Assembly: GCA_017652265.1 (NCBI GenBank)
Contig: JAGCBH010000005.1
Span: 1 to 35,018 of the forward strand
Direction of reading: 5' to 3'
DNA: 35,018 bases
Source of the DNA: a bacterium
GTDB taxonomy: Bacteria; Cyanobacteriota; Vampirovibrionia; Gastranaerophilales; Gastranaerophilaceae
In this document: positions 1-35,018 of the stretch, in pieces
Layout: each line of letters begins with the position of its first letter
How positions within the stretch are numbered: position 1 is the first letter of the stretch
Notes under the pieces: model-generated
The model's database searches: none
Seen by the model: the letters and a program-made list of their open reading frames with translations, nothing else
Told to the model about the DNA's origin: nothing
Made by a program: the position numbers and the translations under genes

Positions 1-17
1 ACAAAAACAAGTATATT

Positions 18-179
18 ATGTCAAGTATAGACGAATATTTCGATATATTAGACAAACAATCACAAAAAAAGACTCAAGTAATCGCTAAATCTTTGGTCAA
101 GTACTTGAAAGCAACAAGAGAAGAAGCCGCTAACAAGTACGAAGTTCTAAAAAATGAAAGTCAGGCTCAAAAAGTCTAG
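18..179 (+). CDS. Small hypothetical protein, possibly 5'-truncated by the window edge
   Basis: A 53-codon reading frame from ATG at 18 to TAG at 177-179. The product is hydrophilic and Lys/Glu-rich (begins MSSIDEYFDI, ends ESQAQKV), probably a soluble helical protein. No Shine-Dalgarno sequence precedes the ATG, and the frame stays open to base 1 (KNKYI before the Met). It may therefore be the 3' end of a longer gene whose start lies outside the window. A strong hairpin with a T-run follows 30 bases after the stop, which supports a real 3' gene end here. I do not recognise the family. Confidence 0.5.
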   Translation: MSSIDEYFDILDKQSQKKTQVIAKSLVKYLKATREEAANKYEVLKNESQAQKV

Positions 180-205
180 GGGAAAAGATAATGACAATCA
201 AAATG

Positions 206-236
206 TAAACGCAGAACGAACCGTTCTGCGTTTTTG
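206..236. terminator. Bidirectional intrinsic terminator
   Basis: Perfect 9-bp stem CGCAGAACG (210-218) and CGTTCTGCG (222-230) around a short AAC loop, with TTTTT after it on the plus strand and AAA before it. It lies between the convergent small gene (ends 179) and the SH3-like gene (ends 258), so it can serve both. Confidence 0.8.
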
Positions 237-257
237 TATTATTTATGTAAATACTCT

Positions 258-932
258 TTATTTAAAATCATTAATTCCGGTCAGAACTTTTATTTTCGGG
301 AAATAATATTTCTCACCGTTATCTGCTCTCCAGCGGACAAAGCCGGTTTTTGGAAATTTGTCCAAATCGGAAACGCTTACCAAAACCCAGTTCCCTTTAA
401 CCGTGTTCAGATTTATAACTTTCGGATGATTCATTTCACCTGATATTTGCGCAAAATTTTCAGGAGCTGTTCTCATGACTTTACTTACGTCTGGTGCACC
501 TTTAAGAGTGTATAGGCCATATTTTTTCCCGTACATGTTCATAAAAATTCCCCATGGCATAAATTTAAACTGGTCACCTTTTTCAATCCAGCCTGAAGAA
601 TTTTTCTTTCTGTCATAAACAACTTTTACCCAGTCATCAGTTTCATCTACAACGTCAAGCAGGGCAAGTCCTCTTTCCGGAAGGTAAAGCACGAACAAAT
701 CTTGAAGTTCAAGCCCTTCCGTATCTGTTGTTTCACTGTTCCATGCTATCTTTTTTATTACTTTTGCACTGTTGTCAGGTTCAGAGTACAGAGTCATGGA
801 ATTTTGCGAAATCTGATAAACTCCGTATGAATTGATTTCTGCACCAAAAGTTTGTGTCGGTACAACATCTTTTGCTAAGGCACACGAACCTGAAAATAAC
901 ATAAGTCCCAATATTATCAATAATTTTTTCAT
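258..932 (-). CDS. Secreted SH3-like domain protein, downstream of pheT
   Basis: A 224-residue protein. An N-terminal signal peptide (MKK, hydrophobic LLIILGLMLF, then SCALA before KD) has an ALA-type signal peptidase I site, so export is expected. The Cys before ALA is not in a good lipobox. The middle part resembles a bacterial SH3 fold: a stretch reading MTLYSEPDNSAKVI near residues 46-59, then a DDWVKVVYD strand and a SSGWIEKGD turn. Such domains usually bind cell-wall or periplasmic ligands, and none can be named here. The start follows the pheT stop by 7 bases with a GGGA-type ribosome site overlapping that stop, so the two are probably co-transcribed. There is no sign that it works in translation. 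The SH3 call is pattern-based and moderate. Confidence 0.75.
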   Translation of the reverse strand: MKKLLIILGLMLFSGSCALAKDVVPTQTFGAEINSYGVYQISQNSMTLYSEPDNSAKVIKKIAWNSETTDTEGLELQDLFVLYLPERGLALLDVVDETDDWVKVVYDRKKNSSGWIEKGDQFKFMPWGIFMNMYGKKYGLYTLKGAPDVSKVMRTAPENFAQISGEMNHPKVINLNTVKGNWVLVSVSDLDKFPKTGFVRWRADNGEKYYFPKIKVLTGINDFK

Positions 933-939
933 AATTTCC

Positions 940-3420
940 CTACTCTCTGAACGTTATGTCCGCATATGTTTTTTGCAGTTTCATTCTGACGGAAGCCATT
1001 TGTTTTTCAATGATGTCGTCCGTCAAAGTTGAATTATTGTCCTGTAATTTTATCCTGAAAGCAAGACTTTTAAAGCCTTTTTCTATATTTTCACCCTGAT
1101 AAACATCAAAAACTTCGCATCCGGCGAATACATTCTGCTCAACACCGGACTTTATAACTCTCTGAAGTTCTTCGTGTGAAACATCTTCGTTTATAACGAA
1201 TGCCAAATCGCGTCTGACTTCAGGGAATTGCGGAAGCTTTTTATAAACAGGTGCATTTTCTCTGATTATTGAAAGTAATTCATCCAAATCAATCTTAAAA
1301 ATAAGAATTTCCTGATTAATTTTCATCTTATCTTTCAAAATTGGGTGAATCTGGCCGACATAACCTATTGTGGTTAAGTTTTTGCCTAAAACGCATATTG
1401 CAGCGCTCTTATATGGATGTAAGAATGTTCTTGTTTCTTTGAGATCGGAATTTTCAAACTGAACGAACTTAATACGTTTTGAAACTCCTAATTCTTCAAA
1501 CATTTGTTCAAGAATGCCCTTAACTGTGTAGAAATCAGGTTCTGTCGGGTTTTGCCATTTTGAATTTTCAACTTCACCTGTTAATATCCCGCCTAAAATT
1601 CTGCATTCTCTAACTCCGGTGTTTTTCTCATCAGCTTCGGACACTTTATAATAAGTTTTTCCGATTTCGTAGGCCCAAAAATTCTTTTGTCCGTTGTCAA
1701 AATTGTATTTCAGGCAATTAAGCATGCACGGAGTAAGTGATTGTCTGAGCATTGAACTTTCTTCGCTGACGGAATTGAGAACTTTTACGGCAGAATTATC
1801 ATCATAATTCATCATAAATCTATCGAGCAAAGGTTTCCCGATTAATGAACTTGTCTGGATTTCGTTTAATCCCGCGCTGCGCATAAGGTCCCGAATTTTG
1901 TTTATATTCTTTTCCTCTGCCGTTATAACAGGAGTTACATTTTTGTTTGGCAAAGTCGGAGCGATTTTGTCAAAGCCGTTTATTCTTGAAATTTCTTCAA
2001 TTAAATCTATTTCTCTGTAAACATCTGCCACTCTGAATGACGGTACTCTGAATTTTGCGGCGATTTCATTTCCGCCAAGTTTTTCAAATCCAAGGTTTTC
2101 AAGAATATTGCAGCATCTTTCAGCCGGAATTTCGCAACCCAAAATTCTTTTTATTTGAGGGTATCTCAATGTAATATCAACAGGTTCAAGTTCATTAGAG
2201 CCTGCTTCTGCCAGCCCTTCAACCTTAGCATCGGCAAGTTCTACCATTAATTGCATTGCCCTCATAAGTGCAGGTTTAATCATCCCAATATCCACACCGC
2301 GCTCAAATCTTGCACTTGCTTCCGAACGATAGCCTACGCTGCGTGAACTTTTTCTTGTTGTTGCAGGCGGAAAATATGCAGCTTCAAGTGCTATTGCGGT
2401 TGTATTGTCGTCAATTTCGGAATTTTCTCCGCCAAAGACACCCGCTAAACAAACACCTTTGTCTTTTGTTGCAATCAGAACGCTTTCGGATGTTAATTCT
2501 CTTTCAACACCATCTAAGGTTGTTATCTTTTCGCCTTCTTTAGCGCGCCTTACACACAGATAACCGTCTAATTTGTTGAAATCAAAAGCGTGAAACGGTG
2601 TGCCGTATTCAAGCATAACGTAGTTTGTAATATCGACTACGTTATTTATTGCTCTTACTCCTGATGCGATAAGTCTTTTTTGCATCCAAAGAGGTGATGG
2701 TTTGATTTTGACATTCTTTAAAAGTCCTATTGAATAGTATTTACAAACATCTTCATCAATAATTTCTACTTTAAATTCTTTTGTAGAGAGGTCATTAGTG
2801 CAGATTAAAGGTGAGAATTTAAGCGGTTTATTGAAAATAGCACTCAATTCTCTTGCAACACCCAGTACAGACATTTCATCGCCTCTGTTTGCTGTCGGAG
2901 CAACAGTTATAACCGTGTCATTATCAAAACCCAGAACATCTTTAACATCTTTTCCGATTTTTACATCAGGGAAAATTCTGTTTAAAACAAGAATACCGTC
3001 TTCTTCCTGATAATTTCTTTCGGCGACACCAAGTTCATCAGCCGAACACAACATTCCTTGAGATTCAACTCCTCTGATTACGGCAGGCGTGAGAGTAAAC
3101 ATTTCACCTGTTTTTCTGTCTAAAACCTGGCTTCCGACTGATGCATAAGGAACAATCTGCCCGACAGCTATGTTTTGTGCACCGCAAACGACAGTTTTGG
3201 TTTCGTTACCGAGGTTTACCGTTACAAGGTGCAAGTGGTCGGAATTCGGATGGTTATCAATTTTTTCTATTTTTACCGTTTTTATATTGGTAAATTTGGG
3301 TTTTACATCCGCAGTTTCTTCAACTTCAAGTCCTGTCATAGTAAGCTCATGAGCAATTTGCTCTGTTTCTATATCAGATAAGTCAACAAATTCATTCAGC
3401 CAGTTCAAAGATATTTGCAT
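940..3420 (-). CDS. pheT: Phenylalanine--tRNA ligase beta subunit
   Basis: An 826-residue protein of normal length for bacterial PheT. It is the beta subunit of the alpha2-beta2 enzyme that charges tRNA-Phe in the cytoplasm. The N-terminus (MQISLNWLNEFVDL) is the typical opening. A tRNA-binding EMAP-like OB fold follows at about 40-150 (NHPNSDHLHLVTVNLG, VVCGAQN). Next come the B3/B4 editing region (VVDITNYVMLEYGTPFHAFD, GVFGGENSEI), B5 (LGCEIPAERC), the catalytic-like core, and a C-terminal FDX-ACB anticodon-binding domain (PQFPEVRRDLAFVI). AGGGA precedes the ATG. pheS is not adjacent: the next gene upstream is on the opposite strand. Unlinked pheS and pheT are also seen in cyanobacteria. 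Confidence 0.97.
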   Translation of the reverse strand: MQISLNWLNEFVDLSDIETEQIAHELTMTGLEVEETADVKPKFTNIKTVKIEKIDNHPNSDHLHLVTVNLGNETKTVVCGAQNIAVGQIVPYASVGSQVLDRKTGEMFTLTPAVIRGVESQGMLCSADELGVAERNYQEEDGILVLNRIFPDVKIGKDVKDVLGFDNDTVITVAPTANRGDEMSVLGVARELSAIFNKPLKFSPLICTNDLSTKEFKVEIIDEDVCKYYSIGLLKNVKIKPSPLWMQKRLIASGVRAINNVVDITNYVMLEYGTPFHAFDFNKLDGYLCVRRAKEGEKITTLDGVERELTSESVLIATKDKGVCLAGVFGGENSEIDDNTTAIALEAAYFPPATTRKSSRSVGYRSEASARFERGVDIGMIKPALMRAMQLMVELADAKVEGLAEAGSNELEPVDITLRYPQIKRILGCEIPAERCCNILENLGFEKLGGNEIAAKFRVPSFRVADVYREIDLIEEISRINGFDKIAPTLPNKNVTPVITAEEKNINKIRDLMRSAGLNEIQTSSLIGKPLLDRFMMNYDDNSAVKVLNSVSEESSMLRQSLTPCMLNCLKYNFDNGQKNFWAYEIGKTYYKVSEADEKNTGVRECRILGGILTGEVENSKWQNPTEPDFYTVKGILEQMFEELGVSKRIKFVQFENSDLKETRTFLHPYKSAAICVLGKNLTTIGYVGQIHPILKDKMKINQEILIFKIDLDELLSIIRENAPVYKKLPQFPEVRRDLAFVINEDVSHEELQRVIKSGVEQNVFAGCEVFDVYQGENIEKGFKSLAFRIKLQDNNSTLTDDIIEKQMASVRMKLQKTYADITFRE

Positions 3421-3537
3421 ACATTCCCTCTCAAAATAATATAATTTACAGGCAATATTTTATAACAAATTATCTGAAATGTAAATCTCAAGCAATTGAA
3501 CGGTTTACTTTTTTGAAAAAAGTATTAAATTAGAAGT

Positions 3538-4110
3538 ATGAAGAAATTTCTTTCACTTATGTTTGTTTTTTCGGTATTGTCTTGTGCGGCTTTTGCGGAA
3601 GGCGACGGTACTATGTGGGATAATTTCGGCGATACAAATTTTTATAACAATTCCAAGCAAACTGCCGTAAGTGATGAAAATTTTGAAAGAACTCTTGATA
3701 AAGTAAAGAAAGACCAAAATAGCGGGTTCTGGTGTAAAATTTTTAGCCGTGAAAAAAGGCCGTTTAAAGGGGATAATTTGCAGCAAAGTAATGAAACGGA
3801 GATTTTAAAAGGTGTTGAAAATGAGGTTCCTGTTCTTACGGTGCCGTATTCACTGTTAAAAACAGACGGAAATATTCTGCCGCCGGGACATTATCAGGTT
3901 TATGTTGAAAAAGAAAACGATAAACTAGTTATGAAATTCTATCAGGCGCATGATCTTGTTGCGCAGTTTATCGCTACTGAAACCGAAGAAGATTTGTTTG
4001 ATGAATATATAAATTATCTTACAATTGACGATTATGACGAAACACGCGTTAAAATTAATTTCGGCTCTATTGATTTTAATGCCTATGCGATTATCAGAAA
4101 AGTTATTTAA
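3538..4110 (+). CDS. Secreted hypothetical protein
   Basis: A 190-residue protein with a clear signal peptide (MKKFLSLMFVFSVLSC then AAFA before EGD), so it is exported. The mature part has an acidic, Asn-rich N-terminal third. After about residue 90 comes a beta-rich region (VPYSLLKTDG, LPPGHYQVYVEKEND, LVMKFYQAHDLVAQF, ending FNAYAIIRKVI) that could be one small domain. No enzyme motif is visible and I do not recognise the family. There is no ribosome-binding site. Instead TTTACT (3504-3509) and TAAATT (3526-3531) sit 16 apart, and the start codon lies exactly six bases after the second hexamer, which would give a leaderless mRNA. It is transcribed divergently from pheT. Confidence 0.75.
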   Translation: MKKFLSLMFVFSVLSCAAFAEGDGTMWDNFGDTNFYNNSKQTAVSDENFERTLDKVKKDQNSGFWCKIFSREKRPFKGDNLQQSNETEILKGVENEVPVLTVPYSLLKTDGNILPPGHYQVYVEKENDKLVMKFYQAHDLVAQFIATETEEDLFDEYINYLTIDDYDETRVKINFGSIDFNAYAIIRKVI

Positions 4111-4118
4111 AAAACAAA

Positions 4119-4138
4119 AAGGGCAAATATTTGCCCTT
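4119..4138 (-). terminator. Palindromic terminator, minus-strand polarity
   Basis: A perfect 20-base palindrome (arms AAGGGCAAAT / ATTTGCCCTT). On the minus strand it is followed by TTTTTGTTTTTT, a good intrinsic terminator. On the plus strand it is followed by A-rich sequence, so it is a weak terminator for the secreted gene ending at 4110. Its polarity fits the small minus-strand ORF at 4217-4330. Confidence 0.6.
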
Positions 4139-4216
4139 AAAAAACTCCTGTAGGTTAGTTGTTTGCACATATTTGTGCCTAATAAACACATCCAAAATCA
4201 GCAGCAATACACTGCT

Positions 4217-4330
4217 TTATTTCTCTATCTTTTTCAATACTTTTTCAATTTCATCTATGAAAGATAACAAAAATAAACTTATTTCATTTTTTAAACTAAC
4301 GGCACCCGGCCAAAAAGTATATTTATACAT
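4217..4330 (-). CDS. Candidate 37-residue microprotein
   Basis: A short minus-strand frame (begins MYKYTFWPGAVSL, ends KVLKKIEK) in an otherwise gene-free 449-base interval. AGGAGA lies 7 bases upstream of the ATG, one of the best ribosome sites in the window, and a minus-polarity terminator palindrome lies about 80 bases downstream. The product starts with an aromatic, hydrophobic stretch and ends in a Lys/Glu helix, as in a small membrane-associated peptide. No family is recognised. The call rests on the ribosome site and terminator only. The spacer before the terminator (4139-4216) holds two small inverted repeats (for example GCACA-AATA-TGTGC) that may be RNA structure. Confidence 0.4.
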   Translation of the reverse strand: MYKYTFWPGAVSLKNEISLFLLSFIDEIEKVLKKIEK

Positions 4331-4486
4331 GAATATTTCTCCTACAATTAACTTTCCACATAATTAATTTCGGAAAATTTTGAAAAAACTTTAGCTAATT
4401 TTTCTTGTATGTTACAAAAATTAATAATGTTATCCTAAAATGTTTGTCCGAACGGCTAAAATATGAAAAATCCATTTGCGAAATAC

Positions 4487-4515
4487 TTGACATACTTTTC
4501 AGTTAAAGGTATAAT
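4487..4515 (+). promoter_or_regulatory. Consensus sigma-70 promoter of the acyl-CoA synthetase operon
   Basis: TTGACA at 4487-4492 and TATAAT at 4510-4515 with a 17-base spacer: perfect hexamers at ideal spacing. The start codon is at 4560, giving a leader of about 40 bases with an AGGA ribosome site. This is the best promoter match in the window and suggests strong constitutive transcription unless a repressor acts. Confidence 0.85.
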
Positions 4516-4559
4516 ACTTTTAGCCGAAAAATGGCGGGTAAAGTAGGATATGGTGATTT

Positions 4560-6521
4560 ATGAGTAAAGAAAGAAAAGAACGCAGACGTAAAATTTTGTT
4601 GAAAAAACAATTGCTGTCGGACAGACGTCAGATGGAAAAATTTTTATCAGACAAAATGTCTTTTAATAAATATTTTAAAGAGAGCATTTCTCAGTATAGC
4701 AATATACCTGCCGTTACTGATACTTATAATGATTTGGAAATGAATTATTCCGAATTTGAGGGGCAGATTTCGCTTGTTGCATCAGCTCTGCAGTCTTTCG
4801 GAGTTAAAAGAGGCGATTTTGTCGGTATATTTACCGAAAATAACGGCCGCTGGGCGGTTTGTGAACAGGCGGTTATGCGCTGCGGTGCTATTGCAACGCT
4901 TAGAGGTTCAACCTGTCCTGTCGGTGAACTTGATTACATAATGGGGCATAGCGATGCTGTTGGTATTTTTGTCAGAGACGGCCATCTTTTAACAAAATTA
5001 AAACCATATCTTAAAAATCATGCTCTTAATTTTGTAATCATAATGTTCAAGGGTGCAAAAGACGATTTGTCAGGCATTGATGCACCTGTAATGTATTTTG
5101 ATGATGTGCTTGAAAAAGGTAAAAATTACACATTTAAAGAGCCGGAGCAATCTCTTGATGATTATGCCGTTATGATGTACACATCCGGTACTACGGGCAA
5201 TCCTAAGGGTGTTTTGTTAACTCACAAAAATATTTTGTCCCAAATGCCTGCTCTTCAAAGAGGAGTAAAGAGCAAAAAGGGTGAAAATACACTGCAGATT
5301 TTACCTGTATGGCATGCATATGAACATACAACTCAGCTTTATTTCTTTACTTGCGGGTGCCATTTGCATTTTACAACATTGAAAGATTTAAAAAATGATT
5401 TGGTAAAATATAAAATTGATATGATGATGTCTGTTCCTCGTATTTGGGAAGCGATAAGGCTTGGTGTTTTCCAAAAACTTAAACAAACATCTCATTTCAA
5501 ATACAGAATTTTTGATTTTGGTGTAAAACTGAGTATCAAATACAAAATTCACAAAATGTATTCTGAGCGCAGAATTACTAACAAAAAGCATGCATATCAT
5601 TTTTATATGAACTGGTACCACAGATTTGTAAGATTGTTTATGAAGCCTATACATGTTTTGTTGACACATACAATTTATCGTGCAGTAAAAAATGCGATAG
5701 GTTTGAATTTCAGAATGTCTGTTTCTGGCGGAAGTTCTTTGGCGTTAAAAGACCAGCTTTTTTATGATGCAATAGGTGTAAATCTCAGAGAAGGTTACGG
5801 TTTAACCGAAACTTCACCTATTATAACGCTGCGGGATGCAGATAAAATGAATTATCTTGGTTCTTGCGGACAGCCGTTTATGGCTACTGAAATAAAAGTT
5901 TTTGATATAGAAACGGATGAAGAATTGGGTGTATTCCAAAAAGGTGTCGTAAAAGCCAGAGGTTATCAAATAATGCATGGGTATTACAAAGATCAGGCGG
6001 CTACGGATGCTGTAATAGATAAAGACGGCTGGTTCACAACAGGTGATATAGGCTGGATGACTTATGATAATAACCTTGTTCTTGTGGGCAGAATGAAAGA
6101 AACAATAGTATTATCCAATGGGGAAAACGTTGAGCCGGTTCCGTTAGAAGAAGCGTGTCTGGAAAGTCCTTACATAGGACAAATTATGCTTGTCGGACAA
6201 GATGAATCTTCTTTGGGTGCTTTGGTTGTTCCGTCTGAGGCGGCACTTGAAAAATGCGGAATTTTGGCAAATGATCTTAAATCAGGTAAAAATTTAACGA
6301 TTAAAGATCAGACATTGAGAGATTTGATTAAACGTGAAATCGCTACTTATATAAAGAATAAACAGAATTTTAAAAACTTTGAACAGGTTAAGCAGTTTGA
6401 AGTGTTAAACGAAGACTTTAACATGAATAACGGTATGCTTAGTCAAACCGCAAAGATAAAAAGAAACAATATCTTTGAGAAGTACAAAGCAACGATTAGC
6501 GAAATGTTTGATAAAAAATAG
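4560..6521 (+). CDS. Long-chain acyl-CoA synthetase (AMP-forming)
   Basis: A 653-residue member of the ANL adenylate-forming superfamily. It activates a fatty acid with ATP to acyl-AMP and then transfers it to CoA, or possibly to ACP. Motifs are in order: phosphate loop YTSGTTGNPKG at 207-217, EGYGLTETSPI (A5), GWFTTGDIG (A7), VGRMKETIVLSNGENVEP (A8 hinge), and a C-terminal lysine region QTAKIKRNNI. A basic N-terminal tail (KERKERRRKILLKKQ) precedes the domain. Length and the VEPVPLEE hinge fit FadD/AasC-like long-chain enzymes better than acetyl-CoA synthetase. It is the first gene of a plus-strand operon with a DUF1836 protein and a POT transporter. The exact acyl chain cannot be read from sequence. 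Confidence 0.9.
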   Translation: MSKERKERRRKILLKKQLLSDRRQMEKFLSDKMSFNKYFKESISQYSNIPAVTDTYNDLEMNYSEFEGQISLVASALQSFGVKRGDFVGIFTENNGRWAVCEQAVMRCGAIATLRGSTCPVGELDYIMGHSDAVGIFVRDGHLLTKLKPYLKNHALNFVIIMFKGAKDDLSGIDAPVMYFDDVLEKGKNYTFKEPEQSLDDYAVMMYTSGTTGNPKGVLLTHKNILSQMPALQRGVKSKKGENTLQILPVWHAYEHTTQLYFFTCGCHLHFTTLKDLKNDLVKYKIDMMMSVPRIWEAIRLGVFQKLKQTSHFKYRIFDFGVKLSIKYKIHKMYSERRITNKKHAYHFYMNWYHRFVRLFMKPIHVLLTHTIYRAVKNAIGLNFRMSVSGGSSLALKDQLFYDAIGVNLREGYGLTETSPIITLRDADKMNYLGSCGQPFMATEIKVFDIETDEELGVFQKGVVKARGYQIMHGYYKDQAATDAVIDKDGWFTTGDIGWMTYDNNLVLVGRMKETIVLSNGENVEPVPLEEACLESPYIGQIMLVGQDESSLGALVVPSEAALEKCGILANDLKSGKNLTIKDQTLRDLIKREIATYIKNKQNFKNFEQVKQFEVLNEDFNMNNGMLSQTAKIKRNNIFEKYKATISEMFDKK

Positions 6522-6542
6522 AGTTAAGAATAGGCGAAAAGT

Positions 6543-7115
6543 ATGGAAGACATTATATTTGAACATTCAACGGTTGCAAAGCAACTGGCAAATCACAAAT
6601 TGCCAAGATACAATGACTTGACAAAGTTTGATGTATTTATGAATCAGCTTTTGGAAATATTAGATGAGTATTTATCTATATTTACAATTCCGGGTGAGCA
6701 GAAAATTTTAACCGCTTCAATGGTTAATAATTATGTTTTTAAGAATATAATAGAGCACCCTGTACAGAAAAAATATTCACGTTCTCATATTGCACGTCTT
6801 ATTGTTATAGGTGTTTTAAAACCTGTTCTGCCGATATCCGATATAGCGGAAATTATAAATCTGGCATTAAAACAGTACGATATAGAAGTTGCTTATGAGT
6901 ATTTTTGCATTGAGCTTGAAAAAGCTTTAAAAGTTACGTTTGAGGTTCGCGATTTTGCTGATATAGAAAAAACACAACCGACAAAAACAACTCCGCTTTC
7001 AACGCTTGTAAGGTCTGCAGTTTTATCGTTTGCAAACCAGCTGTATGTAAGAAAGAGTATTTATTATGCAACTCATGATCTTGCTGTTCAAAGTACCTCA
7101 GCGGTGGGTGTATAA
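6543..7115 (+). CDS. DUF1836 domain protein, possible regulator
   Basis: A 190-residue soluble protein matching the DUF1836 pattern: LPRYNDLTKFDVFMNQLLE, then MVNNYVFKN, then KKYSRSHIARLIVIGVLK. Members look like a MerR-type winged helix and are thought to be regulators, but no target is established. The gene lies 21 bases after the acyl-CoA synthetase gene. Its stop codon directly abuts the ATG of the peptide transporter, so the three are almost certainly one transcript and translation of the transporter may be coupled. Family call from remembered signature; function inferred. Confidence 0.7.
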   Translation: MEDIIFEHSTVAKQLANHKLPRYNDLTKFDVFMNQLLEILDEYLSIFTIPGEQKILTASMVNNYVFKNIIEHPVQKKYSRSHIARLIVIGVLKPVLPISDIAEIINLALKQYDIEVAYEYFCIELEKALKVTFEVRDFADIEKTQPTKTTPLSTLVRSAVLSFANQLYVRKSIYYATHDLAVQSTSAVGV

Positions 7116-8396
7116 ATGGCAAATTCTTTTTTGAGTGATCACCCGAAAGGCTTGTATCTGCTGTTTTTTGTTGAGATGTGGGAGCGCTTTTCGTTTTACG
7201 GAATGCGGGCATTGTTTCTTCTTTTTATGGTTAAGGAAATGATGTTTTCTGTTGAAAAAGCGGGTAACATCTATGGTTTGTATACGGGTTTTGTTTATCT
7301 GACGCCATTATTTGGAGGATTTCTTGCAGACAGATATCTTGGCCAGAGAAGATGCGTTACAATTGGTGCTATTCTGATGAGCTTAGGGCTTTTTATGCTC
7401 TCCACAGATATAAAACCATTGTTCTTTGTTGCACTTTTCACAATGATTTTTGCAAACGGATTTTTTAAATCAAATATAAGTTCAATTCTCGGAATGTTAT
7501 ATGAGGACAACAAAGAAAAAAAAGACAGTGCTTATACCATTTTCTATATGGGTATAAACCTCGGAGCGTTCATGTCTCCGCTGGTATGCGGAACATTAGC
7601 GGTTAAATATGGATTTACCTGGGGATTTTTCTCAGCTGGCGTAGGCATGCTTTTGGGATTAATTATGTATAAACTTCTTGAAAATAAATACCTCAAAAAT
7701 GCGGGATTGATTCCTGCAGGTAAAAAATCGGAAGATAATGAAGTTGCTGAAGTTGATAATGAACAAAAAAGCAGAATATTTGCCCTGTTTATATTGATGG
7801 CATTTTCGGTTGTATTTTTCACATGTTTTGAACAAGCCGGTTCATCACTGACATTATTTGCTGAGTATTCGGTTGATAGAGGATTTTTCGGGCATGAGAT
7901 ACCGCCTTATTATTTTCAGTCATTAAATCCATTGTACATAATTCTTTTTGCGCCGTTGATGTCTTGTTTATGGACATATTTGGCATCAAAACATAAAGAG
8001 CCGACATCTGCCGAAAAATTTACATTTTCACTTGTTCTTATGGGATTTGCCTACAGTATTATGGCAATTGCGGGGGCTCTGAGCGCAAATATGCCGGTTT
8101 CCGTAATGTGGCTTGTTGTTGTTTATTTCATAATGACAATTGCAGAACTTTGTCTGTCGCCTATTGGGTTATCGCTTGTTTCAAAACTTGCACCGAAACA
8201 ATTTTTATCGCTATTGATGGGTTGCTGGTTTTTGACAAGTTTTTTGGGAAATTTACTTGCCGGTTTCTGGGGCGGAAAGTACGAAACAATGAGCCACTGC
8301 ATAATATTTTTAACTCTTGCGGTGTTATCGTTTGTAAGCAGCTGTATTTTGGGAATGTTTGTGCCTAAACTCAATAAAATTATTGATAAAAAATAA
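7116..8396 (+). CDS. Proton-dependent oligopeptide transporter (POT/PTR2 family)
   Basis: A 426-residue polytopic inner-membrane protein. The POT signature ExxER is at residues 20-24 (EMWERFSFYGMRALFLLF), where the charged residues couple proton movement to di/tripeptide uptake. GGFLADRYLGQRR is the loop 2-3 MFS motif, and FYMGINLGAF matches the family's fifth helix. A conserved FxxxxEQAGSS follows a charged loop at about 200-220. It is shorter than the 480-500 residues usual for bacterial POTs, and probably lacks the two extra central helices. Its ATG immediately follows the stop of the upstream gene. Peptide uptake suits a host-associated amino-acid scavenger (inference). Confidence 0.88.
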   Translation: MANSFLSDHPKGLYLLFFVEMWERFSFYGMRALFLLFMVKEMMFSVEKAGNIYGLYTGFVYLTPLFGGFLADRYLGQRRCVTIGAILMSLGLFMLSTDIKPLFFVALFTMIFANGFFKSNISSILGMLYEDNKEKKDSAYTIFYMGINLGAFMSPLVCGTLAVKYGFTWGFFSAGVGMLLGLIMYKLLENKYLKNAGLIPAGKKSEDNEVAEVDNEQKSRIFALFILMAFSVVFFTCFEQAGSSLTLFAEYSVDRGFFGHEIPPYYFQSLNPLYIILFAPLMSCLWTYLASKHKEPTSAEKFTFSLVLMGFAYSIMAIAGALSANMPVSVMWLVVVYFIMTIAELCLSPIGLSLVSKLAPKQFLSLLMGCWFLTSFLGNLLAGFWGGKYETMSHCIIFLTLAVLSFVSSCILGMFVPKLNKIIDKK

Positions 8397-8480
8397 TTTG
8401 TAAATATAGCTACACAATTAATTGAAAGTTTGATTTTTGAATTGTAAAATTGTTTAGAGAGTCGTTTAGGAGAAATATAC

Positions 8481-9146
8481 TTGGGATACAGATTTGAAAT
8501 AATTACGGGACCTATGAGTTGCGGAAAGACTGAAGAACTTTTGCGCAGAATTAAAAGGCTTTCTATTGCAAAGAAGAAAATCAAGGTGATTTCTCCTGTA
8601 ATAGACACCCGAACACAGGGGGATTATATAAAATCAAGAAACGGATTATGGCAGGACGCATATAAAGTTCATAATGCCATGGAGATTTTGGATGTTGTAG
8701 ATGAGTCCGATGACGTTGTTGCAATTGATGAATTGCAGTTTTTTGACCACGATATAGTTAAAGTTATAAATCAACTTGTAAAAGACGGCAAAAAAGTTAT
8801 CGGAACAGGTTTAGAACTTGATTTTAAATCTGAGCCTTTCGGTTATATGGGCGAATTGATGTGCTATGCGGATAAAGTTGATAAGTTAAGTGCGATTTGT
8901 ATGAAGTGCGGAAGTGAATTTGCTACCCGTACTCAAAGGCTTATTGACGGACTTCCTGCTGACAAAAATTCGCCTCTTATAATGATTGGTGCGGATGAAA
9001 CTTATGAGGCAAGGTGTCTGGACTGTTATGAATTGCCGGATAAATCTATTGGTACTAAGGCAATACATTCTGATAAGAGTATAAAGGTGAAAAGTAATAA
9101 CGATACAATAAATAAAATTCGTGAACTCATCGGTTTAAATAAATAA
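8481..9146 (+). CDS. tdk: Thymidine kinase (type II)
   Basis: A 221-residue protein phosphorylating thymidine to dTMP with ATP, a salvage step. P-loop GPMSCGKT is at 10-17. The Walker B/catalytic segment AIDELQFFD is at 81-89. The lasso-domain zinc site is formed by C140-x2-C143 and C179-x2-C182. The FATRTQR loop is present. The start is a TTG at 8481 with AGGAG 8-12 bases upstream, and no ATG fits the conserved N-terminus. A C-terminal Lys-rich tail of about 25 residues is slightly longer than in most relatives. The dCMP deaminase across the convergent terminator at 9314-9347 acts on the same dTMP pool. Confidence 0.95.
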
Positions 9147-9162
9147 GAAAGGAGAAATTGTT

Positions 9163-9300
9163 ATGGAAAAATATGTTTGCACGGTTTGTCAGTACGTTTA
9201 TGATCCTGCGGAAAATGACAATGTAAAATTTGAAGATTTACCTGAGGATTATTCCTGCCCTCTTTGCGGTGTTGGCAAAGAAATGTTTGAAAAAGAATAA
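9163..9300 (+). CDS. Rubredoxin, very short
   Basis: A 45-residue iron protein (begins [15 protein letters not shown]). Two CxxC knuckles, C6/C9 and C32/C35 (CPLCGVG), would bind one Fe for single-electron transfer. GGAG sits about 8 bases before the ATG and a strong terminator follows the stop. It is about 8 residues shorter than the usual 52-54: the loop between YDP and FEDLP is shortened, and the usual Trp before the second CxxC is replaced (DYSC). It lies 16 bases after tdk and is probably co-transcribed. Its partners are unknown; in anaerobes rubredoxins often serve oxygen and peroxide detoxification. Confidence 0.88.
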
Positions 9301-9313
9301 TTAATCATAATTA

Positions 9314-9347
9314 AAAAAATAGCATGCCATATGGCATGCTATTTTTT
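9314..9347. terminator. Bidirectional terminator between rubredoxin and dCMP deaminase
   Basis: A perfect palindrome centred at 9330/9331 (arm AAAAAATAGCATGCCAT and its complement) with A/T runs on both sides. It overlaps the last codons and stop of the minus-strand deaminase gene (ends 9346) and ends both converging transcripts. Confidence 0.9.
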
Positions 9348-9792
9348 ATTCCGCATCAAGCTCTTTTCGGATGTCGTCTGCCGTAACCGTTACAACAGAC
9401 GAATTTTCATCTTTCTTTAATATAACTTTCTCAATTCCCGCCTGAATTATAAATCTTTTACACAGGATACATATAAAATCGTGTCCCCAAATGTACATTG
9501 AAGCACCTTGGCACCTGTCTTGGCCTGCCTGAATTATTGCGTTTTGTTCGGCATGTATTGAACGGCATGTCTCATAGCAAGTGCCTGACGGGATATTGTG
9601 TTTTATTCTGTAACATTCCCCTCTTTCGTAGCAGGATTCAACTTTTGAAGGCGTTCCGTTATAGCCCGTTGCTTTAATTTTTTTATCCTGACCGACTATG
9701 ACAGCGCCCACTTGTGCTCTTAAACAGTTTGAACGGCTTGCGCAAGTCTTTGCCATATCTAAAAAATATTCTTCCCAGCTTTTTCTTTCCAT
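9346..9792 (-). CDS. Deoxycytidylate (dCMP) deaminase family protein
   Basis: A 148-residue zinc deaminase of the ComEB/dCMP deaminase type, converting dCMP to dUMP for dTMP synthesis. The zinc site is H80-A81-E82 (SIHAEQNAI) with C108 and C111 (FICILCKR). The N-terminal EEYFLDMAKTCASRSNC and VGAVIV match the family, and the Cys/His-rich insert at about 54-76 resembles the extra zinc site of ComEB-like enzymes. The usual PCxxC is here ICxxC: Pro is lost but both Cys ligands remain. It is the last gene of the minus-strand run from 13125, starting 2 bases after its upstream neighbour. Confidence 0.9.
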   Translation of the reverse strand: MERKSWEEYFLDMAKTCASRSNCLRAQVGAVIVGQDKKIKATGYNGTPSKVESCYERGECYRIKHNIPSGTCYETCRSIHAEQNAIIQAGQDRCQGASMYIWGHDFICILCKRFIIQAGIEKVILKKDENSSVVTVTADDIRKELDAE

Positions 9793-9794
9793 AT

Positions 9795-10514
9795 TTATAT
9801 CCTTATTCCCGTTATCAGTATCGCCAAACTGTATTTGTCTGCCAGTTTTACAAGTTCAGTATTTTGAATATTGCCGCCTGAGTAAATTAACACACCGACT
9901 CTTGCCTGAGCACAGGCATGGATTATATGCGGAGTAAGTTCATCAGTGCTTATGCAAAGTGCCGAATTTTTGGTGTTTTCGCAGCCAAAATCAAGAGCTT
10001 TTTCAACCATTTCTTCAACATCGTTTGTGCCTTGAAACAGGGCAACTGTTTTAAAATCTTTGGCAATTAAAATACTCTCACGTTCAAGATATTTTGATAC
10101 TTTCCAGGCAAAAATCGCATCTTCAATCTGTTCTGATGTCGGAACTGTTTTTGTTGCGACTTTGAATTTGTTTTTATCCAGTGTCAGAGACAGTTTGCGT
10201 GCATTTTCGGTGTCGGCATTGTCATCGGAAAGTGCGTTATTAATAACATTTTTCTTGTGGTCTTTAAGGTCGCCCTTAATTTCTACTAATTTTGCCTTGC
10301 AGGCTTTTATATGCTTTTGGCATTTCTCATCAGGAGCTGTGGAAAAACCTACTGTTCCGTCAAACATGTCTGCAGGATTATAATCAAATGCTTTAATATA
10401 TGCATCATAGGCATTTTGTCCCAATGCGGCAGCAATTACCAGTCCGTCTTTTGCAAAAACGCAGGCAGGTACATCATAAAATTCACTTAATATGTTTTTA
10501 ACCGTATTTTCCAT
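9795..10514 (-). CDS. Truncated AICAR-transformylase-like protein (PurH paralogue), probably not catalytic
   Basis: A 239-residue protein resembling only the AICARFT half of the bifunctional purine enzyme PurH (about 520 residues). Residues 17-56 (ACVFAKD, then NAYDAYIKAFDYNP, then FDGTVGF) follow the PurH segment with KHxNPCG and DPxSAFGG. The catalytic Lys-His pair is Lys22-Asp23 here and SAFGG has become DMFDG. The C-terminal half keeps the second-lobe pattern: AWKVSKYLERESILIAKD, later GVLIYSGGNIQNTELV and LAILITGIR, but the GxGxGQ-type loop and the final HFRH are gone. Catalysis therefore looks lost, and a binding or regulatory role is possible. It sits between the HD nuclease gene (2-base gap) and the dCMP deaminase gene. 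Confidence 0.7.
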   Translation of the reverse strand: MENTVKNILSEFYDVPACVFAKDGLVIAAALGQNAYDAYIKAFDYNPADMFDGTVGFSTAPDEKCQKHIKACKAKLVEIKGDLKDHKKNVINNALSDDNADTENARKLSLTLDKNKFKVATKTVPTSEQIEDAIFAWKVSKYLERESILIAKDFKTVALFQGTNDVEEMVEKALDFGCENTKNSALCISTDELTPHIIHACAQARVGVLIYSGGNIQNTELVKLADKYSLAILITGIRI

Positions 10515-10516
10515 AA

Positions 10517-11347
10517 TTACCCCAAATGTGAAACGCTTGTTTTACCGAATCTTGCCGACAGATTATCAACCAGGTGGACAAGATAGAGGCTGTTATCAAG
10601 GTCTTTTTCATTAAGGTCAATTATTGCTCCCCATTCTGCACGTCCGTGGTGTGCTGCTATCATGCGGGCAATATTAGTAAACCCGTTATTCATCATAAGA
10701 GCAAAACCGTATTGTGAGTGCGTTATCCAGGTTCTTCTGAAATCTTCGTTATAATCAATTATGCCGTTTTCTTCATCGTATCTGTATTCAAAGATTTTTC
10801 CCATATCGTGCATAATGCATGCCGCCATAGCCTCATCATGGTTAATGTGGTGTCTGAACAGCGGATAATTTACATCCAGATATTCAAGACATTCCGTTGT
10901 ATGCACAAGCAGTCCGCCTATATAGTTGTGGTGCATTGCTTTTGCGGCAGGTGCAACTTTGATAAGAGCTTCATTTTCTTTGAAATAATTGAGCAAAAAA
11001 TTTCTGAGTTTTTCGTCTTTTATTTCGGTAAATCTTGAAACAAGATTATTGAAAGCGGTTTCTCTTTCTTCTTCGGTTAATCCTGCTTTTGCTTCTTTTA
11101 TCAGAGAAAAAGAAGTTACAAGGCAGTTGTTAAATTTTTCATTGTAACTTGCCGTAACGATTTTAATCTGATTGCCGATTCTGAATACTTTACTGTCAAG
11201 TCTGTTAAGGGTTTCTTCCCACAGAATACAATTCAAAGTAGTATTTGTATTCAGATTTTTTAGTTGCATTTTCCCCATTTTTGTGCCGGCTTTTGTGTCG
11301 CCGACGGAAAATGATTGTATTTCGTATAAATCTTCGGTACTAAACAT
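10517..11347 (-). CDS. yhaM: YhaM/CBF1-like 3'-5' exoribonuclease (OB-fold + HD domain)
   Basis: A 276-residue protein. The first 85 residues form an OB-like nucleic-acid-binding domain (TKMGKMQLKNLN, TLNCILWEE). The rest is a metal-dependent HD domain with H139-H140 (MHHNYIGGLLVHT), H180-D181 (IMHDMGKIFEYRY), a later AAHHGRAEWG and VHLVDNLSA. This order is that of Bacillus YhaM, a 3'-5' exonuclease acting on RNA and single-stranded DNA. YhaM is usually about 310 residues, so the C-terminus is slightly short. Its ATG overlaps the ilvC stop by 8 bases, so it is translationally coupled. Confidence 0.85.
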   Translation of the reverse strand: MFSTEDLYEIQSFSVGDTKAGTKMGKMQLKNLNTNTTLNCILWEETLNRLDSKVFRIGNQIKIVTASYNEKFNNCLVTSFSLIKEAKAGLTEEERETAFNNLVSRFTEIKDEKLRNFLLNYFKENEALIKVAPAAKAMHHNYIGGLLVHTTECLEYLDVNYPLFRHHINHDEAMAACIMHDMGKIFEYRYDEENGIIDYNEDFRRTWITHSQYGFALMMNNGFTNIARMIAAHHGRAEWGAIIDLNEKDLDNSLYLVHLVDNLSARFGKTSVSHLG

Positions 11348-12404
11348 TTATTAATTCCTTCATTTTTTCAGTTTTAATTTTTTCGCTTATTGAAGAAATG
11401 TTGTTATCAGCGGTTTCCCAGTGGAATGCCGAACGTATTTCTTTTCCGACAATTTCAACAGGATGTTTTTCGTGCATACTGCGTAATCTGCTGAAATGCT
11501 TACTGCCGGATTTCATTTCTTCAATAAATTCCTGAGCAAAACTTCCGTTTTGAATACCTTTCAGGACTTCTCTCATTGCGTTACGGCATCTTTTGCTTAT
11601 AACCTGCTGACCTCTTGTCATTGCGCCGTATTCTGCGGTATTTGAGATGTTTTCTCTCATGTAATTAAGTCCGCCCTTATTTATAAGGTCTGTTATGAGT
11701 TTCATTTCATGTAAAACTTCAAAATAAGCCATGTAAGGTGAATAACCGGCTTCTGTAAGGACTTCAAATCCTTGCCGTATCAAATACATAACTCCGCCAC
11801 AAATAACGCTTTGTTCCCCAAATAAATCAGTTTCGGTTTCTTCCCTGAATGTGGTTTCAATTATACCCGTTCTTCCGGCGCCTATAGCACTTGCGTATGA
11901 TAATGCAATTTCTTTTGAATTTCCCGTAATATCTTGTTCTACTGCTATAAGACATGGAACACCTTTACCTTCAAGATATTCCGTTCTTACAGATTTGCCC
12001 GGCCCTTTCGGTGCAACCATGATTACGTTAACATCTTTAGGCGGCATGATTCTGCAATAGTGGATGTTGAAGCCGTGTGAAAACATCAGATATTGCCCTG
12101 AGCGCATATAAGGTGCGATTTCGTTGTCAAAAACATCTTCCTGACATTCATCAGGAATAAGAATTTGTACTATATCCGCCCATTTTACTGCGTCAGAAAT
12201 AGGCATTGTTTTGAAGCCCATTTTCTTCGCCAGAATATCGGATTTTCCGCCCTGACGTAAACCCAAAACTATGTCGCATCCGGAATCTCTTAAATTCAAA
12301 GACTGACCTTTACCCTGTGAACCAAATCCTATAACAGCAATTTTCTTTGTTTTTATAAGATTAGTATCAATGTCTTTATCGGTGTATATTTTTAAATCAT
12401 CCAT
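11340..12404 (-). CDS. ilvC: Ketol-acid reductoisomerase (NADP-type, class I)
   Basis: A 354-residue enzyme of valine/isoleucine/leucine synthesis, converting acetolactate or acetohydroxybutyrate to the dihydroxy acid. The Rossmann loop GFGSQGKGQSLNLRDSG begins at 26, and the cofactor loop LRQGGKS (49-55) suits NADPH. APKGPG is at 131-136. Metal ligands D193 and E197 lie in ETDLFGEQSVICGG, and the knotted C-terminal domain contains YFEVLHEMKLI. About 15-20 residues longer than most class I enzymes through the C-terminal tail. AAAGG precedes the ATG. No other branched-chain gene is in the window. It lies 22 bases after the response regulator and overlaps yhaM. Confidence 0.95.
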   Translation of the reverse strand: MDDLKIYTDKDIDTNLIKTKKIAVIGFGSQGKGQSLNLRDSGCDIVLGLRQGGKSDILAKKMGFKTMPISDAVKWADIVQILIPDECQEDVFDNEIAPYMRSGQYLMFSHGFNIHYCRIMPPKDVNVIMVAPKGPGKSVRTEYLEGKGVPCLIAVEQDITGNSKEIALSYASAIGAGRTGIIETTFREETETDLFGEQSVICGGVMYLIRQGFEVLTEAGYSPYMAYFEVLHEMKLITDLINKGGLNYMRENISNTAEYGAMTRGQQVISKRCRNAMREVLKGIQNGSFAQEFIEEMKSGSKHFSRLRSMHEKHPVEIVGKEIRSAFHWETADNNISSISEKIKTEKMKELINV

Positions 12405-12426
12405 ATTTGCTGCCTTTCTGATTTAC

Positions 12427-13125
12427 TTATATAACAAGTTTGTAACCGCCGCCGTATATTGTCTGAATATACTTTTTGCCGTTTGCGATTTTTTCAAGTT
12501 TTGATCTCAGATGTCTGACATGAACTCTTATAGTTTCAATATCGTCATCCGGAGCATAGCCCCATATTTCCTTTAATATCTGCGCTGATGAAACGGCAAT
12601 CCCGTTGTTTTGGAACAACAGGTTAAATATATCAAATTCAATAGGTGTCAGTTTCGCAATTTTGCCTGAAATTTCAACACTGTAAGCATCAGGCATGATA
12701 GTAACTTCTTTTATTGTCAATAATTCTCTTGTTCCTGCCGATTGCGGAATTTGTCCGCTTCTTTTCAATAAAGCACGAACTCTTACAAGTAACTCATCCA
12801 TTTCAAAAGGTTTGACAAGATAATCATCAACACCTATATCAAACCCTTTTACTTTGTCGTTGATTTGTGATAATGCGGTGAGCATTAATATCGGAGTTTG
12901 TGCAGTTTCGGCATTTTTGCGTATTCTTTGTGCAGCCGTAAAACCGTCAACTTCAGGCATCATGACATCCAGCACTATCAATGCCGGTAATTCCTGTATG
13001 GCTAATGCAACACCTTTTACACCGTTAAATGCTTGAATAACCTTATATCCCGCAAGTTCCAAATTAACTTTTATGAGTTCGTTTATTGCAGTATCATCGT
13101 CAACTACAAGAATTTTATTATTCAT
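12427..13125 (-). CDS. OmpR/PhoB-family response regulator, no adjacent kinase
   Basis: A 232-residue two-domain regulator from the ATG at 13125. The receiver domain has the acidic pocket D9/D10/D11, the phosphorylation site D53 (LDVMMPEVDG), T84 and K105 (LVKPFE). The C-terminal winged helix carries TPIEFDIFNLL, the recognition-helix segment IRVHVRHLRSKLE and the hairpin YGGGYKLV. A TTG two codons upstream (13131) is possible. However, TACAAT (minus strand, 13132-13137) ends six bases before this ATG with no ribosome site, suggesting a leaderless message starting at 13125. No histidine kinase is in the window. It heads the run leading into ilvC, which is unusual for metabolic genes. Confidence 0.93.
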   Translation of the reverse strand: MNNKILVVDDDTAINELIKVNLELAGYKVIQAFNGVKGVALAIQELPALIVLDVMMPEVDGFTAAQRIRKNAETAQTPILMLTALSQINDKVKGFDIGVDDYLVKPFEMDELLVRVRALLKRSGQIPQSAGTRELLTIKEVTIMPDAYSVEISGKIAKLTPIEFDIFNLLFQNNGIAVSSAQILKEIWGYAPDDDIETIRVHVRHLRSKLEKIANGKKYIQTIYGGGYKLVI

Positions 13126-13272
13126 AACCAAATTGTAAAACTAACAAGAGGATTTTTAAAGATAATTTTTCATAAATCTTAACATTTGTACATTATTAAT
13201 ATTCAGTTATGATAAAGGTTTTGACGGTTTATTTTATTTTTTTTGTTACAAAATTATTTTTGCGTGTAAAAA

Positions 13273-13301
13273 TTACATTTTTTTAATTTTTATAGTAGAA
13301 T
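13273..13301 (+). promoter_or_regulatory. Probable sigma-70 promoter of speH
   Basis: TTACAT (13273-13278) and TAGAAT (13296-13301) with a 17-base spacer, 62 bases before the TTG start. The spacer and upstream region are strongly T-rich. The region 13126-13362 holds no other gene. Confidence 0.6.
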
Positions 13302-13362
13302 GTTGAGCGTGATGTATTCACGAAAAATTGTAAAACTTATTACAGGATAGGAGGCTCATGAA

Positions 13363-13818
13363 TTGGACGTAAAATCACCATTAAAAGCGTTTGAACAAGA
13401 CGGCGTAGAAGAAATTAATCTTGGACAACATGTATTAGCAGAATTTTTTGAATGTGATCCTAATATTTTGAATAACATTGATAAGATTGAAAAATACATG
13501 GTTGATGCAGCACTTGAGTGTGGTGCGACAATTGTACAGAAATGTTTTCACATGTTTAATCCGTACGGTGTGTCGGGTGTCGTGATTATATCGGAAAGCC
13601 ATTTGGCAATTCACACCTGGCCGGAATTAGGGTATGCAGCCGTTGATTTGTTCACATGCGGTGATAAGTGCGATCCGAAAGTGGCTTATGAATATTTAAA
13701 AGAGAAGTTCCATTGTCAAAATGCTAATTTCTCTGAACTTAAGCGGGGCGTTTTAAATAAAAATACCATGAAGGTATCTGAAACTCCGTTTGTCGTTGCA
13801 GAGCAGGTCTGCGGATAA
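13363..13818 (+). CDS. speH: S-adenosylmethionine decarboxylase proenzyme (SpeH type)
   Basis: A 151-residue proenzyme that self-cleaves to make the pyruvoyl enzyme forming decarboxylated AdoMet for spermidine. The cleavage site is E78-S79 in [12 protein letters not shown], with Ser79 becoming the pyruvoyl group. His84 and the Cys of DLFTCGD are the family catalytic residues. It carries about 20 extra N-terminal residues compared with the short SpeH proteins. Start choice: GGAGG at 13350-13354 is 8 bases from TTG 13363. An ATG at 13358 is only 3 bases from it and opens a four-codon frame (M-N-W-T-stop) overlapping the real start. A terminator follows the stop. No spermidine synthase is nearby. 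Confidence 0.93.
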
Positions 13819-13833
13819 ATAAATATTTAATAT

Positions 13834-13864
13834 AAAAAACACCCTGATTATCAGGGTGTTTTTT
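13834..13864. terminator. Bidirectional terminator between speH and pilC
   Basis: Stem ACACCCTGA / TCAGGGTGT around a TTA loop, flanked by A6 and T6 so it reads as an intrinsic terminator on both strands. It separates the convergent speH and the pilus operon. Confidence 0.9.
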
Positions 13865-13881
13865 ATGTCTTATTTTTTGCA

Positions 13882-15105
13882 TTAGTCTGACATGTAAGAT
13901 GCGAACAACGGCATGTACAGAGCCAGAGCCAATGTACAAACAATTGCACCGATTACGATGAGCATTATAGGTTCAATCATCTTGGTCAGGGTGGAGATAA
14001 TGGCTGCCAGTTTTTTATCTATGTAGTTTGTACATTGTTGAAGCATTTCACCCAAACGGCCTGATTGTTCACCTGTTGAAATCATGAACAAAATCATCTT
14101 CGGCATAACACCTGTTGCCCTCAGTGCTACAGACAAGTGTTGACCTTTTGATACGTTAATAATTGATGCAGAAAGCTTTTCTCTCAAAACGTCATTACTT
14201 ACCGTCAAAACAGCAAGGTGTAAGCACTCTACAATAGGAATACCTGCATCATACGCAACTTGCATGACGGCTATAAAGTTTGAAAAGTCTCCGTAAGATA
14301 ACATAAGTCCTACAAGAGGAGTTTTTAAACCGATACCGTGAATAATTTTTCTTGTTGGTGCATATCTCATAAGGGTATTTACAAGAAGTAAGAAACCAAT
14401 AATAGCTACCGGGATAATAACCCAGTTTGCCTTTAAGAATAAGCCCAAATCCATTAAGACCTGAGTAATCATAGGAAGTTGTTTTCCCATATTATCAAAC
14501 ATCTCTTTGAATACCGGGAATACGAAAAGTAACATTACCAGTGTAATTAAGAGGGCCAATACGACAACGAAACACGGATACATCAATGTACCTACGATTT
14601 GACCTTTTATGTTTGCTTCTTTCGTTAAAAGTTCCAGTAACCTGTCCAAAGTTTTTTCAAGTTCACCGGTATCTTCACCCGCTTTACAAAGACCTATGTA
14701 AATATGGCCGAATTGTATAGGGTATCTTGCTATTGTACCGGAGAACGTTCCGCCGCCGATAATCTGCTTCCTCAGCTCTTTGGCGACTTTTCTCAGTTTA
14801 ACTTTTGCGGCATCATTTTCAATGAACATCAAAGATTCAATGATAGGAATACCGGATTGTATAAGTATTTGCATCGTGGATGTAAATTCAATTTTATCCT
14901 GCAAATTAAGTGTCGGAATTGTTGAAAGCGCAACTTTGGAACGTCTTGATTTTGCGTTTTGGTTTTGCTTGTCGCTGACAATACTTATTGGTGTGTAACC
15001 AAGTCGTTTGATAGCTTCTCTTGCTTCATTGATATCTTGCGCCTCAATTTTACCGTTAATGATATCTTTGTTGTTTTTTAATGCTTTATAGTTAAATAAA
15101 CTCAT
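13882..15105 (-). CDS. pilC: Type IV pilus / type II secretion inner-membrane platform protein
   Basis: A 407-residue PilC/GspF protein, the inner-membrane platform on which the ATPase acts to add pilin subunits. The N-terminus (MSLFNYKALKNN) is typical. Two T2SF domains follow, at about 60-185 and 265-390. The first carries the diagnostic GIPIIESLMFIEND and GEDTGELEKTLDRL; the second carries AGIPIVECLHLA and STGEQSGRLGEML. Membrane helices lie after each half (MYPCFVVVLALLITLVMLLFV; PIMLIVIGAIVCTLALALY). Length is normal. It is the last gene of the minus-strand pilus operon, starting 13 bases after pilB. Confidence 0.95.
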   Translation of the reverse strand: MSLFNYKALKNNKDIINGKIEAQDINEAREAIKRLGYTPISIVSDKQNQNAKSRRSKVALSTIPTLNLQDKIEFTSTMQILIQSGIPIIESLMFIENDAAKVKLRKVAKELRKQIIGGGTFSGTIARYPIQFGHIYIGLCKAGEDTGELEKTLDRLLELLTKEANIKGQIVGTLMYPCFVVVLALLITLVMLLFVFPVFKEMFDNMGKQLPMITQVLMDLGLFLKANWVIIPVAIIGFLLLVNTLMRYAPTRKIIHGIGLKTPLVGLMLSYGDFSNFIAVMQVAYDAGIPIVECLHLAVLTVSNDVLREKLSASIINVSKGQHLSVALRATGVMPKMILFMISTGEQSGRLGEMLQQCTNYIDKKLAAIISTLTKMIEPIMLIVIGAIVCTLALALYMPLFASYMSD

Positions 15106-15118
15106 ATTTTATATACCT

Positions 15119-17143
15119 TTAATCCGTTACCAAACCTAATACACGAACAAATTCACCTATTGTCGTTTGTCCGTTTTTAATGTGTCTTAAACAAGCCTGT
15201 TGCAGAGTGCTCATACCCTCTTTTACTGCCTGTTCTTCAATTTGTAAATCGTGTGCCCCCTGTGCAATAAGGGTTTTAATATTTTTTGTAATCGGCATTA
15301 TTTCATAAACGCCAAGACGGCCTACAAAACCCGTAAAATCACAGTTTTCGCAACCAACATTTCTGTAGATAGGAGTTTTCATAAATTCTTCAATTTCTTG
15401 AGGATCTTTCAGAACTTTTTGTGCTTCTTCCAATGTCGGCAGATATTGCTCTTTACACTTGTCGCAAAGTTTTCTTACAAGACGTTGTGCAATGACACCT
15501 GTCAGAGTTGATGCAACAAGGTAATCTTTTGCACCCATTTCAATTAAACGTGTAACCGTTGCCGCAGCTGAGTTTGTGTGGACGGTACTTAATACAAGGT
15601 GACCTGTCAATGCTGCGGATACAGCAATTTCCAGCGTTTCATAGTCACGAATTTCACCGATAAGTATAATATCAGGGTCTTGTCTTAATATTGATTTCAT
15701 ACAGGAAGCAAATGTGATGCCTGCTTTTACGTTAATCTGCGACTGGTTAATACCGTCAAGACGAATTTCTATAGGGTCTTCAATGGTCGTGATGTTAACC
15801 GAAACGTCATTCAAACTTTTTAATACCGAATATAATGTCGTTGTTTTACCGGAACCGGTAGGACCTGATGTAAGAATGATACCGTTTGGCGCACTGCACA
15901 TTTTTTGAATTTTTTCAATTTCATTAGGTTGTGCGCCTACCAGATTAATTTTTTTATCTTGAGCATCAAGGCTGACTGCAGGTGCAAGTACACGGATAAC
16001 GACCTTTTCTTTACCGGAAACAGGCAAAGTTGAAATACGGAAGTCGTAAGAGCCACCTTTGTAGCTCATAGAAAATGTACCGTCTTGCGGACGTCTGTGT
16101 TCTGCGATGTTTAACCTTGAAATAACCTTAAACCTTGAAAGAATTGAGTTTTCAACTTTATTTGGTATATCAAAAACTTTTTGAAGCATACCGTCTTTAC
16201 GGTAACGCACTATGTAGGATTCCATACGGGGCTCTATGTGAATATCGGAAACCCCCATGTCAATTGCGCTGGTAACAATTTTGTTTACAAATGCTGCAAC
16301 AGAACCGGCTGAATCATTCAAATCTTTATCAACCATCTCTTGCAAAGACTGTTCCTGACGGAAAGAGCCTGCTTCTTCGGTTGCGGCCTGCATCAATTTT
16401 TCTGTTAATTTTTTCTCTTCTGAGAAGTATTTTTCAAGAGCATTTTCAAACTCAAATGCTGTTATAAGGAGCTGTTTAACCTGTAAGCCGGTCAAATACT
16501 GAATATTTTTAACTATTGCAGGCTTTAAAATTGTTACCGTACCTATTGTCAGTGTACGGCCGTCTGAGAAAACAGGAATACATCTGTTAACTTTGATAAA
16601 ATCTTCAGACAACAAATTGACGAACGGTGCCTGTTTTCCAATCTGTTCAGACGATACAAAATCATATCCGGTCTGAAGTTTTAAGTAGCGTTTTAATTGC
16701 TCCAGGGAAATGTAATTTAGTTTAACAAGGCAGGATCCTATTGGCATTTTTGTTTTTTTGGATTCCGCCATTGCTTCAAGTAACTGATTTTCGGTAATAA
16801 TACCGTCATCAAGAAGCATTTCACCGATTTTATGCTTGTTTTGTTTGGTAACTACAGTCTCTGTTTTGGAAGAGTCAGACTCCGTAGTTTCTGTTGCAGG
16901 TGATATCAAAAGTTCATTCAGGTCATTATCAGCAAGTTGAATGTACTTGATAGTGTAATTGTAAATGTTGGCTAGAATTTCACTTACTTTTTCTTTGTTA
17001 GTTTTGGAATTTATGGCAACAAATAAATAGTTATCCCGAACATTAATCGGAACAAACAATAGTTCATTCATAAGTTCGGGCTTAACCTGACTGTATATTT
17101 TTTTATTTATACTGTTTTTTAGTTTTGATAATAATTCATTCAT
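15119..17143 (-). CDS. pilB: Type IV pilus assembly / type II secretion ATPase
   Basis: A 674-residue PilB/GspE/PulE ATPase powering pilus extension. The N-terminal part holds an MshEN/GspE-N-like region at about 105-250 (KIGEMLLDDGIITENQLLEAM, FVSSEQIG). The catalytic domain has Walker A GPTGSGKT at 427-434, the Asp box (IEDPIE), Walker B IILIGEIRD at 492-500, and the His box (TGHLVLSTVHTNSA). A zinc site is formed by C560/C563 and C598/C601. The spacer at about 80-105 is Ser/Thr-rich. No pilT-like retraction ATPase is in the window. Confidence 0.96.
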   Translation of the reverse strand: MNELLSKLKNSINKKIYSQVKPELMNELLFVPINVRDNYLFVAINSKTNKEKVSEILANIYNYTIKYIQLADNDLNELLISPATETTESDSSKTETVVTKQNKHKIGEMLLDDGIITENQLLEAMAESKKTKMPIGSCLVKLNYISLEQLKRYLKLQTGYDFVSSEQIGKQAPFVNLLSEDFIKVNRCIPVFSDGRTLTIGTVTILKPAIVKNIQYLTGLQVKQLLITAFEFENALEKYFSEEKKLTEKLMQAATEEAGSFRQEQSLQEMVDKDLNDSAGSVAAFVNKIVTSAIDMGVSDIHIEPRMESYIVRYRKDGMLQKVFDIPNKVENSILSRFKVISRLNIAEHRRPQDGTFSMSYKGGSYDFRISTLPVSGKEKVVIRVLAPAVSLDAQDKKINLVGAQPNEIEKIQKMCSAPNGIILTSGPTGSGKTTTLYSVLKSLNDVSVNITTIEDPIEIRLDGINQSQINVKAGITFASCMKSILRQDPDIILIGEIRDYETLEIAVSAALTGHLVLSTVHTNSAAATVTRLIEMGAKDYLVASTLTGVIAQRLVRKLCDKCKEQYLPTLEEAQKVLKDPQEIEEFMKTPIYRNVGCENCDFTGFVGRLGVYEIMPITKNIKTLIAQGAHDLQIEEQAVKEGMSTLQQACLRHIKNGQTTIGEFVRVLGLVTD

Positions 17144-17169
17144 TGCCTACATATGTATCTTTCCAATTA

Positions 17170-19017
17170 TTACAGATCTTCGTCATCGTAAATAATTCTA
17201 GGAGTTATCATAACAAGCATTTCGCTTTTGGATCTGCTGCTTGATGTTGATCTGAATAAAGCACCTACGATAGGAAGATCGCCCAGGAACGGAATTTTGT
17301 CAACGTTCTTTTCGTCGTTTTCCATAATCATACCGCCAATAACAAGAGTTTCGCCGTCTTTAATTCTTATACTTTTTAACTCCAGGCTTCTTGTATTGGT
17401 TAATGTTGCCGTAGGATAAGTATTGGCGTGACCTTCTTCATCATATGTAGTTTCTGTCATTTGTTGCCCGATTACGGTGTATTCAGGTGTTACATCCATT
17501 GTTACGTACCCGTCAGGGCTTATGAACGGCGTTACGGAAATTTTAACACCGGCATCGTCTGCAATATTATATGTTCTTGTAACGAAATTGCCTGAGCCGC
17601 TTGCTGTCATTTCTGTCGTTACACTTTCAACATACGATGAAGTTATATCTATAGAAGATTCCTGTCCGTTTGTAACAAGAACTCTAGGGTTTGCAACCGT
17701 GCGAGCTTTAGCATTTGAAAGCAGATACGAAATGTTGTATTGTAATGTGAAGAAATTTGGTAATCCCGGCTTGTACCATACCAAAGGTACTTTAACATCA
17801 ACAGTTTGTTCTTCACCATCGGTATAATATTTTCTTGTACCTTTTTCCCAAGTGTAGTATTTTTTACCGAACACCCATATATTGTTGTTGTTTGTTATTG
17901 AACCGCCGCTTGTATTAAAGTTGAATGTCTTTGAATAGAAATTCCATGTGTTGGTTAAACTTTTTGAACCTGTTTCGCTTAATTCAATAACGGAAACTTC
18001 AAGGTATGCCTGAGGAGCTTTGCGGTCAAAATTCTTGATGAAATCACCTACCATGGCAACCTGTTCAGGAGAACCGCCTATCATATTGATTAAACCGTTT
18101 TGTTCCTGATATGAAATTGAGAAATTTTGCAGTTCCATAGAAGAAAATTCACCTGTTGAAAGGCTTGGTGTAACTTTGCAGGCAACTTCTCCGGCACCAA
18201 GTTCAAGTGATGAACCTGATGCACCACCTGTGATGTAACCGCCGTTAACGATTTTTATGCCGCTTGATACAGGAAGTAGATTTGAACCTATTGAACTGTC
18301 TTTTATTGTTGTAGGGAGCAGCATATTACAAATCATGTCAGCCATTTCTTTTGGCGTTGTATAGTTGACTTTGAATGTATTAAAGGCAGGTTTTTTATCA
18401 AATTTTTCCACAATTTTTTTTGCTATTGCAACATCGTTATCCGAACCGAATATCATTAATTCGTTAGTTACAGGATGAGTGCTGACAATATCTGTACCCG
18501 AAAGTCCAGGTTTTTGTAAACCAAATACGTTTTTATTTAAAAATTCTGCAACTGATGCCGCATCAATGTATTTGACAGGAACAAATGTTATTCCCTGTTT
18601 AACAAGTCCGATATCGGTTCCGACATTGGCAATGACCAGTGTATTGCCGTTCATTATGGTATATGACAATTTAGAAAGTTCCATAACCAGCTCAAAAGCG
18701 CTGTTTATCGGTTCGTCAACCAAATCCAGAGTTATTTTTGATGTAACAGGATCATAAAACAGTATGTTAAGACCGGCAATATCTGCGAACATTCTCAAAA
18801 CCTGTTCAACATCAGAATCTCTTAAACTCAAAGTAACTTTTTCATCTTTGTCTGTAAGAGAGATGTTTCCTCTGAGCAGTATTACATCATCCTTGCCTGC
18901 TGCAGCAAGTTTTGTGCCATCAATGTCGCTTGCAAAAACGCTTAACGGTGTATACATCGCTAAGGTTGCTGCTAAAAGCGTTCCCGATAACAGTTTTCTA
19001 AAAATTGATTTTTTCAT
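17170..19017 (-). CDS. pilQ: Secretin, outer-membrane pore of the pilus/type II system
   Basis: About 615 residues. A signal peptide (LLAATLAMYTPLSVFA then SD) leads into the periplasm. An STN/N0 domain follows at about 45-115 (VTLSLRDSDVEQVLRMFADI), then an N1-type KH fold (ITFVPVKYIDAASVAEFLNK), and the secretin core from about 330. The core ends with the classic gate/lip segment VDKIPFLGDLPIVGALFR and SEMLVMITPRII. Start: ATG at 19017 with GGGAG 5 bases upstream. A TTG at 19029 in frame is less likely because the GGGAG would then lie inside the gene. The core carries an Asn/Tyr/Gly-rich insert at about 360-410. Confidence 0.93.
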   Translation of the reverse strand: MKKSIFRKLLSGTLLAATLAMYTPLSVFASDIDGTKLAAAGKDDVILLRGNISLTDKDEKVTLSLRDSDVEQVLRMFADIAGLNILFYDPVTSKITLDLVDEPINSAFELVMELSKLSYTIMNGNTLVIANVGTDIGLVKQGITFVPVKYIDAASVAEFLNKNVFGLQKPGLSGTDIVSTHPVTNELMIFGSDNDVAIAKKIVEKFDKKPAFNTFKVNYTTPKEMADMICNMLLPTTIKDSSIGSNLLPVSSGIKIVNGGYITGGASGSSLELGAGEVACKVTPSLSTGEFSSMELQNFSISYQEQNGLINMIGGSPEQVAMVGDFIKNFDRKAPQAYLEVSVIELSETGSKSLTNTWNFYSKTFNFNTSGGSITNNNNIWVFGKKYYTWEKGTRKYYTDGEEQTVDVKVPLVWYKPGLPNFFTLQYNISYLLSNAKARTVANPRVLVTNGQESSIDITSSYVESVTTEMTASGSGNFVTRTYNIADDAGVKISVTPFISPDGYVTMDVTPEYTVIGQQMTETTYDEEGHANTYPTATLTNTRSLELKSIRIKDGETLVIGGMIMENDEKNVDKIPFLGDLPIVGALFRSTSSSRSKSEMLVMITPRIIYDDEDL

Positions 19018-19034
19018 TTCAGCTCCCAATTATA

Positions 19035-19577
19035 TTATTTTCTTCTACCTGCAAATTTATTTTCCAAATCCGGTGTCTGAGTTTTGTTTACGTCATACAG
19101 GTTTGTCTGTTCAATGACATCCCCCACCGAAGCTTTGAATACGTTCATTCCTAATTGAACGGTTATGCTATCTTTGTCAATATCTTTTACAATATATCCG
19201 TTTACTGTATCTCCGATGCGGGTTAAATAATCTACACCGGCAACATTTAATATTGCTGAAGATTTTGCTCTGTTGTTGTTATAAATAATTCCGCTGACAC
19301 GCGTTTTAATGACATCTAAGGCGTCATTATCAAGTCCCGGCATTTCAGGCGGCGGTTCAAGGTAAAAATTTGTATCTTCATCATAACCGCCAAATACAGG
19401 TTCAAAAGGATTGTTACGACCTATTTCGGTTACTACCATAGAAATTTGCCGTTTACCTTTTTGTGTAGCATTGATTTGTACTGAATCGTTAACTCCATAC
19501 GCCGCCAAAATTCCGCCCGAAAGCAGATATGACAACGCAAAAAGCATGATTACAGATAAAAATTTTTTCAGTTTCAT
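19035..19577 (-). CDS. PilP/GspC-like periplasmic pilus assembly protein
   Basis: A 180-residue protein with an N-terminal signal/anchor helix (FLSVIMLFALSYLLSGGILAA). The pattern GRNNPFEPVFGG is typical of the linker in PilP/GspC proteins. The C-terminal half is a small beta domain (VSGIIYNNNRAKSSAILN, RIGDTVNGYIVKDIDKDSITV) resembling the homology region that docks onto the secretin. First gene of the operon, directly before the secretin gene. In other bacteria pilM, pilN and pilO precede pilP, and they are absent here. Family call is by pattern and position. Confidence 0.75.
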   Translation of the reverse strand: MKLKKFLSVIMLFALSYLLSGGILAAYGVNDSVQINATQKGKRQISMVVTEIGRNNPFEPVFGGYDEDTNFYLEPPPEMPGLDNDALDVIKTRVSGIIYNNNRAKSSAILNVAGVDYLTRIGDTVNGYIVKDIDKDSITVQLGMNVFKASVGDVIEQTNLYDVNKTQTPDLENKFAGRRK

Positions 19578-19611
19578 ACTCTACTCTTCCAAAACTAACT
19601 TATATATAATC

Positions 19612-19639
19612 ATTGTACCATACGGCAGTTATATATCAA
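19612..19639 (-). promoter_or_regulatory. Probable sigma-70 promoter of the pilus operon
   Basis: On the minus strand TTGATA (19634-19639) and TACAAT (19612-19617) are 16 bases apart, each 5 of 6 to consensus. They lie 34 bases before the ATG of the PilP-like gene, in the gap to the uridine-kinase-like gene (ends 19693). Confidence 0.6.
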
Positions 19640-19692
19640 CTTTGTAAACAAAATATCGGTTATTAGGTGTAGAAAAATTTGAAAAATACATC

Positions 19693-20607
19693 TTATTGAA
19701 AATTATTTGTTACGGTATAAAGATATTCCAAAATTTGTGAGAAATATTTTAGGTCAGAATTGCCGTTCAGAACAAAATCGGACAAACTTCTGTTATTTTT
19801 TACATAATTTCCGCCTGAAGTTTCCAGATAATTCCATTGTTGAAGTGCGTTTTCAGGGGTTTGGTTTCTTTCTTCACAGGCTCTTATCATAAATCTTTTT
19901 TTGCGAATTTCCTTATCTGCTTCAACATAAAGTTTTATATCAAACACATCTCTTACTTCATCAAACATTGTTGCAATACCTTCAACGATAATTATTTTCT
20001 TTGATTCAACAGGCAGAGATTTAGGTATTGAAATACCTGTTCCGTTCGGCATATAGGAAGGTGCTTTTATATCAATGCCTTCGGACAAATCAATTAAATC
20101 CTGTCTTAAAATATTAAGCTGAAAACTTGAAGGTGCATCTATGTCGTATCCGCTCTCAATTAATTTATCAAAACTCCCGTGTTTTTCAATAAGTTCGGAA
20201 ATATCGTTAAAATAATTATCCGTACTTAAAATAGAAACGGGCATAGCAAACTCGCTTATGACCGTTTTTATTGTTTTGCAGATTGTTGATTTTCCTGACG
20301 CAGATTCCCCCGTAATACCGATTAAGAAATGTTTTTTGGGGTTTGTTATTAAACGTCTTGAAAAATTGTTTGCAAACTGAGGATTCATATCAATAAACAT
20401 AGGTGCAGACTGCTTTTTATCAAAAGCCATCAATTGTTTAAATTTTGCGTGCAAATAGAATGCCAAAAACTCGCGTCCTGAGCGTGAGTTAAAATCCGGC
20501 TTCAAAAACTTGTCTTCCGAATTGTACTCTTTATCAAGTAATGACTGCATTATATTGTCGCTATCCATAATTTTGCCTGTATAAAGATGTGTACCATAAT
20601 AACACAT
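19693..20607 (-). CDS. Uridine kinase-like P-loop protein
   Basis: A 304-residue cytoplasmic protein with Walker A GITGESASGKST at about 97-108 and a uridine kinase/phosphoribulokinase-type core: LSTDNYFNDISELIEKHG, DIDAPSSFQLNILRQDL, KKIIIVEGIATM, and the lid RKKRFMIRACEERN. This group phosphorylates uridine/cytidine or related substrates. The N-terminal 90 residues are an extra helical region not found in plain Udk. The start is uncertain: the ATG at 20607 adds 13 residues of poor quality, while the ATG at 20568 (MDSDNIMQ) may be the true start; neither has a good ribosome site. Substrate not certain. Confidence 0.8.
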   Translation of the reverse strand: MCYYGTHLYTGKIMDSDNIMQSLLDKEYNSEDKFLKPDFNSRSGREFLAFYLHAKFKQLMAFDKKQSAPMFIDMNPQFANNFSRRLITNPKKHFLIGITGESASGKSTICKTIKTVISEFAMPVSILSTDNYFNDISELIEKHGSFDKLIESGYDIDAPSSFQLNILRQDLIDLSEGIDIKAPSYMPNGTGISIPKSLPVESKKIIIVEGIATMFDEVRDVFDIKLYVEADKEIRKKRFMIRACEERNQTPENALQQWNYLETSGGNYVKNNRSLSDFVLNGNSDLKYFSQILEYLYTVTNNFQ

Positions 20608-20751
20608 AAAAATTTTTTAGCACTAAGTTTTTAAAAAATATAATACTTTTTTACAATAAACAAAAGTAATATTTTTTTTTAATTTTAAACTCCAAAAATG
20701 ACGAATGGAAACAGGCGATAAAAAGTTTTATTTTTCATTTAAGAGGTAAAA

Positions 20752-21681
20752 ATGAAGAAAAATTTTTTAATGATCTTAATGTTAGTTTTTTGTCTGACTC
20801 CTGTCTGTTTTGCATCTGGTAATACACAGGCATTGGGGAAAATTGAAAACTCCCTTTTTGGTTTTGAGTACTCAAATGATGCAGACAGTCAAAGAGTTGC
20901 ACGCATAGAAAAGGAAATTTACGGAGCGGAAAATTCGGGGGATGTTAACAAACGTCTGGCAAAGCTTAACAAAGATTTTGGTACGGAATTTTTAGGGCAG
21001 GAAATTGCACCGTGCGAAGATACTTTTGAACTTGATGAATATGAAGCTGAAACACTTTCTGCTCAGGATCCAAATATTGATTATCCTGTTATAAACGAAC
21101 TTGAACAAAGTGTATTTAACGAACAATACAAAAATATGGTTGTAAAAGATCGTCTGGCGCAGCTTGAAAATAAAGTTTTTTCAAAAAGCTACCCGTCAGA
21201 TGATCTTTCTGCTCGTGTTGACAGGTTAAGAGATAAAGTTCGGCCACGCGCGCTTGAGCAAGCACAAACTACGAATAATGATTTTTATACTGCGGGATAT
21301 TATCCCGATATGCCTGATTATGACGGGCTTACGATAGGGGGCAACGGATATAACGGTTTTTATAATGATACTTATTCGCAAAATTCCTATTCACCGCCGC
21401 GAATTGGCAGGAAAGTTAATCTGACAACGGTTGAAAATTCTTTGTATCACAGCAATTACAAAAACGATACAACTCAAAATCGTCTTTCAAGGGTAGAGCA
21501 AAGTATGTTTGGGCAGACTTTTGATGACGATGATGAATCTACAAGGATGGAAAGAATTTCCGGGGCATACAGAGCGCAAAAAAGTGCATCAAAATATGAT
21601 TCCAATAAATTTGCTCAAAATATGGCAACGGCAATGCAAATAGGCACAATGATATTAATGATTTTAGCCTGCATACTGTAA
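20752..21681 (+). CDS. Secreted protein with three pairs of 21-residue repeats and a C-terminal membrane helix
   Basis: A 309-residue protein. A signal peptide (FLMILMLVFCLTPVCFA) is followed by three repeat blocks, each with two copies exactly 21 residues apart, starting at 31 and 52, 117 and 138, 227 and 248. Copies follow the pattern [ILV]E-x2-[LIVM][FY]-x4-[YF] and end RL-x-[RQK][LIV]E. A degenerate third copy appears near 72, 159 and 269. Between blocks 2 and 3 lies a Tyr/Asn/Gly-rich linker (about 175-220). It ends in a hydrophobic helix (IGTMILMILACIL), so it may be membrane-anchored at its C-terminus. GAGG lies 6 bases before the ATG. Its stop abuts the stop of the convergent membrane gene with no terminator between. 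Function unknown. Confidence 0.8.
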   Translation: MKKNFLMILMLVFCLTPVCFASGNTQALGKIENSLFGFEYSNDADSQRVARIEKEIYGAENSGDVNKRLAKLNKDFGTEFLGQEIAPCEDTFELDEYEAETLSAQDPNIDYPVINELEQSVFNEQYKNMVVKDRLAQLENKVFSKSYPSDDLSARVDRLRDKVRPRALEQAQTTNNDFYTAGYYPDMPDYDGLTIGGNGYNGFYNDTYSQNSYSPPRIGRKVNLTTVENSLYHSNYKNDTTQNRLSRVEQSMFGQTFDDDDESTRMERISGAYRAQKSASKYDSNKFAQNMATAMQIGTMILMILACIL

Positions 21682-23832
21682 TTATTTCATACTCAGAACA
21701 CGCATAACTTCATTTTCAATTGCCGCAGATTTTGCAAGAGCCTGTTCTGCTGCAGAATAATCAGGAGCGTTTAGCTTAACACCTTCCGATGACGGAACGT
21801 ATGAGTGTTCAGGCTGAATTTTAACACCTTCGGATGACGGTATATAAGTTCGTTTTGGTTCATTATTAACAGTTTGAGCAGGGACTTCTGTCTGAGGCGC
21901 CGGTTGTGTTTGCGGAATAATTACCGGTTGTTCCTGAGGTACATATACCTGTTGCCCTTGAGGTTGAACATTCTGCTGATTTATGTATGGCTGAAGTAAG
22001 CCATTGGCCTCTGCGTTTTGATTATTTGCCATTTGTTGTTCGTAATCAATTCCTGCCTGTTGTCTTGCTGCCGCATCCTGTTTAAGTGCATCCAGCTGAG
22101 CCTGCATTTCAAGTTCTTTTTGTGCTGCTTCTGCTTCTGCGGCTTCTTTTTCTTCATCAAGTAATGAATGTTTAGGCTTACCGAAGATTGCATTTGAAAT
22201 CTTTGTGGTTGTTTTTGTTACAAGCGGCATTAATACCATCATACCTAAAAGACCTCTGACTACGAAACTTAAAGGACCGCCTTTAAACCGGTGACCAAAT
22301 TTTCTTGCCATATTTAAGTTAAGAGATTTTTTGGATATATAAGGAGCAAATCGTTCATTACCAATATTCAGGAAGCCGCCTATTTTCTGGAATATACGTG
22401 TAAAGAATCCGTTGGTTTCTTTGAAACGCATCTTTTCAATTATGTCACGTGCGGTTTTCCATTCTTTGAGTGTTTTAAATTCACCGTTAGCGTTTCTTAC
22501 GCCAAATTCTTTTATTGCTTCTCGGTATGCTTTAACTTCTTCTTTTGTCATACCGGCATATTTCATACCTGCCGCATGGAAAATAAGATAAACTGATACA
22601 GGTGCAGCGAAGATGTATGAAATAAGTTCGTTGTTACGTTCAATGAATGTTTTGATTTTGTCAGGAACATTTTCACCTTTGGTTAGTGCTGCTGTGATAG
22701 CTTGAGCGACAAAGGTTGCCTGCATTAAGGCTACCATTTTACCGCCTGCAAATCTGTTCGTTGCACCTTCCATAAACCAAGCTCCGCCTTTTGAAAGCAT
22801 ACGGCCAAGTTTGGATTTTGCTGCGCCTTCGTTTAAAACAAGTCTGTATTTGTTGTATATTTCCTGAGTTGTAACTTTACGTTTAAAGATTTTCCTTATC
22901 GGGCCAAGGATACTTTTTCTTGTTTCCTGAACGATACATTTTTCATCTGCTATGACAGCATGTTTGCCAAAAATTCCTTTTCCTTCACCGCATTCTTGAA
23001 CAAAACAATAGCCTTTCTTTTTGTCAATTCTGCCAAGAGCGTTCATAATTTCTCTTGCATTATCATCCATGTTTTGAGTCAATTTGTTAAAATGAGCAAA
23101 ATCATTGAATCCAAGAGCTTTTGCTTTTGCATCAAGCAGAGCTTCTGAGGTGTTTACGCCGAAATGTTTAAGTTCCAGATCTTTAAGATATTCTGCTCTG
23201 TTTTTGCGAGGAATAGATTTTAAATCTTGTTTTACCTGTTTTATCTGTTCTTTTGTAAAGCCGTATCTTTCAAGTCTTTCAGGGACTTCGGAAACGTTCA
23301 TGAAACCTGATAATAACTGTTCAACATCTATTGAATGTTTACCAAGCAAGCCTCTGCTTTCAATGTTAGGCATTTTCCATTCAGGGATTGCCGGGTTATC
23401 TCTTATTGAACTTAAAACAGGGTTTTTATCAACGATATTTTTTATAAATCCTTTTGTTGCGACACGTGCATTATGCAATGCTGTTCCGACTTTTGTATTG
23501 CGGAACCAGCTGTTTCTGTAACCTTCAGTGATGTTGTCGCCGATTTTGCCAAGTTTTGCAAAAGGAGTTTGTTCGTACTCTTTGCTCATTAACTTATTGT
23601 TAAAGTAGTCTGTTCCTTTGCAAATACCAAACCATGCTGCTGCTGTTGCAGGTACGGTCATCCAGCTTGTTTCAACGTTTTCGGCACGTTGCGCGACGTA
23701 GGTATCCTGTGCACCTTCCATAGCTTGTTGTGCAAGTTGTGGCTGCCCACCTGAATATTCAGGTCTTTGTGCACTAAATTGGGTACTTCTTACATTGTTA
23801 TTATAATAATTAACCGTATTGTTACCAGACAT
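21682..23832 (-). CDS. Large hypothetical membrane protein with Gln/Pro-rich C-terminal tail
   Basis: A 716-residue protein without a signal peptide. The Asn-rich N-terminus (MSGNNTVNYYNNN) carries a TQFSA motif at 17-21. The middle is basic and helical with hydrophobic segments near 360-380 (MVALMQATFVAQAITAAL), 395-420 (YIFAAPVSVYLIFHAAG) and 525-550. A coiled-coil Glu/Ala region (EEKEAAEAEAAQKELEMQ) is followed by a Gln/Asn/Pro-rich tail with a duplicated nonamer Y[IV]PSSEGVK. Start: ATG at 23832, preceded by AGGTGA; a GTG two codons upstream is part of that site. It shares a mirror-image promoter motif with the small gene at 24018. I do not recognise the family. Confidence 0.8.
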   Translation of the reverse strand: MSGNNTVNYYNNNVRSTQFSAQRPEYSGGQPQLAQQAMEGAQDTYVAQRAENVETSWMTVPATAAAWFGICKGTDYFNNKLMSKEYEQTPFAKLGKIGDNITEGYRNSWFRNTKVGTALHNARVATKGFIKNIVDKNPVLSSIRDNPAIPEWKMPNIESRGLLGKHSIDVEQLLSGFMNVSEVPERLERYGFTKEQIKQVKQDLKSIPRKNRAEYLKDLELKHFGVNTSEALLDAKAKALGFNDFAHFNKLTQNMDDNAREIMNALGRIDKKKGYCFVQECGEGKGIFGKHAVIADEKCIVQETRKSILGPIRKIFKRKVTTQEIYNKYRLVLNEGAAKSKLGRMLSKGGAWFMEGATNRFAGGKMVALMQATFVAQAITAALTKGENVPDKIKTFIERNNELISYIFAAPVSVYLIFHAAGMKYAGMTKEEVKAYREAIKEFGVRNANGEFKTLKEWKTARDIIEKMRFKETNGFFTRIFQKIGGFLNIGNERFAPYISKKSLNLNMARKFGHRFKGGPLSFVVRGLLGMMVLMPLVTKTTTKISNAIFGKPKHSLLDEEKEAAEAEAAQKELEMQAQLDALKQDAAARQQAGIDYEQQMANNQNAEANGLLQPYINQQNVQPQGQQVYVPQEQPVIIPQTQPAPQTEVPAQTVNNEPKRTYIPSSEGVKIQPEHSYVPSSEGVKLNAPDYSAAEQALAKSAAIENEVMRVLSMK

Positions 23833-23856
23833 TTTCACCTACAAATAATAAATACC

Positions 23857-23986
23857 TACTTATATATAAAGTATTATTTTTTGAAAAAATTGCCAACCAT
23901 GGTGCTTTTTTTTGCCAAATATTAAGATATGTAACAAAATAATCAAAACCTGAAATTCGGATTTTCAAAAATACTTTATATAAGTA
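23857..23986. promoter_or_regulatory. Divergent promoter region with a long inverted repeat
   Basis: The motif TACTTATATATAAAGTATT followed by a T-run and TTGAAAA (23857-23887) is repeated in inverted orientation at 23962-23986, with a 2- and a 4-base deletion. Each copy sits 24-31 bases before a start codon (23832 minus, 24018 plus) and reads in the same sense relative to its gene, ending in CTTTATATAAGTA. The pair probably marks two similar promoters or two sites for one regulator. Confidence 0.6.
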
Positions 23987-24017
23987 CGAGAGAGATAAAA
24001 CGAGAGAGAGATTTAAG

Positions 24018-24191
24018 ATGGCTATTAAGAATTTAAATAACATCGACAACAAACTCAAAGAGAAATACAAAGAAGAAGTTACGGCACCGGCTCCTGTTGC
24101 GGCTCAGCCATTTGTTGACAGGTCGGAAGTCTTGTTTGCCCAGATGAACTTTATCGCAATGGCGAACAAACAAAGATTAAATCTTCTTTAA
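24018..24191 (+). CDS. Small hypothetical protein, divergent partner of the large membrane protein
   Basis: A 57-residue protein (begins MAIKNLNNIDNKL, ends ANKQRLNLL). It has a Lys-rich helix, an Ala/Pro hinge (VTAPAPVAAQP) and a second amphipathic helix. GAGAGAG lies about 8 bases before the ATG. A textbook terminator with a GAAA tetraloop follows about 70 bases after the stop. The promoter motif is shared with the divergent 716-residue gene, suggesting co-expression and perhaps a joint role. No family recognised. Confidence 0.6.
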   Translation: MAIKNLNNIDNKLKEKYKEEVTAPAPVAAQPFVDRSEVLFAQMNFIAMANKQRLNLL

Positions 24192-24263
24192 AACAAGAAT
24201 TTTTCATTTAACTAACCTTATATTTATTTTTCCCAATTAAATTATTTTCCCCTACAATTTGTG

Positions 24264-24288
24264 CCTGACGAAAGTCAGGTTTTTTTTT
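24264..24288 (+). terminator. Intrinsic terminator with GAAA tetraloop
   Basis: CCTGAC-GAAA-GTCAGG followed by nine T. It ends the transcript of the 57-residue gene. Confidence 0.9.
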
Positions 24289-24455
24289 GTCGCTGAGCAG
24301 AGCCACGTAGCGAATGAAGTGAGCGGAGAGTTGAGTGCGTTACAACGGAAACGTGGAGTTTTCGTTGAGAGCACGAACGGTGGCGTTTAATGCGAGGCGG
24401 GAGCAAGCGAGCAGAGCCACGTGCAGTTCATCGCAAGCATGTGATTTTGCCGGCT
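24289..24455. other. GC-richer structured intergenic element
   Basis: Noncoding and clearly richer in G and C than the flanks. It contains a 14-base direct repeat GAGCAGAGCCACGT (24295-24308 and 24409-24422) and a hairpin AACGGAAAC / GTTTTCGTT with one G-T pair. The segment TTGAGTGCGTTAC resembles TTGAGTGCGCTAC in the tRNA-Val-derived repeats near 28.6 kb. No reading frame with a ribosome site is visible. It could be a small RNA, a remnant, or a dispersed intergenic repeat. Confidence 0.45.
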
Positions 24456-24471
24456 TGGATAAAATTATCCA
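24456..24471. promoter_or_regulatory. Operator-like palindrome upstream of ferritin
   Basis: TGGATAA-AA-TTATCCA, a perfect 7-2-7 inverted repeat ending 8 bases before the probable ferritin -35. Its form recalls Fur/PerR-family boxes (AT-rich 7-bp arms), but the spacing is 2 rather than 1. Iron or peroxide control is inferred. Confidence 0.5.
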
Positions 24472-24479
24472 TTAGTCGC

Positions 24480-24508
24480 TTGCGTGAGTTTTTTATTAGT
24501 AATAAAAT
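24480..24508 (+). promoter_or_regulatory. Probable ferritin promoter
   Basis: TTGCGT (24480-24485) and TAAAAT (24503-24508) at 17-base spacing, 23 bases before the ferritin ATG. The -10 is 5 of 6 to consensus, the -35 is weak. Confidence 0.5.
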
Positions 24509-24530
24509 TGCTTAAAAAGGAGAGATAATC

Positions 24531-25040
24531 ATGATTGATAAAAAGATGGAACAAGCGTTTAATGAACAAATTAATGCGGAATTTTTCTCGGAATACTTAT
24601 ATCTGTCAATGAAAGCGTATTTTGCGGATTTGAATTTACCGGGATTTGTAAACTGGCTTTCTGTGCAGGTTCAGGAAGAACACGCTCATGGAATGGGTAT
24701 GTTTGATTACTTAATCCAAAGGGGCGGAACGGTTAAATTGTCGGAAATTGCAAAACCTGATAGCTGTTGGGCAAGTCCTGTTGAATGTTTCAGAAAAATA
24801 TCTGAGCATGAACAACTTGTTACATCTTTGATTAACAAAAGAATGGATGTAGCGGAAGAGGTCAAAGACAGAGCCGCAATGCATTTTCTTGATTGGTATT
24901 TAAAAGAACAGGTTGAAGAAGAAGACAGTGTTTGCAACGTTTTAAGAACTTTAGAGCTTATTGGTGATGATAAGCATGCACTTTTGATGTTAGACAGAGA
25001 ACTTGCAACAAGAACATTTACACAACCTGTAATAGGATAG
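24531..25040 (+). CDS. ftnA: Non-haem bacterial ferritin
   Basis: A 169-residue four-helix-bundle protein storing iron in a 24-subunit shell. Ferroxidase ligands are in place as in E. coli FtnA: E17, E50, H53, E94, E126, Q127 and E129/E130 (NAEFFSEYLYLSMKAYF; EEHAHGMGMF; KEQVEEE). Tyr24 is present. It lacks bacterioferritin's haem-binding methionine pattern. AGGAG lies 6-10 bases before the ATG. The small gene at 25053 follows by 12 bases. The palindrome upstream suggests iron or peroxide control. Confidence 0.96.
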   Translation: MIDKKMEQAFNEQINAEFFSEYLYLSMKAYFADLNLPGFVNWLSVQVQEEHAHGMGMFDYLIQRGGTVKLSEIAKPDSCWASPVECFRKISEHEQLVTSLINKRMDVAEEVKDRAAMHFLDWYLKEQVEEEDSVCNVLRTLELIGDDKHALLMLDRELATRTFTQPVIG

Positions 25041-25052
25041 GAGAATAGTAAA

Positions 25053-25256
25053 ATGTATCACGTTTATACTGAAAGAAATCACTCTGAATTTTCACGTTCA
25101 CTCGTAATTGAAACACCTGATTATGATTTGGCTATGGAAAAAGCTGAAAAAGCAATTTCAGGCAAACCTGATTTGAGCTATATTGTTGAGCAGACAGACG
25201 GTTCCGTAAACAGTTATGGTGAACTTATCGCAACGGTTGTTGCCGAAAGTGATTAA
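25053..25256 (+). CDS. Small hypothetical protein in the ferritin operon
   Basis: A 67-residue soluble protein (begins MYHVYTERNHSEF) with a predicted beta-alpha-beta arrangement: YHVYTE, AMEKAEKAI, DLSYIVEQTDG, YGELIATVVAE. AGGAG lies 8 bases before the ATG. It lies 12 bases after ferritin and a strong terminator follows, so the two form a complete transcript. No metal motif (a single His pair only). Family not recognised; an accessory role in iron storage is only a guess from position. Confidence 0.75.
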   Translation: MYHVYTERNHSEFSRSLVIETPDYDLAMEKAEKAISGKPDLSYIVEQTDGSVNSYGELIATVVAESD

Positions 25257-25270
25257 TAATTAACTTATAG

Positions 25271-25298
25271 AAAATGCCCCATATTTATGGGGCATTTT
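25271..25298. terminator. Bidirectional terminator after the ferritin operon
   Basis: AAAATGCCCCAT-ATTT-ATGGGGCATTTT, a perfect 12-bp stem with A/T flanks. Converging transcripts are the ferritin operon (plus) and the 430-residue gene (minus, ends 25303). Confidence 0.9.
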
Positions 25299-25302
25299 CC
25301 TT

Positions 25303-26595
25303 TTATTTATATATGAAATGTTGATTTTTGCTTACAACTTCTACAAACCGATATATATCTCGGATAACTACACCTCTGAATAATCCTTTTTCTTTTATGG
25401 TTTCCATAAGTGCATTTTTTGCGCCTTCAACATTTTTGTTCAGCGAGACAAGTTTATTAACAATAACAGGTAGTATTTGTCGTTCTGTTATCCCCATTTC
25501 TGCTAATTTCATATTATATATTTCTTTTCCGGTTTTTATATATTTTTTGCCATTCTCAATATACATAAAATCCACATAAGAGATGCCAAATCTTTCACAT
25601 ATATCATATGCCATATTTCTTAATTGCTCCTGATGTGCTTTGTCTGTTTTTTTATCTTTTAATATTTTTTGACAAAAATCTTCATATTCTTTATCTGCTT
25701 TAATAATTTCTGCCATTTGTTTTCTTCCTTCATATGTCATATCTTCAACAACATCAGATGCTCGGTCTGTATAAATTTCAGCAACAGCGTGTACTTTAGC
25801 ATACGGATTGATATGTCTGTAATCAGCTTGCGGTTCGATAGCCATCAAAATTCTCTGTCGCAGAGTGCCTGTACCTTCAGCCCCTTCGGCATAGAAAAAG
25901 CTGTCAAAAGGAGAATGTTCAGAATATGTGAGGTAATCGCCGTATCTTCTGTCCAGTAAACCGTAACCGCCTTTAGGCATAACCTTTCTTTTGCCGCCGG
26001 TTAATTCATCTAAGTATCTGCTCATCCAGGTTACATGTTCCCTTTCAAGATTTTTTCTTGCCTGAACTCTTTTATTTATATCAATAATATCGCTGTTTTT
26101 AGTTCTTGTTAACCTGTCTATAAATTCATAATCATCGAGATATATTTCATCTCCGCTTTTATAAACTAATTCATCAAGAATACTTACTGTGCTTATGTTA
26201 TTTTCTTTTGTTCTTGTGGGATGTATGGATTCTAAGTATTTATTTTCCAGTTGTTGAGTTTGTTGTTCTTTAAGTATATCCTGCTCTGTTTCTTCATGAA
26301 ATAGATCTAAATAATTTGCCCATTCTTGCAGCGCACGTCTATTACGGACATTTTCTTCAGCATTTCTGTAAATGTTATCAACGCGTTTTTGAAAATCTTC
26401 TGCCGGAATATCATTTTTGTGCTTCATACGCAAATCTGCTGTCAGTTCGCGTTCTTCAGTTTCCAGTTCAATAATTGCGGTTCTGGTGGGTTTCCCTGTA
26501 TATTTTTCTGTTATAAGAACATTATCCTTTACTAAAACGGCACCAAAATTTTGTTTATGTTGACATAAATTATTTGCAACTGAATATACTCGCAT
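25303..26595 (-). CDS. Hypothetical 430-residue protein
   Basis: A soluble, charged, mainly helical protein with no signal peptide. The N-terminus MRVYSVANNL is followed by QNFGA at 15-19 and a short beta region (VLVKDNVLITEKYTG). Residues 45-125 are Glu/Gln/Lys-rich coiled coil. A central part has a Gly/Tyr-rich patch (KGGYGLLDRRYGDYLTY) and an acidic motif (FYAEGAEGTGTLRQR). The remainder is helical. No catalytic signature is recognised. AGGAG lies 7 bases before the ATG. An inverted repeat (26613-26640) sits just upstream and may be its operator. Confidence 0.75.
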   Translation of the reverse strand: MRVYSVANNLCQHKQNFGAVLVKDNVLITEKYTGKPTRTAIIELETEERELTADLRMKHKNDIPAEDFQKRVDNIYRNAEENVRNRRALQEWANYLDLFHEETEQDILKEQQTQQLENKYLESIHPTRTKENNISTVSILDELVYKSGDEIYLDDYEFIDRLTRTKNSDIIDINKRVQARKNLEREHVTWMSRYLDELTGGKRKVMPKGGYGLLDRRYGDYLTYSEHSPFDSFFYAEGAEGTGTLRQRILMAIEPQADYRHINPYAKVHAVAEIYTDRASDVVEDMTYEGRKQMAEIIKADKEYEDFCQKILKDKKTDKAHQEQLRNMAYDICERFGISYVDFMYIENGKKYIKTGKEIYNMKLAEMGITERQILPVIVNKLVSLNKNVEGAKNALMETIKEKGLFRGVVIRDIYRFVEVVSKNQHFIYK

Positions 26596-26612
26596 TTTAT
26601 TCTCCTAATTCC

Positions 26613-26640
26613 TTTCACCGGTTATAATAAAACGGTGAAA
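26613..26640. promoter_or_regulatory. Inverted repeat upstream of the 430-residue gene
   Basis: TTTCACCG (26613-26620) and CGGTGAAA (26633-26640) around a 12-base AT-rich centre that includes TATAAT. It lies about 18 bases before the start of the minus-strand gene. It could be an operator or a leader hairpin. A T-run follows on the plus strand, but no plus-strand gene precedes it, so a terminator role is unlikely. Confidence 0.4.
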
Positions 26641-26763
26641 AATTTTTTTTGTTAAAATAGTTGTTTTTTGTTACATTTTTTTACTTTTTATGAATACTTA
26701 TAGCAATTTTCCCATTATAAATTCTTTTATATAAATATAAAGGATATTAATGGGAATTTTGCT

Positions 26764-27408
26764 ATGGGCGGACAAATAAATATAAGTATTTCAGCATCAA
26801 CTTTTCAAAATCTACCCAAAGATAATACAAGGGGAGATTGGGGTGAAAATTTTTCAACCGTTGGTACAAACATAAATTATAACAAAATTCCACACTGGAC
26901 AGTTTACACAGGTTTAGGTGTAACAGCTCCCGATAAAACGGATCCCGAAAATGTTGATAAAAAAACAAGTTGCAGTTTTATAGGCGATATTAAATCTTCG
27001 CATAAATATTATGATGGAGAAAATTTATCATTATCGTTTGACAGCAGAAGCAGATTTAATGTAAACGAATCTTCCCAAACTTTGGCAGTTCGTGTAGCTC
27101 CGGCATCAGTAAACGTTCCTATAGGGGATAATGTGAGTCTTTATGCGGTACCGTACGTTTTGGAAAAAGTAGATTTTCAAAAAGGTGTATCGTTGCAAAG
27201 TCTTAAGGATAATTTAAGGCTAGGACTTTTTGGGGGTATAAAAGGAACTGTTAAAATAGGTGACTTGCTGGTTAATTGGTTTATAGAAGGGCAGGGGTAT
27301 AATTTAATGCAAAATATTAAAGCGATTAAAGGAGATGAACCTATGGATTGGGGAACAATTGGTTTTAATGGCGGTGTTAGTTTTTCACCATTCAGTATAA
27401 AGTGGTAA
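26764..27408 (+). CDS. Hypothetical beta-rich protein, possibly a small beta-barrel
   Basis: A 214-residue protein dominated by alternating polar/hydrophobic strands (GQINISISAS; NLSLSFDSRSRF; QTLAVRVAPASVNV; NVSLYAVPYVLE; LRLGLFGGIKGTVKI; LLVNWFIEGQGY). It ends with GFNGGVSFSPFSIKW, an aromatic C-terminal residue after a beta strand as in outer-membrane barrels. No signal peptide is seen, which does not fit a barrel unless the real start lies elsewhere. Start conflict: AAGGA (26740-26744) is well placed for an ATG at 26750 that gives only MGILLWADK and a stop overlapping this gene. The ATG used here has just a weak GGGA before it, so coupling or a leader peptide is possible. Confidence 0.65.
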   Translation: MGGQINISISASTFQNLPKDNTRGDWGENFSTVGTNINYNKIPHWTVYTGLGVTAPDKTDPENVDKKTSCSFIGDIKSSHKYYDGENLSLSFDSRSRFNVNESSQTLAVRVAPASVNVPIGDNVSLYAVPYVLEKVDFQKGVSLQSLKDNLRLGLFGGIKGTVKIGDLLVNWFIEGQGYNLMQNIKAIKGDEPMDWGTIGFNGGVSFSPFSIKW

Positions 27409-27474
27409 TATGCTGATTTTGAAATGTTTGTTAATAATTTAAATTAAAAAAGCAATTATTGAGTTTATTTTTAC

Positions 27475-27496
27475 TTTAACTATATGTGTAGTTAAA
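27475..27496. promoter_or_regulatory. Operator-like inverted repeat before the metallopeptidase gene
   Basis: TTTAACTA-TATGTG-TAGTTAAA, an 8-bp perfect arm pair directly abutting the AAGG ribosome site (27496-27499). It could be a repressor site or an RNA hairpin influencing initiation. Confidence 0.45.
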
Positions 27497-27510
27497 AGGT
27501 TCTATTGTGC

Positions 27511-28410
27511 ATGGAAGGTATCCAAAGTTTTAGTGCGAATACTTATGAAACAAGGTCCAAAAAGCCCAAAAGCGGTGTAGGTTCCGGTTTATTTAATTTT
27601 GTTGTGACTTCTTTGATTCCTGAGACAATTGTATCAGCAATTCTTATAAAAAGGATGGAGAAATTAAATGGTAGTCTTACGGCTGATGAAATAGTTCTTA
27701 TCGATAAAGCTGTTGCTAAAACAATAGAACAATCTGGTATGAAACAAAAGGGTTTGGGAATTATAGAAGCATCAGCAGAAAATACTGATGAAATTAAAAA
27801 AATTTTTGAAAGAGAATCTGAGTTGGGAATTTTCAAACATCTACCCAAACCAATAAGAAAAATTAGAGAATTGCTCAATAAAATTGTATATGTACAATTG
27901 ATGGAAGGCCAAAATGCTTGCCATGCAAATCTTCAGAATAAGATTATTATTCCAAAAAATAAATTAAGAGCAGTTCTTCCTCATGAAATGGGACATGCTA
28001 TGAATTCTCTTTTGAGTAAATCCAGCAGAATTCTTCAAAAATGCCGTCCGCTTTCCTGGTTGACTTTACCGATAGGTTTAATTGCGTTGTTTAAAAATAA
28101 AAAGGCGGAGGGAGAAAAACCTAAAAACTTTATTGATAAAACAACAACATTTATTAAAAATCATGCACCGGCCCTGGTTATTGCTTCCTGGCTGCCGGAA
28201 GTTGCCGAAGAAGGTTTGGCATCCATCAGAGGATATAAGGCGGTGAAGGAATTTATAACTCCGGACTTAGCTAAAAAAGTTATGCGTGCAAATATTCTTG
28301 GTTTTATTTCATATGTGTTTATGTCAGCAATATTAGCTTTTGCGGTTCATGAGGCATCAAAAGGAAAAGATAAGGCACATCAGATTAGTTTAGATAAAAT
28401 TAACAAATAG
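27511..28410 (+). CDS. Predicted membrane zinc metallopeptidase
   Basis: A 299-residue protein (from ATG 27511) with the zincin motif HEMGH at 158-162 (VLPHEMGHAMNS). A downstream Glu-rich segment, EVAEEGLASIRGYK at 230-243, could supply the third zinc ligand, as in gluzincins. Hydrophobic segments at about 26-46, 182-194, 219-229 and 262-281 suggest membrane association. There is no standard signal peptide, and QSFSA is at residues 5-9. A TTG at 27505, two codons upstream and 5 bases from AAAGG, is an alternative start. Substrate unknown; no exact peptidase family assigned. A terminator follows. Confidence 0.7.
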   Translation: MEGIQSFSANTYETRSKKPKSGVGSGLFNFVVTSLIPETIVSAILIKRMEKLNGSLTADEIVLIDKAVAKTIEQSGMKQKGLGIIEASAENTDEIKKIFERESELGIFKHLPKPIRKIRELLNKIVYVQLMEGQNACHANLQNKIIIPKNKLRAVLPHEMGHAMNSLLSKSSRILQKCRPLSWLTLPIGLIALFKNKKAEGEKPKNFIDKTTTFIKNHAPALVIASWLPEVAEEGLASIRGYKAVKEFITPDLAKKVMRANILGFISYVFMSAILAFAVHEASKGKDKAHQISLDKINK

Positions 28411-28411
28411 T

Positions 28412-28439
28412 AAAAAAGAACGGATTGCCCGTTCTTTTT
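28412..28439. terminator. Intrinsic terminator after the metallopeptidase gene
   Basis: AAAAAAGAACGG-ATTGC-CCGTTCTTTTT at the 3' end of the plus-strand gene. Its symmetry also makes it a terminator for the minus-strand tRNA-Val that ends at 28441. Confidence 0.85.
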
Positions 28440-28440
28440 A

Positions 28441-28516
28441 TGGTGGGCGATACAAGGCTCGAACTTGTGACCCCTTGAATGTCGTTCAAGTGCGCTACCA
28501 ACTGCGCCAATCGCCC
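28441..28516 (-). tRNA. tRNA-Val(GAC) with encoded CCA and an unusual anticodon loop
   Basis: A cloverleaf read on the minus strand: acceptor GGGCGAT / ATCGCCC, D arm GCGC-AGTTGGTA-GCGC, anticodon stem CTTGA / TCAAG, loop ACGACAT, T arm ACAAG-TTCGAGC-CTTGT, discriminator A and encoded CCA (76 bases). Anticodon GAC reads valine codons GUC/GUU. Position 33, nearly always U in tRNAs, is C here, and A32 and U38 could pair to shrink the loop to five bases. Otherwise all stems are intact. Two partial copies of its 5' half lie immediately upstream. Confidence 0.85.
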
Positions 28517-28755
28517 ATATTAAATTTTTATTTGTGCCCTTATAACGAAACTTCGTTCCGTTGAGTGCGCTACCCCTCTCGAAAACGATTATCAATCGTT
28601 TTTCTCGGCAGAGTGCCAATCGCCCATATTAAATTTTCATTTCGCCCTTATAACGAAACTTCGTTCCGTTGAGTGCGCTACCACCTCTCAAAAACAATTA
28701 TCAATTGTTTTTTCGGCAGAGTGCCAATCGCCCATATTAAATTTTTATTTGCACC
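28507..28755 (-). repeat. Tandem repeats carrying fragments of tRNA-Val, with a conserved hairpin
   Basis: CCAATCGCCCATATTAAATT (plus strand) recurs at 28507, 28616 and 28724, giving units of 109 and 108 bp plus a partial third; the units differ at under ten positions. Read on the minus strand, each unit starts like the tRNA (GGGCGATTGGC). It has the D arm replaced by a hairpin (AAAACGATT-GAT-AATCGTTTT in unit 1, AAAACAATT-GAT-AATTGTTTT in unit 2, a compensating G-C to A-T change), resumes with GGTAGCGCACT, then has a second hairpin (AACGA-AGTT-TCGTT). No unit can complete an acceptor stem. Confidence 0.8.
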
Positions 28756-28770
28756 AACATGAAACTTTTA

Positions 28771-28992
28771 TTAAAAAAGTTTCGTTTTCCAGAGGTGTCG
28801 GCTGTTAGGGTTCATCATTTTTCGGAAATAATATCTTTGTGCGTTGTTTTCCGCTACATACGGTTTTAGAGATTTTACAAAACCTCTGTTATTACCTGTT
28901 GTCCTTGTCAATATTGGAGCAGGTATTTTGTAAGGATTCAGTGACGGAAAAAGATTTATTTTCACACTTGAAATACCGAATATTTTCCCCAT
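28771..28992 (-). CDS. Small hypothetical protein between the tRNA genes
   Basis: A 73-residue frame from ATG 28992 (begins MGKIFGISSVKINLF). GGAG is placed 5 bases upstream, one of the clear ribosome sites. The product is basic, with a Pro/Leu-rich part (PSLNPYKIPAPILTRTTG) and a basic C-terminus. It lies between tRNA-Cys (upstream) and the repeats and tRNA-Val (downstream) on the same strand. The C-terminal end enters the region next to the repeats, so the protein might be shortened. No family recognised. Confidence 0.5.
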   Translation of the reverse strand: MGKIFGISSVKINLFPSLNPYKIPAPILTRTTGNNRGFVKSLKPYVAENNAQRYYFRKMMNPNSRHLWKTKLF

Positions 28993-29012
28993 AAACACTC
29001 CTTTTTTAAAAA

Positions 29013-29083
29013 AGGCGACACCCAGATTCGAACTGGGGGTAAAAGCTTTGCAGGCTTCTGCCTTACCACTTGGCCATGTCGCC
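29013..29083 (-). tRNA. tRNA-Cys(GCA)
   Basis: A minus-strand cloverleaf: acceptor GGCGACA / TGTCGCC, D arm with AGTGGTA loop, anticodon stem GAAGC / GCTTT with one G-U pair, loop CTGCAAA (anticodon GCA, U33 present), T arm CCCAG-TTCGAAT-CTGGG, discriminator U as typical of tRNA-Cys. The 3' CCA is not encoded, unlike in the tRNA-Val next to it. Confidence 0.93.
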
Positions 29084-29098
29084 TCACGTGTATTAATT

Positions 29099-29371
29099 CT
29101 ATGTTAAGCAAAAATCATTGTCAAGATTTGCGGACTCTAATACTCTAATCTCTTTTATTATGGTTTTATACTGCAAAATGCTTGTTTCATAGCTGAGTTT
29201 TAAAAGATTTAAAAGCTCAAGATCTTTGTTGTTTTTAAAATTTTTTAAAATATATTCCAAAATCCTTATTTGGGCTAAAATGCCTGTTTTTATTTCATGT
29301 TTTAAGACGGCGTGCGTTTCGGATAAAACGATTTTTTTACTCCAAAACAATTCATCACATACTTCGCTCAT
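29099..29371 (-). CDS. Small hypothetical helical protein
   Basis: A 90-residue protein (begins MSEVCDELFWSKK) that is nearly all helix, with leucine-rich amphipathic stretches (IRILEYILKNF, LELLNLLKLSY, YKTIIKEIRVLES). GGAGT lies 8 bases before the ATG. It has no membrane segment or known motif. It lies just upstream of tRNA-Cys on the same strand and 70 bases downstream of the acyltransferase gene, so the three may share a transcript. Function not recognised. Confidence 0.6.
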   Translation of the reverse strand: MSEVCDELFWSKKIVLSETHAVLKHEIKTGILAQIRILEYILKNFKNNKDLELLNLLKLSYETSILQYKTIIKEIRVLESANLDNDFCLT

Positions 29372-29441
29372 TCTTTTTACTCCGTTTCTTTTTATATTAT
29401 TGAGCGAATTAAATATGACTGAAATTGCCTGGGTGGGCTAT

Positions 29442-30242
29442 TTAAACTCTTTTCAGCCGTTGTTCAATATATCTGTACCATTTAATATCTTTAAACAGGA
29501 TTTTGTACTCATCAATTTCGCCTTGCGAAATATGTTTTTCCTGCTCTTCGCAGATTTTTTCAAGTTCATTTTCAAGAAAGTGGGTTAATTCTTTTCGGTC
29601 TGCTTTGGCATCGGTCAGTGTAATAGGTTTGGCTAAAGTTACAAGTACTTCCGGACGATTATCACGCAAAAATTTGTAATCAACCGCAACAGGAATTACA
29701 TTAACTTTGCCAAATTCTTTTATAATACCCTGTGCCATATAAGCAAGCCCTGTCTGGAAAACAATAGGTCTGAAGTGAGGCGGTCTTATAATTCCCTGTG
29801 GAAAAAGTGCCAAAACGTTTGATGTATTGCATGCCTCTTTAATTCCGTATTGTAAGGCTTTCATAGAGGACTGTGCCGATTTTTTATTAACAGAAAAGGC
29901 TCCGGCATGTCTGAGTATCGGCATACGGTTAAGTTCTTCAACCATTATTCTGATTTCACGTTTCATTATAAAGTTTGCAATATGGAACAATACCAAGCCG
30001 TCCCACCAGTTGCTGTGAACGGAAAATATAATTGTTGGCACTTGATTCCCGCCGGCTGCAAGATAATCTTCAAAACCTTTATATCTGAATGCGCAAAATC
30101 TGTGTTTCAACAACCGTAAAAATATAAACCGCGCCAAACCAATCCAAAAAGGGTTGGTATCTGCTTTTGCAAATTTCTCTTCCTTACCCCTGACTTTTGT
30201 AGGTGGCGTATCAGGATACAGTTTTTCTTCAACACTATCCAT
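29442..30242 (-). CDS. plsC: Lysophospholipid acyltransferase (PlsC family)
   Basis: A 266-residue membrane-associated acyltransferase of phospholipid synthesis. The catalytic motif HxxxxD is H76-D81 (VHSNWWDGLVLF). Block II/III includes GAFSVNK and FPQGIIRPP at 147-155, where Gln replaces the usual Glu of FPEG. Hydrophobic helices precede the motif (FWIGLARFIFLRLL). The family transfers an acyl chain to lysophosphatidic acid or related acceptors, and the exact acceptor is not readable. TATAAC ends 8 bases before the ATG with no ribosome site, so the message may be nearly leaderless. Fits the fatty acid theme of the acyl-CoA synthetase gene. Confidence 0.85.
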   Translation of the reverse strand: MDSVEEKLYPDTPPTKVRGKEEKFAKADTNPFWIGLARFIFLRLLKHRFCAFRYKGFEDYLAAGGNQVPTIIFSVHSNWWDGLVLFHIANFIMKREIRIMVEELNRMPILRHAGAFSVNKKSAQSSMKALQYGIKEACNTSNVLALFPQGIIRPPHFRPIVFQTGLAYMAQGIIKEFGKVNVIPVAVDYKFLRDNRPEVLVTLAKPITLTDAKADRKELTHFLENELEKICEEQEKHISQGEIDEYKILFKDIKWYRYIEQRLKRV

Positions 30243-30312
30243 TCTTCTATGTTATACCGATTTTATAAATTTGGATACAAATATAAACTTCGTTTTAATA
30301 AAATTTTACATG

Positions 30313-30336
30313 AAAAAACGGGTTACCAAGAACCCG
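30313..30336 (-). terminator. Terminator of gltX
   Basis: On the minus strand CGGGTT-CTTGGT-AACCCG followed by TTTTTT, 25 bases after the gltX stop. Confidence 0.85.
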
Positions 30337-30360
30337 CTTTTCTTTTATTGTTGCAAAATT

Positions 30361-31836
30361 TTATACCTTAGCACCCTTGAAGGCTGCTTTTGCACGTTTT
30401 AAAGATTTTTCTTTGCCGATAATCGCCAAAATTGCAGTCATATCAGCACCGCAGGTTCTTCCTGTAATAGCAACACGAATTGCCCACATTGTATTTTTAG
30501 GTTTAATTCCTTTTTCTTTGTAATCTGCTCTGAATTTTTCAAGTTTTTCGTGCAGATTTTCTTCTGTCCATTCCCAGTTTTCAGCCTGAGTTATGAATGA
30601 ATTTAAAACATCCTGAGCCAAATCCGTATCCAGAATTTCTTCCTGAGCCTTAGGATCAATTTCAACATATTCACCGAAGAAATAAGGAACGGCATCAGTT
30701 ATGTCGGATAAAATAGTCAGCGGTTCTCTTGTAACTTCAACCATTCTTGTGTATTCGGCATCAGTCAGTTCAGACAAATCGTATTTTGTAAGGAACGGTT
30801 TTAATTTTTCCTTCAAATCTTCAATGTCAAGCATTTTGATATAATGACTGTTCATCCAGTTCAATTTGTCGTATTCAAAAATTGAGTTTGATGCTGAAAG
30901 TTCATTAATTCTGAAGTCCTGAGCGATTTCATCAACCGTCTTAATTTCAATACCGTCAGACGGCGACCAGCCAAGAAGTGCAACGAAGTTTATCAGAGCA
31001 TTTGTTAAATATCCTTTTTCAACAAATTCGCTGACTGCAGTTGCGCCGTGACGTTTTGAAAGTTTGCTTCTGTCAGGTGCCAAAATCATACCTAAGTGGC
31101 CGAAACGAGGAACTTCTGCGCCAAGTGCTTCATATATAAGAATTTGTTTGAATGTATTTGAAATATGGTCTTCACCTCTGATAATGTGTGAAATTTTCAT
31201 CAGCATATCATCAATTACAACAGCGAAGTTGTAAGTCGGAGCGCCATTTGACTTCATAATTACAAAGTCACCCAATAAATCAGTGTTTTGTTTTAATTCA
31301 CCTTTAACAAGGTCATCAAAAGATAATTCGCTTGTCGGGTGGAATGCTCTTTGAGCTTTTGAAATGTTAAAACGAATTGCAGGTTTTCTGCCTTCGGCTC
31401 TGAGTTTTGCTTTTTCTTCTTCCGTTAAGTTTTCACATTTTTTAGAATATACATAAGGTTTTTTGTTTGCTGTTGCAAGTTCCTTTTCCTGTTCAAGTTC
31501 TTCAGGTGTACAGAAACATTCATAAGCAAAACCTTTTTCAAGCAAGATTTGAGCGTATTTAGGGTAAATATCAAACCTTTCCGATTGAGTGTATGGGCCG
31601 TAATCACCACCTACATCCGGTCCTTCGTCCCAGTTTAAACCCAATGCTTTCAAACTGTCAAAAATATTATCGATATATTCCTGAGAAGTACGTTCAGCGT
31701 CTGTATCTTCAATTCTTAAAACGAATTTACCGTTATTCCTTTTTGCAAATAAATAGTTAAATAATGCCGTACGTGCGGTTCCTACGTGTAAATTTCCGCT
31801 TGGTGACGGTGCAATTCTTACTCTTACTTCGTCCAT
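30361..31836 (-). CDS. gltX: Glutamate--tRNA ligase
   Basis: A 491-residue class I synthetase. The HIGH motif is HVGT at 17-20 (IAPSPSGNLHVGTARTAL) and the KMSKS-type motif is KLSKR at 258-262 (DRSKLSKRHGATAV). GEDHISNT is also typical. The Cys-x-Cys of ECFCTPEEL (about 107-109), with C134 further on, may be a zinc-like site. Length fits bacterial GluRS. Start: the ATG at 31836 with AGAGG about 8 bases upstream fits the conserved N-terminus; an in-frame ATG 63 bases earlier would add 21 residues of leader sequence and is rejected. Whether it also charges tRNA-Gln depends on gatCAB, not seen here. Confidence 0.97.
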   Translation of the reverse strand: MDEVRVRIAPSPSGNLHVGTARTALFNYLFAKRNNGKFVLRIEDTDAERTSQEYIDNIFDSLKALGLNWDEGPDVGGDYGPYTQSERFDIYPKYAQILLEKGFAYECFCTPEELEQEKELATANKKPYVYSKKCENLTEEEKAKLRAEGRKPAIRFNISKAQRAFHPTSELSFDDLVKGELKQNTDLLGDFVIMKSNGAPTYNFAVVIDDMLMKISHIIRGEDHISNTFKQILIYEALGAEVPRFGHLGMILAPDRSKLSKRHGATAVSEFVEKGYLTNALINFVALLGWSPSDGIEIKTVDEIAQDFRINELSASNSIFEYDKLNWMNSHYIKMLDIEDLKEKLKPFLTKYDLSELTDAEYTRMVEVTREPLTILSDITDAVPYFFGEYVEIDPKAQEEILDTDLAQDVLNSFITQAENWEWTEENLHEKLEKFRADYKEKGIKPKNTMWAIRVAITGRTCGADMTAILAIIGKEKSLKRAKAAFKGAKV

Positions 31837-31870
31837 TTTTATAACCTCTTTTCTGATAATAAGCGTAATA

Positions 31871-31899
31871 AATCTATCACGGTGGTAATAATTTTTCAA
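31871..31899 (-). promoter_or_regulatory. Probable gltX promoter
   Basis: On the minus strand TTGAAA (31894-31899) and TAGATT (31871-31876) with 17-base spacing, 35 bases before the gltX ATG. Confidence 0.5.
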
Positions 31900-31947
31900 G
31901 TAACCTGTACACTTTTCAATAATTCTTTTTTTTAATAGAATAATTTT

Positions 31948-33072
31948 ATGAAAAATTTTGTTATTAAAGAAATCATAAATTCAGACTTAAAGAAAGAAAT
32001 TGATAATATCGGTTTTGATAATGAGTACAGCCGCTTTGCGGCTGATAAATTTCAATATAAAACTTTAAAAATCTACTCTTTAACCCCTGCTCAGGGAAAT
32101 ATTTTAAAACAAACGGCCTTGTCAGAGGGGGCTGACTGTGCAACCCACAGAGAAACTATTACATGCAGAACCGCTTATACGGATTGTATCTTGGGCGGCA
32201 GTTATTCACAATTAAAGAAAATTGCACAAAAACTTGAAAATCAGCCATTTGGTCTGTCTGAACTAAAAGACGAAATAATAAAATTGCTTGAAAACAAATC
32301 ATCCCGAACGAAATTGGCGGGTGTTTTGAATTTGACAACAAATTCCTTTTCCGATGGCGGTTTATACTACGATTTTGATAAAGCTAAAGAGAAGTTTTTG
32401 TCTTTAATTGATGATGGTGCGGATATGATAGATATAGGTGCAGAAAGTACAAAACCGTATTCGGAAGCTGTTCCTGCTGACAAACAGTTAGAAAAACTTT
32501 TGCCGATTTTGGAATTTGCAAAAGATAAGAATGTTAAAATCAGTATTGATACAAGAAGTTCCATCGTTGCGGATGAAGTTTTAAAACTTGGAAATTATGT
32601 TATTAACGATGTTTCAGGTTTTGATTATGACGACAAAATGCCCGAAATTATCTCTAAACATGGCGCGGGTGTGATTATTCAGCACTCAAAGGGATCACCT
32701 GAAAATATGCAGAATAACCCGGATTATGAGTGTTTGATGGATGAAATTTTCTTGTCGCTGAAAGAAAAAATTGATATTGCACACTCACATTGTATAGACA
32801 ATATAATAATTGATGCGGGAATCGGTTTTGGAAAAAATCAACGGCATAATGTTGAATTAATAAAACGTGCCGCAGAATTTAAAACTCTTGGGTATCCTGT
32901 TATGCTAGGGATTTCCAGAAAATCATTTTTGGGAATTAAAAGTGATGACAACGATTTAAAAGATGCTTTGTCGCTTGGCTTTGGGGCGGTTGCTGCTCAA
33001 AACGGTATTGACTGGCTCAGAGTGCACAATGTCAAATTACACAGACAATTTTTAGATGTATATCACGTATAA
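31948..33072 (+). CDS. folP: Dihydropteroate synthase with N-terminal extension
   Basis: A 374-residue folate-pathway enzyme joining p-aminobenzoate to the pterin diphosphate. The TIM-barrel DHPS starts at about 122: GVLNLTTNSFSDGG, GADMIDIGAESTKP, SIDTRSSIVADEVL, INDVSGF, IDAGIGFGKNQRHNVELI, GISRKSFLG. The first 120 residues form the extra domain seen in many anaerobe DHPS proteins (LTPAQGNILKQ, PFGLSELKDEI). Deviations from the common consensus: TPDSFSDGG is TTNSFSDGG, and DPGIGFGK is DAGIGFGK. The start has TAGAAT ending six bases before the ATG and no ribosome site, so probably leaderless. Its 3' end overlaps the convergent regulator gene by 10 bases. Confidence 0.92.
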   Translation: MKNFVIKEIINSDLKKEIDNIGFDNEYSRFAADKFQYKTLKIYSLTPAQGNILKQTALSEGADCATHRETITCRTAYTDCILGGSYSQLKKIAQKLENQPFGLSELKDEIIKLLENKSSRTKLAGVLNLTTNSFSDGGLYYDFDKAKEKFLSLIDDGADMIDIGAESTKPYSEAVPADKQLEKLLPILEFAKDKNVKISIDTRSSIVADEVLKLGNYVINDVSGFDYDDKMPEIISKHGAGVIIQHSKGSPENMQNNPDYECLMDEIFLSLKEKIDIAHSHCIDNIIIDAGIGFGKNQRHNVELIKRAAEFKTLGYPVMLGISRKSFLGIKSDDNDLKDALSLGFGAVAAQNGIDWLRVHNVKLHRQFLDVYHV

Positions 33073-33380
33073 TCTTCAAAGAATTTATATATAAATGCAA
33101 GTTCTTCTTTTTTAATTTTATCTATGTTTGAAATGATTTTTTCTTTCATATAACTTTCGGATACAAGATGTTTAAAATCAAATAATGCTTTTAACTCCAT
33201 ATTAAGTATTAATGCTATTTTTTCCAGTGTAATCATTGAGGGGAAATGCCGTCCGCTTTCAATGCCACTTAGAGATGTCGTTTCTATACCAATAAGTTCT
33301 GCCAATTTTTCCTGTGTTAAATTAGCATTTTTTCTTAGTTCATTAATTCTTTTGCCCAGTAATTTCTTATTGTTTTCCAT
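33063..33380 (-). CDS. XRE-family helix-turn-helix regulator
   Basis: A 105-residue DNA-binding protein from ATG 33380. The Cro/CI-type domain occupies about 9-66: GKRINELRKNANLTQEKLAELIGI, SLSGIESGRHFPSM, TLEKIALILNM. A helical C-terminal tail of about 35 residues follows and may mediate dimerisation. AGGAG lies 8 bases before the ATG; an in-frame start 21 bases earlier is not preferred. It is divergent from the pilin gene, and a 17-base direct repeat in the shared intergenic region is a natural candidate operator. Confidence 0.9.
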   Translation of the reverse strand: MENNKKLLGKRINELRKNANLTQEKLAELIGIETTSLSGIESGRHFPSMITLEKIALILNMELKALFDFKHLVSESYMKEKIISNIDKIKKEELAFIYKFFEDYT

Positions 33381-33429
33381 AGGATTTTCTCCTTTTGACA
33401 ATATAAACCAGAAGATTTAGATAAATAAG

Positions 33430-33529
33430 CGTAATTAAAGTATAGTTATTGACAAAAATACGTAAATAAGACATACTTATATTAGACAAATAACTATTTT
33501 TAAAATTTATAACGTAATTAAAGTATAGT
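33430..33529. repeat. 17-base direct repeat in the regulator-pilin intergenic region
   Basis: CGTAATTAAAGTATAGT is present twice without mismatch, at 33430-33446 and 33513-33529. The second copy ends 4 bases before the GGAGG of the pilin gene. Between them lies TTGACA (33449-33454) with CATACT (33472-33477) at 17 bases, a possible pilin promoter. The arrangement would suit binding by the divergent XRE protein. Confidence 0.65.
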
Positions 33530-33541
33530 ATTGGAGGTTGC

Positions 33542-34486
33542 ATGAATAATAAATTAGCCTTTACAATGGCAGAGATATTAATCTCTTTAACAATTGTAGG
33601 AGTCGTAGCGGCAATAACCCTACCTGCATTGCAGGGGAATATTAATGAAAAGGTATGGAACACTCAAAGAAAAGCTCTATATTCAAGGATAACACAGGCT
33701 ATTTCTCTAATGCAGTCCTTGAATGGGTACGGTTTAGGTGAAATTCAAGAAGATACAAACAAAAACGCTGCAATGGCTTTTGTAGCGGAGGGATTGAGTA
33801 AAGTATTAAAAATAAATAATATTTGTGATAATGAACACTTAACCGATTGCGGGATAGCGGCCAAATATACAAATATGGCAGGAATAACTAATAATATCCC
33901 AACGAAGCTAAGTAATTTTAATTCAATGTTTACGGAGACATATGTAGGTAGTAACGGTCACATATATCAAAATTCTCAGAAAGATATAGATACTTTGGCA
34001 GTTGCATTTGAAACTGTAAATGGGGAAAATCTACTGGTTTTATATAATCCGCAATATGTTGATGATTTGGGAGAAATAGATTTACACTTTAGTCAACCGA
34101 AAATGTGTGTGAATTTTATATATGATTTAAACGGAACTGCAGGTCCGAATACAATCGGAAAAGATATGGGCTTTATAACTGCACTCTATCCTTCAAATAC
34201 AAATATTGTTGCTCCGATGCCTTTGGCAACAAATGCGAGTGACAGTTTGGAACAGGCAGAAGCAATGAGTGCCTGTAGAAATCAAAATGCTGAGAGCAGA
34301 TTACCAAATCGTGATGAACTTAGTGCAATGTTTTACAACAGAGATTTGCTTGGAATAACGGCCGGATGGTTTTGGTCAAGTTCGGTTGTCTCAGATGCGA
34401 CGGCATGGCGTCTAGCTTTCAGTACTGGAAATCGGCATGTGGTTCCGCGCTCAGATAAGTATAATGTGCGGTGTATAAAAAGATAA
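33542..34486 (+). CDS. Type IV prepilin-like protein with C-terminal DUF1566 (lectin-fold-like) domain
   Basis: A 314-residue prepilin. The N-terminus KLAFTMAEILISLTIVGV carries the prepilin cleavage site between Ala6 and Phe7, with Glu11 as the conserved Glu5 of the mature pilin. The following hydrophobic helix runs to about residue 28. Central residues (about 60-245) are a pilin globular domain of unknown type. The last 60 residues, from SRLPNRDELSAMFYN through GWFWSSS and TAWRLAF to YNVRCIKR, match the DUF1566/Lcl C-terminal pattern, related to C-type lectin-like folds. GGAGG is 4 bases before the ATG. The C-terminal coding part is visibly poorer in A than the rest. Assembly by the PilB/PilC/PilQ system in this window is inferred. 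Confidence 0.85.
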   Translation: MNNKLAFTMAEILISLTIVGVVAAITLPALQGNINEKVWNTQRKALYSRITQAISLMQSLNGYGLGEIQEDTNKNAAMAFVAEGLSKVLKINNICDNEHLTDCGIAAKYTNMAGITNNIPTKLSNFNSMFTETYVGSNGHIYQNSQKDIDTLAVAFETVNGENLLVLYNPQYVDDLGEIDLHFSQPKMCVNFIYDLNGTAGPNTIGKDMGFITALYPSNTNIVAPMPLATNASDSLEQAEAMSACRNQNAESRLPNRDELSAMFYNRDLLGITAGWFWSSSVVSDATAWRLAFSTGNRHVVPRSDKYNVRCIKR

Positions 34487-34488
34487 GG

Positions 34489-35018
34489 TTACTTCGCCGC
34501 GTATTTGTCATTGTTTTTTGAAAAGCGGCGTTTTTTAGTGTCGTAAGTTTGAATACTGAACTTTCTGCCGTCGGTTTTTATTTTTATTGCGCCGTCATAA
34601 TCGGTTCTGTATATTTTTATGTCGTTGCGGTTTAGGTTTTCAATAGTTTGGGCTGACGGATGTCCGAAGTAATTTATACCTGTTGAAATAATAGCGGCCT
34701 GCGGTTTCATTTGTTCAAGCATTTTGGTGTTTGTGACATTTTTCGCACCGTGGTGGCCTACTTTTAGAATTTCTGTGTTTGCCGGAATGCTATTCTGAAT
34801 TTTTTCGTATCCGCTGACTCCTGCATCACCAGTAAACAGCATGTCAAAATCCCTGTAACTGACAAGTGTCTGAATTGAGTTTTCGTTTTCGTTTTTATCA
34901 TCACCGGAACGAAGCAAAGTCATTTTAAAATCAGGATAATTTTCAATGACTTCATTGTTTTGGGCTATTTTATAATCTTTGTTTGCAAGTTCTAATGCGC
35001 TGAATATTGAAACGGCAG
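34489..35018 (-). CDS. comEC: ComEC/Rec2 competence protein, C-terminal part (truncated by the window edge)
   Basis: An open frame runs from the window end to 34489, about 176 residues seen. The first visible Met is at 34923, but the frame continues upstream without a stop, so the gene starts outside. The metallo-beta-lactamase-like domain of ComEC is recognisable: LVSYRDFDMLFTGDAG, LKVGHHGAKNVTN, AAIISTGINYFGHPS. This domain is attached to the DNA-uptake channel. In the window it adjoins the pilin gene, its stop lying 2 bases beyond the pilin stop (convergent). Confidence 0.88.
   Translation of the reverse strand, partial: AVSIFSALELANKDYKIAQNNEVIENYPDFKMTLLRSGDDKNENENSIQTLVSYRDFDMLFTGDAGVSGYEKIQNSIPANTEILKVGHHGAKNVTNTKMLEQMKPQAAIISTGINYFGHPSAQTIENLNRNDIKIYRTDYDGAIKIKTDGRKFSIQTYDTKKRRFSKNNDKYAAK

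What the first reader, a model, noticed from the sequence alone, without database searches (positions are those of the whole stretch)
28507..28780. Two tandem repeats built from the 5' half of tRNA-Val with a covarying hairpin
Units of 109 and 108 bp upstream of tRNA-Val begin with the tRNA 5' acceptor strand and resume at its D-stem/anticodon-stem boundary, with a hairpin in place of the D arm. Between the two units the hairpin changes C-G to T-A on both arms together, so the structure, not only the sequence, is kept. A third partial copy and a degenerate hairpin follow. 5'-half copies are odd because integration normally duplicates tRNA 3' ends. They might act as tRNA-like RNAs, processing signals or decoys, or be an unknown mobile repeat.
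Basis: partly seen in the sequence, partly recalled or inferred. Interest (0 to 1): 0.75.

Follow-up and report, generated by a model that had tools for sequence, protein, structure and literature searches.

The report
Mobile hairpins inserted at tRNA genes
The two repeats beside this tRNA gene are copies of its front end interrupted by a small, apparently mobile hairpin that is found throughout one family of gut bacteria, where it repeatedly lands in stem-loops of tRNA genes, 5S rRNA-like sequence and other repeats while an intact tRNA gene remains next to it.

Summary
On the minus strand, upstream of tRNA-Val(gac), lie units of 109 and 108 bp. Each has the first 11 nt of that tRNA, then a hairpin, then the D-loop/D-stem 3' side. 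The stem carries one compensatory G-C/A-T change.

The key part is the hairpin, ACTCTGCCGA-stem-loop-GAGAGG. It occurs 22 times in this genome (0 in a reversed control), in 164 of 170 sampled genomes of its family (Gastranaerophilales, gut Melainabacteria) and in 0 of about 213 sampled from other orders of the phylum. Its stem covaries strongly.

Of 90 sampled hairpins with a tRNA just downstream, 74 follow a copy of that same tRNA's end, mostly 5' ends (sense), some 3' ends (antisense). Other copies sit in 5S-like sequence and dispersed palindromes. Empty and occupied sites coexist in the window's own genome. In 59 tRNA units the hairpin replaces 4-7 nt, always starting with G.

I conclude it is a non-autonomous mobile hairpin family, comparable to REPs or mitochondrial GC clusters but without REP tags or an identified transposase. 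The tRNA half-copies are probably by-products of insertion with local duplication and fold-back. A functional tRNA-like RNA remains possible but less likely. No database or paper searched describes it.

The parts
28441..28516 (-). intact tRNA-Val(gac), the gene whose 5' end is copied
   Evidence: ARAGORN; Rfam RF00005 59.9 bits
28517..28625 (-). unit 1 (109 bp), nearest to the tRNA
28615..28625 (-). unit 1: copy of tRNA-Val nt 1-11 (GGGCGATTGGC)
28575..28614 (-). unit 1: mobile hairpin module ACTCTGCCGAGAAAAACGATTGATAATCGTTTTCGAGAGG, in place of tRNA nt 12-17
28564..28574 (-). unit 1: copy of the tRNA D-loop 3' side and D-stem 3' strand (GGTAGCGCACT)
28544..28562 (-). unit 1: second short hairpin (AACGGAAC-GAA-GTTTCGTT)
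28517..28537 (-). unit 1: leader directly 5' of the intact tRNA, repeated in front of each copy (AAATAAAAATTTAATAT; possibly a degenerate form of the TTGANAATTNAATA box)
28626..28733 (-). unit 2 (108 bp)
28723..28733 (-). unit 2: copy of tRNA-Val nt 1-11
28684..28722 (-). unit 2: mobile hairpin module ACTCTGCCGAAAAAACAATTGATAATTGTTTTTGAGAGG
28672..28682 (-). unit 2: copy of tRNA D-loop/D-stem 3' side
28652..28670 (-). unit 2: second short hairpin
28734..28754 (-). third, partial copy: leader only
28761..28783 (-). degenerate hairpin GAAACTTTTTTAATAAAAGTTTC beyond the third leader copy

Best explanation
The core is a ~40-47 bp mobile hairpin, 5'-ACTCTGCCGA-[variable stem-loop]-GAGAGG-(N)WA-3', that spreads within Gastranaerophilaceae genomes without encoding a protein. 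It inserts in a fixed way: the target is opened just before a G and 4-7 target nt are replaced. Targets are in or beside stem-loops: the tRNA D-arm, the T-arm read from the 3' end, 5S-like sequence, the loops of other dispersed palindromes. At tRNA genes the surviving insertions are coupled to a local duplication of the gene end with its flank, and often to a fold-back copy of it, so that an intact tRNA gene remains. Repeats of that duplication give tandem units, two here at tRNA-Val. Shown: the half-copies, the conserved and covarying hairpin, the replaced target segments, empty versus occupied sites, nesting, higher similarity within than between genomes. Inferred: that the substrate is a folded single strand at a replication fork, that an enzyme acting in trans or replication template switching does the work, and that tRNA half-copies have no function of their own.
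For: Pattern CTCTGCCGA-N12-42-GAGARG: 22 sites in the own genome, 0 reversed. 164 of 170 family members, 0 in ~213 sampled genomes of other orders of the phylum (tallied by hand from its table). Copy number 0-84 per genome. 55 distinct hairpins: 90.3% of cells paired against 76.7% shuffled, 127 double-sided changes against 41.5, covariation score 0.335 against 0.095 (0/500 shuffles) and <=0.09 for slid partners. Preceding A in 202/205 although not in the query. Occupied/empty pairs: own-genome dispersed repeat TTAGACAGC|GTAGCC|ACGTACGG against TTAGACAGC|module+(N)AA|ACGTACGG (9 against 6 copies); palindrome TCTGAGC|GTTA|GCGAAG; 5S-like GGGATG|GGAA|CGGGTGG; tRNA-Leu GTGGC|GGAA|TCGG; tRNA-Glu AAGG|GGAA|TTGAACC. 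In 59 tRNA units the replaced segment is 4-7 nt and always begins with G. 74 of 90 modules with a downstream tRNA copy that tRNA (3.7% match to other tRNAs). 11 of 90 are antisense, at tRNA 3' ends. Presence/absence at tRNA-Val across genera, and a module itself split by another fold-back repeat (L324). Within-genome distance 0.28 against 0.38 between, permutation p<0.001.
Against: No mobility enzyme identified: Y1_Tnp and RVT_1 are absent from several genomes rich in modules, e.g. G004 (38 modules, 99% complete) lacks Y1_Tnp and G011 (44 modules) lacks RVT_1. No clean target-site duplication at the non-tRNA sites. The leader duplication varies from 0 to over 100 bp. tRNA half-copies are often exact over 11-26 nt while the leader has diverged, and a 14-nt box is shared by units; simple neutral decay does not predict either. 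No transposition event has been observed; all genomes are MAGs or unnamed assemblies.
Confidence: 0.62

Rival explanations
1. A functional RNA. Each unit is a small transcribed tRNA-like three-way junction (tRNA 5' strand, hairpin module, second hairpin, tail complementary to the tRNA 5' region) that acts on the adjacent tRNA, as processing signal, decoy or antisense regulator.
For: Tails are more complementary to their own intact tRNA nt 1-26 than to other tRNAs (21.1 against 15.8 +/- 0.47). The hairpin is conserved with covariation. Half-copies stay exact. A promoter-like 14-nt box TTGANAATTNAATA precedes tRNAs with units in 45/77 cases against 3/54 without (p=8e-11).
Against: The same module is antisense at tRNA 3' ends, in 5S-like sequence and in many non-tRNA palindromes. 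tRNA-Val orthologues in most relatives lack it. Six family genomes have none under the strict pattern. Pairing of the immediate 5' copy with the tail is only weakly above swapped tails (14.3 against 13.1 +/- 0.33). No Rfam family matches.
Confidence: 0.2
2. A REP element mobilised by a RAYT/IS200-type Y1 (HUH) transposase.
For: Short covarying hairpin, dispersed, precise ends, stem-loop targets; Y1_Tnp genes occur in 17 of 45 family genomes; the replaced segment is sometimes GTAG, and a recombinant E. coli RAYT cleaves the GTAG motif of REPs (PMC3733652).
Against: No constant GTAG or CGTC tag flanks the module. The RAYT loci fetched have no module nearby and copy number does not follow RAYT presence (p=0.08). 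Own genome: 22 modules, no Y1_Tnp. REPs are not described as copying tRNA ends (papers read here).
Confidence: 0.12
3. Neutral tandem duplication of the tRNA 5' end peculiar to this locus.
For: Units are in tandem and some relatives have none at tRNA-Val.
Against: The same module recurs at tRNAs of many kinds and other loci in 164 genomes, with conserved sequence and covariation.
Confidence: 0.03
4. Remnants of integrase att sites (phage or ICE insertion into tRNA genes).
For: A partial tRNA copy beside a complete one is the usual mark of integration (PMC9897764).
Against: Units are ~100 bp with no integrase or cargo; many different tRNAs share one hairpin; most copies are 5' ends; the module also sits in 5S-like sequence and palindromes; no phage or plasmid match.
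Confidence: 0.03

Closest known systems
GC clusters of yeast mitochondrial DNA (GC42; PMC4478555)
   Same: ~42-nt palindromic non-autonomous DNA in many copies, sporadic distribution, mergers of hairpins into new elements, no own transposase.
   Different: There flanked by short target duplications (AG or ACT); here 4-7 target nt are replaced, the host is a bacterium, and insertions at tRNA genes come with copies of the tRNA end.
Mitochondrial double-hairpin / repetitive hairpin-forming elements (RHE; PMC2800124)
   Same: Hairpins inserted repeatedly, also inside rRNA genes, with complementary substitutions in stems.
   Different: Organellar; no tRNA-end duplication reported there; different sequence.
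REP / REPIN elements with RAYT transposases (PMC3733652, PMC3116915, PMC8266576)
   Same: Bacterial dispersed hairpins of 20-40 bp, probably spread in trans.
   Different: No GTAG/CGTC tag and no linked RAYT here; this module targets tRNA D- and T-arms and replaces part of the target.
Partial tRNA genes at integration sites of phages and ICEs (PMC9897764)
   Different: No integrative element between them; the partial copy carries the hairpin; mostly 5' ends.

Membership tests
REP (GTAG/CGTC superfamilies) | unpaired GTAG or CGTC tag at one end of the palindrome | tested here: not met
   left 4-mers are TGGC (50), TAGC (12), CAGC (11)...; right 4-mers TAAG, TAGC, TAGG...; no constant tag
REP (GTAG/CGTC superfamilies) | short dispersed palindrome in many copies | tested here: met
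   22 in the own genome, 0-84 per family genome
REP (GTAG/CGTC superfamilies) | linked RAYT (Y1_Tnp) gene | tested here: not met
   absent from the own genome; fetched RAYT loci carry no module; PMC3733652 notes REPtrons can be missing from species with REPs, so this is not an absolute criterion
Transposable element (non-autonomous) | occupied and empty sites at otherwise alike sequence | tested here: met
   own-genome dispersed repeat with and without the module; palindrome, 5S-like, tRNA
Transposable element (non-autonomous) | target-site duplication | tested here: not met
   4-7 nt of target are replaced, not duplicated, at sites with clear breakpoints; longer duplications at tRNA genes are of variable length
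tRNA gene / tRNA-like RNA | complete cloverleaf found by ARAGORN or Rfam | tested here: not met
   only the intact tRNA-Val is found; units score below all thresholds
tRNA-like regulatory RNA | transcription of the unit | not testable with these tools
   no RNA data
Integrase att remnant | partial tRNA copy delimiting an element with an integrase | tested here: not met
   5' copies with a hairpin directly beside the tRNA, no ORF between

The most novel reading that the evidence does not exclude
A class of bacterial mobile hairpins that recognises stem-loop structure (D-arm, T-arm, 5S, palindrome loops), replaces a short G-starting segment without target duplication, needs no Y1 transposase or reverse transcriptase of its own, and copies sense and fold-back antisense pieces of the struck gene end, so that each insertion at a tRNA makes a gene-specific tRNA-like unit and leaves a working gene.
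Probability: 0.35. Interest if true: 0.82.

Novelty: new variant of a known kind. Interest (0 to 1): 0.68.

Why it matters
It would add a family-wide mobile hairpin system to a largely uncultured gut lineage, with an insertion rule (stem-loop target, segment starting with G replaced) that differs from known bacterial repeats, and would explain repeated partial tRNA copies there. The pairing of empty and occupied sites inside single genomes makes the old question of how protein-less palindromes move directly testable. It also warns annotators: contigs of these MAGs often end close to such units, so missing tRNAs and assembly breaks may share this cause.

Tried and rejected
RAYT/IS200 (Y1_Tnp) and reverse transcriptase as the mover: searched in 74 genomes, neither needed for high copy number, no linkage. 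Autonomous element bounded by two modules: two pairs ~2 kb apart (L130, L049) were read for ORFs and no transposase-like gene was recognised by eye; the stretch in L049 was only partly held and no family search was run. Viral reservoir: 120 IMG/VR stretches matched the loose pattern; by stem pairing only one (L278) looks real, the rest fit chance. Known RNA family: no Rfam match above threshold, best sub-threshold E 0.077. A universal closing stem P1 between the left flank and the right flank: only modest excess over mispaired controls, so not claimed as general. Simple target-site duplication model: leader duplication lengths run continuously from none to >100 bp. Phages and plasmids: no match. 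Literature: nothing on Gastranaerophilales repeats of this kind. A k-turn in CUC-UGCC-GA/GA-GAG was considered, but these positions are invariant and give no covariation, so it is only a guess.

Full report
Observation. The window is contig C9 of a 1.59-Mb, 66-contig assembly. A pattern scan of named genomes puts the carriers in Candidatus Gastranaerophilales (gut Melainabacteria). tRNA-Val(gac) lies at 28441-28516 on the minus strand. Upstream of it on that strand are two units of 109 and 108 bp. Each is: 11 nt of the tRNA 5' end, a hairpin, the D-loop/D-stem 3' side (GGTAGCGCACT), a second small hairpin, then a copy of the AT-rich leader. The compensatory change in the first hairpin is real. 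The copy resumes within the D loop, so only 5-6 nt of tRNA are replaced, a detail that becomes important below.

The hairpin is the mobile part. Searching the own genome with the unit finds the two units and about 13 further places that match only the hairpin. The pattern CTCTGCCGA-N12-42-GAGARG gives 22 sites, none with the pattern reversed. A pattern with one more 5' base (A) hits 164 of 170 genomes of the same family and one of three from other families of the order, but none of about 213 sampled from other orders and classes of the phylum (these counts were tallied from that table). That leading A precedes 202 of 205 hairpins found without asking for it. Fifty-five distinct hairpins of equal length show strong covariation: 11 of 12 upper-stem pairs vary on both sides, score 0.335 against 0.095 shuffled and at most 0.09 slid. 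The CTCT/AGAG base is invariant and therefore uninformative as to pairing. Hairpins from one genome resemble each other more than hairpins from different genomes (0.28 against 0.38, permutation p<0.001), as expected from spread within genomes.

Where it sits. In 205 modules from fetched loci (1.0 Mb), 90 have a tRNA within 130 bp on the module's 3' side, and 9 have one on the 5' side. In 74 of the 90 the sequence just before the module copies that tRNA's end (at most 1 mismatch in 10); against other tRNAs the same test passes in 3.7%. Seventy-nine are on the tRNA's strand and copy its 5' end (Met, Leu, Val, Lys, Pro, Thr, Ile); eleven are antisense and copy the 3' end, sometimes with the terminator (Gln, Glu, Arg, Phe, Leu, Met). 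Other copies lie in a 5S-like sequence, in common palindromes, and in a ~115-bp dispersed repeat of this genome. Because the polarity follows the gene end and not transcription, and because non-tRNA sites are common, a role specific to tRNA transcripts cannot be the general explanation.

How it enters. Empty sites define the event. In the own genome the dispersed repeat exists as TTAGACAGC|GTAGCC|ACGTACGG (six copies, with small variations) and as TTAGACAGC|ACTCTGCCGA...GAGAGG(N)AA|ACGTACGG (nine copies). Elsewhere the palindrome TCTGAGC|GTTA|GCGAAG, 5S-like GGGATG|GGAA|CGGGTGG, tRNA-Leu GTGGC|GGAA|TCGGTAG and tRNA-Glu AAGG|GGAA|TTGAACC are interrupted in the same way. In 59 tRNA units with clear breakpoints the lost target segment has 4-7 nt and always begins with G (GCAGC, GCAGT, GGAA, GTAGC, GGAGC, GCACC, GGATTC, GAAA...) and is often followed by a filler such as TA, AA or GAA. 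These sites fall in or next to stem-loops. One module at tRNA-Val of a relative (L324) is itself split by another fold-back repeat, and a second unrelated hairpin replaces TTCA in five copies of the own dispersed repeat, so nesting of hairpins is common here.

The tRNA copies. After the module comes the tRNA sequence from beyond the replaced segment and often a reverse-complement copy of the tRNA 5' region, e.g. CCAACTGCGCTACAA in L047 next to TTGTAGCGCAGTTGG. Over all units the tails are complementary to their own tRNA nt 1-26 well above swapped controls (21.1 against 15.8 +/- 0.47). The order is thus sense (with module), antisense, sense (intact), the shape produced by fold-back and re-start of copying. 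The duplicated leader ranges from nothing to over 100 bp, which argues against a fixed staggered cut. Across relatives, tRNA-Val has two units, one, a variant, or none. I infer that insertion into the only copy of a tRNA is lethal, so that the insertions that survive are those coupled to duplication of the gene end; tandem repeats then expand.

What moves it is not known. Y1 (RAYT-like) transposases occur in 17 of 45 family genomes, without linkage to modules in the loci fetched and without clear relation to copy number (p=0.08); the own genome has none. Reverse transcriptases are absent from some rich genomes. Unlike GTAG/CGTC REPs (PMC3733652) there is no constant tag. The nearest analogues in habit are yeast mitochondrial GC clusters (PMC4478555) and hairpin elements of other mitochondria (PMC2800124).

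What does not fit. A 14-nt box, TTGANAATTNAATA, stands before 45 of 77 tRNAs with units but only 3 of 54 without (p=8e-11), and some half-copies are exact over 18-26 nt although the leader has diverged. Both are compatible with units that are transcribed, and keep the RNA hypothesis alive at about 20%.

Verdict. A real, previously undescribed (in the databases and open papers searched) family of mobile hairpins with an unusual preference for ends of tRNA genes.

Noticed in passing
L335, L051, L109; G020, G088-G090: A second hairpin class, AAGGACTCC-stem-loop-GGAGG, in 22 of 74 relatives including another family (f3), with the same apical sequences (TGACTAAATGTCA, GATTAAGTATC) and also found at tRNA 5' ends in the place of the first.
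   Followed up: partly
G000 (L339-L355), ~20 places: A ~115-bp dispersed intergenic repeat (GTCCGAGAAACTTTTGC...GGCGGAGAACTGCTTTTA) that hosts two different inserted hairpins; one copy lies ~120 bp from tmRNA.
   Followed up: partly
upstream of tRNAs with units, e.g. L174, L050, L079: A 14-nt box TTGANAATTNAATA nearly restricted to these units in ~1 Mb of loci; looks promoter-like but spacing fits no standard sigma-70 promoter.
   Followed up: partly
G000:C40:5881-5920 (L016, L036): A module lies directly in front of a gene whose start reads like ribosomal protein L2 (MAIRKINPTSPGQRG), inside what looks like a ribosomal protein operon; gene identity judged by eye.
   Followed up: no
L278 (IMGVR UViG contig), minus strand, about 10,090: One convincing module (paired stem GAAAAAGGTGCC...GGCACGTTTTTT) in a contig classed as viral, with no tRNA nearby.
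   Followed up: no
L083 and L137: Modules in contigs titled Muribaculaceae and Acinetobacter; since the module is otherwise confined to Gastranaerophilales in the genomes sampled, these MAG titles are probably wrong.
   Followed up: no
many relatives' contigs (e.g. L084, L088, L102, L119, L164): Contig ends lie within ~100 bp of the units, suggesting they break assemblies and may hide tRNA genes in MAGs.
   Followed up: no
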